A stretch of DNA of 64,000 nt from Cytophagales bacterium (lineage in GTDB: Bacteria; Bacteroidota; Bacteroidia; Cytophagales; Flammeovirgaceae), in NCBI GenBank assembly GCA_025056215.1, contig JANWWC010000001.1, positions 62,001 through 126,000 of the forward strand. The letters run 5' to 3'. The notes below the pieces were generated by a model. That model ran no database searches. It had not been told where the DNA came from and was given only the letters and a program-made list of their open reading frames with translations. How positions within the stretch are numbered: the stretch's first letter is position 1; the number at the start of each line of letters is the position of its first letter. Made by a program: the position numbers and the translations under genes. Shown here one piece after another: positions 1-64,000 of the stretch.

Positions 1-2624
1 CTTATGTCTCCCGAAAACTGAAAAGTTTGAAACTCGTTTCTTACAAATTCTCCTGTATTGGGGTTCAGTGTTTGAGTAAAGTTCCATGTATAGTTTAGGC
101 TAAGCGACCAAGGCACCGAAAAATCTACGTAAGCGCCTGGATTATATTTTATATCTTGTAGAATTTGTTCTTCCTCGGGTGTAAGGGGGCGTCCATATTT
201 TTTTTCTAAGGCTTTTTTCTTGTCTTTTTTTGCTTGTGGTGATGCAAAACTTGTTCCTACAGCGATATTAGCATTCATAAGCTTTCCTAAGCGCGCAAGG
301 CCTTGTGCATGATTCCAAGCATAAACATCTTGCCTTCGTTGCGTAGGCAATTTAAAACCAGGTATTAAATATTCTTCTGAAAATCCTCCGAGGTTGTTAG
401 GAACGATCTGACGATAATAGCCAGGCCGTTTTACTTCATCAGAATATAAATAAGGGTCAAGAGTACCATTAAAAGCGATATTAATTTTTTTAAGAATTAC
501 TGTTCGAGCATTTAAACTAATATTAGATAGACGGAAAGAGTCGGCGATTGCATTATAAGAAGCAGTAGCGGAAAGATTATCTAAAATAGGAGCTTTGACA
601 TACTCTTGGGCTGTGTCCTTTTTAGAACGCACTTTCATTTCTATTTGATTGCTCAAATTCATATTGAAAGCGCTACTTCTACCACTTCCCGGACCTTGTC
701 CTACAAATCTTGGAAAAGGACTTGTTTTGCCTGTAGGATCAATTTGAGTGCGCTGATAAAAATTATATGCGTCTGTAGAGAAATCGGGGCGCCAGCTGTA
801 GCCAACTGTAGGAGTAATCATATGTCGAATAGCGCTTATGTATTGGCTTTTTAGATAGTAAAAAACATACAGACGAGTAGTAGCGTTCGCTCCGAGATTG
901 AAACTATAAGTTTGATAAGGAGAAAATATTGTATCGCGTCGCACGCCATAAAACAAAACACTCGTATCTTGTAAGTTTCCGTTGGGAAGTCGTTTTTGTG
1001 TAGGAATAGTTGTTTGCAAGTAAGTGTATCGGAACTGATATTGATAAAAATTTTGTTGAAAATTAAAATTAGGAGTAATCGTGAAATATTTAGCTAATGT
1101 CATATTGGTGGAAATGGGAACTTGATGCGAAGCGCTATACTGAGCCGCTTTGGCATAAGTGAAAAGATTAGTAAAAAGGTCTAACGTGTCGAATCGAAGA
1201 GGTTGCCGCGCGCGATTGATAGAAGCATTCAGTGTATCGAGTGGTAAGTTATTGCCAAAGTTTTGTTGCAATTGTTGAATTGTTTGAAGTTCTCGATTAG
1301 AAAGAAAGTTGCCTGCACTTGGTTGTGAAAGCGTATTTCTGATTTCTCCTTGAGCGTTAAATGAATAAGCTAAGTTAGTTTGTGTGAGAACATTTTTGCG
1401 AGGGCTAAGCTTTTTGAACGGAAAAATGCGGTTCATGTTCACTCCAATTGAAGGAGAGAGAGTAGCAAATTTAGTTTGAATGTTCTGATTCTGACGTAAA
1501 TTAGCGGACATTGAAAAAGGAGTTCCACTAAATGTTTTGGAATAAGAAATGCTTGAGCTGAATGCTGGTGCTATCACATTGTTGATATTGAAAGAATTTA
1601 GTCGGTTAAAGTTGGAAGAACCTGCATTTACGCTTGCCGAAAATCTGCCAGTGCCCTTGCTTTGGGGGTTATGAGACCATCGAATCCAATAATCTTTAAA
1701 GATGGTTTTTTCTAAGTTAGGTTCTTCCCGTTCGTTGTAGTTGTAGGAAAAATTAAACCTTCCATCAAAAGCATATTTTTTTCTGTATTCTACATCAGTG
1801 CTAAAGCCATAACCACCGCGCGAATAAATTTGTCCTAACATTTTTAATCCGATATATTCGTTTACAGGAATGAATATACCTCCATCTCTCAAAAAGAAGC
1901 CTCTATCGGTGGTTTCTCCATAAGTCGGAAAAATGAGACCTCCTTGCCGTTTCTTAGGAATAGGAAACATTCCTAATGGAAAGCCTATAGGAGTAGGAAC
2001 GCGATTGAGTTCGATATTAAAAGGCCCAGAAACGACGTACTTTCCTGGCTTTGTTTTCATCTTCTTTGTGACGATAGCGTAATGAGGCTCTGCCAAATTG
2101 CAAGTAGTGTATTTTCCGTTTCGAAGCCATAGCTCTTGTGTGGGGCTTCTTTTAACGCGCTCCCCAATCAGGTAACCTTCGCCTTGTTGAGTAATAATGT
2201 GATGAATGACTCCCTTTCTTGTTTTGAAGTTATAGATCATGCTATCGGAGGTAAAAGTTTGATCTTTATCTTTGAAGACAGGTACTTGTTTGAGCTTTCC
2301 TGTGCTATCTGGTACGCCTTTTGCTTGCACAGTATTTTCGGCGTAGTAAATGATAATTTGTGAAGCCTCAAGAGACATTTCTCCATAGTTCACTTTTGAA
2401 CCTCCAAACATTGTCATGCGCTTTTCTCTCATATCGAAACGCATAGAGTCTTTGGCAGAGTAAACAATAGTGGTTTCTATGTCTCTTTTAACAGGTTTTG
2501 GGAGTTTAAGAGTATCTGGTTTTTGTGCATAAAGAATGCGACAAAACACTAATGCGCTCATAAATAGCACAAAAGCCAAAAAAAAATTAGTTAGATAATA
2601 GCAAACGCTTTTAAGTTTTAACAT
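1..2624 (-). CDS. lptD: LptD-like LPS assembly outer membrane protein (3' part missing)
   Basis: The reading frame is open from an ATG at 2624 down to the window edge (874 codons seen), so the C-terminus lies outside. The N-terminus is hydrophobic and ends in YAQ, fitting a signal peptide. An OstA/LptA-like part follows (about residues 45-190, with GGSKVNYGEMSLEA and TFTSDSMIYNFKTRKG). The long beta-barrel part contains GLIFPTYGE and RGFFLRDGG, which I associate with the Bacteroidota LptD family, and repeated alternating strands ending in QTFQFSGDI. LptD inserts lipopolysaccharide into the outer leaflet of the outer membrane. The gene starts 42 nt after the GGGP synthase gene and has its own promoter at 2657-2686. 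SprA-like barrels are an alternative for the barrel but not for the OstA part. Confidence 0.85.
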   Translation of the reverse strand, partial: MLKLKSVCYYLTNFFLAFVLFMSALVFCRILYAQKPDTLKLPKPVKRDIETTIVYSAKDSMRFDMREKRMTMFGGSKVNYGEMSLEASQIIIYYAENTVQAKGVPDSTGKLKQVPVFKDKDQTFTSDSMIYNFKTRKGVIHHIITQQGEGYLIGERVKRSPTQELWLRNGKYTTCNLAEPHYAIVTKKMKTKPGKYVVSGPFNIELNRVPTPIGFPLGMFPIPKKRQGGLIFPTYGETTDRGFFLRDGGIFIPVNEYIGLKMLGQIYSRGGYGFSTDVEYRKKYAFDGRFNFSYNYNEREEPNLEKTIFKDYWIRWSHNPQSKGTGRFSASVNAGSSNFNRLNSFNINNVIAPAFSSSISYSKTFSGTPFSMSANLRQNQNIQTKFATLSPSIGVNMNRIFPFKKLSPRKNVLTQTNLAYSFNAQGEIRNTLSQPSAGNFLSNRELQTIQQLQQNFGNNLPLDTLNASINRARQPLRFDTLDLFTNLFTYAKAAQYSASHQVPISTNMTLAKYFTITPNFNFQQNFYQYQFRYTYLQTTIPTQKRLPNGNLQDTSVLFYGVRRDTIFSPYQTYSFNLGANATTRLYVFYYLKSQYISAIRHMITPTVGYSWRPDFSTDAYNFYQRTQIDPTGKTSPFPRFVGQGPGSGRSSAFNMNLSNQIEMKVRSKKDTAQEYVKAPILDNLSATASYNAIADSFRLSNISLNARTVILKKINIAFNGTLDPYLYSDEVKRPGYYRQIVPNNLGGFSEEYLIPGFKLPTQRRQDVYAWNHAQGLARLGKLMNANIAVGTSFASPQAKKDKKKALEKKYGRPLTPEEEQILQDIKYNPGAYVDFSVPWSLSLNYTWNFTQTLNPNTGEFVRNEFQTFQFSGDI

Positions 2625-2656
2625 TAGTTTGCTTATAGGGAAAACAATCTTGCAGA

Positions 2657-2686
2657 CAAAGGTACATCAAGAATGAACAAGAGCAA
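2657..2686 (-). promoter_or_regulatory. Promoter for lptD
   Basis: On the minus strand TTG (2684-2686) is followed by 19 nt and then TACCTTTG (2657-2664). This fits the Bacteroidota -33/-7 form. It overlaps the end of the upstream GGGP synthase gene and would give a leader of roughly 25-30 nt before the ATG at 2624. Confidence 0.6.
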
Positions 2687-3428
2687 TATTTCTAAACTGA
2701 TTTAGTGTTTGCATCATTTCTTCGAGAGCGGAAGGATTTTGTTCGATAGCTGTTCCTACCACGCAAATATCAGCACCAGCATGCCAAGCAGATAATATAT
2801 TTTCAGCAGAGCGCAAACCGCCTCCTACTAAAAGGGGAAGACGAATAGTTTGGCGAACTAATTGAATCATGCGCTGATCGATAGGAGTTTGTGCTCCGCT
2901 GCCGCAATCTAAATAAATCATTTGCATTCCTAACAGTTGAGAAGCCAAAGCGGTAGCAGCTGCAATTTCGGGTTTATGTTGGGGAATCGGTGTTGTATTA
3001 GAAATGTAGGAAACAGTCGTAGGAATTCCTCCATCGATGAGAAGATAGCCAGTGCTTATAATTTCCAGCCCAGATTGTGCAAGGGCGTGGGCGGCTACTA
3101 CGTGTTGGCCAATCAGGTACTCAGGGTTTCTGCCTGATACTAAACTGAGCAGCAAAATAGCATCAGCTTCTTTACAAATGTGAAGATTGCTGCCTGGAAA
3201 AATAATGACAGGTTTTTGAGTGTTTTGTTTAATAGTTCGAATAGTTTCTGAAATATTTCCGTGAAAAATTAGACTACCACCTACTAAGAAGATATCTACG
3301 CCCGCTTTATCTGCTTGTCTAACAAGAGAAGCGCAATTTTCGGATTTGTCGGGGTCAATAAGCAAGGCAATTTGTTTGTGTTCTTGTTTTTGAAGTTCAC
3401 AAAAGCGTTGGTAAATCTGCGAGCGCAT
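2667..3428 (-). CDS. Geranylgeranylglyceryl phosphate synthase family protein (GGGPS/PcrB, group II)
   Basis: This is a 253-residue TIM-barrel protein of the GGGPS/PcrB family, which joins sn-glycerol-1-phosphate to a polyprenyl diphosphate, the first step of archaeal-type ether lipid synthesis. Visible marks are ALLIDPDK near the N-terminus, DIFLVGGSLI, VIIFPGSN, LDCGSGA, LLVGGGLRS and the final GADICVVGTAIE phosphate-binding region. Length is usual for the family. Bacteroidota are known to carry group II members, mostly tested with geranylgeranyl diphosphate; the chain length used here cannot be read from sequence. It lies upstream of lptD on the same strand. A UbiA prenyltransferase that could act next is at 25369-26229. 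Confidence 0.9.
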   Translation of the reverse strand: MRSQIYQRFCELQKQEHKQIALLIDPDKSENCASLVRQADKAGVDIFLVGGSLIFHGNISETIRTIKQNTQKPVIIFPGSNLHICKEADAILLLSLVSGRNPEYLIGQHVVAAHALAQSGLEIISTGYLLIDGGIPTTVSYISNTTPIPQHKPEIAAATALASQLLGMQMIYLDCGSGAQTPIDQRMIQLVRQTIRLPLLVGGGLRSAENILSAWHAGADICVVGTAIEQNPSALEEMMQTLNQFRNIALVHS

Positions 3429-3587
3429 AAATAGCTTTCTTTGTTATAGAACTTACTAAATATCCCAAAAATACAAAAACGTTTATTAAACCTCTATTTC
3501 TATATAGAAAAAATAGAAACCTGTGCGTGTTATAAAGTTCTGCTGAAGATACAACTATTTTTATTTAGAATAATTTTAAATAAATTA

Positions 3588-3618
3588 TTTGTATTTAGAT
3601 TTATTATAAATAAGTTTG
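3588..3618 (+). promoter_or_regulatory. Consensus promoter for the DUF4856/imelysin operon
   Basis: TTTG (3588-3591), 19 nt, then TAAGTTTG (3611-3618) is a complete match to the Bacteroidota sigma promoter form. The expected start of transcription is near 3624, about 20 nt before the ATG at 3645. Confidence 0.75.
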
Positions 3619-3644
3619 CTGCGTAAACCTTAATAATAAAAGCT

Positions 3645-4829
3645 ATGAATACAAAACAAATTCTTTTGAGCTTGATAGTAATCTCATGGTTATTACTGGG
3701 TTGTAAGAAAAAAGAGGAGACGATTCCTGCTTTGATGGTACCTACAAACTACGATACCTCTACCTTTTCTGCGGATGTGGCTGATATTCTATCGGCACAG
3801 ACCAGTTTCAGAACCAACGTTGTTTTGGAGATGCAAAAAGGGCGTACACAAGGAAACTTAGTAAATAGAACTACCCTCGCCGCTGGGTACGACGCTATTA
3901 AAAGTTTTTCAACTCCTTACTATCGAAATTTGATTGAAAAAACAGGAGGCTTTTTTGACCAAATTGTAGAAGCTTCTCAAGGAACAGATACAATCGATTT
4001 TACTAGTGCATTTCCGAAATCTACAGGTGGAGTAGGAGCTACTTCTATAAGCAATGGAAGGGGAGTAGGCTATCTTTATACAAAGCATGCTGTTGAAACA
4101 GAGCAACTCATCGAAAAAGGTTCTTTCGGTGCTATTATGTACAACCAAGCTACGCAAATTCTTAGAAAGCCAGATTTAACGCTTCGAGATGTAAATCGTG
4201 CCATGCAATTTTTGGGAATGCATCCTACGTTTCCTAATGGTTTGGGAACAGGAAATAATGTAGATAGATTTGTGGCTGTATATGCTGCGCGCCGCGATAA
4301 TGCTGATGAGCGCGATGGAAAAGGATATTATACGCTTATAAAAGAAAATTTTTTGCGTCTACAAGCAGCTCTTAAGGCAGGCTCTCGATATAACGCCGAT
4401 AGAGACGATGCTATTAATAAGATCATAGAATATGCTGAAAAAGCTTTGGCTGCTACTGCTATTAATTATGTAAAACATGATTTTCAAAAAAATGCTGTTA
4501 ACAAAAATGATAGCAGGGTATTAGCGCGTACTAAACACTCGTGGTCGGAAGGGGTAGGGTTTTTACTCGGATTGAAGACTGTGCAGCATAAAAAAATTAC
4601 TGACGCTCAAATCGATGAACTCATTTCTATTCTTAAAGCAAACGAAAACGGAACAGCTACCGCTTATACTTTCTTTGGAAGCAACTCTGAATTAGCTAAA
4701 TTAGATGAATTTACTAGAAAATTGCAAAACATTTATGGTTTCACAAGTGCTCAGATAGAACGATTCGCCCGAAACGATGTAAACGACCGCGCTTCTCGAA
4801 TGCGTTTGGCTGTATTAAACGAAGAATAG
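3645..4829 (+). CDS. DUF4856-type lipoprotein
   Basis: This 394-residue protein begins with a lipoprotein signal peptide (lipobox LLLGC, lipidated Cys at residue 20), so it is probably anchored at the cell surface or periplasmic side. The body, with YDTSTFSADVADILSAQTS near the start and a mostly helical C-terminal half, matches the DUF4856 family that sits beside imelysin genes in Bacteroidota. Its exact role is unknown; the context suggests handling of iron or another metal. It lies 50 nt upstream of the imelysin gene and has a strong promoter at 3588-3618. The TonB receptor often found beside such pairs is absent. Confidence 0.8.
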   Translation: MNTKQILLSLIVISWLLLGCKKKEETIPALMVPTNYDTSTFSADVADILSAQTSFRTNVVLEMQKGRTQGNLVNRTTLAAGYDAIKSFSTPYYRNLIEKTGGFFDQIVEASQGTDTIDFTSAFPKSTGGVGATSISNGRGVGYLYTKHAVETEQLIEKGSFGAIMYNQATQILRKPDLTLRDVNRAMQFLGMHPTFPNGLGTGNNVDRFVAVYAARRDNADERDGKGYYTLIKENFLRLQAALKAGSRYNADRDDAINKIIEYAEKALAATAINYVKHDFQKNAVNKNDSRVLARTKHSWSEGVGFLLGLKTVQHKKITDAQIDELISILKANENGTATAYTFFGSNSELAKLDEFTRKLQNIYGFTSAQIERFARNDVNDRASRMRLAVLNEE

Positions 4830-4879
4830 TTATTATTTCGATACTTTATTTTAGTTTCAATCTCAATAATCTTCAACTT

Positions 4880-6013
4880 ATGAAACTATTTCTCGTTTCT
4901 TGCTCAATCGTATTTATATTAATGCTTTCTTCGTGCAGCAATCAAAAAAAAGAAATCCAATCTGATTCTTTTGAACGAAGAGAATGGCTCAAGTACACTG
5001 CAGAAAAAATTATTTTGCCTTCTTTTGAAAAAGTAGAGCTCGCTGTTGATACATTGGTTAATAAGGTGAACTATTTTGCTGATAACCCTACGATATCGAC
5101 ACTTGCTCAAGCTCAGGCTGCTTGGAAAAATGCTATTTTGCGTTGGATGTTGTGTACTCCTTTTAATTTTGGACCAGGTGAGTTTTTAGGAAATCCTCTT
5201 GAGAGCATAATCAATACGTTTCCAGTTCGTATTGAAGGAAATGCTACGCAACCTGGTATTGAAAACCTCATTCGAAACAATCAATTTTCTATTATAGATA
5301 ATCCTAATGATACTAAAGGCTTCCAAGCACTTGATTATTTATTATTCGATTCGTTAGATAGGCAAGAAGAAGTAGTAGCGCGATATACTACCCAATCCTA
5401 TGCAAATGCGCGAAAACAATTTTTAAAGTCTATTGCACAGGAAATCAAAGTGCGCATTGAGAGAGTTCATCGCGATTGGAAATCTTTTTATGCGAAAGAT
5501 TTTGCTTCGAGTGGAAGCACAAGTGCAGGTTCACCTACTTCTTTGTACTTTAACGCCTTTGCTGCCTCCTTTGAGCGAATTAAAAACTTTAAAATTTTGT
5601 TTCCTGCAGGTATGGGAGCTGGTTTAAATATCGGTTCTTTACGACCTGAACTTGTTGAAGCGCGATTCAGCGGATTTTCGCATGAATTAGTTTTGGAGCA
5701 TACCAAAACAATAGAAAGATTGTGGTATGGAAAAGACCTTAACGGAGTAGATGGATTAGGATATGAAGAGTATTTAAAAAGTATTGCTACTCCTGATGCA
5801 ATTGAAGCTGCGAATCGCACAAAGGCGCTCTTTAATGAATTTTATGATGCGCTTTCTAAAGTACCAAAGACACGCTGGAACGCCTCTGTGCTAACTTCTA
5901 ATGAGTTTAATGCACTTGCTAATAAGTCAAGAGAGATGCAAGCCTATATGAAAGCGCGGATTGCAAGCGCTACAGGAATTTCTATCACTTACAGCAGTGG
6001 CGATGGAGATTGA
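4880..6013 (+). CDS. Imelysin family lipoprotein
   Basis: This 377-residue lipoprotein has lipobox LSSC (Cys at residue 19) and an imelysin (M75, EfeO-related) helical-bundle body: an early region QAAWKNAILRWM and a middle motif GFQALDYLLF at residues 147-156. Imelysin-like proteins bind metal in the periplasm or at the surface and belong to iron uptake loci. The family motif GxHxxE appears here as GFQALD, with Gln149 for His and Asp152 for Glu, so classical metal or peptidase function is doubtful. It follows the DUF4856 gene and ends at a strong hairpin terminator shared with lpdA. Confidence 0.87.
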   Translation: MKLFLVSCSIVFILMLSSCSNQKKEIQSDSFERREWLKYTAEKIILPSFEKVELAVDTLVNKVNYFADNPTISTLAQAQAAWKNAILRWMLCTPFNFGPGEFLGNPLESIINTFPVRIEGNATQPGIENLIRNNQFSIIDNPNDTKGFQALDYLLFDSLDRQEEVVARYTTQSYANARKQFLKSIAQEIKVRIERVHRDWKSFYAKDFASSGSTSAGSPTSLYFNAFAASFERIKNFKILFPAGMGAGLNIGSLRPELVEARFSGFSHELVLEHTKTIERLWYGKDLNGVDGLGYEEYLKSIATPDAIEAANRTKALFNEFYDALSKVPKTRWNASVLTSNEFNALANKSREMQAYMKARIASATGISITYSSGDGD

Positions 6014-6030
6014 TTTTGATTTTGAATTTC

Positions 6031-6060
6031 AAAAGCTAATCTTTAAAGATTAGCTTTTTT
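6031..6060. terminator. Bidirectional terminator between imelysin gene and lpdA
   Basis: A perfect 26-nt inverted repeat (6032-6057; half-site AAAGCTAATCTTT) with T-runs on both sides lies between two convergent genes. It can stop transcription from either direction. Confidence 0.85.
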
Positions 6061-6062
6061 GT

Positions 6063-7463
6063 TTAAATATGAAGTGCCCTGTTTTCGGTAGCTGCTAAGC
6101 AAGCTTCTTTAATCGCCTCTGTAAAAGTAGGATGTGCATGAGACATTCTGGCAATATCTTCTGCAGAAGCGCGGTATTCCATTGCTACGACAGCTTCCGC
6201 TATCATGTCTGCTGCGCGTGGTCCTATTATATGGATTCCTAAAATTTCATCTGTCGAAGCATCTGCCAGAACTTTTGCTAAGCCATCTAAGTCCATAGAA
6301 GCGCGTGCTCTTCCGAGCGCCTTGAATGGGAAAGTACCTACCTTGTATTTTTTTCCTTCTGCCTTGAGTTCTTCTTCTGTATAACCTACTCCTGCTACTT
6401 CGGGCCATGTGTATACTACGTTGGGAATAAGTTTGTAGTTGATATGAGGGCGCTGTCCGGCGATTGTTTCAGCTACAAAGATGCCTTCTTCTTCTGCTTT
6501 ATGGGCTAACATTGCTCCTTTAACTACATCTCCAATGGCATAGATGCCTGGTACGTTTGTTTGTAAGTTGGCATCTGTTTCGATTCTTCCTTTGTTGTCT
6601 AATCGAATGCCGACATTTTCGAGTCCTAAACCTTCGGTATAAGGCTTTCTACCAATAGAGAGCAAACAGTAATCAGCTTTCATTTCTAACGACTTGCCTT
6701 CGAGAGTTTCGGCGGTGATATGCACTTCATTTCCAACTGTTTGTGCTTTTGTAAGTTTTGTGTTAAAATAAAAGTCGAACCCAAGTTTGGCAAGTACTTT
6801 TTGTAGTTCCTTTCCCATTGTCCTATCCATACTTCCAATGAGCGTATCCGTAAACTCAATAACAGTAATTTTTGTGCCGAGTCTTCCAAACACTGAACCG
6901 AGTTCCATGCCAATTACCCCTCCACCAACAATAACCATGTTTTGAGGAACTTCTTCTAAGTTAAGTGCTTCGGTTGAGGTGATTACGCGTTTTTTATCGT
7001 AAGAAGCGCCAGGTACGATAATAGGTTTTGAGCCCGTAGCAATAATTGTTTTTTGGGTGGTAATTTGCTTGATTTCCCCTTCTTTTGGAGAGATTCGAAT
7101 TGTGTTTTTGTTTATAAAAGATCCATGTCCGTGATAAACATCAATTTTGTTTTTTTTCATTAAGAACTTAACGCCTTCGCACGTTTTGCTTACGACTTCA
7201 TTCTTTCGGCGAATCATTTGCGCCATGTCTACTTTTATATTATCGAACAGAATGCCGTGTTCTTTAAATTGATGTTTGGCTTGATGAAAATGTTCAGAAG
7301 AGTCGAGCAAGGCTTTTGAGGGAATACATCCTACATTTAAGCAAGTGCCGCCTAGCGTATTATACTTTTCAATAATAGCTGTTTTCATGCCTAATTGAGC
7401 GCAACGTATTGCGGCGACGTATCCTCCAGGACCTGAACCTATTACTGTAACATCGTATTGCAT
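6063..7463 (-). CDS. lpdA: Dihydrolipoyl dehydrogenase
   Basis: This 466-residue flavoprotein re-oxidises dihydrolipoamide with NAD for 2-oxoacid dehydrogenase complexes and the glycine cleavage system (L protein). The FAD site is GSGPGGYVAA (residues 9-18), the redox disulfide is CLNVGC (Cys41 and Cys46), the NAD site is GGGVIGMELGSVF, the second FAD motif is GIYAIGDVV, and the catalytic His-Glu pair lies in HAHPTFTEAIKEA near the C-terminus. All key residues are present and the length is normal. It is divergent from gcvP, suggesting a shared regulatory region of about 200 nt. Which complex it mainly serves cannot be decided from sequence. Confidence 0.97.
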   Translation of the reverse strand: MQYDVTVIGSGPGGYVAAIRCAQLGMKTAIIEKYNTLGGTCLNVGCIPSKALLDSSEHFHQAKHQFKEHGILFDNIKVDMAQMIRRKNEVVSKTCEGVKFLMKKNKIDVYHGHGSFINKNTIRISPKEGEIKQITTQKTIIATGSKPIIVPGASYDKKRVITSTEALNLEEVPQNMVIVGGGVIGMELGSVFGRLGTKITVIEFTDTLIGSMDRTMGKELQKVLAKLGFDFYFNTKLTKAQTVGNEVHITAETLEGKSLEMKADYCLLSIGRKPYTEGLGLENVGIRLDNKGRIETDANLQTNVPGIYAIGDVVKGAMLAHKAEEEGIFVAETIAGQRPHINYKLIPNVVYTWPEVAGVGYTEEELKAEGKKYKVGTFPFKALGRARASMDLDGLAKVLADASTDEILGIHIIGPRAADMIAEAVVAMEYRASAEDIARMSHAHPTFTEAIKEACLAATENRALHI

Positions 7464-7568
7464 TGTAGTTTATGTTTGGTTTGGGTGAATAAATTTTTTC
7501 TTACTGGGCGGAAAAATACGAATGAAACTCGATTTTATTATAATCTAAGAACTCATTTTTGATGATCC

Positions 7569-7598
7569 TTGAAAACACACTTATTCAGGTTAATTTTG
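7569..7598 (+). promoter_or_regulatory. Promoter for gcvP
   Basis: TTG (7569-7571), 19 nt, then TAATTTTG (7591-7598) fits the Bacteroidota promoter form. A second TAATTTTG at 7619-7626 may be an alternative -7 box. I see no glycine riboswitch with paired aptamers in the 206 nt between lpdA and gcvP. Confidence 0.6.
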
Positions 7599-7669
7599 CT
7601 TATCTGAGCAAGCATTCTTAATTTTGTTAAAAAATTATAATTTCTTATTCTTTAGGTTTAGCGATTTCT

Positions 7670-10540
7670 ATGAAAATTGATTTATCTCCCGATCTTTTCG
7701 AAAAAAGACACAATGCTACTGCTTCAGATATCGATGAAATGCTCTCTGTGGTAGGTGTGTCTTCGTTAGAAGAACTGATTTCTCAAACAATCCCTAATTC
7801 AATTTTTTTAGAGAATCCACTTCAATTGCCTAAGCCAATATCCGAATACGAATTTTTGCAGCGTTTTAAAGAGATTGCTCAAAAGAATCTTGTTTTTAAG
7901 TCGCACATCGGTATGGGCTATTATGAAACTATAACGCCCACAGTCATTTTGAGAAATATTTTAGAAAACCCAGCGTGGTATACTGCTTATACACCTTATC
8001 AAGCTGAAATCGCTCAGGGAAGGTTGGAAATGTTGCTCAACTTTCAAACGCTAATTGTCGAATTAACGGGCATGGAGGTAGCAAATGCTTCCTTACTTGA
8101 CGAAGCAACTGCAGCAGCGGAAGCAATGACGATGCTGTTTACTCAAGCAGGACGTGAAAAACCAGGGGCTAATGTGTTTTTTGTATCAGATTTGTGCCAT
8201 CCTCAGACGATTAGTGTCTTACAAACGCGTGCGGAGCCTCTCGGAATTCAATTGGAAATTGGCAATTACAAAAGATTAGACCTTACGCGAAAAGAAATTT
8301 TTGGCGTTCTTCTACAATACCCTGCTACTGATGGGCAGATAATTGACTATTCATCTTTCATTGAGTCCGCAAAAGAGCAAAGAATTCAAGTAGCAGTCTC
8401 TGCTGATTTGTTATCTTTGACCTTTTTAAAAACTCCTGGCGAAATGGGAGCGGATGTTGTGGTAGGTTCTTCTCAACGTTTCGGAATTCCGATGGGGTAC
8501 GGAGGACCTCATGCCGCATTTTTTGCCACCAAGCAAAGTTATATTCGCCTTATGCCTGGCAGAATTATCGGAGTTTCAAAAGACGCTGAAGGAAAACCAG
8601 CCTATCGAATGACTCTTCAAACCAGGGAACAGCATATCAAACGCGAAAAAGCTACTTCTAATATCTGCACAGCTCAAGTACTGCTAGCTGTGATGGCAGC
8701 TGCTTATAGCATCTATCACGGTCCAGAAGGATTAAAAAAAATTGCTTTGCGCATACACGGTTATGCAAAAATTGCTGCTCAAGCTCTCTCAAAACTCGGG
8801 TTTAGTATTTTACACGAACATTTTTTTGATACTATCTTTGTTCAAGTACCTGAAAGTTCGTTGGTTAAAAAGGTTGCTGAACGTCAAAAAGTGAATTTCA
8901 GATATGTTTCAGAAAATTGCATAGGAATTTCTTTTAACGAAACAGACAATTTAGAAGATGTAAAACGGATTGTCAGCATTTTTGCGGAAGCTTTTTCTAA
9001 AAATGAAATTCCTCATCTTGAGTCGATGAGCAAAGAGGTCTGTCTGACTTTACCAAAGTGTTTTTTGCGGGGCACCGATTTTTTGAATTATCCTGTATTC
9101 AAGAAGTATCAAACTGAACACGAGCTATTGCGCTATTTGAAGCACCTTGAAAATAAAGATATTTCCTTGGTGCATAGTATGATTTCGTTAGGTAGTTGTA
9201 CGATGAAACTAAATGCTACTACCGAGATGATTCCTATTACATGGGCTGAATTTAGCAATATTCATCCTTTTGCTCCTCTGGACCAGACTAAAGGTTATCA
9301 AGAATTATTTCGAACTTTAGAAAATTGGCTTTCTCAGATTACAGGATTCCCTGGAGTTTCTTTACAACCTAATTCAGGAGCACAAGGCGAGTACGCAGGA
9401 TTAATGGTCATTCGGGCGTATTTTAAAGCCAAAGGAGAGTCTCATCGGAATATAGCTCTTATTCCCTCTTCAGCACACGGAACTAATCCGGCGAGTGCCG
9501 TGATGGCTGGCATGCAAGTTGTTGTCATTCAATGCGATGAAAAAGGAAATGTGGATATTTCTGATTTGAAGAAGAAATCAGAAACTTACCGAGATAGGTT
9601 AGCAGTTTTAATGATTACCTATCCTTCTACGCACGGCGTGTTTGAAGAGCATATTCAAGAAGTATGTAATATCATTCATCAATATGGTGGGAAAGTATAT
9701 ATGGACGGTGCAAATATGAATGCACAAGTAGGTTTGACAAGTCCTGCAAAAATCGGTGCTGACATTTGTCATTTAAATCTTCATAAAACTTTTTGCATTC
9801 CTCACGGCGGCGGTGGACCAGGCATGGGACCTATTTGCTGTACAAAAGAACTTGAGCCCTTTTTACCAGGGCATCCTATTATAAAGACAGGAGGCTCTCG
9901 GGCTATCACACCCGTATCAGCAGCCCCTTGGGGAAGTGCTTCTATTTTGCCTATCTCTTATGCTTATATTGCTATGATGGGAAGCGAAGGTCTGACACGT
10001 GCCACCAAGTTGGCTATTCTTAATGCTAATTATGTTAAATCTCGATTAGAGGGAGCTTATAAAATCTTATATACTAATCAAAATGGAAGGTGCGCTCATG
10101 AAATGATTATAGATTGTCGAGAGTTTAAAAAGGTTGGAATAGAAGTAGAAGATATTGCAAAAAGGCTTATGGACTATGGCTTTCATGCTCCTACAGTATC
10201 CTTTCCGGTGCCTGGAACGTTGATGATAGAACCCACTGAAAGCGAATCGAAAGCGGAACTCGACCGTTTTTGCGACGCATTGCTTTCTATTCGCGCTGAA
10301 ATCAGAGAAATTGAAGAAGGAATAGCTCATAAGGAGAATAATGTTCTTAAAAATGCACCTCATACACAAGCGCTTGTGATGTCTGATCAATGGAATTTCC
10401 CTTATAGTCGTCAAAAAGCAGCTTATCCGCTTTCTTATCTTTATCAATCTAAAGTTTGGGCGACTGTGAGACGTATCGATAGTGCTTATGGCGATAGAAA
10501 TATTATATGTAGTTGTGTGCCTATAGAAGAATATGTATGA
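7670..10540 (+). CDS. gcvP: Glycine dehydrogenase (decarboxylating), P protein
   Basis: This 956-residue enzyme decarboxylates glycine with pyridoxal phosphate and passes the aminomethyl group to the lipoyl H protein. It is the single-chain form with both halves fused. The N-terminal half has the [10 protein letters not shown] motif near residue 80; the C-terminal half has [13 protein letters not shown] and the PLP-lysine region [20 protein letters not shown] near residue 705. Length is normal. It is divergent from lpdA (L protein); gcvT and gcvH are not in the window. Its stop codon overlaps the rnhA start (ATGA), so the two are translationally coupled. Confidence 0.97.
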
Positions 10541-11004
10541 AAATGGTTTTAATGTACACTGATGGCGCATCGTTAGGAAATCCAGGTCCAGGAGGATATG
10601 GAGTAGTTCTGATTTCACCTGAACATCAACTTCGAAAAGAGCTTTCTCAAGGCTATCGACTTACTACCAACAATCGAATGGAGCTTCTTGCCGTTATTGT
10701 AGGATTAGAAGCGCTTAAAAAAGAAGGAACAGAGGTAGTAGTTTTTTCTGATTCTGAATATGTAATTAATCCAGCAAAAAAAGGTTGGTTAGCAAATTGG
10801 CAAAAAAAAGGCTTTAAGGGTAAAAAGAATGCCGATTTGTGGAAGCGTTTTCTTGAAGTATATAAAAAACATAAAGTGCGTTTTGAGTGGGTTAAGGGAC
10901 ACAGTGGTATTCAAGAAAATGAAAGATCTCATAAATTAGCTGTTAAAGCGGCGAAAACAGAACCTTTGTTGATAGATGATGGATTTGAAAATCCCGCCTA
11001 TTGA
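10537..11004 (+). CDS. rnhA: Ribonuclease HI with an Asp-to-His change at the fourth catalytic position
   Basis: This 155-residue enzyme cuts the RNA strand of RNA-DNA hybrids. I place the start at the ATG at 10537, overlapping the gcvP stop, because it gives [10 protein letters not shown] and the usual 155-residue length. Catalytic residues seen are Asp9 (YTDG), Glu49 (NRMEL), Asp72 (FSDSEY) and His122 (KGHSG). The last acidic residue (Asp134 in E. coli, in ENERxD) is His132 here, in ENERSHKLA. Mutational work on the E. coli enzyme indicated that this position tolerates His or Asn, so activity is likely kept. It overlaps the convergent cheW gene by 7 nt. Confidence 0.95.
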
Positions 11005-11501
11005 GGGTTAGAAGAGATTTCTGAAGTCGCAGGTGAACTTTTAAAATCTTCTCTCAGAACGAGTTGATGAACATTCAGCAAAATGATAAGACGCGTACCC
11101 AGTTTTACGAGTCCATTAACGATCTTTCTATCTGTCTCAACATTTTCTAAAGCTGAAAGTTGGGTGTCGATAGCGTTTTCATTAACTGTGAGCGTATTAG
11201 GAACTTCTGCTGATAAAATGCCGAGTTTAAATTTTCCTGATTCTACTACGAGTGTATACTTCGCTTCTGAAGAAGAAAAAGGAAGGCATAGCCTTTTAGC
11301 TAAATCGATAACAGGTAGAATTTCTCCTCGGATATTAGCAACTCCTACTAAGTAGGCTGGCGTAAGAGGAACTTTAGTGGTAGTAGGCGTAAGGACAACT
11401 TCTTTTACTGAATCTATACGAAAGCCGTATTCTTCATTACCTAATTTGAAAACAATAAGCTGAACTGATTTTCCACTATTGGTGTTTGCTATTGATGCCA
11501 T
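10998..11501 (-). CDS. cheW: CheW-like chemotaxis coupling protein
   Basis: This 167-residue protein is a single CheW domain: QLIVFKLGNEEYGFRIDSVKEV, then LTPAYLVGVANIRGEILPVIDL, the typical SH3-like core that couples CheA kinase to receptors. No CheA, CheR or receptor gene is in the window, though cheB lies 2 kb away on the other strand. The N-terminal dozen residues and the C-terminal tail ([13 protein letters not shown]) are polar and probably disordered. In Bacteroidota such proteins may serve gliding-related or other Che-like circuits; that is inference. Confidence 0.9.
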   Translation of the reverse strand: MASIANTNSGKSVQLIVFKLGNEEYGFRIDSVKEVVLTPTTTKVPLTPAYLVGVANIRGEILPVIDLAKRLCLPFSSSEAKYTLVVESGKFKLGILSAEVPNTLTVNENAIDTQLSALENVETDRKIVNGLVKLGTRLIILLNVHQLVLREDFKSSPATSEISSNPQ

Positions 11502-11574
11502 GGCTACATAAATTAAAACAACAGTTGCAATTTAAAAAGTAACTTCCTATATACAACAGGAGTAATGAATCTTA

Positions 11575-12114
11575 TTATGGTTTCCAATGGATAGGAATGC
11601 GCATTACAGTAGATTCCCAAATCATAACAATATCGATGCCTGTTTGAGTGGTATCGATGTAACAAGTAAAATCATCGAAGTTTTTAGGCGAGCGATATAA
11701 TGGCAAATTGATGCGGCAAAGGTCTTTTTTTGGATCGTATTTAAACAAGCCGTATTGCCCAGGTTCTTTGTTAATGACCAAAGTCCACTGGGAAGTATCA
11801 GGAATAGCAAACAGGGTATAAGTTCCTGCAGGAATAAAATGATTTTCGATATAAACAGAACGAGTAAGCGTAATTTCAGGTGCTTCGTCATCGCCTAAAC
11901 GCCATAATTTCTTATAAGGAACAATTCCGCCGAATACTACTTTTTTTTGGCGGTTCATTCTACTGTAAGTAAACTTGATGTATAAACTATCTTCTTTAAA
12001 AATCTCCATTCCGAGCGGACTTTTTCTGATAAGTGACTGAGACCTTTGACCATACACCACGGCATGGGTTATCCAAAAAGTGAGCACTAACAAAAAGAGA
12101 AGTTTAAACTTCAT
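11575..12114 (-). CDS. DUF2911 family exported protein
   Basis: This 179-residue protein has an N-terminal signal peptide (KLLFLLVLTFWITHAVVYGQ) and the DUF2911 beta-sandwich pattern: SRMNRQKKVVFGGIVPYKKL, WRLGDDEAPEITLTR, IPAGTYTLFAIPD and WTLVINKEPGQYG. The function of DUF2911 is not known; the proteins are exported and common in Bacteroidota. Its start overlaps the trhO stop codon (ATGA), so the two are read together. Confidence 0.85.
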   Translation of the reverse strand: MKFKLLFLLVLTFWITHAVVYGQRSQSLIRKSPLGMEIFKEDSLYIKFTYSRMNRQKKVVFGGIVPYKKLWRLGDDEAPEITLTRSVYIENHFIPAGTYTLFAIPDTSQWTLVINKEPGQYGLFKYDPKKDLCRINLPLYRSPKNFDDFTCYIDTTQTGIDIVMIWESTVMRIPIHWKP

Positions 12115-13097
12115 ACTGATTTTTCTGAAAGAAGAGGCTTATATCTTTTAGAGAAACGCCTGGGGTTGTAACCATTCGATTGTTTAACGTAATAACCTCG
12201 CATATTCCAAGGACGTTTTTTAGGGGATTGACGACACTCTTCTGAGCAACAACCTTCCATTTTTTCCATACAATTTTCGCAGATAGCTGTGTGGCGATTG
12301 CAAAGCTCGTTTGCACAGTTTACGTAATGAGAAGAAGGGGTTCCACAGACGTAGCATTTGCTAATTACAGTAGGATTTTTGCGATTGATAGGGATATGGA
12401 CTCTTCCATCAAAAACATAACATTCGCCTTCAAAGTCTTCTCCATCGGTTTCTAAACCATACTTAATAATGCCGCCATGGAGTTGATACACATTTTTAAA
12501 TCCCTTTTCAATCAAATAAGCGCTTGCTTTTTCGCACTTAATGCCGCCTGTGCAATAAGTAATGATAGTTTTATCTTTATATTTTTCGAGTTCTTCGATT
12601 TTTTGTGGAAATTCTCGGAAATTTTCTATGTCGAGTGTAATAGCATTTTTGAATTTTCCAAGTTGGTGCTCATAATTAGAGCGAACATCTAATAGAACGA
12701 CGTCATCTCTATTTTTAAGTTCTTTGAACTCATAAGGTTCTACGTATTTCCCAGTAGTATGTTTGCCTGGCATTATATGATGCAAATCCGAATGGACAAT
12801 TTCTGGCTTGACTCGAACGTGGAGTTTTTGAAATACATGGTTTTCTACATAATCTACTTTAAAATCTATCGAAGCAAATCGAGAATCGCTTTTTACAATT
12901 TGCATGTAGCGCTCACAATCCTCTATAAGTCCAGAAACTGTTCCGTTTAATCCTTCGTGGGCTACGATAATTCTGCCTAACAAATTTAAATCTAAGCACA
13001 ATTGATGATGCTCATCTCTAAAAAGCTCCGGGTTTTCGATAGGAGTGTAACAATAATACAGCAACACACTGTATTTTTTTTCTTGATTTTTTTCCAT
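12111..13097 (-). CDS. trhO: tRNA U34 hydroxylase TrhO (rhodanese family)
   Basis: TrhO/YceA makes 5-hydroxyuridine at tRNA position 34 in an oxygen-dependent reaction. The start is placed at the ATG at 13097, giving 328 residues beginning MEKNQEKKYSVLLYYCYTP; the longer open frame adds 14 weak residues. An N-terminal ferredoxin-like part precedes the rhodanese domain (VVLLDVRSNYEHQLGKFKNA) with the active-site loop TYCTGGIKCEKASAYL. The C-terminal tail holds about nine Cys residues (CYVCGTPSSHYVNC, CENCMEKMEGCC) and resembles a zinc-binding extension. Key Cys is present. It is divergent from the Fur-family gene and coupled to the DUF2911 gene. Confidence 0.93.
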   Translation of the reverse strand: MEKNQEKKYSVLLYYCYTPIENPELFRDEHHQLCLDLNLLGRIIVAHEGLNGTVSGLIEDCERYMQIVKSDSRFASIDFKVDYVENHVFQKLHVRVKPEIVHSDLHHIMPGKHTTGKYVEPYEFKELKNRDDVVLLDVRSNYEHQLGKFKNAITLDIENFREFPQKIEELEKYKDKTIITYCTGGIKCEKASAYLIEKGFKNVYQLHGGIIKYGLETDGEDFEGECYVFDGRVHIPINRKNPTVISKCYVCGTPSSHYVNCANELCNRHTAICENCMEKMEGCCSEECRQSPKKRPWNMRGYYVKQSNGYNPRRFSKRYKPLLSEKSV

Positions 13098-13136
13098 CGC
13101 GCTTAGGTTCAAACTAAGTGATAAACTATTTTTGAA

Positions 13137-13144
13137 CAAAATTA
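13137..13144 (-). promoter_or_regulatory. -7 promoter element for trhO
   Basis: TAATTTTG on the minus strand matches TAnnTTTG and lies about 40 nt before the trhO ATG. The -33 box is poor (TTTT). A plus-strand TATTTTTG at 13127-13134 may serve the divergent Fur-family gene. Confidence 0.4.
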
Positions 13145-13193
13145 CGCAAAAACGTGCTTTTTAAAAGAAATATTTAAAAGATTTATTTTCAAC

Positions 13194-13628
13194 ATGGATC
13201 AATTTACGGCAGACGAGCTTTTGCAAAAATACCAATTACGGCAAACTTTTATCCGAAAGGAAATTCTTGAAATATTTCTTTCTAAAAATTACGCTCTTTC
13301 TCACCGAGATTTAGAGCAAATTCTACCTCAAGGCACTGATCGCGTAACTATTTATCGTACTCTTAAAGTTTTTGAACAAGTAGGATTAATTCATCGAGTT
13401 CCTGATTATGCAGGAGTTGAGCGTTATGCTATCTGTCGGCATGAACCTCTTAAACATATTCATTCTGACAATCATGTTCATTTTTACTGTGAATGTTGTT
13501 CAAAAACTTATTGCATAGAAGGAGTACAAATTTCTGATCCTGTAATGCCAAATGGATTTATTACACGCGAATATCGTTATTTAGCATCAGGCATTTGCGC
13601 TTTTTGTAGCAAACCCACTAAATTATGA
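13194..13628 (+). CDS. Fur-family metal-responsive transcriptional regulator
   Basis: This 144-residue protein has a winged-helix DNA-binding half (DLEQILPQGTDRVTIYRTLKVFEQVGLIHRV) and a dimerisation/metal half with KHIHSDNHVHFYCECCSKTYC and a terminal CAFC pair, giving Cys4-type structural zinc plus His ligands. The pattern is closer to Zur/PerR-like small Fur proteins of Bacteroidota than to classic Fur with its HHDH run, so the sensed metal is undetermined. It overlaps cheB by 4 nt (ATGA). Confidence 0.88.
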   Translation: MDQFTADELLQKYQLRQTFIRKEILEIFLSKNYALSHRDLEQILPQGTDRVTIYRTLKVFEQVGLIHRVPDYAGVERYAICRHEPLKHIHSDNHVHFYCECCSKTYCIEGVQISDPVMPNGFITREYRYLASGICAFCSKPTKL

Positions 13629-14680
13629 TAAAAGTTTTAATTGCTGATGACTCTCCGCTCATTCGACTGCTCCTTACAAACATGCTGGAAGAACATTCTG
13701 ACATAAAAGTAATAGATACAGCTTCTAACGGAGAAGAACTTGTTTATAAAGCTTTACAACTTCAGCCAGATGTTATTTTAACGGATTTGTTGATGTCTCC
13801 TTATGATGGGTTGTACGCAATTGAGCGATTAGTACCTCTTGATCGTTTTCCTATTATTGTACTAAGTTCTCTCAATCGACTTAACGACGAAATAGCTCTT
13901 TCTGCTGTAAACTACGGTATTTTTGGTTTTATCAATAAGCCCGATTCAAACATAAAAGGAGGCTTGCGCGTCGTACTTCCCGAAATTTTGCAAGCTATTC
14001 GAAGTGCAATAGGAGAAAAAATAAAGTATAAACATTTCTCTTCTAAAGGAATAAATGCTTCTCATACTTTTCCTAAAAAAATTCACTATCGATTGGTAGT
14101 AGTAGGAGCCTCTACGGGTGGAACGTCAGCTATTGAAGCGATTTTGACCCAACTTCCTGTTAATTTTCCGATTCCTATCATCATTGCTCAGCATATACAC
14201 CCAAAATTTGTGAGCTCTTTTGCCAATCGCTTGAGTTCAATCTTACCATTTTGCGTAAAAGTACCTTCTGATGGCGAAGAAGTTAACGAAACAACGTTCT
14301 ACTTATTGCCAACTCATTGCAATACGATTCTGACTCAATCCCAAGGTGTTTTGCGATTTCAAACTACTCATCAGCAATTTAGCGCTTATAATAATCCTTC
14401 GATTGATGCTTTGTTTCAAAGTGCTGCTGAGTTGTTTGGCAATCAAATCATTGGCATTTTACTCACTGGCATGGGAAAAGATGGAGCTCAAGGCTTGTTA
14501 ACTATTTATCAGAAAGGAGGGTTTACAATTGCACAAGATGAAAAATCTTCTGTGATTTTCGGAATGCCTAAAGCAGCCATTGAAATGAATGCTGTCCATA
14601 ATGTATTATCTATCGAAGAGATTCCTATCTTTTTGGTGAGCTTGTTGGATAGTGAAAATCATTTTGTTAAAAATTGTTAA
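13625..14680 (+). CDS. cheB: Chemotaxis protein-glutamate methylesterase CheB
   Basis: This 351-residue protein has a receiver domain at residues 1-120 (acidic pocket ADDS, phospho-Asp in LTDLLMSPYDG, Lys in INKPDS) and a C-terminal methylesterase domain with Ser in GASTGGTSA, His in AQHIHP and Asp in LLTGMGKDGAQGL. It removes methyl groups from, or deamidates, chemoreceptors. All catalytic residues are present. No CheR or receptor is near, and it is coupled to a Fur-family gene, which is unusual company for cheB. Confidence 0.93.
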   Translation: MIKVLIADDSPLIRLLLTNMLEEHSDIKVIDTASNGEELVYKALQLQPDVILTDLLMSPYDGLYAIERLVPLDRFPIIVLSSLNRLNDEIALSAVNYGIFGFINKPDSNIKGGLRVVLPEILQAIRSAIGEKIKYKHFSSKGINASHTFPKKIHYRLVVVGASTGGTSAIEAILTQLPVNFPIPIIIAQHIHPKFVSSFANRLSSILPFCVKVPSDGEEVNETTFYLLPTHCNTILTQSQGVLRFQTTHQQFSAYNNPSIDALFQSAAELFGNQIIGILLTGMGKDGAQGLLTIYQKGGFTIAQDEKSSVIFGMPKAAIEMNAVHNVLSIEEIPIFLVSLLDSENHFVKNC

Positions 14681-14903
14681 ATTTTAATATTTCTCGTTTT
14701 CTTATAGCGCTATGAAAAAAAGCATTTTTAGAAAAAAAATTATGTTTCTTTTAAAGATAGGTTGAAAAATGAACTACCTTTTTAGAAATCATCGATTTTT
14801 TAAGAAAAATAAGTTCAAATCTAAACTAGTTGCAAATCCTAAATAGGGTGATGCAAACGATTGAAATGGTCTAAAAAAGCTTTTTTTTATGAAACTATTT
14901 GCT

Positions 14904-14911
14904 TAAATTTG
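14904..14911 (+). promoter_or_regulatory. -7 promoter element for the CsbD-like gene
   Basis: TAAATTTG matches TAnnTTTG, about 47 nt before the ATG at 14958; the -33 region has only TTTT. The remaining 277 nt between cheB and this gene is AT-rich and shows no other feature I can support. Confidence 0.45.
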
Positions 14912-14957
14912 TCGTGTAATCAAGCAAAAGTACCTTAACCAATAAATTTTCACAGTT

Positions 14958-15155
14958 ATGAACAGATTTATAAAAGGAAATTGGTATACAATCAGCCGAC
15001 ATTTGCGCAATCGTTTTAGCTCGCTCTCTTATGAGGATGTAAACTTTGGAGAAGGCCAAGAAAACCAACTTATTAGCCGATTGCAAGCAAAGTTAGGCAA
15101 ATCCCAAGATGAAATCTTGGATATATTGAACGAAGTGAGTTCAAAAACCTTCTAA
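14958..15155 (+). CDS. CsbD-like small stress protein
   Basis: This is a 65-residue hydrophilic protein. IKGNWYTISRHLRNRFSSLS near the start followed by NQLISRLQAKLGKSQDEI fits the CsbD/YjbJ family pattern (KGxW ... KxxWGxLTDDD ... GxxxQLxGxIQxxxGxSxxEA). These are abundant, probably disordered-to-helical stress proteins of unknown mechanism. It is a single-gene unit with its own promoter element and a strong terminator. Confidence 0.8.
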   Translation: MNRFIKGNWYTISRHLRNRFSSLSYEDVNFGEGQENQLISRLQAKLGKSQDEILDILNEVSSKTF

Positions 15156-15184
15156 AAAAGGATAAAAGTTGAGGTCTAGAGGAG

Positions 15185-15213
15185 AGCCGATTACATTTCT
15201 AATCGGCTTTTTT
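15185..15213 (+). terminator. Terminator after the CsbD-like gene
   Basis: Stem AGCCGATTA (15185-15193) pairs with TAATCGGCT (15200-15208), with a 6-nt loop and a T-run after it. Confidence 0.85.
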
Positions 15214-15303
15214 ATTTTTCTGCTAAAAAACTTACAGAAACCTTTTAAACAAAAATAAAAGCATTTAGTTTTTAAAAGCCTTATTTAAAACATTTAGATG
15301 TGT

Positions 15304-15990
15304 TTACGCTGATGCAATCGTAACGACACCAATAGAGCTGCAATTAGCTTTTTGGAGCGCTACAGAAGCTGCTTCTACAGTTGCTCCAGTAGTGAATACA
15401 TCGTCTACTAATAATACATTTTTATTTTGGATTTCAGAAGGTTCTTTTACTTCAAACACATTAGCTACATTTTCCCAGCGTTGTGCTCTGGAAAGTTTTG
15501 TTTGGGTTTGAGTAAAAGTGTTTCGTATTAAAATGTTGTGTTTCCATGGAATTTGAAACGTCTCTGAAAGCGCCTGTGCAAATCCATCTACTTGGTTGTA
15601 TCCTCTAATTTTGAGCTTTTTAGGGTGCAGTGGAATGGGAATAATGTAATCTGCTTTTAAAAATAATCCGTTTTGTTCAAGTTCTTGCCCGAACCATTTG
15701 CCAAGTTGATAGCTTAACTCTTTTCGTCCGTCATATTTGAGAGCTTGCAATATTTTTTGAGTTTTACTGTTGTATTTTTGATATACAAGATAAGATATGC
15801 AAAACTGAAATAAAGTGCTTCCGATAAGTCTTGGTGAATAAATCTTTTTTGCAAAGTCGTATCTGGGAAGTAAGAAGCGGCAGGCGTCGCAAATGATAGA
15901 TTCATGAGAATAAAGAGCAGTATTGCAACTTATGCAAGTATGCGGATAAAGAAGATGAACAAAACTATGCCAAACAGAGTAAATAAACAT
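15304..15990 (-). CDS. comF: ComF family phosphoribosyltransferase-like protein
   Basis: This 228-residue protein has a zinc-ribbon N-terminus with two CxxC pairs (CISC and CDAC, residues 18-36) and a phosphoribosyltransferase fold with the PRPP loop VLLVDDVFTTGATVEAA. ComF proteins support DNA uptake or processing in competent bacteria; the molecular role is not settled. It begins 3 nt after the stop of the VWA gene, so they form a two-gene operon. Confidence 0.9.
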   Translation of the reverse strand: MFIYSVWHSFVHLLYPHTCISCNTALYSHESIICDACRFLLPRYDFAKKIYSPRLIGSTLFQFCISYLVYQKYNSKTQKILQALKYDGRKELSYQLGKWFGQELEQNGLFLKADYIIPIPLHPKKLKIRGYNQVDGFAQALSETFQIPWKHNILIRNTFTQTQTKLSRAQRWENVANVFEVKEPSEIQNKNVLLVDDVFTTGATVEAASVALQKANCSSIGVVTIASA

Positions 15991-15993
15991 GTG

Positions 15994-17097
15994 TTAATAG
16001 AGTCTTCTTCTATTTCTTTTAAAGTCCTCAAAAAGAAGATTTCCAAGATTTTTTACGCTACTATAATAAGCGCTTCCATTGTTGATTCTGGTGAACTCTT
16101 TGACAAACTGCTTAAGCATAGGGTCGGAAGCAATCATAAAAGTTGTAATATGGATGTTAAGTTTTCTGCATTGAGCTGCCAATGTGAGAGTTTTGTTGAT
16201 AATTTTTCTATCTAACCCAAAGCTATTTTTATAGTAAAGCAAACCTTCTCTGATGCAAGTAGGTTTCCCGTCTGTAATCATAAAAATTTGTTTGTTTGTG
16301 TTTTTTCTTCTTCGAAGCAAGTCCATTGCTAATTCTAAACCTGCTACTGTATTGGTGTGGTAAGGACCTACTTCTAAGTAAGGCAAATCTTTTAGTTGTA
16401 TTTGCCAAGCATCGTTGCCAAACACAATAATATCCAGTGTGTCGTGTTTGTAGCGTTGTTGAATAAGTTCAGCAAGTGCCATGGCTACTTTTTTAGCTGG
16501 TGTGATGCGGTCTTCTCCGTAGAGAATCATCGAATGAGAGATGTCAATCATTAAAACAGTAGAGGTCTGAGTTTTATGCTCTCGCTGATTGACCTCTAAA
16601 TCTTCTTCAGTTAAACAGAACTCTTCGACGCCGTGGTTAATTTGTGCATTTCGCAGCGTTTCAGTCATATCGATTTGTTCGAGTTTATCGCCGAATTGGT
16701 AGGGGCGTTTGTCTGCTGCTATTTCGTCGCCTATGCCACCGAAAGTAGTTTCATGTTCTCCAAATTTCGATTTTTTTAGGTTGCCAAAAATTTCTTCTAA
16801 AGCATTTCGGCGAATTGCTATTTCACTTTTTGCAGTGAGTTCGATTTTTAATTTTAAGCTTTCTGATTTTTCTTCGAGATAACCTTTGCTTTTTAAGTCT
16901 TCAATAAAGTCACCAATTCCGTATTGGTCATTTGTCAAACCATATTGCCTATCCAAAGAGGTAAGCCATTCGAGTGCTTGCGATACGTTTCCAGAAGTGA
17001 TTGTAACCAACTGAAGAAATAGTTTAAGCAGATTTTCGAAAGTTTGTCCGCTTAAGTCAAGTGGTGGTTCATATTTTGTGAAACGTGTTCCTTTCAT
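15994..17097 (-). CDS. VWA-domain protein
   Basis: This 367-residue protein has a helical N-terminal half and a von Willebrand A domain from about residue 175, with the MIDAS motif DISHSM and further metal-site residues in ITDGKPT. Such cytosolic VWA proteins normally pair with a MoxR/ChlI-type AAA ATPase as a chelatase- or chaperone-like system, but no AAA gene is adjacent here. The sequence KYEPPLDLSGQTF at the start and GIGDEIAADKRPYQFGD in the middle are typical of the subfamily. Upstream of comF in the same operon. Confidence 0.85.
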   Translation of the reverse strand: MKGTRFTKYEPPLDLSGQTFENLLKLFLQLVTITSGNVSQALEWLTSLDRQYGLTNDQYGIGDFIEDLKSKGYLEEKSESLKLKIELTAKSEIAIRRNALEEIFGNLKKSKFGEHETTFGGIGDEIAADKRPYQFGDKLEQIDMTETLRNAQINHGVEEFCLTEEDLEVNQREHKTQTSTVLMIDISHSMILYGEDRITPAKKVAMALAELIQQRYKHDTLDIIVFGNDAWQIQLKDLPYLEVGPYHTNTVAGLELAMDLLRRRKNTNKQIFMITDGKPTCIREGLLYYKNSFGLDRKIINKTLTLAAQCRKLNIHITTFMIASDPMLKQFVKEFTRINNGSAYYSSVKNLGNLLFEDFKRNRRRLY

Positions 17098-17234
17098 AAA
17101 TTAAGTTTCTTTAAGAAATCGTTTTTGCAACGAAAAAGTTTTAGAAGCAAGTGAATTTCTTCTTCAAATTTTTTGCATTTCAAATTCAAAAAAATTCATC
17201 TAACTTGCTTTCGTAAATTTAAACAAAAAAACAA

Positions 17235-18425
17235 ATGAAGTACGTAAGTAACTACAACTTTCAAGGTAAACGCGCATTGGTTCGCGTAGATTTTAATGTT
17301 CCGTTAGATTCTTCATATAAAGTAACTGATAACACGCGAATTGTAGCAGCGCTTCCTACGATTAAGAAAATTCTTGCTGATGGAGGAAGTGCTGTTTTGA
17401 TGTCTCACTTAGGAAGACCTAAAGGCGCAGAAGAAAAATATTCTCTTAAACATGTAGTAGGAGAGTTATCTTCTTTGTTAGGTAAACCTGTTCAGTTTGC
17501 AGATGACTGCATCAGTGAAAAGGCATTTGAAATGTCTTCGAACCTTAAACCTGGAGAAGTTTTATTATTAGAGAACTTGCGTTTTTATAAAGAAGAAGAG
17601 AAAGGAGACGAAGCTTTTGCTCAAAAATTAGCAAAGCATGGAAACGTCTGGGTAAACGACGCCTTTGGGACAGCCCACCGCGCTCACGCTTCTACCACAG
17701 TAGTAGCTAAATTCATGCCCGATTCTGTCTGCGGATATTTAATTCAAGCAGAGCTTGAGAATGCCTCCAAAGTTTTGGACAGCGTAGTTAAACCTTATAC
17801 GGCGATTATGGGAGGTGCTAAAATTTCAGATAAAATTCTCATCATAGAACGCTTATTAGATAAAGTAGATAATCTCATTATTGGAGGAGCGATGTCTTAT
17901 ACCTTTTTCAAAGCGATGGGAGGGAATGTGGGCAATTCTTTAGTAGAAAATGATAAATTAGATTTGGCAGTTTCCCTTGTAGAAAAAGCTAAAGCCAAAG
18001 GAGTAAAACTTATTTTGCCAGCTGATAGTGTCATTGCAGATAAATTTGATAACAATGCAAATACAAAAATAGCAGAAAATCGTTCTATTCCGGATGGCTG
18101 GAGCGGCTTAGACATAGGACCTAAAGCAATTCAAGAGTTTTCAGATGTAATCAAGCAATCTAAGACTATTCTTTGGAATGGTCCAATGGGAGTTTTTGAG
18201 ATGCCTAATTTCGCTAAAGGAACCGCAGCTATAGCAGAAGCTGTAGTAGAAGCTACTCAAAAAGGAGCTTTTTCACTTATTGGTGGAGGAGATTCAGCAG
18301 CAGCTGTAAATATGTTGGGGTATGCAGATAAAGTGTCGTTTGTTTCTACAGGAGGAGGCGCTCTGTTGGAATATATGGAAGGAAAAGTGCTTCCAGGTGT
18401 AGCTGCTCTAGATGGAATATTTTGA
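17235..18425 (+). CDS. pgk: Phosphoglycerate kinase
   Basis: This 396-residue glycolytic enzyme transfers phosphate from 1,3-bisphosphoglycerate to ADP. Visible signatures are RVDFNVPLD (residues 18-26), [31 protein letters not shown], the hinge WNGPMGVFE and the nucleotide-site GGGDSAAA. Length is normal for the bacterial monomer. It is divergent from the VWA-comF pair. Confidence 0.98.
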
Positions 18426-18512
18426 ATTTTCGTAAGGCTTATGAAAATGAGCCTTCTATAGGAAATTTTGCAACAACAAAAAATTTGAGGCTTAATTAAA
18501 AAATTCTTCAAA

Positions 18513-20579
18513 ATGCGAAGGCTTATCTTTATATTTCCAGGTTTTCTTATGTTAGGAAGTTGTAGTTTGTTCGATAAAAAACTTTCTCTTACTTGCGATA
18601 GTCAATACGAAATTATTCAAGAAAAAATTTCTACTCCACAAGCAGATTTCTTCAAAATAGAACTCTATAACTCTAAGCAAACAGAAGGTGATACTGTTCG
18701 AATGTATTTTGAGGAACTTTCTGATTTCCTAGTTGGATTAGCCTTCTATCGTTATGGACCCTGGAAAGCTTGGACAAAGCCTATTCGAATAGATAGCTTC
18801 CCTCAATTGCCTGCAAATGATGTTCAATGCTTTCTTTGGAAAAGTGCTCAAAATACCTATGGGGCGATTGTGCCTCTTTGTGGAAATGGCTTTCGAACTA
18901 CTATTGGGCAACAAAGTGGAAAAATTGTTTTAGAGTCAGCTATGGGAGTAAAGCGCTCGTTTGAGAAGTTTCCCGCCGCTGTAGTAGGATATGGCAAAAA
19001 CCCTTATACACTTCTTGAGGCAGTCTATGAAAATGCTATGAAAATAATGGGACGCCCTGAGAATCTAAGAAAGAAAAAGCTATTTCCGCAACCTTTCGAA
19101 TACATTGGCTATTGTACGTGGAATGCTATGTACGACCAAATGAGTGAAGAAAAAATAATACAAGCCATAGATTTTTTTTGTAAAAATGATTTTCCAATAG
19201 GAAATCTTCTTATCGACGATGGTTGGCTTGATATGCAGCCGGAACGCAAATTGTATTCTTTTCGCCCAGAAAAATCGCGTTTCCCTAATGGCTTCCAAAA
19301 TATGATTTTTCGACTCAAAAAAGAAAAAGGTTTGCGCAATGTAGGTGTGTGGCATACCTTAAATGCCTATTGGAAAGGACTTCATCCTAAAGGAGAACTA
19401 TATGCTCAATATCCTGTATTTACTTATTTAGACCAAGAAACATGGCTACTCGAAAAAGAAGGAATTGACACTTTTCATATTGCAGACCCTCGCACTGATA
19501 AAGGTTTTAAGTTCTTTGAGGATTGGTACAAATATTTATCGTCTCAGGGAGTTAGCTTCGTGAAGGTAGATAATCAGCTTATTACTGAAAGAATCGCCAA
19601 AGGTCAAGTACCTATTTTCGAGTTAGCAGAAAAATTACATCGATCTTTTCATCAGGCTGCTAATCAATATTTTAATGATGCAGTAATCAACTGCATGGAT
19701 ATGACTAACGATGCTTATTATAATTTTGGAAATTCTGCGGTAGCTCGCACTGTAGAAGACTTTTTCCCTTACAAAGAAGATGAAACCTACGATTTGCAAC
19801 ATGGAAATGCTGCAGCTCACGTGACTTCAGCAGTTTACAATGCATTGTGGTTTGGTCAGATGGTATACACCGATTTCGATATGTTTCAGTCACATCATCC
19901 CCATGCAGAGTACCATGCAATTGCAAGGGCACTTTCAGGAGGACCTATCTACGTGACAGATGTCCCTGGACAACAAAATTTTGATATTTTAAGAAAGCTC
20001 GTCATTTACGACGGTAGAATTTTAAGAAGTGATGCGCCACTCGTTCCTACAGAAGATTGCTTGTTTCAAGTGCAAGGAAGTGGTTTGTTAAAAACGTTTT
20101 CTTATAGTGGTAATGCAGCTTTGTTAGCAATCTTTCATGCTACAGATGCAGAAAATCAACAAACTGAATGGAAAATAAGAGATATTCCACGCTTTCAAGA
20201 AAAAGAGTTTGAAAATCAAGAATTTGTATTTTTTGATTTTAAAGCTCAAAAGCTGCAGAAAGTAATTCAGACCTACGCTCAAAAAATAGAACTTCCTCGT
20301 ATGGGAGTGGCGCTTTATTGGATTTTTCCAAAAAGCAAATCAATTATACCGTTAGGACTATTGAACAAATACAACGGTGTAGCAGCTGTACAAAATATCC
20401 GTTACCAAAATAACGCTTGTTCTTTCGATATAAAAGATGGTGGAATTATAGGAATTTACGCAGACACAAATCCAATGCGCGTGAAAGTAGATGAGCAAGT
20501 AGTAGAGCATTCTTATGAAAATGGTCTTGTTAAAATTTCTTTGCCTTCAGGAAGACTTTATCAAGTCACTGTAGAGTAG
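18513..20579 (+). CDS. GH36-type (raffinose synthase/Sip1-like) alpha-galactosidase lipoprotein
   Basis: This 688-residue protein has lipobox MLGSC, so it is anchored outside the cytoplasm. The central barrel carries YCTWNAMYDQMSEEKI, NLLIDDGW, VGVWHTLNAYWKGLHP, FVKVDNQ with the expected nucleophile Asp353, and RTVEDFFPY with the expected acid/base Asp416, then GGPIYVTDVPGQ. These are marks of the Sip1/raffinose-synthase branch of GH36. Bacterial members are generally alpha-galactosidases or related transglycosidases. It sits 17 nt upstream of a GH27 gene in an apparent operon. Exact substrate is unknown. Confidence 0.87.
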   Translation: MRRLIFIFPGFLMLGSCSLFDKKLSLTCDSQYEIIQEKISTPQADFFKIELYNSKQTEGDTVRMYFEELSDFLVGLAFYRYGPWKAWTKPIRIDSFPQLPANDVQCFLWKSAQNTYGAIVPLCGNGFRTTIGQQSGKIVLESAMGVKRSFEKFPAAVVGYGKNPYTLLEAVYENAMKIMGRPENLRKKKLFPQPFEYIGYCTWNAMYDQMSEEKIIQAIDFFCKNDFPIGNLLIDDGWLDMQPERKLYSFRPEKSRFPNGFQNMIFRLKKEKGLRNVGVWHTLNAYWKGLHPKGELYAQYPVFTYLDQETWLLEKEGIDTFHIADPRTDKGFKFFEDWYKYLSSQGVSFVKVDNQLITERIAKGQVPIFELAEKLHRSFHQAANQYFNDAVINCMDMTNDAYYNFGNSAVARTVEDFFPYKEDETYDLQHGNAAAHVTSAVYNALWFGQMVYTDFDMFQSHHPHAEYHAIARALSGGPIYVTDVPGQQNFDILRKLVIYDGRILRSDAPLVPTEDCLFQVQGSGLLKTFSYSGNAALLAIFHATDAENQQTEWKIRDIPRFQEKEFENQEFVFFDFKAQKLQKVIQTYAQKIELPRMGVALYWIFPKSKSIIPLGLLNKYNGVAAVQNIRYQNNACSFDIKDGGIIGIYADTNPMRVKVDEQVVEHSYENGLVKISLPSGRLYQVTVE

Positions 20580-20596
20580 TTTAAAATTATCAGATT

Positions 20597-21826
20597 ATGA
20601 AAAAATTTGCTTTGTGGCTGCTAGGAATCTTCTTTTTTTCTTGTGAGCAACCTGACGCTTTTGTAGTTAATAAAAAGCCAATGATGGGTTGGTCGAGTTG
20701 GAATCACTATCATGTAAATATTAGCGAAGAAATCATCAAATCGCAGGTGGATGCTCTCAAAAAATTAGGATTAGATAAGTTTGGGTATAGATACATCAAT
20801 ATTGATGACGGTTTTTGGGGAGGAAGAGATAAAAACGGAAAAATTTTGGTGCATCCTAAGCGTTTTCCTAAAGGAATGAGAGAACTATCAGACTATATTC
20901 ATTCCAAGGGATTGTTAGCAGGCATTTATACTGATGCAGGAATTTATACGTGCGGCTCTTATGGCGATGACGATACAATAGGAGTAGAAAATGGTTTATT
21001 CGGACATCAAGAAGAAGATCTTAGAACTTTACTTATTGATTGGAATTACGATTTTATCAAAGTAGATTGGTGTGGAGGGTGGTGGCTCGACTTAGACGAA
21101 CAAACGCGTTATACATCTATCATTCAAATGATTCGCAGCATTAAACCTCAAGCCAAAGTAAATGTATGTCGTTGGGAATTTCCTGGTAAATGGGTAACTT
21201 ATTTGGCAGATTCCTGGAGAATCTCTGGGGATATCACACTTAGTTTTGAGAGCATTTTAAAAATTATCGATTTAAATGCTGATTTATGGATGTATAGCTC
21301 TCAAGGACACTACAACGATATGGATATGTTGCAAGTGGGAAGAGGAATGTCGTATGAAGAAGACAAGACTCATTTTACGATGTGGTGTCTTATGCACTCT
21401 CCTTTGATATTAGGGAACGACCTTACTAAAATGGACAGCCTTACTTTTAGTATTATTACTAATCAAGAATTGATTGCTCTTAATCAATCGGATTATGTTT
21501 ATCAAGCCAGAAGAGTATATTCAAAAGATAGCGTAGAAATGTGGGCAAAACCTCTTATTTCTACTATGTCGGGCAAAGTAGCAGTGGCTTTGCTCAATCG
21601 AAGTCAAAATATTCGAAAGGGAACGATAGACCTCGCTGGAATAGGTTTTGACTTAAAAAAAGAATATACTGTTCGCGATTTGTGGCTGCATCAAGACTTG
21701 GGAAAAAACATACCTCTCTCTTTTGAAATTTCTCCTCATGGAGTTCGCGCTTTTGTGATTGAAGGCACAATTACTCCGTTTAATTACTTTCAAAAGAGCG
21801 AAAGACATCGTTACGATAAAGAATGA
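20597..21826 (+). CDS. GH27 alpha-galactosidase-like protein
   Basis: This 409-residue protein has an N-terminal signal with FFFSC (likely lipidated Cys). The GH27 barrel starts at PMMGWSSWNHYHVNI, has NIDDGFWGGRDKNG, GIYTDAGIYTCGSYG, the nucleophile Asp157 in FIKVDWCGGWW and the acid/base Asp212 in WRISGDI, then YNDMDMLQVGRG. GH27 enzymes hydrolyse alpha-galactosides, sometimes alpha-N-acetylgalactosaminides. All catalytic residues are present. Paired with the GH36 gene, it suggests extracytoplasmic breakdown of alpha-galactosides; no SusCD pair or sugar transporter is nearby. Confidence 0.92.
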   Translation: MKKFALWLLGIFFFSCEQPDAFVVNKKPMMGWSSWNHYHVNISEEIIKSQVDALKKLGLDKFGYRYINIDDGFWGGRDKNGKILVHPKRFPKGMRELSDYIHSKGLLAGIYTDAGIYTCGSYGDDDTIGVENGLFGHQEEDLRTLLIDWNYDFIKVDWCGGWWLDLDEQTRYTSIIQMIRSIKPQAKVNVCRWEFPGKWVTYLADSWRISGDITLSFESILKIIDLNADLWMYSSQGHYNDMDMLQVGRGMSYEEDKTHFTMWCLMHSPLILGNDLTKMDSLTFSIITNQELIALNQSDYVYQARRVYSKDSVEMWAKPLISTMSGKVAVALLNRSQNIRKGTIDLAGIGFDLKKEYTVRDLWLHQDLGKNIPLSFEISPHGVRAFVIEGTITPFNYFQKSERHRYDKE

Positions 21827-21832
21827 AATAGC

Positions 21833-21856
21833 GCAGCATTTTTTTGATGCTGCTTA
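21833..21856. terminator. Probable terminator after the GH27 gene
   Basis: GCAGCAT (21833-21839) and ATGCTGC (21847-21853) form a 7-bp hairpin between convergent genes. The T-run is short and interrupted, so strength is uncertain. Confidence 0.5.
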
Positions 21857-21860
21857 AGTT

Positions 21861-22853
21861 TTATTCATAAATTTTAATTTCGTAGTTTCCTTTATGATCT
21901 ATCCAAGCGCGATACATACCCTCTGTATTGAATTGTGTAGAAATGTTCCCATTTTTATCTACGGCGATGATACCTCCTCTTCCGCCGTTAGGAAGAAGCT
22001 CTTCGAATAGCACGTAATGAAGTGCTTTCTTTAGAGACCACCTTTTGTATTCTACCAAAGCAGCTACTGTGCGTGCAACGGTGTAGCGAATAAAATATTC
22101 TCCATGACCTGTACAAGAGACAGCACAAGAACGATTATCTGCATACGTTCCGGCTCCGATAATAGGAGAATCTCCCACTCTGCCAAATTTTTTATTTGTC
22201 ATGCCTCCTGTAGAAGTACCTGCCGCTAGATTTCCATATTTATCGAGAGCTACAGCTCCTACGGTTCCGTATTTATGGTCGTTGTATAGTATGTTATTAT
22301 CGCCTCTCCATTCAGATTCTTTGGCTTCTTTAAGTTGTTCTATGCGTTTGTTAATAAAAAAATAAGAGGGGTCAGTGATTTCAATTCCGTGCATTTCGGC
22401 AAATTCCTCTGCTCCTTTTCCTGTGAGCATCACATGTTTAGATTTTTCCATAACAGCGCGTGCCGCTGTAATCGGGTTTTTAATAGTTCTTACACCAGCT
22501 ACGGATCCTGCTCTAAGTGTTTTGCCGTCCATGATGGAAGCGTCCATTTCTATTTTGCCATTTGCTGCAATAACGGACCCTTTTCCTGCATTAAATAAAG
22601 GGGAGTCTTCTAAAATTCTGATAGCTATTTCTATAGCGTCCAACGCCGTTCCTCCTTTTTCTAAAATTTCATAGCCTGCTTTTAGTGCTTTGTAAAGGTC
22701 TTCTTTGATTTCTTTTTCTTGTTGCTCTGAGATGTTTTGCCTTAAAATGGTTCCTGCGCCTCCATGAATAGCAAATGCGATTTTTTGGGCTGTTGTTTTG
22801 TGAAGCATTGTTACAAAGGTTAAGTACATCAAAAACTTAAAGAACGTTGTCAT
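21861..22853 (-). CDS. Isoaspartyl peptidase/L-asparaginase (Ntn-hydrolase, T2 family)
   Basis: This 330-residue protein has a signal peptide (FLMYLTFVTMLHKTTAQ) and the plant-type asparaginase fold. IHGGAGT occurs near residue 29, the alpha subunit holds LFNAGKGSVIAANGKIEMDASIM-type core segments, and the autocleavage site is in KYGTVGAVALD, exposing the Thr nucleophile; GTSTGGMTNKKFGRVGDSPI follows. It hydrolyses beta-aspartyl peptides or asparagine, probably in the periplasm. Length is normal. It stands alone between a hairpin and the divergent antiporter gene. Confidence 0.93.
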   Translation of the reverse strand: MTTFFKFLMYLTFVTMLHKTTAQKIAFAIHGGAGTILRQNISEQQEKEIKEDLYKALKAGYEILEKGGTALDAIEIAIRILEDSPLFNAGKGSVIAANGKIEMDASIMDGKTLRAGSVAGVRTIKNPITAARAVMEKSKHVMLTGKGAEEFAEMHGIEITDPSYFFINKRIEQLKEAKESEWRGDNNILYNDHKYGTVGAVALDKYGNLAAGTSTGGMTNKKFGRVGDSPIIGAGTYADNRSCAVSCTGHGEYFIRYTVARTVAALVEYKRWSLKKALHYVLFEELLPNGGRGGIIAVDKNGNISTQFNTEGMYRAWIDHKGNYEIKIYE

Positions 22854-22963
22854 TTTGAAAAAGTTTGATTAAAAACGTTGTAAATGTACGCAATTTTCTG
22901 TGTTTTTTTTTATTAAATCTTTTGCTTTATTAGTTTGCCATAAATTTTGAATGCGTGGATTTT

Positions 22964-24202
22964 ATGAATGAACCGTTGTTCGAGTTCCCTTTTTTTACAA
23001 ATCTGCTTATTTTATTGGTAACAGCAAAAGTTTTTGGAGAAGTCCTTGAGCGGTTTCATAAACCTTCTATGATTGGTGAGATTATTGCAGGTATTATTTT
23101 AGGTCCTAGTTTACTGAATTTGATTCATCGCACTGAAGATATTAAGGTAATTTCAGAGTTAGGGGTGTTTCTTTTAGTAATTCTAGCTGGTCTTGAAATC
23201 AATATCGATGATATTCTTAATTCTTTGAGAGGACGAAACATCTTAGTTTCTTTTTTTGCTTTTTTTTTACCAATGTTAGGAGGGGTATTGGTAGGCTATT
23301 GGTTTGAACAAAATATTATGACTACTATTTTTATCGGTTTGTGTACAGCTATTACAGCTCTCCCCGTGAGCATTAGAATTTTGATGGATTTAGAAAAAAT
23401 CAACTCTGAAATTGGGCAACGTATCATATCTGTAGCTATTTTCGACGATGTTTTAGCTCTATCCATCTTAGGTGTATTGCTGAACATAAAAGATACTGAT
23501 ATGTCTTTGGCGTCTGTCTTACAGGCGAGTTCACTTTCTTTAATAAAGCTCGTTTTGTTTATTACTCTTTTAAGTCTCGCTTATTTGTTTATAAAAAGAA
23601 TCTTAAAAAAAGGAGATTACATTCAAGAATCTCTTGATAAGATGGTGAGCTTACTCAAAGGCAAAGAACCTTTGTTTGCTTTATTTTTTGCTTTTGTGCT
23701 CTTGTTTGCCACTTTTACAGAAAACTTGGGCTTGCATTTTATTATTGGTGCCTTTTTTGCTTCGATGTTAATTAGTGAAACACTCATCGGAAAAGAAAAT
23801 CTAAAAGCCATTGAGAATACGACCAGTAACATGGCGATTGGTTTTTTGGCTCCTATCTTTTTTGCAGGTATTGGTCTGGAATTCAATGTCTCTTCTATTC
23901 AGAACATTGGCTTGTTGATAGCTGTAATATTGGTTTCGTATTTGTCTAAAATTATAGGCGGATTTTGGGGAGGAACTATCGTAGGGCTTAGCAAACGAAC
24001 TTCTTTTACATTAGGGGTAGGACTTAATGCAAGAGGAATTATGGAACTTGTAATTGCTAATATTGCTTATAGAAATCGGTTGATTAGTACTGAGGTATTT
24101 TCGATTTTAGTTCTTATGGGGGTTCTTACTACGCTCACAACTCCTTTGCTTCTTAAGTTTGCTTTCAAACGCCAGGAAAAGAAATTTCATATGGACAATT
24201 AA
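22964..24202 (+). CDS. Cation:proton antiporter (CPA2/KefB-like)
   Basis: This 412-residue integral membrane protein has about 12 hydrophobic segments and the CPA2 marks KPSMIGEIIAGIILGPSLL, GVFLLVILAGLEI and FDDVLALSIL, followed by LGLHFIIGAFFASMLI and GVGLNARGIMELVIA. It exchanges Na+ or K+ for protons in the inner membrane. It lacks the C-terminal TrkA-N domain of KefB/C. I prefer the ATG at 22964; a GTG at 22955 in the same frame would add three residues. Confidence 0.9.
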   Translation: MNEPLFEFPFFTNLLILLVTAKVFGEVLERFHKPSMIGEIIAGIILGPSLLNLIHRTEDIKVISELGVFLLVILAGLEINIDDILNSLRGRNILVSFFAFFLPMLGGVLVGYWFEQNIMTTIFIGLCTAITALPVSIRILMDLEKINSEIGQRIISVAIFDDVLALSILGVLLNIKDTDMSLASVLQASSLSLIKLVLFITLLSLAYLFIKRILKKGDYIQESLDKMVSLLKGKEPLFALFFAFVLLFATFTENLGLHFIIGAFFASMLISETLIGKENLKAIENTTSNMAIGFLAPIFFAGIGLEFNVSSIQNIGLLIAVILVSYLSKIIGGFWGGTIVGLSKRTSFTLGVGLNARGIMELVIANIAYRNRLISTEVFSILVLMGVLTTLTTPLLLKFAFKRQEKKFHMDN

Positions 24203-24229
24203 AAAAGTATTTTCGTCTTTAATTTTTAA

Positions 24230-24237
24230 TATTTTTG
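24230..24237 (+). promoter_or_regulatory. -7 promoter element for the TlpA-like gene
   Basis: TATTTTTG matches TAnnTTTG, 22 nt before the ATG at 24260; no clear -33 TTTG at the usual distance. Confidence 0.35.
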
Positions 24238-24259
24238 CCTGAACTGCTAATTTTCTGAC

Positions 24260-25369
24260 ATGAGACATTTCCTTTTTCTTTTCAGTTGCGTATGTATTGT
24301 TGTTTTTGGAATAATAAGTTGCCAAAAAGTAACTGATTGCGCTCCTCCACAGCAACATCAAGATGGAGCTATAAGTATTTCTGTTTGCGGAGAATATAAA
24401 TCTGGTCAGAATGTTACATTGTACAAACTCATAGAAGGAGGCAGGGAAGAAGTCGCTCAAACTAAAACAGATGATGGAGGTAATTTTAGCTTGCGCGTAA
24501 AAGTAAAAGAACCTGATTTTTATCTCGTTAAACTTGGTAGCGTGGAGCAAACCTTATTTTTGCGAAATACGAATGTATTTCTAAAGTTCTCGAGTAATGA
24601 TTCTTTGCAAATAGAAGGTTCTCCCGATACTGAAATATACCTTGCTTTTAGAAGTCTAGAAAAGGAGCTCGAAAAGCAATACGAAGAAATCCGAAATGCT
24701 TATTATGAAGGAAAGAAAAATGAATCTCAGGCAGATGCAGACTATAAAGTTTTTAAAGAAGAATTGAACCGAAAAGTATTTTCTTTCGTTAAGCAGTACG
24801 ACACCTCGTTAATAGTGATATTAGCATTACAGTTGCTTGATTTAGACGAAAAAGCATCGGAAGCTTATGCATATGCGGAAAAGTTAGCAAAACTTTATCC
24901 GAATTCTACAGTAGCCGCAAGTTTTAAAAATCGTTTAGCGCGCATGAAGCAATTAGACATAGGACAAATTCCTCCTGATATTTCTTTGCCTGCTCCTGAT
25001 GGGAAACAAATTGCGCTTTCTTCATTACGTGGCAAGGTTGTTTTGATAGATTTTTGGGCAAGTTGGTGCACTCCTTGTCGCCAGGAGGCGCCTTACGTAG
25101 TAGAAGCTTACAAAAAATATAAAAACAAAGGTTTTGAAATTTATGGTGTTTCTTTGGATAGAGACAAAGAAAGTTGGTTGCAAGCTATTCGAGAAGATAA
25201 AATGACTTGGCTCCACGTGTCAGACTTAAAGTTTTGGAATTCTGCTGTTGTAGAGCTTTATAACCTTCAAGGGATTCCTCAAACTATTCTCTTAGACAGA
25301 GAAGGAAAAATTATTGCGAAAAATCTTCGCGGGAAAGCGCTAGAAGCGAAACTCAAAGAAATTTTATAA
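24260..25369 (+). CDS. TlpA-like thiol:disulfide oxidoreductase lipoprotein with DUF4369-type N-terminal domain
   Basis: This 369-residue protein has a lipoprotein signal (lipobox GIISC, residue 21). A beta-rich N-terminal domain (about 40-130, DUF4369-like: VTLYKLIEGGREEVAQTKTD) is followed by a helical linker and a thioredoxin domain from about 235, with WASWCTPCRQEAP (CxxC) and cis-Pro in QGIPQTILLD. It probably keeps envelope thiols reduced or serves cytochrome maturation. Its stop overlaps the start of the UbiA gene (TAATG), so they are coupled. Confidence 0.9.
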   Translation: MRHFLFLFSCVCIVVFGIISCQKVTDCAPPQQHQDGAISISVCGEYKSGQNVTLYKLIEGGREEVAQTKTDDGGNFSLRVKVKEPDFYLVKLGSVEQTLFLRNTNVFLKFSSNDSLQIEGSPDTEIYLAFRSLEKELEKQYEEIRNAYYEGKKNESQADADYKVFKEELNRKVFSFVKQYDTSLIVILALQLLDLDEKASEAYAYAEKLAKLYPNSTVAASFKNRLARMKQLDIGQIPPDISLPAPDGKQIALSSLRGKVVLIDFWASWCTPCRQEAPYVVEAYKKYKNKGFEIYGVSLDRDKESWLQAIREDKMTWLHVSDLKFWNSAVVELYNLQGIPQTILLDREGKIIAKNLRGKALEAKLKEIL

Positions 25370-26229
25370 TGTTTGCTTACCTTGTTGCTTTTGCAAAATT
25401 AGTTCGCCTAAAAAATTTATTGATTATTGTACTCACTCAGTACATAAGCAGAATTTGTTTGGTAGGACCTAAATCGCACTGGAAGACAATTTTGTTTGAA
25501 AAAGACATTTTTTTGATTACTCTTTCTACGGTGCTCATGGCGTCAGCGGGCTATATCATCAACGATTATTATGATATTAAAATTGATAATGTTAATAAGC
25601 CTGAGCGTGTGATTATAGGAAGAATAATTAGCAGAAGACAAGCGATGCTTTTACATCAACTTTTAAATGTTATAGGAATTTTTCTCGGTGTACTGTTGAG
25701 TTGGAAAATCGCTTTTATCAATTTTATGCTAGCTTTTTGGCTTTGGCTTTATTCGAATGCACTCAAGCGGAAACCTCTTGTTGGCAACTTGATAGTGGCA
25801 CTGCTAACTTCTGAAGCCATTTTCGTACTAATTTTTCACTATCAAGAGCATCATTTGCTTATCTATACGTTTGCTGCTTTTAGCTTTCTTATTTCGCTTA
25901 TTCGGGAAATTATCAAAGATATTGAAGATATTCGGGGAGATATGCAGTTCGGCTGTAAAACCTTACCCATTGTATGGGGCATTAGAAAAACCAAAGCTTT
26001 GATTTACATATTATTACTGATTTTAGTTTTTTTGATGATAAGCCTAGGGTATGTTTTGCAGATAGAGGTGATGAGATGGTATTTAATTCTTATGATATTG
26101 CCTTTGTTTTATTTTGTCAAAAAGTTGTATTGGGCTGATACTAAAAAAGCATATCATGAACTTAGCAGCCTTTGTAAATACATTATGCTCAGTGGAATTG
26201 TTTTGATGTTGTTTCTGCCTGAACACTAA
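25369..26229 (+). CDS. UbiA family prenyltransferase, probable (geranylgeranyl)glycerol-phosphate prenyltransferase
   Basis: This 286-residue membrane protein has about eight to nine hydrophobic segments and both aspartate motifs of the family: NDYYDIKIDNVNKPERV (residues 65-81) and DIEDIRGDMQFG (about 184-195). The NVNKPER pattern is typical of the Bacteroidota branch annotated as geranylgeranylglycerol-phosphate geranylgeranyltransferase, the second ether-lipid step, and the first-step enzyme is encoded at 2667-3428. MenA, UbiA or a protoheme farnesyltransferase are alternatives within the superfamily; MenA is worth testing since a menE-like gene is near. It overlaps the convergent STAS-like gene by 4 nt. 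Confidence 0.82.
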   Translation: MFAYLVAFAKLVRLKNLLIIVLTQYISRICLVGPKSHWKTILFEKDIFLITLSTVLMASAGYIINDYYDIKIDNVNKPERVIIGRIISRRQAMLLHQLLNVIGIFLGVLLSWKIAFINFMLAFWLWLYSNALKRKPLVGNLIVALLTSEAIFVLIFHYQEHHLLIYTFAAFSFLISLIREIIKDIEDIRGDMQFGCKTLPIVWGIRKTKALIYILLLILVFLMISLGYVLQIEVMRWYLILMILPLFYFVKKLYWADTKKAYHELSSLCKYIMLSGIVLMLFLPEH

Positions 26230-26648
26230 TCGTGAGTTTGAATATTTTCTAATATATTTTCTACCCATGCTAAAGCTTCTTCTTCAGTAGCTGCGATGTG
26301 CACACTAATCGGAGGAGTTTTTAAAAGAAATATTGTTTTTAACGCCATACGAATTGATAAATTGTTGATAATAAAAACAGCACCAGCGGCGTACTGGCGA
26401 ATTTTGGTTTCATTAAAACGCATCCACGCGGCTATTCTTTTGATTAAGCGATTAGGAAAAGATGAGGAAAGACGCGTATCGAAAATCACTAAATAAGTTT
26501 TTTGTCGTTTTAGGTAGATTTCAAATTGTGCTAAAAACTCATCAAATTCTTTATCAGAAGGTTCTTTAGATGAGAATATCACCTTAATAATAGGAAACTT
26601 AGAGTCATCAAAAACAGCATACGGTACTTTTTCTAAGTTTGTGTTCAT
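26226..26648 (-). CDS. STAS/SpoIIAA-like domain protein
   Basis: This 140-residue cytosolic protein has the alternating beta-alpha pattern of STAS/SEC14-like proteins: FPIIKVIFSSKEPSDKEFDEFLAQF, KTYLVIFDTR and GAVFIINNLSIRMALKTIFL. The family occurs in Bacteroidota and myxobacteria and has no established function. It lies 23 nt after sppA on the same strand, so it is probably cotranscribed. Confidence 0.6.
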   Translation of the reverse strand: MNTNLEKVPYAVFDDSKFPIIKVIFSSKEPSDKEFDEFLAQFEIYLKRQKTYLVIFDTRLSSSFPNRLIKRIAAWMRFNETKIRQYAAGAVFIINNLSIRMALKTIFLLKTPPISVHIAATEEEALAWVENILENIQTHD

Positions 26649-26671
26649 ATATAGGTGTTAACTAAAAAAAT

Positions 26672-28450
26672 TTACAGCTTAACAGTCAAGTAAGGCATTC
26701 GTGCCTTTATATCTGGGTCCTGAATGAGGCTTAGGATCTCCTCCTCAATTTTGCAAAAATAAGAAAATAATTTTGTATTTTTCATATAACTTAACCCACT
26801 TTCTTTGAGTTTATCCCATAGGTCTCGCTCGGCTGTATAATAAACTACTTGGTAATCGGCAACATTTGCTTTTTCAGCAGCTATTTTGATAGCAGTTAAA
26901 ATTCCTCCTTCTATATCTACTAATCCATTTTTAAGCGCTTGATTTCCTGTCCAGATTCTTCCTTCTGCTACGGCAAGCAGTTTTTCAAGAGGAAGATTTC
27001 GGTCTTTTGCTGCTTTTTGTGTAAATGTCTCATAGCTTTTTTCTACTTGTTGTTGGATAATATTTCTTTCTGTCTCGGTAAGAGGCCGAAATCCTTCTGC
27101 AATATCCGCAAACTTTCCTGTTTTAACATTGTCAAAAGTAATACCTAATTTTTCTTTGAAGAAATCTTGAGTATTGAATAAGATAGCAAAAATTCCAATA
27201 GAACCTGTGATAGTGTTAGGAAGTGCTACAATAGAATCGCAAGCCATCGCCATATAATATCCTCCAGAAGCAGCTACATCGGATAAAGAAGCAATTACAG
27301 GTTTGACTTCAGATGTTAAATGGATTTCTCTCCACAGATTGTCAGAGGCTAAAGCGCTTCCTCCAGGTGAATTGATGCGCAAAACAATCGCTTTTACTGT
27401 ACTATCTTTGCGCAATTTTTGCAATTGCCTAACGAAGTTAATTGAACTAATTTGATTAGGTTGATTTCCTGCATAAACAATTTCTCCTTCAGCGACTAAT
27501 ACTGCAATCTTAGAAGAAAAGGATCGCTTGATCTCTGTTTCAGAAGCAATTATTTTGCGATAATAGTTTTCTGCAGAAATAAATCTGATATCTTGGTTTT
27601 CCGAAATTTGTAATAGATCTTGGATTCTTTTTAAAACCTGATCATAATAAAGTTTTTCGGTAACGAGCCCATAACTTACAGCTTCATCAGCAGAGCGAAC
27701 TAACATTTCATCAGCAACTTTCCAGAGTGTTTGTAAGTTTTTTTGACGGCTTTTTGATATATTTTGTAAGTAAGTGAGATAAAGAGAATTTACATACGAA
27801 AGCGTTTGTTCGCGATTGTTTTTGCTCATTTTATCAAGTAAAAAAGGTTCTACAGCACTTTTATAAGCGCCTACTCTGAAAATTTCAGGTTTTATTCCTA
27901 ATTTTTCGAATGTGCCTTTCAAAAATACAGATTCTACTGAATAACCATTAAATTCTAAAAATCCTTCGGGATGTAAATAAATTTCATCTGCTACAGAGGC
28001 GATATAATACGCCGATTCTGACATAAATTCGCCATACGCAATTACAAACTTGTCTTTTTTTTGAAAATCTTCTAATGCTTTTCGGATTTCTTCAAGGGAA
28101 GCACTTTGCAAATTTACCGTATTGAGATGCAATAAGATTCCTTTGATTTGGCTGTTTTCGCTAGCGTGTCGAATTACATCATGAATATCTAAGAGTCCAA
28201 TAGGAGTTTCAGTTTCATCTCCTATTAAAAAATTAAGCATTTCAAGAGGATCATCGTCGTCAGATTTTTCTTTAATCTCTCCTGAAAGAGTAATTTTTAG
28301 TACGGATTTATCATCGAAGTCTTGAATGATTTGAACCTTTGTAGCAATTCCTATAAGGATTATCAATCCTATAAAGCTGATAGCTAAAAAAATGGTTAGT
28401 GCAATAAAAAATCCTATAATAACAGCAATAATTTGTTTGATAAAATTCAT
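26672..28450 (-). CDS. sppA: Signal peptide peptidase SppA, 67K type
   Basis: This 592-residue protease has one N-terminal membrane segment and two tandem SppA domains. The catalytic Lys is in GAYKSAVEPFLLDKMS (residues about 203-218) and the Ser is in DVAASGGYYMAMACD (about 390-405); GSIGIFAIL follows. It degrades signal peptides left in the membrane after secretion. Both dyad residues are present and the length matches the double-domain form of E. coli. The STAS-like gene follows. Confidence 0.94.
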   Translation of the reverse strand: MNFIKQIIAVIIGFFIALTIFLAISFIGLIILIGIATKVQIIQDFDDKSVLKITLSGEIKEKSDDDDPLEMLNFLIGDETETPIGLLDIHDVIRHASENSQIKGILLHLNTVNLQSASLEEIRKALEDFQKKDKFVIAYGEFMSESAYYIASVADEIYLHPEGFLEFNGYSVESVFLKGTFEKLGIKPEIFRVGAYKSAVEPFLLDKMSKNNREQTLSYVNSLYLTYLQNISKSRQKNLQTLWKVADEMLVRSADEAVSYGLVTEKLYYDQVLKRIQDLLQISENQDIRFISAENYYRKIIASETEIKRSFSSKIAVLVAEGEIVYAGNQPNQISSINFVRQLQKLRKDSTVKAIVLRINSPGGSALASDNLWREIHLTSEVKPVIASLSDVAASGGYYMAMACDSIVALPNTITGSIGIFAILFNTQDFFKEKLGITFDNVKTGKFADIAEGFRPLTETERNIIQQQVEKSYETFTQKAAKDRNLPLEKLLAVAEGRIWTGNQALKNGLVDIEGGILTAIKIAAEKANVADYQVVYYTAERDLWDKLKESGLSYMKNTKLFSYFCKIEEEILSLIQDPDIKARMPYLTVKL

Positions 28451-28466
28451 ATTGTAAAAATTTGCG

Positions 28467-28497
28467 CAAGCATATAAAATTAGCAGGATTTTATCAA
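28467..28497 (-). promoter_or_regulatory. Possible promoter for sppA
   Basis: On the minus strand TTG (28495-28497), 20 nt, then TATGCTTG (28467-28474): seven of eight bases fit TAnnTTTG. It would start transcription just before the ATG at 28450. Confidence 0.35.
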
Positions 28498-28503
28498 TAA
28501 AAA

Positions 28504-29511
28504 TTATATGAACAACTTTTTGAGTGCTTGGCGGTTTATTTTACCTGTTGAAGTAATGGGAAATTGTTCTATGTAAAAAATTTCTTTTGGAGCATGATAA
28601 GGTGGCAGATGTTTTTTAAGAAAGGAAAGCAATTCATCAGAATTGATTTGAAATCGGAAAGACGATTCTATTACTAAAACTAGTTTTTCGCCATAAAGTT
28701 CGTCAGGTTGTGAACTAACTGCAAATATAGGTATTTTCTCGTGTTGTTGAAAATAAGTTTCTACTTGTTTCTCAACCACTTCGGGTTGGATTTTGATTCC
28801 TCCAGAGTTAATAATGTTATCTGCTCTTCCGATGATTTTGAAAAAACGCTTATTTTCTTGGAGTTCTACTACGTCCCGAGTTGTAATCCATTGAAAATTG
28901 GTTACGTCTCCGAAAATTTCTAAACATCCTTCGTCGTTGGTGCGAAGTTGCACGTTGGGTAAAGCAACGAAGAAGTTTTGTTTATCAGAACCATTTAATT
29001 TTTGTAAAGCAATATGAGAGACTGTTTCAGTCATACCGTAAGTTGCCCAAACTTCGACAGATAAAGATTGAAGCTTTTGGACAACTCTTTCAGGGAGAGC
29101 AGCTCCTCCCACGAGAACTTTTTTCATGCGATTAAGTTTTATTACACTTTCAGGATCTTGCAAAATATTTTGAAGTTGCAACGGAACAAATGCTGCAAAA
29201 TCAACTTGTTCCTCAAGTTTTATAAGAGGATTGGAAGAAGGTTCCACTACAATAGGCTTCATGCCAACAATAAGGCAGCGTGCCAACATCATTATGCCTG
29301 CAGTGAATTGCAAAGGAAGACAAATAAGTGCTTTAAATTCGCTCGAAAGTTGCAGTGCTTTTTGTGTAGCGTTCACACTGGCTTGAATTTGTGAACGCGT
29401 CGCTATGATTGGCCTAGGCTCTCCTGTTGAACCAGAAGTGCGCATTATAAACTCTTGTTTGCCTGCTAACCAATCTACTACAAAAGGATGATTTTTCCAG
29501 TCATATTTCAT
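28504..29511 (-). CDS. menE: MenE-like acyl-CoA ligase (AMP-forming)
   Basis: This 335-residue enzyme has the adenylate-forming signature MRTSGSTGEPRPI (residues 23-35), WATYGMTETVSHIAL and the C-terminal lid with ITSTGKINRQALKK. Total length is short, lacking the large N-terminal part of most ANL enzymes, as in Bacteroidota o-succinylbenzoate-CoA ligases of menaquinone synthesis. No other men gene is in the window, so the specific substrate is inferred. It overlaps the upstream glycosyltransferase gene by 11 nt. Confidence 0.8.
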   Translation of the reverse strand: MKYDWKNHPFVVDWLAGKQEFIMRTSGSTGEPRPIIATRSQIQASVNATQKALQLSSEFKALICLPLQFTAGIMMLARCLIVGMKPIVVEPSSNPLIKLEEQVDFAAFVPLQLQNILQDPESVIKLNRMKKVLVGGAALPERVVQKLQSLSVEVWATYGMTETVSHIALQKLNGSDKQNFFVALPNVQLRTNDEGCLEIFGDVTNFQWITTRDVVELQENKRFFKIIGRADNIINSGGIKIQPEVVEKQVETYFQQHEKIPIFAVSSQPDELYGEKLVLVIESSFRFQINSDELLSFLKKHLPPYHAPKEIFYIEQFPITSTGKINRQALKKLFI

Positions 29512-30448
29512 TTTCTATAAAATAACGCGGTCTTTGTTTTACTTCTTGATAAATCTTGCCGATGTATTCTCCTATGATTCCAATTCCTAATAATTGAATT
29601 CCTCCTAACAAATACATAGGTAGTACAGTAGAAGTCCAACCGGGAACTACTTTGTTTTCGAGATAGCTTTTAAGAGCATACAAACTGAGTGCAATGCTTA
29701 TCAAAAAAATGCTGAAGCCGAGCCAAGTAACAATTCTCAAAGGCTTCACACTCAGCGACGTGACACCTTCAAGAGCAAAAGCTATCATTTTAGCGAGAGA
29801 ATATTTGCTTTTCCCTTGTTTTCTTGGCAATCTGTCGTAGTATACGCAGGCAGAACAAAATCCTAATAAAGGATATATTCCGCGTAAAAATAAATTAGTT
29901 TCTTTAAATTGCTCTAAATATTTTACTACTTTTGAAGAAGTGAGTCGAAAGTCGGCGTGATTTTCAATAATAGAAACTCCTAACCATTGCATAAATTTAT
30001 AAAACAGAATAGCAGAATATTTTTTAAAAAAACTGTCGGTTTTTCTCTTTTTTCTTACACCATATACGATTTCTACATTTTGTTGAAAAAGTTGAACCAT
30101 TTCTACGATAGTACGATAATCATCTTGTAGGTCGGCGTCGAGTGTAATTACGCAATCGTAATGAGGTTGAAAATGTAGCATACCTGCTAAAAGTGCAGTT
30201 TGGTGTCCCTGATTGCGGCTAAGTCGAATGGCTTTTAAATTGTACTGAGGGTGTTGAAAATGATATTCTCGGATATTTTGCCACGTAGCATCTGTGCTTC
30301 CATCGTCTACAACTGCGATAAAAGAAGAAGGCGCTACTAGTTGGTTTTCTATCAAGTTTTGCAAAAAAACAAACAATTCGTCGAGTGATTGGTTGATAAT
30401 GAGATCTTCGTTATAACAAGGAATAAGTATGCAAATTCTTTTTGGCAT
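29501..30448 (-). CDS. GtrB/DPM1-like family 2 glycosyltransferase
   Basis: This 315-residue membrane protein has a GT-A domain (ILIPCYNEDLIINQSL, VVDDGSTDATW, LDADLQDD) and two C-terminal transmembrane segments (about 235-300). The pattern fits polyprenyl-phosphate glycosyltransferases such as GtrB or ArnC, which load a sugar onto undecaprenyl phosphate at the inner membrane. DADLQDD supplies the metal-binding Asp. It begins the two-gene unit with menE, overlapping it by 11 nt. Confidence 0.9.
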   Translation of the reverse strand: MPKRICILIPCYNEDLIINQSLDELFVFLQNLIENQLVAPSSFIAVVDDGSTDATWQNIREYHFQHPQYNLKAIRLSRNQGHQTALLAGMLHFQPHYDCVITLDADLQDDYRTIVEMVQLFQQNVEIVYGVRKKRKTDSFFKKYSAILFYKFMQWLGVSIIENHADFRLTSSKVVKYLEQFKETNLFLRGIYPLLGFCSACVYYDRLPRKQGKSKYSLAKMIAFALEGVTSLSVKPLRIVTWLGFSIFLISIALSLYALKSYLENKVVPGWTSTVLPMYLLGGIQLLGIGIIGEYIGKIYQEVKQRPRYFIENEI

Positions 30449-30534
30449 AAAGAAAGATTTTTAAGAAAACATTTTAAAAATAATTGATTTTTGAACCAAA
30501 AATTTTTAAATTTTAAAAGTCAAAAAAAGCTACG

Positions 30535-30708
30535 ATGGAACGGTATTACAAGGAACGGTTCGGCAAAGTAAAAATCTTTTGTCCACTTACTTGTTGGGAT
30601 TTTATGCAATTTGGCAATCAAAAAAATACCGAAATAGATAAAGCTAAGCTTTCTGAGACTGCAGCAAAAATTCGTGATCGCGTTCGCAATAGGCAGAATA
30701 ATACCTGA
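30535..30708 (+). CDS. Hypothetical 57-residue protein upstream of metH
   Basis: An ATG at 30535 opens a 57-codon frame ending TGA at 30708. The peptide starts MERYYKERFGKVKIFCPLTC, then WDFMQFGNQKNTEIDKAKLS, and ends with a basic helical stretch (KIRDRVRNRQNNT). The composition looks like a real protein rather than random frame: mixed charge, an amphipathic C-terminus and no low-complexity runs. I do not recognise it. The gene sits between a divergent glycosyltransferase and metH, 66 nt before the metH start. Confidence 0.45.
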   Translation: MERYYKERFGKVKIFCPLTCWDFMQFGNQKNTEIDKAKLSETAAKIRDRVRNRQNNT

Positions 30709-30735
30709 ATAACCTAATAAAACTCATTTTTTGAT

Positions 30736-30743
30736 TAATTTTG
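30736..30743 (+). promoter_or_regulatory. -7 promoter element for metH
   Basis: TAATTTTG matches TAnnTTTG. Transcription from about 30750 supports the metH start at 30774 and not the TTG at 30741. No matching -33 box is seen, and I see no cobalamin or SAM riboswitch. Confidence 0.4.
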
Positions 30744-30773
30744 CGTGTGTATGAAATACGCAAAACGCTTTGT

Positions 30774-33512
30774 ATGTCGTCATCAAGATTTATTCCTAAG
30801 CATGATTTGCCCCCTCTCAAACTCAGCGGATTGGAACCCTTAATTATTACTCCTGAATCTAGCTTTGTAAATATTGGAGAAAGGTGCAACGTGACAGGCT
30901 CTAAAAAATTTCTTCGTCTTATTAAAGAAGAAAACTACTCGGAAGCTTTAGCTATTGCGCGCGAACAGGTCGAAAACGGCGCTATGATACTCGACGTAAA
31001 CATGGACGAAGGTATGATAGATGGTAAAGCTGCTATGGTTCGTTTTTTAAATTTGTTAGCAGCAGAGCCTGATATTGCACGTGTTCCTATCATGATAGAT
31101 TCATCAAAATGGGAAATTATCGAAGCGGGCCTGAAATGTGTACAAGGAAAGTGCATAGTAAATTCGATTAGTTTGAAGGGAGGAGAAGAAGAATTTATTC
31201 GGCAGGCTAAAACAATCAGAAAGTTTGGAGCGGCTGTTGTAGTGATGGCTTTTGATGAAATCGGACAAGCGGATACGTTCGAAAGAAGAATTCAAATTTG
31301 TGAACGCGCTTATAAAATCTTAGTGAATAAAGTAAAATTTCCTCCGCAAGACATTATTTTTGACCCTAATATTTTTCCTGTAGCGACTGGCATGGAGGAA
31401 CATCGCAAAAATGCCATCGATTTTTTTCGGGCTACACGATGGATACGCGAAAATTTGCCAGGTGCTCATGTTTTGGGGGGTGTAAGCAATGTCTCTTTTT
31501 CGTTTCGCGGAAACGACCGCGTACGAGAAGCCATGCATGCTGCTTTTTTATACCATGCTATTAACGAAGGAATGGATATGGGAATCGTTAACCCCCAGCA
31601 ATTAGAAGTATACGACGAGATTCCTAAAGATTTATTAGAACATATTGAAGATGTACTCTTAGACAGACGAGATGACGCTACCGAGCGCCTTATGGCATTT
31701 GCAGAAACGCTCAAAGGCGCATCAAAAGAGAAGAATAGCGCTGAAGAGCTATGGAGAAGCAATACAGTAGAAAAACGTTTGGAATATGCTCTTGTAAAAG
31801 GTATTGATGCTTATATCGAGCAAGATGTAGAAGAAGCGAGGCGAAAATACTCGCGCCCGCTGCACGTGATTGAAGGTCCTTTAATGGATGGCATGAATGT
31901 GGTAGGAGATTTGTTTGGCGCTGGAAAAATGTTTTTGCCTCAGGTGGTGAAATCGGCGCGCGTTATGAAAAAAGCGGTTGCTTACCTTCTTCCTTTTATG
32001 GAAGCCGAAAAAGAAGCTCTTAAAGCTAAAGGTGTGTTCAACGAATCTGAAAAGCCTCCTAAAATTTTGTTGGCTACGGTCAAAGGAGATGTTCACGATA
32101 TCGGAAAAAATATTGTAGGAGTAGTGTTAGCTTGTAATAATTTTGAAATTATCGATTTAGGCGTAATGGTTCCAAAAGAAAAAATTCTCGATGAAGCTCA
32201 AAAACATCAAGTAGATATTATTGGGCTTTCTGGACTTATTACGCCTTCTCTTGATGAAATGGTAGAGGTTGCTAAAGAAATGGAGCGAAGATGTATGAAA
32301 ATTCCTCTTCTTATAGGGGGAGCTACTACATCGAGAGCACACACAGCTGTAAAGATTGATCCTGTTTATTCGGGTGCTGTAGTTCATGTGCTTGATGCTT
32401 CTAAGTCTGTGCCAGTAGCTACTGTTTTTACGAGCAAGGACCCCAAAGTAAAGCAAGAAGCTCGCAATGAAATTAAAGCTGAATACGAACGTTTCAGACA
32501 AGACTATTACAAACGGCAAGGAACTAAAAACTATATTTCTCTTGCAGAAGCGCGCGCTAATAAATTCAAAATTGATTGGTATAGCCAAAAGATTAAAAAG
32601 CCTAGCTTTTTAGGAATCAAGGTATTCGACAATTATTCTTTAGAAGAATTAGTCAACTATTTTGATTGGACTCCGTTTTTTCAATCATGGGAGTTGGCAG
32701 GAAAGTTTCCTGATATTCTTTGCGACAAAGTGGTAGGAGAGGAGGCTACGCGCCTTTACCAAGACGCTCAAAAAATGCTTCAAATGATTGTAGAAAACAA
32801 GCTCTTTTGCGCAAAGGCTGTAATAGGCTTCTTCCCTGCTAACACCATTCGAGACGACGATATTGCTATTTATGCCGATGATGAGCATCGAACAGAAATT
32901 GTTTATGTCTTGCATCATCTTCGCCAGCAGATCAAAAAAGCAAGTGGGAGTCCTAATTATTGTTTAGCTGATTTTATTGCTCCTGCTGAAACAGGTATCA
33001 AAGACTATATTGGTGCTTTCGTAGTAACAGGGGGAATAGGTGTAGAAGAACTAGCGCGCAAATACGAAAAAGAGCTCGACGATTACCATAGCATCATGGT
33101 CAAAGCTCTTGGCGACCGTTTTGCAGAAGCTTTTGCAGAACGCATGCATGAGCGCGTCCGCAAAGAATTTTGGGGTTATGCTCCTGATGAAAATTTTACT
33201 AACGAAGAGTTAATCGCTGAAAAATACATAGGCATTCGACCTGCGCCTGGCTATCCAGCTTGCCCCGATCATTTAGAAAAAGCTACCCTCTTTCGAATGC
33301 TACAAGCTACCGAACATACAACGGTTTACCTAACAGAGAATTACGCCATGTATCCGGCTTCCTCCGTGAGCGGTTGGTATTTTGCAAATGAAAATGCACG
33401 CTACTTCGGGCTAGGCAATATTGCACAAGACCAAGTAAAAGACTATGCAGAGCGAATTGGTAGAACTGTCGAAGAAACAGAAAAATGGCTGAGCAGCATT
33501 CTAGCCTATTGA
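30774..33512 (+). CDS. metH: Methionine synthase (cobalamin-dependent) lacking the homocysteine-binding domain
   Basis: This 912-residue protein (from the ATG at 30774) holds the last three of the four MetH modules. The pterin domain starts at [16 protein letters not shown]; the helical cap and B12 domain follow ([19 protein letters not shown], cobalamin His; [14 protein letters not shown]); the reactivation domain ends with [15 protein letters not shown], which binds S-adenosylmethionine. The N-terminal zinc-dependent homocysteine S-methyltransferase domain (about 330 residues) is missing, as in Bacteroidota where it is a separate protein. The partner is not in this window. Its stop overlaps the convergent TolC-like gene by 7 nt. 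Confidence 0.96.
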
Positions 33513-34921
33513 TAGCCCCCTCCCAGTGCGCGATAAATGCCTACCTTAGAAAACAATAAGCGCCGCTTTGCTTCGGCTAATTCTAGTTTGGCGTTAAGAG
33601 CTTCTCGTTGAGTAAGCAGAACTTCCATGTAATCTGCACGTGCAAAGCGATATAAGTTACTGGCTATATCAATAGATTCGTTTAAAATTTCTACTTCTTT
33701 TTGTTTGGTTTTATAACTATCTTGAAAATTTTGGATAGAAGCTAACTGGTTCAAAACATCTACAAATGCGTTCAGAATAGTTTGTTGGTAGTGATAGAGC
33801 GCCTGAAGTTGGCGCGCATTTGCTTGTAGATAGACGGCTTTAATAGCATTTCGGTTGATGAGTGGGGATAAAATTTCTCCTCCAATTCTGTAGAGAATAG
33901 AGTGAGGCTCAAAGATGTATTTAGGGCTAAATGCCTGAAAGCCAGCACTTGCAACAAGGCGAAGAGATGGATAAAAGTTTGCCTTTGCAATTTCTACATC
34001 TAATTTTGACGCTTTTAGTTCTAACTCTGCGCGTTTAATATCTGGTCTGTTAGAAAGAAGTTGAGAAGGAAGACCTATTTCTATTGAATCAAGTGATAGT
34101 TCAAAAAATGATTTTGAATTTCTTTCGATAGGCTGCGGAAAGCGTCCTAACAAAAAATTGATTCGATTTTCTGTTTGAACAATTTGCTGTTTGATCTCAA
34201 AAGCTAAGTTTTTAGTGTTAAAAACTTGTGCTTCAAATCGATTTACCGCTAATTGTGTTACTTTAGCATTTTCTTTTTCTTGTTTTATGATTTGATAAGC
34301 ATTTTCTTGAATAGTAGCATTTTGTTGAATGATTTCTAGTATGTTATCCAATGCTAATAGTTCATAATACAGCGATGCAATTTCAGCTACCAAATTAGTT
34401 ACTAAAAAGTTTCTCCCTTCTTGGGAAGCCATGTACCGCATAACTGCCGATTTTCGGGCGTTTCGTAATCTTTTCCAAATGTCTATTTCCCAAGAAGCAA
34501 CCGTTCCGACCATCAAATCCGAAAACGGAGTAGGGAACGGTTTGTTAGGCAAAATATTAAGTTGATTTTCTAAAGCTCCGTTGCGGGTATACTTTCCTAC
34601 TTTATCCAACTCTGCATTTGAGCGAAGTTCTACAAAAGGAAGGTATTCTCCCTTACGAGCTTTTATCTCACTTTTTTGGATCTCAATTTCTTGTAGAAAA
34701 ATTTTTAACTCTTGGTTTTGCTCTAATGCGGTTTCGATGAGGTTTTGCAAGTATTTATCGCCGAAATAATCTTTCCATGAAATTAATCCTATATTTTTAG
34801 AAGAAGTATCTTGTTGAAATTGAGGAGGTAATTCTGAAAAAGATGAAGTTTGTGTAAAAAGTTGTGGTACGCATGAAGATAGCACCGCAACTTTCACGAA
34901 AAGCATAAAAATGTTTTTCAT
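33506..34921 (-). CDS. TolC/NodT-family outer membrane efflux lipoprotein
   Basis: This 471-residue protein has a lipoprotein-like signal (lipobox LSSC, Cys about residue 17) and two repeats of the outer membrane efflux fold. Long amphipathic helices ([40 protein letters not shown]) are typical of NodT/OprM channels. It is the exit duct of the RND system encoded upstream; its ATG overlaps the stop of the pump gene by 4 nt. Confidence 0.93.
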
Positions 34922-37900
34922 TTTTTGTGATGTTTGAAAAATGTTTTGACCTTATGGAGAAAAGATTCTTTTTCAATTGCTTGATGTACAATTTCTTCGG
35001 AGAGTGGCTCTAAGGATTCGTCGCGAATAAGCTTTCTACCTTCATTAAGAGTTCCAAAGATATAATACAAGCCAGGCACGATAATGAGTCCAAAAATAGT
35101 TCCGGTGAGCATACCTCCTAAAGCCGAAGCGCCGATGGTTCGATTCCCAATAGCAGCAGCGCCAGTAGCGCGTACTAATGGAATCAAGCCTACAACAAAA
35201 GCAAATGAAGTCATCAGAATAGGGCGAAATCGCATTTTTGCTCCTTCAATTGCTGCTTGAAGAACCGGAAGCCCTTGTTGATTTCGCTGAACAGCGTATT
35301 CTACGATAAGAACCGCATTTTTTCCTAATAGCCCTACAAGCATAATCAATCCTATTTGAGCATAAATATCATTAGCCAAGCCCATTATTTTGAGCAAAAA
35401 GAAAGAACCAAAAATACCCGGAGGGAGAGAAATCAAAACTGCCCACGGAAGAATAAAACTCTCATACTGAGATGCCAACACTAAATACACAAATATTAAT
35501 ACTATTGCAAAAATGTAAATGCTTTCGTTGCCTCTTTTTACTTCGTCGTAAGAAAGCCCTTCCCAAGCAATATCATATCCTTGAGGAAGAGTCTGCTTAG
35601 CAACTTCTTGGATAGCCTTAATTGCTTGGCTAGTAGTATATCCTTCAGAAGGTACTCCTCGAATGAAAGATGCTGTATATAAATTAAATCGCGTGATTTC
35701 ATTAGGTCCTTGTGTTTTTCTAAGCGTCATAAACGAGGAGTAAGGAACCATTTCCCCTTTTTCATTTTTTACAAATAGTTTTAGTAAGTCTGATGGCAAG
35801 CGGCGGTACTCAGGCGATGCTTGGGTGTAGACTTTAAAAAAGTTGTTAAAACGCGTAAATCCTTGTTCGTAAGTGCTTCCAATGAGAATATTTAAGTTTT
35901 CCATTGCTTTGCCGATAGAAACTCCTTTTTGCATAGCTGTCTGGTTATCAATTAAAATCTCGTATTGAGGATAATTAGCAGCGTAAAAAGTAAATAATCC
36001 GCTCAATTCTTTTCTTGCTTTTAATGCTTCCATGAATTGCGTATTAACTTTGTCGAACTCTTGATAATCTACAGTAGGATTTTTATCGAGTAGCACGAGT
36101 GAAAATCCTCCCGATGAACCGTATCCAGGCACAGCAGGTGGTTCAAAAAATTCTATGATTGCTCCAAAGTCTTTAGTTTTTTCTTCTAATTCTTCTATAA
36201 TTTCTTTGACAGATTGCTCTCTTTGATGCCAAGGCTTTAAATTAATCAGACATGTTCCTGCATTAGAGCCTCGCCCTTCTGTAAGAATTTCGTATCCTGC
36301 TAATGAAGTTACAGATTGAATACTTTCAATTTCTTTAGCTATTCTTTGAAGTTGTTGAGATACTTCGTTTGTACGTTCTAAAGTTGAGCCAGGCGGTGTC
36401 TGAATGATGGCATAAATCATCGCTTGGTCTTCGCTTGGAATAAAGCCTGAAGGTAAAAATTCATTTACAACATAAATGAGCACAAGAAAAATCAATAAAA
36501 TGATTCCTGTAAGCCAACGTCGATGCGTAATTTTTTCCAAAAGTTGTGTATATTTTTTTGTCAAACTTTCAAAATGATGATTGAAACTTATCAAAAAACG
36601 GTTGATAAGAGTTTTTTTAGCAAACCTTTCATGTTTATGTTTTAAAATCATAGCAGAAAGTACAGGTGTGAGCGAGAGTGCAATAATTCCTGAAAGCACA
36701 ATAGCACTTGCCATCGTAATAGAAAACTGCCTATAAAACACTCCTACAGGACCTGGCATAAAGGTAATCGGTACAAATACTGAAACCATTACAAGTGTAA
36801 TAGCAATAACAGCTCCGCTAATTTCGGAAAGTACTTTTTTAACTGCTTTTAATGGTGGTAAATGTTCTGATTCCATTTTTTCATAAACTGCTTCTACTAC
36901 TACGATTGCATCATCTACTACAATTCCAATAGCGAGTACCAAAGCAAAAAGAGTTATCAAATTAATGGTAAGGCCAAAACTTTTCATGAAAATAAATGCA
37001 CCGACAAGTGAAATAGGAACTGCAATGATAGGAATAAGAGTAGAACGAAAATCTCCTAAAAACACAAAGACCACAAGAGCAACGAGAATAAATGCCTCAA
37101 CAAGCGTTTGCAATACTTTTTGGATAGACGCATCTACAAACTTGGAAACATCGTAGCTAATTTCGTAATCCATGCCAGGTGGAAAATCTTTTTTCAGCTC
37201 AGCGAGTTTAGCTTTTGTTTGTGCGATGACTTCTTGGGCGTTGCTGCCTACGTTTTGTTTGAGAACAATAGAAGCAGAGGGATATCCGTCCTTGTTAGAA
37301 TAGATGTTGACAAATTCGCTTCCCAGTTCTACATAGCCTATATCTTTTAGCTTCAGCACTTCTCCCTCGGGAGTTGCTCGGATAATAATGTCTTCATATT
37401 CTTCTGGTTTATTGAATCTGCCTCGATAGACAAGTACATATTCAAGGGATTGCGGTGTTTTTCCTGAGCTTTGACCAAGTCTTCCAGGTCTTCCAATAAT
37501 ACTTTGCTCTCCTATAGCTTCCATCACTTCTTCTGTAGAAACATTGTAGGCACGCATCCTATCGGGATTGAGCCAAATTCGCATGGCGTATTGTCGGCTT
37601 CCTAAAATCTGGGCTCTTCCCATGCCTTTAATGCGTTGGATTTCTGGAAGAATTTTTACATAAGCGTAGTTAAATAAAAATTTTTCGTCGGCATTAGGGT
37701 CTGTGCTATACAGATTTACATACATCAACATACTAGGCTGAATCGGCGTGATAATAACACCTTCTCTTTGTACTAATGGAGGAAGATTGCTCATCACTTG
37801 GTCTACTCTTGTTTTGATATTGACGACTGCAGCATTAGGGTCTGTTCCAGGCTCAAAAACTACTTGAATGGTGGCTTCTCCAGCACTGGTTGCACTCGAT

Positions 37901-38136
37901 GTCATATAGAGCATTCCTGGAACACCATTGATAGCTCTTTCTAACGGAATGAGCGTAGACTGGACTAACACATCTGCACTTGCTCCTGGATAGTCGATAA
38001 ATATGGATACGCGAGGGGGTGCAATCTCAGGAAACTGAGAAACAGGCAAATTTTCCATTGCCAACAGTCCTAGAAAAATAATTCCTACTGACAGACTGAT
38101 GGCTAAAACTGGTCTGTGAACAAAATTAGTTGTCAT
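34918..38136 (-). CDS. RND efflux transporter permease (HAE1/AcrB type)
   Basis: This 1072-residue inner membrane pump has the twelve-segment RND layout with two large periplasmic loops. Proton-relay residues are seen in ALVLAIGIVVDDAIVVVEAV (paired Asp of TM4), and GAVIAITLVMVSVFVPITFM is typical of the hydrophobe/drug (HAE1) group. It lacks the heavy-metal CusA signatures. It works with the adaptor encoded 6 nt upstream and the channel that overlaps it. Substrate cannot be told from sequence. Confidence 0.96.
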   Translation of the reverse strand: MTTNFVHRPVLAISLSVGIIFLGLLAMENLPVSQFPEIAPPRVSIFIDYPGASADVLVQSTLIPLERAINGVPGMLYMTSSATSAGEATIQVVFEPGTDPNAAVVNIKTRVDQVMSNLPPLVQREGVIITPIQPSMLMYVNLYSTDPNADEKFLFNYAYVKILPEIQRIKGMGRAQILGSRQYAMRIWLNPDRMRAYNVSTEEVMEAIGEQSIIGRPGRLGQSSGKTPQSLEYVLVYRGRFNKPEEYEDIIIRATPEGEVLKLKDIGYVELGSEFVNIYSNKDGYPSASIVLKQNVGSNAQEVIAQTKAKLAELKKDFPPGMDYEISYDVSKFVDASIQKVLQTLVEAFILVALVVFVFLGDFRSTLIPIIAVPISLVGAFIFMKSFGLTINLITLFALVLAIGIVVDDAIVVVEAVYEKMESEHLPPLKAVKKVLSEISGAVIAITLVMVSVFVPITFMPGPVGVFYRQFSITMASAIVLSGIIALSLTPVLSAMILKHKHERFAKKTLINRFLISFNHHFESLTKKYTQLLEKITHRRWLTGIILLIFLVLIYVVNEFLPSGFIPSEDQAMIYAIIQTPPGSTLERTNEVSQQLQRIAKEIESIQSVTSLAGYEILTEGRGSNAGTCLINLKPWHQREQSVKEIIEELEEKTKDFGAIIEFFEPPAVPGYGSSGGFSLVLLDKNPTVDYQEFDKVNTQFMEALKARKELSGLFTFYAANYPQYEILIDNQTAMQKGVSIGKAMENLNILIGSTYEQGFTRFNNFFKVYTQASPEYRRLPSDLLKLFVKNEKGEMVPYSSFMTLRKTQGPNEITRFNLYTASFIRGVPSEGYTTSQAIKAIQEVAKQTLPQGYDIAWEGLSYDEVKRGNESIYIFAIVLIFVYLVLASQYESFILPWAVLISLPPGIFGSFFLLKIMGLANDIYAQIGLIMLVGLLGKNAVLIVEYAVQRNQQGLPVLQAAIEGAKMRFRPILMTSFAFVVGLIPLVRATGAAAIGNRTIGASALGGMLTGTIFGLIIVPGLYYIFGTLNEGRKLIRDESLEPLSEEIVHQAIEKESFLHKVKTFFKHHKK

Positions 38137-38142
38137 AATTTG

Positions 38143-39225
38143 TTATTCGGCATGGAGTTGTCGTAGTTCTTGTAATATTTCGGGCAGACGTACTGTATAA
38201 TGCATTACCTTATCTCCTTTTTTTACTTTGCGCAATCCTTCTAAAAGAATTCGGTCTTCCTCAGTGATTCCTTTCGAAACCACAAATAAGTGTGGAAGTT
38301 CGTTGCTTATAGAAATTTCTCGCATGTGAACGACATCATCTTTATCTACTACAAATACGTAATGCTTTCCTAAAATTTCGAAAGTAGCCTTTTGAGGTAT
38401 GAGCAAAGCTTTTTTTAGGCTGACAGGCATCAGAATATTACCAGTTTCTCCATGTCGTAAGATTCCCTTAGGGTTTGGGAATGTCGCTCGAAAAGCAATA
38501 TTGCCTGTTTCATTATCAAAATCAGCTTCAATCGTTTCAACTACTCCGTCATAATCAAACATTTTTCTATTTGCCATCTGAAGTTTGACTTTTAGCAGGC
38601 TATCTTTTTTGTAATTAGTAACAAAATCGAGATATTCAACTTCCGGCACATTAAAATACACCCATACTTTGCTGTTATCTGAAAGTGTAGTAAGCAGTTC
38701 CCCTTCGTCTAGTAAGCTTCCTAAACGAGCATGGAATCTGCCTACAATCCCAGAAAAAGGTGCGCGTATTTCAGTAAAACTCAAATGAGTGCGCGCTAAG
38801 GCTAGCTCTGCTTTGGCTTTTTCCAATTTAGCTTTGGCTAAAGCTAATTCATTAGGAGAAACAATATTTTTTTCTGCTAATTGCTGAGTATTTAAATATT
38901 CTACTTCTACGAACTTAAGCTCAGCTTCTGCTTTTTGTACTTCTGCCTGATATACTAAAGGCATAATCTTAAATAAAACCTGTCCTTTTTGAACAAGTTG
39001 TCCTTCATCTACATAGATGTTTTCTAAATAACCTTTTTCTAGGGCGCGTACTTCTATGTGCTGAAAGGAATGAATCTGACAAACGTATTCTTTAAAGAAG
39101 GACGTATCTTGACGAGCAGGATAAATAACAGGATACGCCACTGTTTCTTGGTGGAGCGAGTGCGAGTCGCAGCCTATGCAAAATATTACGCACATCAAAC
39201 TCCCTAGTAGAATGGGTATTTTCAT
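38143..39225 (-). CDS. RND periplasmic adaptor (membrane fusion protein)
   Basis: This 360-residue lipoprotein (lipobox IFCIGC, residue 19) has the lipoyl/barrel-sandwich pattern EVRALEKGYLENIYVDEGQLVQKGQVLF, a coiled-coil hairpin (about 90-145, AKAKLEKAKAELALARTHL) and the second lipoyl half IRAPFSGIVGRFHARLGSLL. It bridges pump and outer membrane channel. It is the second gene of the operon, 6 nt before the pump gene. Confidence 0.94.
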   Translation of the reverse strand: MKIPILLGSLMCVIFCIGCDSHSLHQETVAYPVIYPARQDTSFFKEYVCQIHSFQHIEVRALEKGYLENIYVDEGQLVQKGQVLFKIMPLVYQAEVQKAEAELKFVEVEYLNTQQLAEKNIVSPNELALAKAKLEKAKAELALARTHLSFTEIRAPFSGIVGRFHARLGSLLDEGELLTTLSDNSKVWVYFNVPEVEYLDFVTNYKKDSLLKVKLQMANRKMFDYDGVVETIEADFDNETGNIAFRATFPNPKGILRHGETGNILMPVSLKKALLIPQKATFEILGKHYVFVVDKDDVVHMREISISNELPHLFVVSKGITEEDRILLEGLRKVKKGDKVMHYTVRLPEILQELRQLHAE

Positions 39226-39330
39226 GATTTTAATTTTTTAAAAATAAAATTGTAAGGGAAGAGCAAAATTTTTTGCGTAGTTTGTTAAAAGGATATAGCC
39301 GTTATTTTTGTAAATCACCTAAAGGAAAGG

Positions 39331-39726
39331 CTATACCTCGTAAAAAATGAGAGAGTGGAAGGCAATGTAGCGAGGGATATTCCCAAAAATATCAATCAAA
39401 CAAGGATAAGAAAAAGAATTACATATAGTATCAGCAGCGAATTTCTTTAGTGCTGAAAGGGCAATTACCTTGATACAGTACGTTTTTATAGGCTCAGGTG
39501 GGGAGGAAAGCTTCAAAACTTTGTTTTTGAAAATGACCTTATAAAGCTCACTTGCATCGTCATCTTCACAGACTTTACATTCTTCTTGCTTAGCTTCTCT
39601 TGTTTCTTTTACTTCTTTCAAGCAAAATGAACTTGCAACAGGATTCGCAGTTAGTAAACTTGCTATTACCAACGCGAAAAGAAAACAAGTTCCTTTTGTT
39701 AAATATTGAAAAGACTTTTTTAGCAT
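39331..39726 (-). CDS. Unknown exported Cys-rich protein opening the RND operon
   Basis: I place the start at the second in-frame ATG (39726, 131 residues), because a complete promoter at 39743-39773 would start transcription at or after the first ATG. It has a signal peptide (MLKKSFQYLTKGTCFLFALV, then IASLLTANPVASS). The mature part is short, with an ECKVCEDDD motif and Cys in YCIKV, DTICNS and YPCL: six Cys after the signal. No known domain is recognised. It lies about 105 nt upstream of the adaptor gene on the same strand, so it is likely the first gene of the operon. A sensor, chaperone or metal-binding role is speculation. Confidence 0.7.
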   Translation of the reverse strand: MLKKSFQYLTKGTCFLFALVIASLLTANPVASSFCLKEVKETREAKQEECKVCEDDDASELYKVIFKNKVLKLSSPPEPIKTYCIKVIALSALKKFAADTICNSFSYPCLIDIFGNIPRYIAFHSLIFYEV

Positions 39727-39742
39727 AGAATTATCCAACATG

Positions 39743-39773
39743 CAAATATAGCTATATTTCAGTAGTTAACAAA
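39743..39773 (-). promoter_or_regulatory. Consensus promoter for the RND operon
   Basis: On the minus strand TTTG (39770-39773), 19 nt, then TATATTTG (39743-39750): full match to the Bacteroidota form. Its -7 box ends 1 nt before the ATG at 39741, which argues for translation from 39726. Confidence 0.75.
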
Positions 39774-39872
39774 ATTTACTTCTAAGAATTTTGCATATTT
39801 TAAATTTATTAGACTTTTTCTTAGAAAATGCGTCATTATTTTTTATTTTGCATAGTATAAAACAACTAAGCT

Positions 39873-41312
39873 ATGGAACATAAACCACTCAGCAGCAAAG
39901 AAAAAGCATTGCAAATCAATTTGGATGAATTTATTTATGGTTCCTTTGCTGAAATTGGAGCAGGGCAAGATACGGCTGCAATTTTTTTTAAAGCAGGCGG
40001 AGCTTCTGGGACGGTAGCGAAAACAATGTCGGCTTATGACATGGCATTTAGCGATGCTATCTACGGGCCAGAAGAAAACAAGCGTTACGTCTGTAAGCCT
40101 CGTTTATTAAAGATGCTCGAAAAAGAATACTCTCTCCTCCCTAAACGATTGCCTCATCGCGCTGATAGAACTTGCTTTTTTGCTTTTGCGAATACCGTAG
40201 AGGCGCTTAATTTCAAACGAACTAATGAAGGTCATGGTTGGGTAGGGGTTCGCTTCCAAACAAGACCTAACGGACCCGTAAATGACTGTATTATTCATGT
40301 TAAAATGAAAGACAACGATCCTGTTTGGCAACAAAATGCTCTGGGAATTGTAGGAGTTAACCTTATTTACGCTTGCTTTTATTATCGAAATGATATTGAA
40401 GTATTTATGAAGTCACTTCTTGATGAAGTTACGATTCATCGCATTGAAATTGATTACTTCGAATTGAGAGGAGATGACTTTAACCATATTGATAACCGAT
40501 TGCTAAGCCTGAAGCTCGTCAGGTTAGGACTTACTAATATCACCATGTTTGACCCCGACGGAAACGTCCTTCATCCAGCGGATGCTTTGTATAAAAAAAA
40601 TGTCATGATTGTGCGCGGTCGCTTTCGCCCCGTAACACTCGTAAACATGGATATGATTCAAAAAGGAAAAGAACAATTTTACAAAGACCCAGAAGTAGAT
40701 AAAACAAACACAGTTATTATTTGTGAGCTTACTCTTGACCAACTTGCTGCAGCAGGCAATCAAGACGGAAACATCGATGAGCGAGATTTTTTATACAGAG
40801 CTGATATCCTTTGTTCATTAGGGCAGACTGTTATGATTTCTAATGTGAAACATTATTATCGCCTTGTTCCTTTTCTTTCCAAACTTACGCGAGGGAAAAA
40901 AATCGGCATTGTGCTAGGAGTGTACAATCTTTTATCTTTGTTTGATGAAAAAAATTATGATGGATTAAAAGGAGGTATCTTAGAATCTTTCGGAACTCTT
41001 TTTAGCAATAATGTAAAAATGTTTGTTTATCCTTCTTATAAGCCAGGAACAAAAGAAATCGTCAATGTTTATACTCTCGAACTTCCTCCTACGCTCATAG
41101 ATCTACTAGAATATTTAGTAGTGAATAATAAAGTAGAAGATATCAAGGATTACGTAGAGGAACATCTCGATATTATTTCAGACAATGTGCTAGCTCAAAT
41201 CAAAAAAGGAGAAGAAGGTTGGGAAAAACTTGTCCCTGAAGGAGTAGCTTCTATTATCAAATCGCGATGCTTGTTCGACTACCCTTGTAAAGTAGAGCCT
41301 CAGATAGACTAA
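39873..41312 (+). CDS. Conserved protein of unknown function (GAGQ/GGASGT family)
   Basis: This 479-residue cytosolic protein begins with SSKEKALQINLDEFIYGSFA, EIGAGQDTAAIFFKAGGASG and TVAKTMSAYDMAF. Further blocks are GHGWVGVRFQTRPNGP and RGRFRPVTLVNMDM, then a C-terminal half with GKKIGIVLGVYNLLSLFDE. I recognise it as a wide bacterial family that databases label inconsistently, including as a TonB receptor or a nucleotidyl transferase. No signal peptide, barrel or HxGH nucleotidyltransferase motif is visible, so I do not accept those labels. It stands alone upstream of mnmG. Confidence 0.75.
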   Translation: MEHKPLSSKEKALQINLDEFIYGSFAEIGAGQDTAAIFFKAGGASGTVAKTMSAYDMAFSDAIYGPEENKRYVCKPRLLKMLEKEYSLLPKRLPHRADRTCFFAFANTVEALNFKRTNEGHGWVGVRFQTRPNGPVNDCIIHVKMKDNDPVWQQNALGIVGVNLIYACFYYRNDIEVFMKSLLDEVTIHRIEIDYFELRGDDFNHIDNRLLSLKLVRLGLTNITMFDPDGNVLHPADALYKKNVMIVRGRFRPVTLVNMDMIQKGKEQFYKDPEVDKTNTVIICELTLDQLAAAGNQDGNIDERDFLYRADILCSLGQTVMISNVKHYYRLVPFLSKLTRGKKIGIVLGVYNLLSLFDEKNYDGLKGGILESFGTLFSNNVKMFVYPSYKPGTKEIVNVYTLELPPTLIDLLEYLVVNNKVEDIKDYVEEHLDIISDNVLAQIKKGEEGWEKLVPEGVASIIKSRCLFDYPCKVEPQID

Positions 41313-41388
41313 CATTAGTTCTAAAAGTAGCGAATTGGGTCTATAAGAAAAGTCTATAAAAAAGTATCTGCTCGCAATGAAAATTTTG

Positions 41389-41396
41389 TAAATTTG
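41389..41396 (+). promoter_or_regulatory. -7 promoter element for mnmG
   Basis: TAAATTTG matches TAnnTTTG; a weak -33 CTG lies 18 nt upstream (41368-41370). The expected transcript would have a leader of only about 13 nt before the GTG at 41416. Confidence 0.5.
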
Positions 41397-41415
41397 CAAA
41401 AAACGTTAGCATATT

Positions 41416-43311
41416 GTGGATACTCTTACGTACGATGTGATTGTAGTAGGTGCAGGTCATGCAGGGTGCGAGGCGGCGCATGCAGCTGCACGAATGGGCT
41501 CCCGGGTCTTGCTAATTACTATGAACATGCAGACCATTGGACAGATGAGCTGTAATCCTGCGATGGGAGGCATAGCAAAGGGCCAAATCGTGAGAGAAAT
41601 TGACGCGCTGGGAGGAATGTCTGCCATCGTTACTGATAAAACTATGATTCAGTTTCGCATGCTCAATCGTTCGAAAGGACCTGCTATGTGGAGTCCGCGT
41701 GCTCAGTCGGATAGGATGCGCTTTGCTGAAGAGTGGAGGCTTACTTTGGAACGCAATCCTAACATAGATTTTTGGCAAGATATGGTGTGCGCCTTGCATG
41801 TGAAAGATAAAAAAGTATATGGGGTAAGAACAATGCTCGGTGTAGATTTCTATGCAAAGGCTGTAGTGCTTACCAATGGTACGTTTCTCAATGGAGTTAT
41901 TCACGTAGGTGAAAAGAACTTCGGAGGTGGAAGAACAGGTGAAAAAGCTGCAACGGGACTCACTGAGCAACTCGTTCAACTCGGTTTTGAAGCAGGCCGT
42001 ATGAAAACGGGAACTCCTCCTCGCGTAGATGGAAGAACTATCAACTATGCGGCTACAGAAGAGCAAAAAGGCGATGAAACAGATGATAAGTTTTCGTTTT
42101 CAGATGAAACACAACCTTTAAAAAAGCAAAAAAGTTGCTGGATAACTTATACAAATCCTGAAGTTCATGAAATTTTAAAAGAAGGATTTGATAAATCCCC
42201 TATGTTTACGGGGCGCATCAAGGGAGTCGGACCGCGTTATTGTCCTTCAATAGAAGATAAAATCAACCGCTTTTCAGAACGCGACCGCCATCAAATTTTT
42301 ATTGAGCCAGAAGGGTGGAATACAATTGAAGTTTATGTAAACGGCTTTTCTACTTCCTTGCCAGAAGACATTCAATACAGAGCTTTGAGGAAAATTCCGG
42401 GTTTCGAGAATGCCAGAATGTTCCGCCCTGGTTATGCAATTGAATACGATTATTTTCCTCCTACGCAGCTTAAATTGACTTTAGAAACAAAACTAATTGA
42501 AGGGCTTTTCTTTGCAGGACAAATTAACGGAACAACTGGTTATGAAGAAGCTGCTTGTCAAGGACTTATAGCGGGCATTAATGCACATAATAAGGTTCAT
42601 GACAAAGAACCTTTTATTCTCGACCGTTCGGAAGCTTACATCGGTGTTTTAATAGATGATTTAGTAAACAAAGGTACTGAAGAACCTTACCGAATGTTTA
42701 CTTCTCGCGCAGAGTTTCGCATTTTGCTTCGCCAGGATAATGCCGATTTAAGATTGACAGAAAAAGGATATAAAATTGGTCTAGCCACGCAAGAGAGATA
42801 TGAACGTATGCGAAAGAAAAAAGAAGATATTCAAAAAATTACTAAGTTTTTAAGTCTACTGAGCTTAGATCCTTCAGAGATAAACGGAAAACTCCGAGAG
42901 TTCGGAACTGCTGAACTTTCACAAAAAGTAAAAGCGATTACTTTGCTGCGACGCCCTGATTTTGACATAAATCTTTTATCACAACTTAACACGGAACTTT
43001 CAAAAGAACTCAGCAAGTACGACCGTTTCACTAAGGAGCAAGTAGAAATAGAAGTTAAATACGAAACCTATATTCAAAAGGAGGCAAAAACCGCTGAAAA
43101 AATGCGCCGTTATGAAAACATGCATATCGCCGGAAAACTGAATTACGATGAGATTGTAGCTCTTTCAGCAGAAGCACGTCAAAAATTAAAGAAATTTCAG
43201 CCTCAAACTATTGGACAAGCGTCGCGCATCAGTGGAATTTCACCTGCCGATATATCTATTCTAATGGTCTATTTAGACAAACTCTCCGGAATAGAAAGAG
43301 AGTCAGTGTGA
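41416..43311 (+). CDS. mnmG: tRNA uridine 5-carboxymethylaminomethyl modification enzyme MnmG
   Basis: This 631-residue FAD enzyme works with MnmE to modify U34 of certain tRNAs. The FAD site is [19 protein letters not shown] near the start, then [46 protein letters not shown] and [17 protein letters not shown]. The start is GTG at 41416; no in-frame ATG gives the full FAD motif. The last 43 nt overlap the convergent Na/Pi cotransporter gene. MnmE is not in the window. Confidence 0.97.
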
Positions 43312-44234
43312 AGCGTTTTTCTCTCAGAGAGCCAACCTAATTTTTCAGCAACTTCAATCGTCCAACCGAATAATAAAACGCCTAACACATTAAAAAGAGT
43401 GTGGGCATTAGCAAGTGCTTTCTCTGGTGAGCTAGAAATGCTCACCCACTCTACAAAGTTAAAAAAAGGATCGAATAACAGTAAACCTGTTATAATAGAT
43501 ATTAGGTTGAACAGAAAGTGAAAAATACCTACTTTGAAAGCTCTTAAGCTTCTTCCAATTGTGGCTATTAATGTGTCGGCTACGGTTCCGAGTTCCGCTC
43601 CCATCATAATGGCAATTCCACCTTTTAAACTGAGAATGCTATGTTTAACTAATACAATTGCCATACCAACAGTAGCCGAAGAAGATTGAATGATGAGCGT
43701 TACAAAAGCGCCAACTACAGTTCCTATGGTAGGCTTTTGGCTTTTGGAGAGCCATTCGTAAAAGGTTTTATCATTTTTTAAAGGCTCTACCCCTTCTTCC
43801 ATTACAAACAAACCAAAAAATAAAATACCTAAAAAAAGAAGTGTATTTGCTCCTTTCTTCCAGGTGCTTTTTTGACTAATCCAACCGATAATAAGCCCTA
43901 TTATCATTAAGATAGGAGCATACCTTCCTATGTCTATTGCGATTATCTGGCTACTCATCGTAGTACCAATATTAGCACCCAAAACAATTCCAAGCGATTG
44001 TTTAACAGAAAGAAGGCGCGTTTCTGCCAAAATAATAGTGAGAATGATAACTGCTGACGAAGAACCTAATAAAGTTGTAATCCAGATACCTGTTAAAATC
44101 GCCAAAAAAGTATTTTTTGTAAACTTAAGAAGCCAATAGCGTGTATTTTCGCCCGCCCATGATTGAACTACCTCTGCAAGTTGGTTAATTCCGAATAAAA
44201 AAAGTGCTAAACCACCTAGTACGAAAAGAAGCAT
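43269..44234 (-). CDS. Na/Pi cotransporter family protein
   Basis: This 321-residue integral membrane protein has the NptA-type inverted repeat: [18 protein letters not shown], then [16 protein letters not shown] in the first half and [16 protein letters not shown] in the second, with the QSSSA-type loops that bind phosphate and sodium. It lacks the C-terminal PhoU-like domain of longer members. About eight hydrophobic segments are seen. Its 3' end runs 43 nt into mnmG on the opposite strand. Confidence 0.92.
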
Positions 44235-44447
44235 ATGTTTTTTTGAAGAAATTTATAGGATATCATACATGCAATCAAGATGTAAAATATTAATTCACAA
44301 TTTTTTATCACTTCTGTAATGCTCTTTTGATGTATATGAGCTTGCTTGTACTTCTGATTTCATAAAAATTTAAATAGAGCATGGTATTGAATATCAAAAT
44401 TATTTGTTTACCTTGCAGCATGTTGTTTTACTTTAATGTTTTTTTAA

Positions 44448-44702
44448 ATGAATATTTATGTTGCTAACATCGCTTTTTCTACGAAAGAAAGCGAGCTCGA
44501 AAAAATCTTCTCTGAGTATGGTCAAGTTACTTCTGTAAAAATCATCAAAGACCGAGAAACCGGAAAATCTAAAGGATTCGGATTTGTTGAAATGGAAGAC
44601 GAAAGAAATGCAGCCAAAGCCGTAAGTTCTATCGATGGAAGAATCTTAAACGGAAGAGAATTGCGAGTAAAGAAAGCTTTCCCACGCCCATCTACTCGAT
44701 AA
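44448..44702 (+). CDS. RRM-type RNA-binding protein
   Basis: This 84-residue single RNA recognition motif protein has RNP2 IYVANI (residues 3-8) and RNP1 KGFGFVEM (residues 42-49), with aromatic residues on the RNA face, and a basic tail (KKAFPRPSTR). It probably binds single-stranded RNA, as the small Rbp proteins of cyanobacteria and Bacteroidota do, often in cold response. The 213 nt upstream hold no recognisable element. It is convergent with dnaG, 11 nt apart. Confidence 0.93.
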   Translation: MNIYVANIAFSTKESELEKIFSEYGQVTSVKIIKDRETGKSKGFGFVEMEDERNAAKAVSSIDGRILNGRELRVKKAFPRPSTR

Positions 44703-44713
44703 AATTTTGTAAT

Positions 44714-46705
44714 TTAACCAATTACAATCCCTAGCTCTTGTGCTATTTGTCTTTTTGAAGTGTTGAAAAATTCATAAAGTTCTAAAAGCTGATATTCTTC
44801 TTCGGGTGTTTTTGCATTTTTCATCATTTCAAGTATTTTTTGCAAACTTACTTTTAGCTCTGCAAATTTTCTTTTGAGAATATTGCGATAAGAAAGCACA
44901 TCAATTTTTTCATCTTTTTTAGGAACGACAATTCCTTGTTTTTCCCAGTGTGGACTTATGGTGTGCTTTTCTGAAAGCTGAGAAACTACAAATTGAGCAA
45001 ATCTTTCGTCTGGATGATGAATCAAATTTTCAGGTCTTACGTCGTTTCCAAGACTTACTTCATACGCATATGTATTGTAAATAGAAGCATAGTAATCGTT
45101 GGTAAAACAGAGATTATTGCATTCTTGAAATAAGTAGTTATAAAGCTTTTGACCTTCAAACTCTACATAGCCATAAAGCACTAAGATGCGCAAGTTTTCG
45201 TATTCTTGCGCTTGTCTTTCGTCTTGAGGTTCGTCCGAACAATGGAATCGAAAATCAATGAATTCAGGAAATTGTTCCGACGGAACAGCTTCATGCTCAT
45301 ACGTAGGAGAAGGAGTATCTTCTAAAAGAGTAGCACTTTCATGAGTTTTTTGAGATTTCTTATCTCTTAAAAGTTGAGTTATTTGAGTTCGTTTTTCTTT
45401 TGCTTCTATTTGTTGAAGTAACAACCGATTGGTTTCTCGAACGATAATTTCTTCACTTTCTTTGAATATTTTAGCAATTTCCTTCTGAAAAACAGAACGC
45501 TTAATTACATTAGGAATTTGAACGACGCTCTCTATTAAACTTCTGATCGCAAATGCTTTTTCTTGAGGACTATTAGCGTTGCGCAAAAGTAATTGTGCTT
45601 TAAACTGAATAAAATCCTGCTTATTGTCGAGAAGAAATTTTTGGAATGCTTCTGCTCCTCTTTTTTGTATGAAGCTGTCAGGATCTTCTCCGTCTGGAAA
45701 AAGAACCACGCTCACATTCAAATCCTGAGACAAAAACATATCAATTCCGCGTAAGGATGCTTTGATGCCTGCTGTATCTCCGTCGTAAAGAATGGTGATA
45801 TTATTTGTAAATCGTTTTATAAGTTGGATTTGACCTTCGGTAAGGGATGTACCAGAAGAGGCTACTACATTCTCTACTCCTGCCTGATGCATAGAAATCA
45901 CGTCTGTGTAACCCTCTACTAAATAACAGTTATTTTGCTGGCGAATAGCATTTTTAGCTTGAAAAATGCCGTATAAAACTTCGCTTTTTTTATAAACTTC
46001 TGTTTCAGGTGAGTTGATGTATTTAGGTTTTTCGTCTTTTTTGAGAGTTCTTGCTCCAAAGGCAATAGGTCTGCCCGAAAGATTGTGAATCGGAAATATT
46101 ACGCGCCCTCGAAAACAGTCGTATTGATGGCCTTGTTCATTAGTAGTAATTAAACCTGCTTTTTGAAGAATTTCAAGGCTGTAGCCTTTTTCTTGCGCGT
46201 CGTTTTTGAGAGTATCCCAACTGTTAGGTGCGTAGCCAAGCTCGAATTTTTGGATAATTTCATCTTTAAATCCTCTTTCTTTTAAATAACCTATTCCGAC
46301 TGTTTTTCCTTCAGGTGTTTGGAGTTGATACTGAAAGAAATTTTTAGCATACGATAAAACGATGTAAAGTTTTTCTCGCTGTGAATGTTCTTCCAATGCT
46401 TGTGGAGAGAATTCGTCTTCCTCTAACTCAATATTGTACTTCCGGGCTAGCATTCTGATGGCCTCTACATAGTTTACTCCTTCTATTTCTCGGATGAAGG
46501 TAATTGCATCACCTCCTTTACCGCATCCAAAACATTTAAAAATTCCTTTTGCTGGTGAAACTGAAAATGAAGGAGTTTTTTCACTGTGAAAAGGACAACA
46601 AGCCCAGTAATTAGTACCTTTTTTTTTTAAAAAAACATAATCTTGGACTACATCTAAAATATCAGCTGCTTGCTGCACACGTTGGATAGATAGTGGACTT
46701 ATCAT
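44714..46705 (-). CDS. dnaG: DNA primase DnaG
   Basis: This 663-residue primase has a CHC2 zinc finger (CPFH, Cys37/His40, then CFGC, Cys58/Cys61), the RNA polymerase core domain, and a TOPRIM motif (YLVEGYTDVISMHQ with the catalytic Glu, then ILYDGDTAGIKASLRGIDMF). A C-terminal helical region of about 220 residues would contact DnaB helicase. It makes RNA primers for replication. It lies downstream of the PorW gene on the same strand with a 126-nt gap. Confidence 0.97.
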   Translation of the reverse strand: MISPLSIQRVQQAADILDVVQDYVFLKKKGTNYWACCPFHSEKTPSFSVSPAKGIFKCFGCGKGGDAITFIREIEGVNYVEAIRMLARKYNIELEEDEFSPQALEEHSQREKLYIVLSYAKNFFQYQLQTPEGKTVGIGYLKERGFKDEIIQKFELGYAPNSWDTLKNDAQEKGYSLEILQKAGLITTNEQGHQYDCFRGRVIFPIHNLSGRPIAFGARTLKKDEKPKYINSPETEVYKKSEVLYGIFQAKNAIRQQNNCYLVEGYTDVISMHQAGVENVVASSGTSLTEGQIQLIKRFTNNITILYDGDTAGIKASLRGIDMFLSQDLNVSVVLFPDGEDPDSFIQKRGAEAFQKFLLDNKQDFIQFKAQLLLRNANSPQEKAFAIRSLIESVVQIPNVIKRSVFQKEIAKIFKESEEIIVRETNRLLLQQIEAKEKRTQITQLLRDKKSQKTHESATLLEDTPSPTYEHEAVPSEQFPEFIDFRFHCSDEPQDERQAQEYENLRILVLYGYVEFEGQKLYNYLFQECNNLCFTNDYYASIYNTYAYEVSLGNDVRPENLIHHPDERFAQFVVSQLSEKHTISPHWEKQGIVVPKKDEKIDVLSYRNILKRKFAELKVSLQKILEMMKNAKTPEEEYQLLELYEFFNTSKRQIAQELGIVIG

Positions 46706-46831
46706 GTTGTGTTTTTAGTAATGTATGTAAAATTAATGATTTTTAAATTCCGTTATAAAAGAAAAGCTTTTTGAAAATTTCTAACAGTTTTTTAAATCAG
46801 CTAATAAGAGCAATTTGAAACTGCATTTTGT

Positions 46832-49096
46832 TTAATTTTGCAAGTTGCTATTATCCAATTGTTTTGCTCTTTTTATGGTAAGTGCTTTATCTTGTATTTC
46901 TGAAGGAATACTCTTTATGAGTTTTTCTACAAAAGGCTTAATCTCGGACGAAGGATTTTTTTCTAAAAAATCGTCAAGGGTTAAGAAATAGTTTATTAAG
47001 TCGCCATCTATGCGCACTTGCGTAAGAGCTTGCAAAACAACAATCTTATCCCATATGTTATTCTTCGGATAGTCTTTTTGTAGCTGTTGTAGAATTCCAT
47101 TCGCTACTACGTAATTTCCTTCTTTATAGTGCTCAAAAGCTTTTTTATATTGAGCCTCTACAAACTTGTTTTCAGCATTTTTTTCTTCGATATAATTAGG
47201 ATTTATAATCACTTTGGCATAAAAAGATTCGGGATAGTGTTTTAAAAGTAAATTTTTGTAAGTTTCTGCATTGCACGATGGAAAATCATAACAAATTAAG
47301 TACATAATGTACAAAGCTTCAGGAGTTTTTTCGCTGTTAGGAAATTCATCAAAGAGTCTTTGAAAAGTAGCGAGAGAAGCAGGAATTTCTTTAAGTTTGT
47401 AACAATAGATCTTTCCGAGTGGAAAAAGGGCTTCTTCTAAGCGTTTTTTGGAGGTTTCTAATTCTTCTGGTGTTCGAGGAATTTCAGCTTTTCGTTCTTC
47501 TAAAGATTTCACAGATGCAAAAATATCATCTGATTCTTTAGGTTTTCGAGCGGAGTTATTATTTCGTGAACGGGATGAAGGTCTGTCGTTTTCATTTTCT
47601 CTACTCTCTCTTTCTGGATTTTCGGCAAATCGAGCAGGTTTGTTGCTTCTTCGCCAATCATCTTCCAACGGCCGATTTCCCCATTTTTTGATAAAAGCAG
47701 TATAACCTTTAGCAAGAAGTTCTTCAGAGTAGAGCGGAAAAACATTCTCCTTTTTTTTATCGATACTCGGAAGGGAAGACCCTGTAGAGTCTAGAGAGAC
47801 AGGTCTTTTCAATTTTTTGGCAGCAAGACGCTCTTTTTCTTTCTTTTTTAGAATTTCTTCTTTTTCGGCTTCTATCTCTGCATTTAAAAATTGCTCTATT
47901 TCTTCTTCAGACATGCGTGCTAGCTTTAGTAAACGGTCTTCTTTTTGTACTTTTTTGAGAGTAGTAACAAATTCTTGTAAGACTTCAGCTTTCTCTTTAC
48001 TGCTTGCATAACGTCGGTCTGTTTCAGGCAAGTCGGCTAGGGCTTTGTTAAAGTATTCTGCTGCGAGTTCGAAATTTTTCTTTTCATACAAGATTTCTCC
48101 TTTGCGCAAATAGGAATAAGCCTTTTGTGTTTTATTTTTTGTGCTTACCTCAATGGATTCTTCGAGCAGTTGAAGTGCTTTGTCAATGCTATCAACTTTA
48201 TACATCATTTGAGCATATTCGTAATAAAGTCGGTCGCGGTAATCAAAGTTGATATCGTCTTTGATTTTTTTTTCAAAAAACTTTTCTGCTTTTTGAAGTT
48301 CATCTAGTGATTTGTAGTTTTTCAGTACATAACTCATCGATTTTGCATACAAACGCATTTCATAATCTGGACGCAACTTCAGAACTTTATCATAATGTGA
48401 AAGTGCTTTTTGAGTTTCACCTGTTCTTTCATAAATCTGAGCTAAAATGAAGTGAAGTCTAGTTTTTTGTTTTTTATTTTTAGCAACCGCTAAAGCAAGT
48501 TCTAAATGTTGGGCAGCATATTCGAGTTTGTATTCTGTTCTGTAATAATGAGCATTGATAAGATGGTAAAATAGTATATTTTCACGAGAAAAAGGTTTGT
48601 TTTCTCTTTGAATATATGTTTTGACTTGTTCAAAGTTAGCTTTTTCGTTGTTAGCAATAAAAAGCCACATCATCATATTAAGAGCAGTATGACGAGCATT
48701 GTGGTCAGTAGAATTACCATTCACGTATTTAAAAGTTCGTAGAGCGTTCTCAAAATCACCTTGATAAAGCCTCGCTTTTCCGATAAGGTTATAACAATCG
48801 TCTACCCATTTGCTGCGAGGATGGTATTGAATAGGGTTAGACGCCATTTTAATTACATAATCCATGTCTGCTTTGCGAGCTTTTCCTGCATTTGTGTCGA
48901 GCGTAGCAAGAACTTGTAGTACATCGCTATAATTGTTGATAGGATTGTAAAGCAAATCGTTTTCTACTTCGGTCATGCGTTCGTTTGCCAGAAACCATGC
49001 GTTATACTGTGAAGTAATATCGTGGTATACTTGGCAACCGCCGATTCCTATAAAGAAGAAAAAAAGTACTACACCTTTGAATTGTTTATGTATCAT
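46832..49096 (-). CDS. porW: PorW/SprE-like type IX secretion lipoprotein (TPR)
   Basis: From the ATG at 49096 (an upstream TTG at 49111 is less likely) this is a 754-residue lipoprotein with lipobox IGIGGC. Many TPR-like units fill residues 85-390 (for example ILAQIYERTGETQKALSHYD and YSYLRKGEILYEKKNFELAA). A charged low-complexity part (about 390-540, NRSR/ENENDRPSS) is followed by a C-terminal TPR domain with TFQRLFDEFPNSEKTPEALY. HDITSQYNAWFLANERM near the start is a strong PorW/SprE mark. This protein supports type IX secretion and gliding. The PorE-like gene is 2 kb away. Confidence 0.88.
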   Translation of the reverse strand: MIHKQFKGVVLFFFFIGIGGCQVYHDITSQYNAWFLANERMTEVENDLLYNPINNYSDVLQVLATLDTNAGKARKADMDYVIKMASNPIQYHPRSKWVDDCYNLIGKARLYQGDFENALRTFKYVNGNSTDHNARHTALNMMMWLFIANNEKANFEQVKTYIQRENKPFSRENILFYHLINAHYYRTEYKLEYAAQHLELALAVAKNKKQKTRLHFILAQIYERTGETQKALSHYDKVLKLRPDYEMRLYAKSMSYVLKNYKSLDELQKAEKFFEKKIKDDINFDYRDRLYYEYAQMMYKVDSIDKALQLLEESIEVSTKNKTQKAYSYLRKGEILYEKKNFELAAEYFNKALADLPETDRRYASSKEKAEVLQEFVTTLKKVQKEDRLLKLARMSEEEIEQFLNAEIEAEKEEILKKKEKERLAAKKLKRPVSLDSTGSSLPSIDKKKENVFPLYSEELLAKGYTAFIKKWGNRPLEDDWRRSNKPARFAENPERESRENENDRPSSRSRNNNSARKPKESDDIFASVKSLEERKAEIPRTPEELETSKKRLEEALFPLGKIYCYKLKEIPASLATFQRLFDEFPNSEKTPEALYIMYLICYDFPSCNAETYKNLLLKHYPESFYAKVIINPNYIEEKNAENKFVEAQYKKAFEHYKEGNYVVANGILQQLQKDYPKNNIWDKIVVLQALTQVRIDGDLINYFLTLDDFLEKNPSSEIKPFVEKLIKSIPSEIQDKALTIKRAKQLDNSNLQN

Positions 49097-49365
49097 TTTT
49101 AACAAAATCAAACTAAAACTTTGGTAATTTTATAAAGTTATGAAAAATGGAAATATTAACTGCTTCCTTTTATTGAACGATTCTTAATTTTCAGAATTGC
49201 TTTCTTAATTTAAAAGTTCATAGTGCTATCAAAGTTTAGATTTTATTTTTAGACGCAGGCGTGAGGTAATGGTTCGCCTTTTGAAAATAGGAAATGGTTT
49301 TCCAAAGTGGTTTGATTTTATAATGGAATAGACAAAGAAGTCTATTGCAGATAAATCGTTAATGA

Positions 49366-49678
49366 AAAACTACTATCAAAGGTTTATCGAATACGGATTT
49401 ATCTAAGATTCCTGATAATCTATGTATGTTAGAACACGTTGGTGGGCATCCTTGTAATGGTTTAGAAATTATTGATTGCTCACTCATAAACTCAAAAGAG
49501 AGGAAGCATTTATGTTGAGTTTCCTGGTGAAGGAAGTTTCATTTTCAAGTATGCGAGATAATTTGCATTTTTGCGATTGAACACAATACAAATTTACAGC
49601 GTGAAAGAAAGTGTGAACATATTGAAAATTCTCAGAGATGTACTCGTACTGATTGAAAACACATATTACAAATTGTAA
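49366..49678 (+). pseudogene. Possible decayed gene between porW and the glycosyltransferase
   Basis: The 554 nt between 49112 and 49665 hold no intact gene. Two overlapping plus-strand frames look protein-like: one (49366-49518) reads KIPDNLCMLEHVGGHPCNG then LEIIDCSLINSKERK; the next (49490-49678) reads GSIYVEFPGEGSFIFKYAR, a TAA, then ESVNILKILRDVLVLIENTY. Joining them needs one frameshift and one stop read-through, so it looks like the relic of a gene whose last codon is TAA at 49676-49678. I do not recognise the family. Confidence 0.3.
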
Positions 49679-50739
49679 AGAGAAGTCTTTGTGTACGCAA
49701 AATAAGCCCTATTAAAATTGTTAAAATCAAGCTCAGAAAAGTACTTTTTTTGTTCGATAAAGTATTTCCAAACAATTGGAACGCGATAAAAAAGCGAGGG
49801 ATATGCATTTTTTAGAGAGCGAGTAGACGACTTAGTTCGTATTTTCCACAGCTGAGGGATCATTTGATAAAATGCAAAATGAGCTCGCAAAATTGCCCAC
49901 GTATCAGAAAATTTTTTATTGAAAAGAAATTGAATACCAGCAATGCCATCCAAAATAAGCCTTGCAAAAATGACAGGAAATAAATAAGAGATGGGAAGAT
50001 TTTTAAAAAGAAGTGCTAGCCCGTTTCGAAAATTCAAAAATGTTTTTTGAGGGTTGGTTTTATGCAGAGTTCCTCCTCCTACATGGTAAACAATGCTTTC
50101 AGCACAATGCCATACCGCAAAACCATAGTTTTGAAGACGCCAGCAAAAATCGATTTCTTCCATATGAGCAAAAAATAATTTTTCTAGTCCACCTAATTGA
50201 TGATACAATTGAGCGCGAACGCACAGACAAGCTCCACTCGCCCAGAAAATAGGAGCTGTCGAGTATTGTTTTTTATATTCTTCTAAAGTGTGAAAAATTC
50301 TACCTCGACAGAAGGGATAGCCCAAAATATCTAGAAAACCGCCTGCAGCCCCTGCATATTCGAATTCATTTCGATGATGCCACGCAAGTAGGGTAGGTTG
50401 ACAGGCGCCTATTCGAGGGTTAGTCTCCATAAGTTGTATCAACGGCGAAAGCCAACAAGGAGTAACTTCAATATCAGAATTTAATAGAACATAATATTCT
50501 GCATCTATTTGGGCTAAGGCGCGGTTATAGCCTTCACAAAAGCCATAGTTTTTATCTAAAACAATGAGTTGAACAGATGGAAATGTTTTAAGGACAAATT
50601 CTACTGAATTGTCGCTTGAATTATTATCAGCTACAATAATTTTTGCTTCAGGGGTATGTTGTATCACGATCGGTAAAAATTTTTCTAAGTAACGTTGTCC
50701 GTTATAGTTTAAAATAACGACAGCTACTTTTTCGGACAT
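49666..50739 (-). CDS. Family 2 glycosyltransferase (WbbL/rhamnosyl-like)
   Basis: This 357-residue cytosolic glycosyltransferase has VAVVILNYNGQRYLEKFLP, ADNNSSDNSVEF, NYGFCEGYNRAL and the acidic site YYVLLNSDIEVTPCWL, followed by acceptor-side FFAHMEEIDFCWRLQNYGF. It probably adds a sugar to an O-antigen, capsule or cell-surface glycolipid. It stands between the possible gene relic and tRNA-Phe. Confidence 0.9.
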   Translation of the reverse strand: MSEKVAVVILNYNGQRYLEKFLPIVIQHTPEAKIIVADNNSSDNSVEFVLKTFPSVQLIVLDKNYGFCEGYNRALAQIDAEYYVLLNSDIEVTPCWLSPLIQLMETNPRIGACQPTLLAWHHRNEFEYAGAAGGFLDILGYPFCRGRIFHTLEEYKKQYSTAPIFWASGACLCVRAQLYHQLGGLEKLFFAHMEEIDFCWRLQNYGFAVWHCAESIVYHVGGGTLHKTNPQKTFLNFRNGLALLFKNLPISYLFPVIFARLILDGIAGIQFLFNKKFSDTWAILRAHFAFYQMIPQLWKIRTKSSTRSLKNAYPSLFYRVPIVWKYFIEQKKYFSELDFNNFNRAYFAYTKTSLYNL

Positions 50740-50754
50740 ATCTTTTTGCGTTTA

Positions 50755-50787
50755 AAAGAAAAAAGACTGCTTTATAGCAGTCTTTTT
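50755..50787 (-). terminator. Terminator after tRNA-Phe
   Basis: AAAGACTGC (50762-50770) and GCAGTCTTT (50777-50785) form a 9-bp hairpin with a T-run on the minus-strand side. It lies just after the tRNA-Phe 3' end. Confidence 0.8.
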
Positions 50788-50788
50788 G

Positions 50789-50861
50789 TGGTGTGAGGGG
50801 GAATCGAACCCCCGACACAAGGATTTTCAGTCCTTTGCTCTACCAACTGAGCTATCGCACC
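50789..50861 (-). tRNA. tRNA-Phe (anticodon GAA)
   Basis: A 73-nt cloverleaf is read on the minus strand: acceptor GGTGCGA/TCACACC, D-arm TAGCTCAGTTGGTAGAGC, anticodon stem AAGGA/TCCTT with loop CTGAAAA (anticodon GAA), T-arm GGGGG TTCGATT CCCCC, discriminator A. CCA is not encoded. Acceptor pair 5:68 is a C-A mismatch. A consensus promoter (50884-50913) and a terminator (50755-50787) bracket it, so it is a single-tRNA unit. Confidence 0.93.
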
Positions 50862-50883
50862 GACCTTTTTAATTTTCGACACG

Positions 50884-50913
50884 CAAAAATAGTTGATTTG
50901 AAATTTGCGTCAA
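50884..50913 (-). promoter_or_regulatory. Consensus promoter for tRNA-Phe
   Basis: On the minus strand TTG (50911-50913), 19 nt, then TATTTTTG (50884-50891). Transcription would start about 17 nt before the tRNA. Confidence 0.7.
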
Positions 50914-50925
50914 GTACTTTAAAAA

Positions 50926-51171
50926 TTATTTTCTTCCATATTTTTGATTGAACTTTTCTACGCGACCTGTTTTTACTGTAAAGGTCTTTTTACCAGTGTA
51001 GAAAGGATGAGAGGCCGAGCTTACCTCTACTTTTGCAAGAGGATAAACATTCCCATCTTCCCATTTAATGGTTTCTTTGGTAGAAATAGTAGAGCGCGTT
51101 AAAAAAGACATGCCGCTCGATATATCCATAAAAACAACAGGTCTATATTCTGGGTGAATGTTAGGCTTCAT
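50926..51171 (-). CDS. rpmE2: Ribosomal protein L31, type B
   Basis: From the ATG at 51171 this is an 81-residue protein beginning [16 protein letters not shown], with [18 protein letters not shown], the L31 C-terminal signature. It lacks the four Cys of the zinc-binding type, so it is the type B (zinc-free) paralogue. The upstream GTG (51180) in frame would add MFE and is less likely. Minus-strand promoter-like element at 51225-51232. Confidence 0.95.
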
Positions 51172-51224
51172 TTCAAACACTTTAAATTTTGGATTGCAAA
51201 GATGTAGTATTAAAAACTTATAAG

Positions 51225-51232
51225 CAAAAATA
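51225..51232 (-). promoter_or_regulatory. -7 promoter element for rpmE2
   Basis: TATTTTTG on the minus strand matches TAnnTTTG, 54 nt before the rpmE2 ATG. No good -33 box. Confidence 0.35.
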
Positions 51233-51244
51233 ATACTAAAAAAT

Positions 51245-53872
51245 TTAGTCGAGCACTTTAAATTCTACGCGCCGGTTAAGTTGTCTTCCTTCTTCTGTAT
51301 CGTTAGGAGCGATAGGGCGTTTTTCTCCATAGCCTACTGCGATAAGATTTTTAGAAGATACTCCCTTAGAAATAAGATATTTCTTCACAGATTCAGCGCG
51401 CCGCCTTGATAAATCTTCGTTATCTTCATCGTTTCCTACATTGTCAGTATGTCCTTCAATGCCGATTTTAAGTTCCGGATGTTTTATTAGAAATTGAGCC
51501 ATGCGGTTGAGATCATAGAATGATTCCGCACGAATAATATCGCTATTCGTTTCAAAATGCAGGTTGCGCATAATAAAAGGCTGATGTTCTTTGTCGTCAT
51601 TGCTAAATGAAATGGCAGTTAATGGTTTATCTTTAATTACTTGAGCTGTTTTATTGCCTTTTAGGTCTATTTCTACTGAACCGCTAAAATAAGGGTCAGA
51701 ACTAGCGTAATAGTAATATTTCTTGCCTACAGGTACAAAAAATTGAAAAGAACCATCGTTAGGATTGTTGTATACTCTTCCTGAATTTTTAGGATTTCCA
51801 TCTTCCTCCCAGTGTATTTCAGTAGTAATTGGTTTTCCATAATTGTCTACTACAGTTCCTGTGACAATTCCAATAGGTTCAGGCTGAAATTGTTCAGGTA
51901 TTTCTATAGCATAGATGTCTAAATCTCCGAACGAATTTCCTTCTTTATTGCTTACGACTAATGCAATACGTCCGCTGCCTTCAATGTAAAACACATCGTC
52001 GTAGGGGCTGTTAATGCTTTTGCCGAGATTGATGGGCTTGCTCCAATTAGTCCATGTTGTATCGAGACGTTTGCTCATGAAAATGTCATATCCTCCTAAG
52101 CCAGGATGTCCATCGGAACTGAAATAGAGCGTTTTGCCATCAGGATGAAGAATCGGATTTTTTTCTGCAAAAGGAGTGTTGATTACATTTCCCAAATTGA
52201 TGGGTTCATTCCACGTGCCGTTGGAATTGCGAGTACAAACATACAAATCCAAATTAAACTCTCCTGCTCCATGATAGTACAAATAATCAGGATGATAATT
52301 GGGCAAATAACCACCCACAGCGCCTTTTCGATCAGAACTGAACAAAACAGCTTTTTTATCGGCTGTAAAAGAAAGACCTGTTTCGTAGTTTGGGGTATTA
52401 ATAGGATATTTAAAAACGTCTACTGTTCCCCACTTTCCATCAAAAAATTCTGCAAAATAGATGTCGCCTTTTCCTAGTTTGCTTTCTTTGCTAAGAAGGT
52501 GAGAAAATTGAGGTAAGATAGCATAATTGCCATATATGACAAGAGTTTTTCCATCAGCGGATATACTTAGAGGAACTTCGTGCGAACGCGTATTGATAAC
52601 ACCTTCTAAAAGTTCAGCTTTTTGCCATTGTCCATTTTTTTTTGTTGCGATGTAGATGTCTTCTCCTGTTTCAGGATTTTTGCGAGTGAAAAATAGCGTA
52701 TTTCCATCTAACGAAATCACCGGATTATAGTCTTTAGAAGCAGAATTAATGTTAGGACCTAAGTTGATTAATTTTTTTGTGTTTTGTTGGGAATTGATAA
52801 TAGATAGAATTTGGTTGAATTTTTGAGTTTGATTAGCAAATAAAGGTTTGTACCGCTCATAAATCTCTGATGCTTTTTTCCAATTTTCTTTATTGATAAA
52901 AGGAGTAGCCATTTTTTGAACTGCCACAAAAGCAATGTCAGCTGGAGCAAAAGTGCGAATTAGCGCATCGTAAAGTTTTTCATTCGCAGGTGTGCAACCT
53001 TCATAATGCAAGCTCAGTCTGCATAAAAATTCTAAAGGAGATAAATGAAAAGACTGTGCTAAACGAAGAAGTTTCTTATATTCTTCTTTTTCTTGGTAGT
53101 TTGTTTTGCCAAAACCGTACTCTAAACCATAGTATTCTGGTAGAATATGAGCAATTTCATTAGGTTGAAAATGATTAATTACCAAATCACAGTAGCGTTC
53201 GTAGCGGCTTCCGCTTCTGTCGCCGAATTGTCTTAGCGATTCTTTGGAAATATATTCGCTAAGAAGTTCCTTTCTGTATTGGTCTACTTTATAATGATGA
53301 TTTGATTTAGGGTAAAAACTGAGAAAATCTGCACACTGTAGCAAAAGAGCTTCGCGCAAGTCTTCTACTAATTCAGCGTCTTTAAACCTATCATAGATTT
53401 GAGACTGAAACAAAGTAGCAGTACTTTTCCGATAAGGAGCAGTAGTAATCAGATTAAAATGTTCGCTAATAATAGTTTGCATAAATTGCGTGCGAATTCC
53501 ATCCTCTGTTTCTTGCAAAACTCTTCTAATTTGATCTCGTTTTTCAAAATGCAAAATTTTGTAAAATGCTTCTGCTCGCGCTGCTAACGAGTAAGCCTTT
53601 TTCAACAATTCAAAATATTCTGATAGATTTTTATATTTTAAAATAGTAGCTTCTTTTTGTTTGAGAAGTAAGACCTCTTCATAAAGCACCTTCGACATAC
53701 CATAATTTGCAATTATGCTAGCGGTATCTTTAGCTAATATTTCAGAAAAAATTTTGCGAGCACCTTCTATATCATGTTTTAAAAGCAATTCTACTCCTTT
53801 TTTTTCTATATCTGTTTGAGCCAACAAAATTTGAAAGCTCATACAAAAAAAAGCTACTAAACGTACTCTCAT
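51245..53872 (-). CDS. PorE-like OmpA-family outer membrane protein (TPR + PD40 propeller + CRD + OmpA)
   Basis: This 875-residue protein has a signal peptide ending in LLAQ (no lipobox). Domains in order: helical TPR-like part (20-360), a beta-propeller of five PD40-type blades (about 375-650; e.g. [20 protein letters not shown]), a carboxypeptidase-regulatory-like beta domain (about 665-745, [17 protein letters not shown]) and an OmpA C-terminal domain (about 765-875, [28 protein letters not shown]) that binds peptidoglycan. This is the architecture of PorE of the type IX secretion system, and PorW lies 2 kb away. Several paralogues share this layout, so PorE is a likely but not proven name. 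Confidence 0.8.
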
Positions 53873-53909
53873 GCTTTTGAATTTTATGAATAAAAAACTT
53901 TGTTTTTTT

Positions 53910-53917
53910 CAAAAATA
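53910..53917 (-). promoter_or_regulatory. -7 promoter element for the PorE-like gene
   Basis: TATTTTTG on the minus strand matches TAnnTTTG, 38 nt before the ATG at 53872. No good -33 box is seen. Confidence 0.35.
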
Positions 53918-54022
53918 ATTAAAAAGAATGGAATTGAGCGTCGGAACTAAAAATTTAAGGTGTTTCTTTTGATGTTTGAAAGGTATAAAGTTGGTTTGAA
54001 ACTTCGTTAAAGTGTTTAAATT

Positions 54023-54868
54023 ATGAATCAAACAAACAAAATAAAGATTTACGTTGCCTATCACAAAAATTTTCCGCGTCCGCAGCATGAGTATTTTGTA
54101 CCTATTCATGTAGGAAAAAAAAATTCTGAGGCAGATTTAGGAATTTTAGGAGATGATACAGGAGAAAATATTTCTGAAAAAAATCCTATTTATTGCGAAC
54201 AAACAGCTTATTATTGGGCATGGAAAAATGATAAATCGTTCGAATATATAGGACTTTCTCATTACAGAAGATTTTTTAAGTTCGATGGAGGAAAACAAAG
54301 CGTTTATGAAATTACTCCCACTCAGATTCAAATGGTGACGCGCAACATAGAAAAATTGCCTACTCTATTAAAACAATACGATGTAATCTTACCTAGGAAG
54401 CGCGTTTTATTTTCGAGCGTTAAAAAAGATTTTCGCGACTGTCATATTCCAGAAGATTGGGATATTATGATGCAAATTCTTAAAGAACTTCACCCTTCCT
54501 ACTTTGCGCATGTACGGGAAGTATTCGAACTTTCTAATCAGTACAATTGCTATAATATGATGATTACGCGGCGCGATATTTTTGAGCAGTATATGAATTG
54601 GCTTTTTCCAATGTTAGAAGAGTTCGAAAAACGAGCTTATATTAGCCAATATCCCAATCAAAGACGCGTTATAGGATACTTATCAGAGCGCCTCACACAT
54701 CTTTTTATGTACGTAAATCGATTCAAAAAACTCGAATTGCCCGTTTATTTTGTAGTAGAAAGTGATACTTTACCTGAGGTACCGCTAAAAAAGCTCTTTC
54801 TAAGAAAGTTGCAGTTGTTTTATTTCCGATATATTTGGAAGCATTTAGTTAAATTCAATCCTTCTTGA
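54023..54868 (+). CDS. DUF4422 glycosyltransferase-like protein
   Basis: This 281-residue protein has the DUF4422 marks KIKIYVAYHKNFPRPQHEYFVPIHVGKK, ISEKNPIYCEQTAYYWAWKN and IGLSHYRRFF, the latter near residue 75. DUF4422 proteins sit in capsule and O-antigen clusters and are thought to be glycosyltransferases. The gene is coupled to the next one: its TGA (54866-54868) shares one base with the following ATG. Confidence 0.87.
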   Translation: MNQTNKIKIYVAYHKNFPRPQHEYFVPIHVGKKNSEADLGILGDDTGENISEKNPIYCEQTAYYWAWKNDKSFEYIGLSHYRRFFKFDGGKQSVYEITPTQIQMVTRNIEKLPTLLKQYDVILPRKRVLFSSVKKDFRDCHIPEDWDIMMQILKELHPSYFAHVREVFELSNQYNCYNMMITRRDIFEQYMNWLFPMLEEFEKRAYISQYPNQRRVIGYLSERLTHLFMYVNRFKKLELPVYFVVESDTLPEVPLKKLFLRKLQLFYFRYIWKHLVKFNPS

Positions 54869-55773
54869 TGAAAAAGGTTTACGTGCTCTTGCTTAACTAT
54901 CAGAATTGGCAAGATACTCTCGAATGTTTAGATACTCTTTTGAAATCTGATTATCCTAATTATCATGTTGTTATTGCAGATAACTGTTCTCCGAATGGAG
55001 CGTATGAAGTTTTGAAAGAAAAATTGGCTCAAAAAAACATTGTTTTCAATGAAAAAATTAGTGAACTTGTTTTCACTTTCTGCAAGGTTTCTTTGGTTCA
55101 GACAGGTTATAACGGCGGATTTGCTTTCGGTAACAATTTTGTTATCAAGCATTTAATAAATGAAGATGCTTATATATGGTTACTAAATCCTGATACTGTA
55201 GTAACAGATCAAACGATTTCTGCCTTTGTAAATTGTGCAAATGCAATACCGCTTACCGTTTGGGGGGGAGTTTCGTATTCTTATACTTATAAAAACAAAG
55301 TTGTTATGTATGGAGGAGGTACTTACAATTCTTGGGGAATAGTTCGTTCAATAAAAAAAAGGAAAGACGCTCATTTGCTTCGTTATATTCATGGAGGGAA
55401 TTTGTTCACACATTTATCTTCTTTTTGTATCAATGGATTTATTGCAGAGGACTATTTTTTATATTGGGAGGAAACTGATTGGTGTTATCATTTTTTAAAA
55501 AGAGGTGGGGCTTTGCGTGTATGCGAAAATGCGGTTGTGTATGATAAAATTGGTGGTTCTGTAGGCAAAGGTTATTGGCAGGCTTATTTTATGACTTATA
55601 ATAAATTTAGGTTTTTTCAAAAATATTTTCATCAGCATCTTTGGAAATCTTTTTTAACGATTTTTTATTATATGATTATAGAAATGTTGCGCAGCAATCG
55701 AGAGCGCACAGCAGCAATTTTGCAGGCGTGTATAGATTTTTGGCGTAAAAGACCCATGAGTAGACCCGAATAG
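54868..55773 (+). CDS. Family 2 glycosyltransferase
   Basis: From the ATG at 54868 this is a 301-residue GT2 protein: KVYVLLLNYQNWQDTLECLD, VIADNCSPNGAYEVL, TGYNGGFAFGNNFVI, acidic site WLLNPDTVV and DYFLYWEETDWCYHFLKRGG. The layout is like WbbL-type rhamnosyltransferases, as in the gene at 49666-50739. The frame also opens at a TTG (54865) one codon earlier; the overlap with the DUF4422 stop favours the ATG. Likely surface polysaccharide synthesis. Confidence 0.87.
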   Translation: MKKVYVLLLNYQNWQDTLECLDTLLKSDYPNYHVVIADNCSPNGAYEVLKEKLAQKNIVFNEKISELVFTFCKVSLVQTGYNGGFAFGNNFVIKHLINEDAYIWLLNPDTVVTDQTISAFVNCANAIPLTVWGGVSYSYTYKNKVVMYGGGTYNSWGIVRSIKKRKDAHLLRYIHGGNLFTHLSSFCINGFIAEDYFLYWEETDWCYHFLKRGGALRVCENAVVYDKIGGSVGKGYWQAYFMTYNKFRFFQKYFHQHLWKSFLTIFYYMIIEMLRSNRERTAAILQACIDFWRKRPMSRPE

Positions 55774-55857
55774 GGTTTCGAATCTACTATTTGCAACTGT
55801 TCGAAAAATCAGACGTATTTAAATTAACTTGAATAGTTTAGAAAACGATCCTTTATT

Positions 55858-57213
55858 ATGAAAAACATTATTTCATATCTTATAAGATTCTTATGGGCTT
55901 GCCTCCTTTTTCCAGGAATGAGCATAGCGCAAGAAAAGCAAGCAAAAATTTTTGTTATCGAAATTCGCGATGTGATAGACCCGCCGATGAATCGCTATGT
56001 AAAATTGGCTTTCGAAGAAATGGAGAAACAAAATCCTGATTTGGTTATTATTGACATGAACACCTACGGAGGAACTGTGAATGATGCAGATGAAATCCGA
56101 CAAAGAATTTTAAAATCAAAATATAAGATTGTAACATTTATTAATGAAAACGCAGCTTCTGCTGGAGCGCTTATCGCCATTTCGACAGATAGCATTTACA
56201 TGTCTCCTGGCGCGAGCATAGGGGCAGCCACTGTAGTAAACGGAACTGATGGAAGCAAAGCGCCAGATAAGTATCAATCATACATGCGTGCCAAGATGCG
56301 CGCTACTGCCGAAGCTAAAAAGCGAAATCCTGATATAGCTCAAGCGATGGTAGATGAGAGCATTCGTATTCCTGGAATTACTGACAGTGGTCAAGTCCTT
56401 ACCTTTTCTACAAAAGAAGCTATTAAGCATGGGTTTTGCGAAGCCGAGCTCAATTCTATAGAGGAAGTTATCCAGAGAAACGGTTTTAAAAATTTTACAA
56501 TTTATAAATTCCAATTAAATATCGTAGAGAAAATTATTGCATGGGTTTTAAATCCTGTGGTGAGCAGCATCCTGATTTTGATTATTTTAGGAGGCATCTA
56601 TTATGAACTTCAAACTCCTGGTGTAGGTTTTCCTCTTTTAGCTGCCATCGTTGCAGGGTTAATTTATTTGATTCCTTATTATTTGAATGGTCTTGCTCAG
56701 TATTGGGAGATTATTTCCCTTTTAGGAGGGATTATTCTGATAGCAACAGAAATTTTTGTATTACCAGGTTTTGGAATAGTAGGAATTGCAGGTATCTTCC
56801 TCACATTTGGTTCTCTATTGCTTATTATGCTTCAAAATGACTTTTTTGATTTCTCTACTGTAGATAGTAAACAGTTATCATCGGCAGTTTGGGTGACTAT
56901 GGGCGGAATTGTAGCTTCAATGCTTCTTATTGTATTAGGAAGTAATCGTATTATTCAATCCTATTTTTTTGAAAAAATAGCGTTGCAAACCACTCTTAGA
57001 ACGCAAGAAGGGTATACCTCTGCTACTTACTCAGAAGAACTCATTGGCAAGACAGGAGAAACCTATACTGTTCTTCGCCCTGGAGGTAAAGTAATTATAA
57101 ACGGGAAAATTTACGATGCTATTTCGGACGGGTCCTTTATTGAAAAGGGGAAAGAAATAGTGGTAGTAGCTAAAGAAGTAAATTCTTTAGTCGTAACTCT
57201 TAAAGATGCATAA
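55858..57213 (+). CDS. NfeD family membrane-bound serine protease (long form)
   Basis: This 451-residue protein has a signal peptide (ending SIAQ), a ClpP-like protease domain with the nucleophile Ser in NAASAGALIAIS (about residues 99-110) and the catalytic Lys in YMRAKMRATAE, three or four membrane segments (about 225-370), and a C-terminal OB-fold (GKTGETYTVLRPGGKVIING). This is the long NfeD type (PH1510-like), which cleaves membrane-associated proteins, with stomatin partners elsewhere. It lies 7 nt upstream of the PolX-like gene. Confidence 0.92.
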   Translation: MKNIISYLIRFLWACLLFPGMSIAQEKQAKIFVIEIRDVIDPPMNRYVKLAFEEMEKQNPDLVIIDMNTYGGTVNDADEIRQRILKSKYKIVTFINENAASAGALIAISTDSIYMSPGASIGAATVVNGTDGSKAPDKYQSYMRAKMRATAEAKKRNPDIAQAMVDESIRIPGITDSGQVLTFSTKEAIKHGFCEAELNSIEEVIQRNGFKNFTIYKFQLNIVEKIIAWVLNPVVSSILILIILGGIYYELQTPGVGFPLLAAIVAGLIYLIPYYLNGLAQYWEIISLLGGIILIATEIFVLPGFGIVGIAGIFLTFGSLLLIMLQNDFFDFSTVDSKQLSSAVWVTMGGIVASMLLIVLGSNRIIQSYFFEKIALQTTLRTQEGYTSATYSEELIGKTGETYTVLRPGGKVIINGKIYDAISDGSFIEKGKEIVVVAKEVNSLVVTLKDA

Positions 57214-57219
57214 ATTCGC

Positions 57220-58932
57220 ATGAAACATAAAGATATCATTCGCAAGTTTGAACTACTGATTTTTCTTTTAGAACTTCACAATGTAGAAGAAACAAAAATA
57301 AAACTATTTTCTGAAGCTCTTTTGAAAATAGAGCAATTGCCTTTTTCTTTGGATACTTGTAAAAGCGTAGAAGAAATAGAACAAATAGGCTTTTCAAAAT
57401 CTATAGCTACTACCATCTTTCAAATGATTACAAAAAATGAGTTTCCATTTTTAGAGGAACTTGTTTCTCAAACGCCGCAAGGAGTGATTAAAATGAAGCA
57501 AGTTTCTGGATTAGGAATCAAAAAAATTAGAACTTTATGGAAAGAAGCAAAAATAGACTCTCTTGAAGCCTTAGAAATGGCTTGTAAAACGGGGATTATT
57601 GCTCGCTTGAAAGGATTTGGCGAAAAATCCCAAGCTCAAATTTTAGAATCTGTTCGTTTTGTTATCAAGAATTCGTGTCGGTTAAGATTGAGTGATGCAG
57701 ATATATATATAAAAATTCTACAAGAGTTTATAGAAAATGTACAACAGGAAGCTGGTAAATCCCCTCGAACGGCAATTGTAGGGGAAACAGCGCGTTCGTG
57801 TGAAGTCGTCGAAAGTCTTGATTTGGTAGTAGGGTATCCTTTTTTGTATGATCACTATAAAAATGCAATTCAAAAAAGCAAAGTTTTTATTTTGAGTTTG
57901 CCTTTTTCCAATCCGTTTATATTGCGAGGAAGTGTTCATGAAACGCAAACTCCTTTTCAAATCATTTTATGCGAAGAAAAAAATTGGATAAACACTGTTT
58001 TTCGCTATACTGCTGCTGCCGAACATCTTACGTCAGAAATAAAAGATGGAAAAAGTTTGATACAAATAATTAGAAGTCATTCGTTTAAGAGTGAAGAAGA
58101 AGTTTATCAATCTGTCGGATTACCTTATATCATTCCTGAAAGAAGAGAGTTTGCGCCTTCTTTTATTACTAAAAATTATATTACCTACCAAGATTTAAAG
58201 GGAGTATTGCATTGTCACAGTACTTACAGCGATGGCAAAAATTCGCTACGTGAAATGGCAATCGCTTGCAAAGAACTAGGATTTGAATACCTTGGAATTA
58301 CTGATCATTCTGTTTCTGCTTTTTATGCGAATGGGCTCAGCATAGAAAGTGTTTTTAAGCAGCATCACGAAATTGAAAACTTAAACAAGGAATTAGCGCC
58401 TTTTCGCATTTTGAAAGGAATAGAATCTGATATACTAGCTGATGGTTCGTTAGATTATCCCGATGAGATATTAGCTATGTTTGATTTTGTGATTGCTTCA
58501 GTCCATTCAGGGTTAAAGATGGATAAACAAACGGCTACTCGTCGGATTGGGCGCGCTTTAGAAAATCCATACACTACTATATTGGGGCATGCTACGGGAA
58601 GATTACTATTAGAAAGAGAGGGTTATCCTTTAGATGTAGAAACGATCATCGATTTAGCACTTCAAAATAATGTGGTGATTGAAATCAACGCTAACCCTTA
58701 TCGGTTAGATTTGGATTGGCGATGGGCAATTAAAGCTGCAGAAAAAGGTGTTCGTCTGAGTATCAACCCCGATGCGCACCGTATTGAAGGATATCATGAT
58801 ATTCATTATGGGGTGCGCATTGCTCGCAAGGCAGGACTTACGCCTTCCGATATTTTGAATACACTTTCTCTAGAAGAAGTTTGTTCATTCTTTGCTCAAA
58901 GAAAATTAGCAAAAAACTTGCTAAAAACTTAA
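57220..58932 (+). CDS. PolX-like protein with HhH repeats and intact PHP domain, polymerase site degraded
   Basis: This 570-residue protein follows the X-family layout: helical 8-kDa-like region, HhH motifs (VSGLGIKKIRTLW, residues 95-107; LKGFGEKSQAQIL, 130-142), a polymerase-like palm and a C-terminal PHP domain. The palm motif GSxRR...DxD appears as GETARSCEVVESLDLVVG (188-205), where the first catalytic Asp is Ser199 and the Arg pair is absent. The PHP metal motifs look intact: HCHSTYSDG (about 331), GITDHS, GIESDILADG, ASVHSG, GHATGR, NPDAHR. It probably keeps nuclease or phosphoesterase activity but no polymerase. It is near rpsU and 7 nt after NfeD. Confidence 0.88.
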   Translation: MKHKDIIRKFELLIFLLELHNVEETKIKLFSEALLKIEQLPFSLDTCKSVEEIEQIGFSKSIATTIFQMITKNEFPFLEELVSQTPQGVIKMKQVSGLGIKKIRTLWKEAKIDSLEALEMACKTGIIARLKGFGEKSQAQILESVRFVIKNSCRLRLSDADIYIKILQEFIENVQQEAGKSPRTAIVGETARSCEVVESLDLVVGYPFLYDHYKNAIQKSKVFILSLPFSNPFILRGSVHETQTPFQIILCEEKNWINTVFRYTAAAEHLTSEIKDGKSLIQIIRSHSFKSEEEVYQSVGLPYIIPERREFAPSFITKNYITYQDLKGVLHCHSTYSDGKNSLREMAIACKELGFEYLGITDHSVSAFYANGLSIESVFKQHHEIENLNKELAPFRILKGIESDILADGSLDYPDEILAMFDFVIASVHSGLKMDKQTATRRIGRALENPYTTILGHATGRLLLEREGYPLDVETIIDLALQNNVVIEINANPYRLDLDWRWAIKAAEKGVRLSINPDAHRIEGYHDIHYGVRIARKAGLTPSDILNTLSLEEVCSFFAQRKLAKNLLKT

Positions 58933-58975
58933 TTTTTACTCATTATTGCATCCTTGAAGTTTAACAAATATTACA

Positions 58976-59170
58976 ATGCTTATTGTTAAAGTAAAAGAAA
59001 ACGAAACTATCGATAAAGCATTAAAGCGCTTTAAGAAAAAGTTTGAAAAAACAGGTGTTCTCAAAGCTATCCGTAATAAGTCTTATTACGAAAAGCCTTC
59101 TGTAGTAAGAAGAAACGCGCGCTTGCGATCTATTTATAAGCAGCGCATGATTACAGCAGAGAGAGGATAG
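58976..59170 (+). CDS. rpsU: Ribosomal protein S21
   Basis: This 64-residue basic protein reads MLIVKVKENETIDKALKRFK and continues with KKFEKTGVLKAIRNKSYYEK, the S21 signature, ending in a basic helical tail. It lies 43 nt after the PolX-like gene and is followed by a strong terminator. Confidence 0.97.
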   Translation: MLIVKVKENETIDKALKRFKKKFEKTGVLKAIRNKSYYEKPSVVRRNARLRSIYKQRMITAERG

Positions 59171-59199
59171 ATCTTGAAAATTTTAAACAGAAAAATTGT

Positions 59200-59227
59200 C
59201 CCAAACTCAAAAAGTTTGGGTTTTTTT
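59200..59227 (+). terminator. Terminator after rpsU
   Basis: CCCAAACT (59200-59207) and AGTTTGGG (59213-59220) form an 8-bp hairpin followed by seven T. Confidence 0.9.
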
Positions 59228-59302
59228 ATCTTTTACTTTGATAAATTTCTCAAATTAAAATGGATTTATCTTTTTTAGGAAAGAACACTTAAATGTACAC
59301 AC

Positions 59303-60916
59303 ATGAAAAGACTTGCGAAATTTTTTAGTATTCTTTTCTTGTTAAATGCATGCGCTCGTTCAACTAATCAAGTCGAAAATACGTCGGATACGTCTAAGAT
59401 AGCTGCTGCGTTTTCGGGGCGATGGGTAGGAGAAATTTCTTCTACTTCTTATCCTGATTTCATGAGTGTAGAGTATGATTCTTTACCCAAGTTTTCAATT
59501 TATTATCGGGGATTGTTAAATAGTCCTATACTAGATTTCAATCAAAAAAATCATGTGGTCACTTTTAAAGGAAATTCCGAAGAAGCAGAAGAACTATTTT
59601 TTTCAGGAGAACTTAAAAACAACTTATTTTTATATGGTATCATGAAAGAAAAGAATAAAAACCATGCTTTTAGCCTTGTAAAAGTAACTTCGAACTCTGT
59701 ACTTGAAGTTAATAATTTTATTGGATTTTATGAATTAGACAGTGGATATTTTATTAAACTTACTCCTTTTTTATTAGATGCCTCTCTTACAGGAGTAAGA
59801 CTGCTAGATTTTACTACATGCAAACAACGGGTCGCTTTCCCGATAGCTCCACGTAACTATAGAGCGGGTACTCGAATGCTAAACGTGGGAGGCCCGCGCG
59901 AAGAGATCGGGTTTGTTGTCACGTCTGATAGCACTCTCACATTCAGGATATCGGGTTTGATCAAATATGGTAAGCGCCTTCCCGATTTAAAAGAACAGCC
60001 AATTCGAGCAAAAAATAAAAATATTACCTTAGCAGGAAGCCTTACTTTGCCTTCTAAAAAGAATCAAAAATTTCCTCTTGTAGTATATATTCCAGGCTCA
60101 GGCGAAGCATTTCGGGGAAATGTTCCTGACGAATACATTCAAGTACTTCCTTATTTAGGAATTGCAACTCTCGTATATGACAAGCGTGGATGTGGAGAAT
60201 CCTCAGGAGATTTTAGAAGTTCTACTTTTTATGATTTAGCTGACGACGCCATTGCTATCATTAAAGAAGCTTCTAAGAACTCGAAAATTGACAACACTAA
60301 AATTGGTTTATTGACAGTAGGACTTGGTGGATACGTGTTGCCTTTGGTGGTTTCTAAAATACCGTCTATACGTTTTTCAGTTGCGATTAGCCCTCCTGTG
60401 ATACCTATGAAAGAACAAGAACTTATCGCATGCGAAAAACGCATGAAAGCAGATGGTTTTCTTTATCCAGATATTCAACAAGCATTAGAATATCAAGAAT
60501 CTATGTTTTCTTACCTTGAGGGAAAAAAAGATTCTCTTTCTTTTCAACAATTATCAGATATTGCTATTTCTAAGCCTTGGAAAGGATATGTAACCCTGTT
60601 TGGAAATAAAGAATACATCCATTTTTGGAGATTAAATAAAGACTTTAACCCTGAGAGCGCGTGGAGAAAGTACCAAATTCCATTGTTGGCATTATTTGGG
60701 AAAAATGATGTTTTGTTAAATGTTTCTAAAAACGTTCAAATGCTTCAAGAATATCTTTCTGAAAATCCTAAAAAAGAGATAAAAGTATTAGAAAAAGCGA
60801 ATCACTTGTTACTTTTAGGAGCTCACAGAGGAGATGTGCAACTCACAGAAATAGAAGGATACGCTCCTGAAACATTTAAAACAATTGCAGAATGGGCAGT
60901 TATACACACTCAGTAG
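59303..60916 (+). CDS. Alpha/beta-hydrolase-fold lipoprotein lacking the nucleophile Ser
   Basis: This 537-residue lipoprotein has lipobox LLNAC (residue 17). The first half (30-225) is a beta-rich domain; the second (about 230-537) is an alpha/beta hydrolase: VYIPGSGEAF (oxyanion region), VYDKRGCGESSGDF, then the nucleophile elbow IGLLTVGLGG where the usual GxSxG Ser is Gly340, acid in FGKNDVLL and His in ANHLLLLG. Because Asp and His remain but the nucleophile is gone, hydrolysis by the usual route is unlikely; a binding role is possible. Confidence 0.85.
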   Translation: MKRLAKFFSILFLLNACARSTNQVENTSDTSKIAAAFSGRWVGEISSTSYPDFMSVEYDSLPKFSIYYRGLLNSPILDFNQKNHVVTFKGNSEEAEELFFSGELKNNLFLYGIMKEKNKNHAFSLVKVTSNSVLEVNNFIGFYELDSGYFIKLTPFLLDASLTGVRLLDFTTCKQRVAFPIAPRNYRAGTRMLNVGGPREEIGFVVTSDSTLTFRISGLIKYGKRLPDLKEQPIRAKNKNITLAGSLTLPSKKNQKFPLVVYIPGSGEAFRGNVPDEYIQVLPYLGIATLVYDKRGCGESSGDFRSSTFYDLADDAIAIIKEASKNSKIDNTKIGLLTVGLGGYVLPLVVSKIPSIRFSVAISPPVIPMKEQELIACEKRMKADGFLYPDIQQALEYQESMFSYLEGKKDSLSFQQLSDIAISKPWKGYVTLFGNKEYIHFWRLNKDFNPESAWRKYQIPLLALFGKNDVLLNVSKNVQMLQEYLSENPKKEIKVLEKANHLLLLGAHRGDVQLTEIEGYAPETFKTIAEWAVIHTQ

Positions 60917-60935
60917 TCTAAAAACTTAACACATT

Positions 60936-62639
60936 ATGGCAAAAGAGATGCTTCTTTTGATAGTACGTGTTGTTTTAGTTTGTAGTGTTCTAGTATCCTT
61001 TTTAAACGAAGAAATTATTTGTCAGAATACATTTCCTAAAAGAGAATTTAGAGCTGTATTTATTGCAACTGTCAACAATTTGGATTTTCCGAGTAATAGT
61101 TTTTTGAGTACACAAGCTCAAAAAGAAGAGTTTATTTCGATTCTTAATCGTCTTTCGAATGCTCGTTTTAATGCGGTATTCGTACAAGTTCGTCCTGCTG
61201 CAGATGCTTTTTATGAGAGCAGTTTAGAGCCTTGGTCAGAATGGCTTACAGGTAAGCAAGGAGAGGCACCTCGTCCTTATTATGATCCTTTAGCGTTTAT
61301 GGTGGAAGAATGCCATAAAAGAGGAATTGAAATCCATGCATGGTTAAATCCTTATCGTGCTGTTCAATCTTCTTCATCAAATGTTTGTTTTCAGCACATT
61401 ACCAAAAGAAAGCCTGAATGGTTTTTTCAGTATGAAGGAGCTACTTATTTTGATCCTGGCCACCCAGAAGCGCGTAAATTTATCGTAGACGTGATTGCTG
61501 ACATTGTGAGTCGATATGACATAGACGGAATTCATTTCGATGATTACTTTTATCCTTATCCTAATGGTAAACTTTTTACACAAGATTATCCTACCTTCTA
61601 TAAATACAAAGGAAACTTTAGTTATCTTGATGATTGGAGGAGAAACAACGTAAATCAACTCATTCGAGAAGTAAGTGAAATAATTCGTTCTATTAATCCG
61701 CGCATAAAATTTGGAGTGAGTCCTTATGGAATTTGGCGAGAAAAATCTGTAAGTGATGAAGGCTCAGAAACTCGGATCGGGCAAAGTTGTTACGATCATT
61801 TGTATGCTGATGTGCGTTTATGGCTTCAAAAAGGCTGGATAGACTACGTAGCACCTCAGCTATATCAGCATACTAAATATGAGCGAGCACCTTTTAAAAA
61901 AATGGTGCAGTGGTGGGAAAAAAATTGTTTCGGAAAACATCTCTACATTAGCCATGCGATGTATCGTTATATGATAGAAGAGGGAGAGTGGCAAAACAAG
62001 GAAGAAATGTACGAACAAGTGAGATTTGTAAGAAGTCGGAAAGAGACGCTCGGAAGTGTTTTCTATAGTTACAGCAAATTAGCCCTTAATAAAGGAAAAT
62101 TTTTTGATTTTTTGCGTGACGAATTTTACCAATATCCTGCTTTACCGCCTACCATGCCATGGATAGACAGCATCCCCCCTTTACCTCCAGTCCAGCTTTA
62201 TATTACAGAACATCCTTTAGGAAACAAACTCTCATGGCTTTCCCCGAGCGAAGCAAAAGATGGAGAAAAGCCCTTTCGGTATGTAGTATATGCCATTCCT
62301 AAACAACACACTCCTAACTTAGAAAATCCGTCGTATATTGTGGGGATTTTGCCTGCTACTCAAACAGAATTTTTACACGTTTTTAGAAGGAATTACCCAG
62401 GAGAAGAACCTTTCCAATACTATGTTACCTCTCTCGACCGTTTGCATAATGAAAGTATGCCTTGGAGTGAGGAGTTAGAAGCTTTTTATAAAACAAGTGA
62501 AGTATCTGATGAAAAATTTCCTTTGAATTTTGTTGTTTCAGATGAATATCCTTACTTAAGTATTCATATTCAATACTTTTATTACCAAACTTTGGAAATG
62601 TTAAAAGAATGGTTGCATCTTTCTGAAAAATCTTATTGA
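60936..62639 (+). CDS. GHL10 family glycoside hydrolase (DUF187-like)
   Basis: This 567-residue exported protein has a hydrophobic N-terminus and the GHL10 barrel: REFRAVFIATVNNLDFPS, NAVFVQVRPAADAFYESSLEPWSEW, GIEIHAWLNPYRAV, DGIHFDDYFYPYP and KFGVSPYGIWR. The C-terminal part (about 420-567) is fibronectin-like. GHL10 proteins are predicted glycosidases, some linked to peptidoglycan or surface glycans. It follows the degenerate hydrolase by 20 nt and precedes the DUF4199 gene. Confidence 0.88.
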   Translation: MAKEMLLLIVRVVLVCSVLVSFLNEEIICQNTFPKREFRAVFIATVNNLDFPSNSFLSTQAQKEEFISILNRLSNARFNAVFVQVRPAADAFYESSLEPWSEWLTGKQGEAPRPYYDPLAFMVEECHKRGIEIHAWLNPYRAVQSSSSNVCFQHITKRKPEWFFQYEGATYFDPGHPEARKFIVDVIADIVSRYDIDGIHFDDYFYPYPNGKLFTQDYPTFYKYKGNFSYLDDWRRNNVNQLIREVSEIIRSINPRIKFGVSPYGIWREKSVSDEGSETRIGQSCYDHLYADVRLWLQKGWIDYVAPQLYQHTKYERAPFKKMVQWWEKNCFGKHLYISHAMYRYMIEEGEWQNKEEMYEQVRFVRSRKETLGSVFYSYSKLALNKGKFFDFLRDEFYQYPALPPTMPWIDSIPPLPPVQLYITEHPLGNKLSWLSPSEAKDGEKPFRYVVYAIPKQHTPNLENPSYIVGILPATQTEFLHVFRRNYPGEEPFQYYVTSLDRLHNESMPWSEELEAFYKTSEVSDEKFPLNFVVSDEYPYLSIHIQYFYYQTLEMLKEWLHLSEKSY

Positions 62640-62653
62640 AAGTTGAATTGTGC

Positions 62654-63187
62654 ATGGAAAAAACGAATTATTGTTGGAGAATAATTTTTTTGTACGGGAT
62701 TACATTGGGTATTGCTTTAGTAATCCACGCTCTTTTGATTTTCTGGACGTCTTATGTTGCTCAATATAGCTTTATTGTAACACATTTGCTCATGTTTATA
62801 GTAACTTTTGCAGGATTGTACGAGTATAGAAAACAACAAAATGGATTGCTTAGCAGATTAGAAGGTTGGAAAATTGGTTTTTTTATTAATGTAGTAGCTT
62901 CTTTTATAGTTGCTATCTATACCTATTTTTACATAAGATATTTTGATATGGACGAGATTCGTCGGCTTGTTTCTGTTATACAAAGCCAAATTTCGGCTAC
63001 ATCCATTTTTTCAGAGAAAGAAAAGCAATTGCAGATTGTTTTGTATAGGGATTATTTGTTTACGCCTCTTGGGCTAGGAATTGTTAATTTTTTTTCCAAC
63101 GTTGTATTTGGTTTTCTACTTTCAATTATGGCTACAGTTTTTCTTTATAAAAAAGAAAAAAACGATTCCGAAACAGAGCAATTATAA
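62654..63187 (+). CDS. DUF4199 membrane protein
   Basis: From the ATG at 62654 this is a 177-residue protein with four transmembrane segments (about 5-28, 33-52, 70-92, 140-165) and the DUF4199 marks LLSRLEGWKIGFFINVVASF and FTPLGLGIVNFFSNVVFGFL. The family occurs in Bacteroidota and has no assigned function. A TTG at 62636 in frame would add six residues and is less likely. Confidence 0.8.
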   Translation: MEKTNYCWRIIFLYGITLGIALVIHALLIFWTSYVAQYSFIVTHLLMFIVTFAGLYEYRKQQNGLLSRLEGWKIGFFINVVASFIVAIYTYFYIRYFDMDEIRRLVSVIQSQISATSIFSEKEKQLQIVLYRDYLFTPLGLGIVNFFSNVVFGFLLSIMATVFLYKKEKNDSETEQL

Positions 63188-63193
63188 AGGTTC

Positions 63194-64000
63194 TTAAAAA
63201 TGTTTCAACCTACTTTTGCGAAAAGAAGTTCGCTTCTTTACTAGCACGGAAAGCAGCATAAAAATAGCCAAGAAAGCTGCTACTTTCCCGATGGAATCTC
63301 CCGTTTTTGCGTACCATGTGAGATGGTTACAAGCTAAGACAGTTTGCCGCAAGGCTATTTTTTGTTTATAAGAAGACATTTCAAGAAACTGCCCCGTAGG
63401 TGTAATAAAGGCCGAAATTCCTGTATTAGCAGCTCGTGCAATGTATCGCCGTGTTTCGATCGCACGCAGGCGTGCGAAAGCCAAATGTTGTCGATACCCC
63501 GGAGTATCTCCCCACCAATCGTCGTTAGTAATAATTCCGATTAAATGCGCACCGTTGCGCACAAACTCGGCAACAGTTTCTCCGTATACAGATTCGTAGC
63601 AAATCACTGGTGCGATACAAATACTATCTTTTCGGCAGAATGGAACCTGATGAGCTTGCCTTCCTAAGCTCCCTACAGTGCCTCCTAAATTAAGCATCAA
63701 CCAACGAAAAAGAGTAGGGAAGGGAATAGTTTCTACTCCGATCACAAGTTCTGATTTTTTGTAATGTTGAGCAGGAGCATCTTTTTGTAAAAAAATAGCG
63801 GAGTTGAACACATCGTAGTAGCCAACTTCGTTTGAATAACGGGCGGTTGAAGTTTGAGGATTATCATATTTCAGATAAGTATCTGCTCCTACAACAATAG
63901 AAGATTTAGGAAAATGCAATTCTTGCCAATGCCGAAAAGAGCGTATATCTGGATAATTGTCGGTATAAGATTCATTTTTAGAGAGGTGCAAGGCTGTTTC
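63194..64000 (-). CDS. lnt: Apolipoprotein N-acyltransferase (5' part beyond the window)
   Basis: The frame stays open to the window edge; 268 codons of the C-terminal nitrilase-like half are seen. The active site is complete for this half: Lys/Glu region YKKSELVIGVETIPFP, catalytic Cys in APVICYESVYGE, then TNDDWWGDTPGYRQHLAFARLRAIE and AANTGISAFITPTG. A final membrane segment (VAAFLAIFMLLSVLV) follows. Lnt adds the third acyl chain to lipoproteins; this window encodes several lipoproteins. The TTG at 63991 is internal, not a start. Confidence 0.94.
   Translation of the reverse strand, partial: ETALHLSKNESYTDNYPDIRSFRHWQELHFPKSSIVVGADTYLKYDNPQTSTARYSNEVGYYDVFNSAIFLQKDAPAQHYKKSELVIGVETIPFPTLFRWLMLNLGGTVGSLGRQAHQVPFCRKDSICIAPVICYESVYGETVAEFVRNGAHLIGIITNDDWWGDTPGYRQHLAFARLRAIETRRYIARAANTGISAFITPTGQFLEMSSYKQKIALRQTVLACNHLTWYAKTGDSIGKVAAFLAIFMLLSVLVKKRTSFRKSRLKHF

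Follow-up and report, generated by a model that had tools for sequence, protein, structure and literature searches.

A small predicted exported protein heads an RND efflux operon

The window analyzed here is a stretch of 64,000 nucleotides from a Cytophagales bacterium, and its minus strand carries a small open reading frame (ORF), termed the leader herein, followed by the three genes of an RND efflux operon (Table 1). Pfam matches gave the same-strand order leader, adaptor, pump, and TolC-like gene that a preliminary description of this DNA had proposed. The gap between the leader stop codon and the adaptor start is 105 nucleotides (nt) in the window. A 479-amino-acid protein without a Pfam match at an E value of ≤1 is encoded divergently from the leader, on the plus strand (positions 39873 to 41312).

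The leader ORF comprises 136 amino acids (39331 to 39741) if translation starts at the first ATG (position 39741) and 131 amino acids if it starts at the second (position 39726); because only one base lies between the −7 element of the promoter and the first ATG, the second is the likelier start. The promoter, TTTG-N19-TATATTTG, read from position 39773 to 39743, is the single full match on the minus strand within positions 39221 to 39900, and we take it to be of the Bacteroidota type. The N-terminal hydrophobic segment of the leader passes the Kyte-Doolittle hydropathy cut; six cysteines lie beyond it, including those of an ECKVC sequence, and one further cysteine lies within it. An acidic patch is centered close to residue 57 of the 136, some 79 residues ahead of the C terminus, and the protein ends in NIPRYIAFHSLIFYEV, with no di-proline (PP) in its last 15 residues. 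Neither Pfam nor NCBIfam contains a family that matches the window leader at an E value of ≤1. The complete promoter, the 131-residue ORF with six cysteines in its mature part, and the lack of a recognizable domain had all been reported in the preliminary description, whose range of 39331 to 39773 corresponds to the ORF plus the promoter, and each agrees with our analysis.

Table 1. Features of the leader locus and the operon in the window
Feature	Position	Strand	Basis or remark
Promoter TTTG-N19-TATATTTG	39743..39773	minus	exact sequence match
Predicted exported leader ORF, 131 aa (136 aa if first ATG)	39331..39726	minus	hydrophobic N-terminal segment by Kyte-Doolittle
Acidic patch region of leader	39544..39615	minus	densest 14 residues, 7 acidic
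Conserved C-terminal motif PRYIAFHSLIFYEV, abutting stop codon	39334..39375	minus	comparison of relatives
Predicted RNA stem-loop GAGGUAUAGCC / GGCUAUAUCC	39291..39339	minus	5' arm spans last leader codons and stop codon
RND adaptor (membrane fusion lipoprotein), first gene after leader	38143..39225	minus	HlyD_D23, E 4.9e-20
RND pump (AcrB/AcrD/AcrF family)	34918..38136	minus	ACR_tran, E 5.9e-289
TolC-like outer membrane efflux protein	33506..34921	minus	OEP, E 1.5e-43

Relatives of the window leader share its C-terminal end

Comparison of the window protein with 58 related genomes (its own included) gave only weak matches elsewhere. The best three relatives (L002, L003, and L004) are ORFs of 135 to 142 amino acids located directly upstream of an RND adaptor gene, and they and the window leader end alike, with PxYIAx[HQ]xLIFYE-x-stop. 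The conserved part of the leader is the extreme C terminus, PRYIAFHSLIFYE-x-stop, with strong conservation limited to the last dozen residues.

Searching 390 genomes of the order with a profile yielded 11 members of this FYE type in 10 genomes; 16 further matches, with E values between 0.005 and 0.1, were excluded on the match table alone, which showed partial cover and long or broken frames. The preliminary description had proposed checking whether homologues of the small gene co-occur with RND genes, and 8 of the 11 members do head an RND adaptor gene. The remaining three (in genomes G070, G155, and G163) head a dabA gene, and G070 has both kinds. At its DabA locus (L048), DabA and a DabB-like gene were confirmed by Pfam. 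The FYE-led DabA-DabB operon of G070 (L048:8405-10627) is followed by a gene for a 740-amino-acid protein, presumably, by its look, a SulP-type transporter. A known domain for the leader was sought and rejected, the other FYE members giving only scattered weak Pfam or NCBIfam matches, each in one member. Four leaders of other types likewise gave no Pfam match at an E value of ≤0.1, and their two weak NCBIfam matches fell far below the cut-off.

At the DNA level, a loose motif pattern found 93 places in the 390 genomes and recovered the same 11 FYE members, with a broadly similar number of places for the reversed-pattern control; among the other 82 places, 41 were translated and none ends a small exported ORF, the nearest being a 56-codon frame (L065). 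A scan of one genome per species over 84,980 species, a set that may leave out the window's own genome, used a pattern that does not include the stop codon and returned 11 matching stretches. Nine of these end one or two codons before a stop codon, and the other two are chance matches. The nine belong to Thermoflexibacter ruber, Raineya orbicola, a Raineya sp., and metagenome-assembled genomes (MAGs) labelled Bernardetiaceae, Cytophagales, Bacteroidetes, Bacteroidia, and, in two cases, Saprospiraceae.

Two Saprospiraceae loci (L110:6735-7073 and L111:234-272) have the FYE-type ends PLYLLFHAFIFYEKN and PLYLLFHNFLFYEAA. The L111 ORF, which has lost its N terminus to the contig end, is followed closely by a gene for a DegP/HtrA-like protease (Trypsin_2 and PDZ by Pfam), and the L110 ORF lies about 350 nt upstream of a gene for a short exported protein; judging from these two loci, leaders of this kind may head further envelope genes. 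Among 120 relatives of a Saprospiraceae genome, one ambiguous case was found beyond L110 and L111, a 68-codon frame ending in YLTFYSFLFYEVAQ (L122).

Leader ORFs precede orthologous adaptor genes and DabA operons

A small exported ORF also lies immediately before many orthologous adaptor genes (54 to 71% identity) where the FYE end is missing; these ORFs reach the stop codon with different sequences, such as ...RYLVFQTFRI, ...RWHLVIQVFRI, and ...LPLYILFHSWKTHLI. With a leader defined as an ORF of 85 to 200 amino acids with a hydrophobic N terminus and a stop codon 30 to 420 nt upstream of the adaptor gene (20 to 420 nt in the fresh tests described below), a leader was found before 46 of 86 testable orthologous adaptor genes of the order (L169 was too short to test), and an antisense control of about 1.2 kb contained a passing ORF anywhere in 7 of 86 loci. 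By eye, 7 of the 46 ORFs were judged not to be of this kind (L160, L161, L168, L180, L202, L204, and L207); the counts of 46/86, 21/25, and 18/20 given here were taken before any such removal. As 40 of the 86 adaptor genes have no passing ORF and 7 of the 46 ORFs are doubtful, the leader is not obligatory. The build common to the class is a hydrophobic N terminus, an acidic patch, and a mostly Pro-free end at the stop codon.

The ends could be summarized by a motif core, [YFHW][LI]x[FLIYV][HQRE]x[FLWIVM] within the last 20 residues, which is present in 29 of the 46 leaders compared with 1.4 for shuffled ends (at most 7 in 2,000 shuffles) and with 0 of 431 internal windows. Since the core had been read off the same data, it was frozen and then tested on fresh loci of the class. 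Leaders were present at 21 of 25 loci in the first set (one of them, L259, without upstream DNA) and at 18 of 20 in the second, 39 of 45 together, and the frozen core fitted 7 of 21 and 4 of 18 leaders (0.43 and 0.40 expected from shuffles, respectively). Thus, although both fresh tests were positive, the core misses most fresh leaders and under-describes the class.

Of the 30 DabA loci, 12 have a leader, and 10 of these leaders are new; PLYILFHSLRVHLA and IPLYVLFHSWKDYLI are examples of their ends. The definition itself gives 13 of 30 with L291, whose passing ORF lacks the end and is probably unrelated, and L269 has no leader. Three new DabA leaders fit the frozen core (0.17 expected from shuffles). 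The leader loci in all these counts are related by descent.

Leaders of paralogous RND operons end in di-proline

A second, paralogous group of adaptors (group 2) shows 40 to 47% identity. Three of its loci were followed downstream; an RND pump gene is present in two (L336 and L337), and no pump ORF is listed for the third (L335). PP occurs in the last 15 residues of 18 of the 19 leaders found at 23 group 2 loci and of all 16 leaders at 20 fresh loci (6.4 expected from shuffles), giving 34 of 35 leaders at 43 loci. At one orthologous (group 1) RND operon (L252), where most relatives are Pro-free, the leader ends in YRGPPPLG and contains a CruR-like RGPP. Leaders of one build therefore use different ends at the same operon position.

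Selection, acidic patch, and cysteine content

Pooled pN/pS ratios from ten sets of related leaders, the window's own set excluded, are 0.45 for the first 45 codons, 0.53 for the middle, and 0.11 for the last 15 codons, and pS is not reduced at the end (0.46, 0.48, and 0.55, respectively). This substitution pattern indicates that the leader ORF is translated and that its end is constrained as protein. The acidic stretch is denser than in shuffled mature parts (6.7 versus 4.6 acidic residues per 14 residues; P = 4e-21) in 119 leaders, a set that leaves out the seven ORFs rejected by eye as well as L302, L307, L311, L312, and L242. The median distance from the patch to the end is 60 residues (interquartile range, 54 to 65), with 79 in the FYE type. 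In the Pro-free leaders of other types, the position of the patch is less variable relative to the end than relative to the signal (Levene P = 0.006), a difference that the same comparison did not show in the FYE and PP types.

Selection across the whole ORF, with pN/pS ratios of 0.45 to 0.53 outside the end, would also be expected of a working protein, and the leader could be a small periplasmic or membrane-anchored pump accessory whose conserved C terminus serves as a binding interface; the common acidic patch and the fact that the leader travels with pump genes fit such a role. However, the same build heads DabA operons, which need no RND accessory, and a PP-type end takes its place on paralogous RND operons. 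The body of the protein is, moreover, highly variable, and the conserved stretch abuts the stop codon. AlphaFold2 gave no confident fold for the leader (mean pLDDT of 58), which is weak evidence, as only 11 sequences were available. We consider an accessory function unlikely; a nascent-chain leader that acts in cis fits the evidence better than a protein at work in the periplasm does.

The six mature cysteines of the window leader, with ECKVC among them, also raise the idea of a thiol or metal sensor or handler. The upstream ORFs CutF and CruR are reported to be copper sensors, CruR through a CXXC motif (PMC9973294, PMC9426467). Drug pumps and metal pumps are not told apart by ACR_tran, the Pfam family of the pump. 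Against this, the number of cysteines ranges from 0 to 6 among leaders at orthologous operons, the window leader having the most; the alignment of the 11 FYE members has no invariant Cys or His, and one FYE relative (L130) has no cysteine after residue 20. Cysteine-based metal sensing was therefore rejected as a shared trait, the cysteines of the window leader being incidental, and a sensor or handler of this kind in the window seems to us very improbable. The thiol-metal lead of the preliminary description thus found no support. Of the two roles that it had suggested, handling of the pump substrate is not supported either, given the variable cysteines, and regulation of the pump gains indirect support from the homologues that head RND adaptor genes.

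Promoter position and RNA folding

In 22 of 58 loci, a TTG-N18-23-TAnnTTTG sequence is found upstream of the leader or within its first 60 nt, and in none of the 58 is it found in the gap between leader and adaptor gene. The −7 element alone occurs before the leader in 33 of these loci versus in the gap in 2 (mean lengths, 260 and 200 nt). Both the promoter motif set and the gap-folding set exclude the seven ORFs rejected by eye.

Folding of the gap was analyzed for stretches of up to 330 nt. The mean z scores are −2.98 for FYE loci (n = 8), −1.35 for other group 1 loci (n = 27), and −1.80 for PP loci (n = 15) versus −0.77 for leader coding controls (n = 50), so that the gap folds moderately more strongly than the coding control. 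In the window, the whole 168-nt stretch with the predicted stem-loop has a z score of −2.0, and 8 of 200 shuffles fold as well. In a Bacteroidia MAG (L114), a perfect 12-bp inverted repeat, CTGAAAAACAAA / TTTGTTTTTCAG (positions 707 to 718 and 788 to 799, minus strand), spans the region from just after the leader stop codon to a point some 35 nt short of the adaptor start.

In 113 leaders, whose loci are not independent, base pairing between the RNA of the leader end and the start region downstream is better than that with mismatched genomes (P = 1.1e-5) and than that of slid windows (P = 8e-4). The set left out the seven by-eye rejects plus L302, L307, L311, L312, and L242, and adaptor starts were assigned by a lipoprotein-start rule, which changed seven of them relative to the nearest upstream ATG. 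The leader end ranks first among all windows in 20 of the 113 leaders (3.4 expected), and 1 of these 20 is among the 29 PP leaders. By group, pairing is significant in the other group 1 leaders and in DabA leaders, borderline in the fresh class set (P = 0.042 and 0.071), and not significant in FYE (n = 8) or PP (n = 29) leaders, the latter showing no trend at all. A base-pair-probability test with nearest-ATG starts, some of which are misassigned, gave a P value of only 0.029 when applied to the ribosome footprint and of 0.25 when applied to the start region. Strong pairing is seen in L143, L137, L203, L253, and L288; in Raineya orbicola (L143), the partners of the LIFYEI-stop codons are the nucleotides immediately ahead of the adaptor ATG. 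In the window, the pairing of leader end and adaptor start is ordinary (−6.3 kcal). With pairing strong in some loci and absent in the window, we do not claim a general sequestration of the downstream start.

The structured gap in several loci and the stem over the stop codon in the window would suit regulation by RNA alone, an attenuator or riboswitch through which the ORF is merely read. Codon use could be counted in the same direction: 13 of 14 members encode the tyrosine of the FYE sequence by TAC (P = 2e-6 versus local codon use; P = 9e-4 versus Tyr-Glu dicodons). As the members are related, and as the background was sparse for some of them and lacking for one, we take this bias as a hint of an added RNA-level constraint. 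A consensus scan detected no intrinsic terminator. The strong amino acid constraint at the C terminus, accompanied by free synonymous change, argues against a purely RNA-based control, as does Rfam, which returned one chance match far below its gathering score; we give this explanation little credence.

Proposed function as a nascent-chain leader

Promoter position, operon order, the conserved C terminus, and protein-level selection, together with the recurrence of leaders on orthologous RND and DabA operons and their PP-ended counterpart on paralogous RND operons, provide computational support for regulation by the leader peptide. We think it probable that the window ORF regulates in cis, as a leader whose nascent chain serves as the sensor, with the ribosome pausing at its C terminus, and leaders of this kind are likely translation-arrest sensors of a new, Pro-free variety. 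According to this model, the leader would be transcribed first, from its own promoter and along with the pump genes, and the hydrophobic N terminus would target the chain to the Sec translocon before the C terminus has left the ribosome. The chain end (PRYIAFHSLIFYE-x-stop) would make the ribosome pause at the stop codon or immediately ahead of it, except when export pulls the chain out. The paused ribosome would occupy RNA that otherwise folds, in the window presumably the stem over the leader's own stop codon and in some relatives a duplex of leader end and start region, and expression of adaptor, pump, and TolC-like protein would rise.

RND pumps and DabAB are driven by the proton-motive force. 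A wider and more speculative proposal, which we regard as doubtful, is that a large class of Pro-free, stop-adjacent arrest leaders in Bacteroidia reads the proton-motive force or export fitness and tunes RND pumps and DabAB, with exchangeable ends (FYE, FRI, HSWK, and PP) and an acidic patch about 55 to 80 residues before the end. The patch would sit roughly at the membrane crossing when the ribosome pauses, so that the membrane potential could pull on it. The whole basis of this proposal is the acidic-patch data and statements in a review, which reports that the proton-motive force pulls acidic nascent chains enough to release the SecM arrest and adds that simple pulling leaves some data unexplained (PMC6028853).

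If nascent-chain control of these operons is real, it would govern carbon uptake by DabAB as well as RND efflux across much of the class Bacteroidia, and it would be invisible to searches restricted to di-proline ends or to sec/yidC operons. It would also add non-proline, stop-adjacent arrest motifs for structural work on the ribosome, and the exchange of ends between orthologous and paralogous operons, on leaders of similar build, could serve as a natural experiment.

Comparison with known systems

Pro-free leaders that head RND or DabA operons in Bacteroidota are not described in the literature covered, which leaves aside most subscription papers, all bioRxiv preprints, and supplements. Precedents for control by a nascent chain are CutF, CruR, and the arrest peptides of the Sec/YidC pathways.

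Arrest peptides of the Sec/YidC pathways (SecM, VemP, MifM, ApcA, ApdA, ApdP, uA_NSP-stop, uDF_NAP-stop, and uC_KYxIW) have varied C termini, some of which lack a RAPP-like motif or abut the stop codon, and include Bacteroidota "-stop" types (PMC10987492). They share with the leaders a predicted N-terminal signal or transmembrane segment, a spacer of >30 residues, a conserved C-terminal sequence, and the upstream position; however, they were sought upstream of secA, secDF, and yidC, whereas the leaders described here head RND and DabA operons and carry another motif. Small, often exported proteins with RAPP or RGPP motifs head diverse genes beyond the Sec/YidC pathways (PMC12992588); small size and a C-terminal motif are common to both, but the window ORF contains neither RAPP nor RGPP.

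CruR is encoded by an upstream ORF whose C-terminal motif arrests translation, so that the operon is controlled after transcription start, with copper sensing by CXXC (PMC9426467), and its arrest has been reported in vitro (PMC12992588). The window ORF differs in having no RAPP-like end and no DUF2946 domain (no Pfam match at an E value of ≤1), and its CXXC is not conserved.

CutF is a small exported protein of an upstream ORF; its cotranslational export controls the downstream gene in response to copper, and its Pro-rich end alone is not a strong stall (PMC9973294). The CutF-like set was collected by PP within the last 15 residues, along with a length of <150 amino acids, a signal peptide, and a same-strand gene within 1,000 nt downstream; its members show Cys/His metal sites and often lie with RND parts (PMC9973294). 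The window ORF shares the length (131 or 136 amino acids), the upstream position, a conserved C-terminal end, the nearby downstream gene, and the RND parts, and its N-terminal segment passes a hydropathy cut, but it has no PP in the last 15 residues and no conserved Cys/His metal site. The group 2 leaders found here, in contrast, have the PP end and may already be among the Bacteroidota members of the CutF-like set (PMC9973294).
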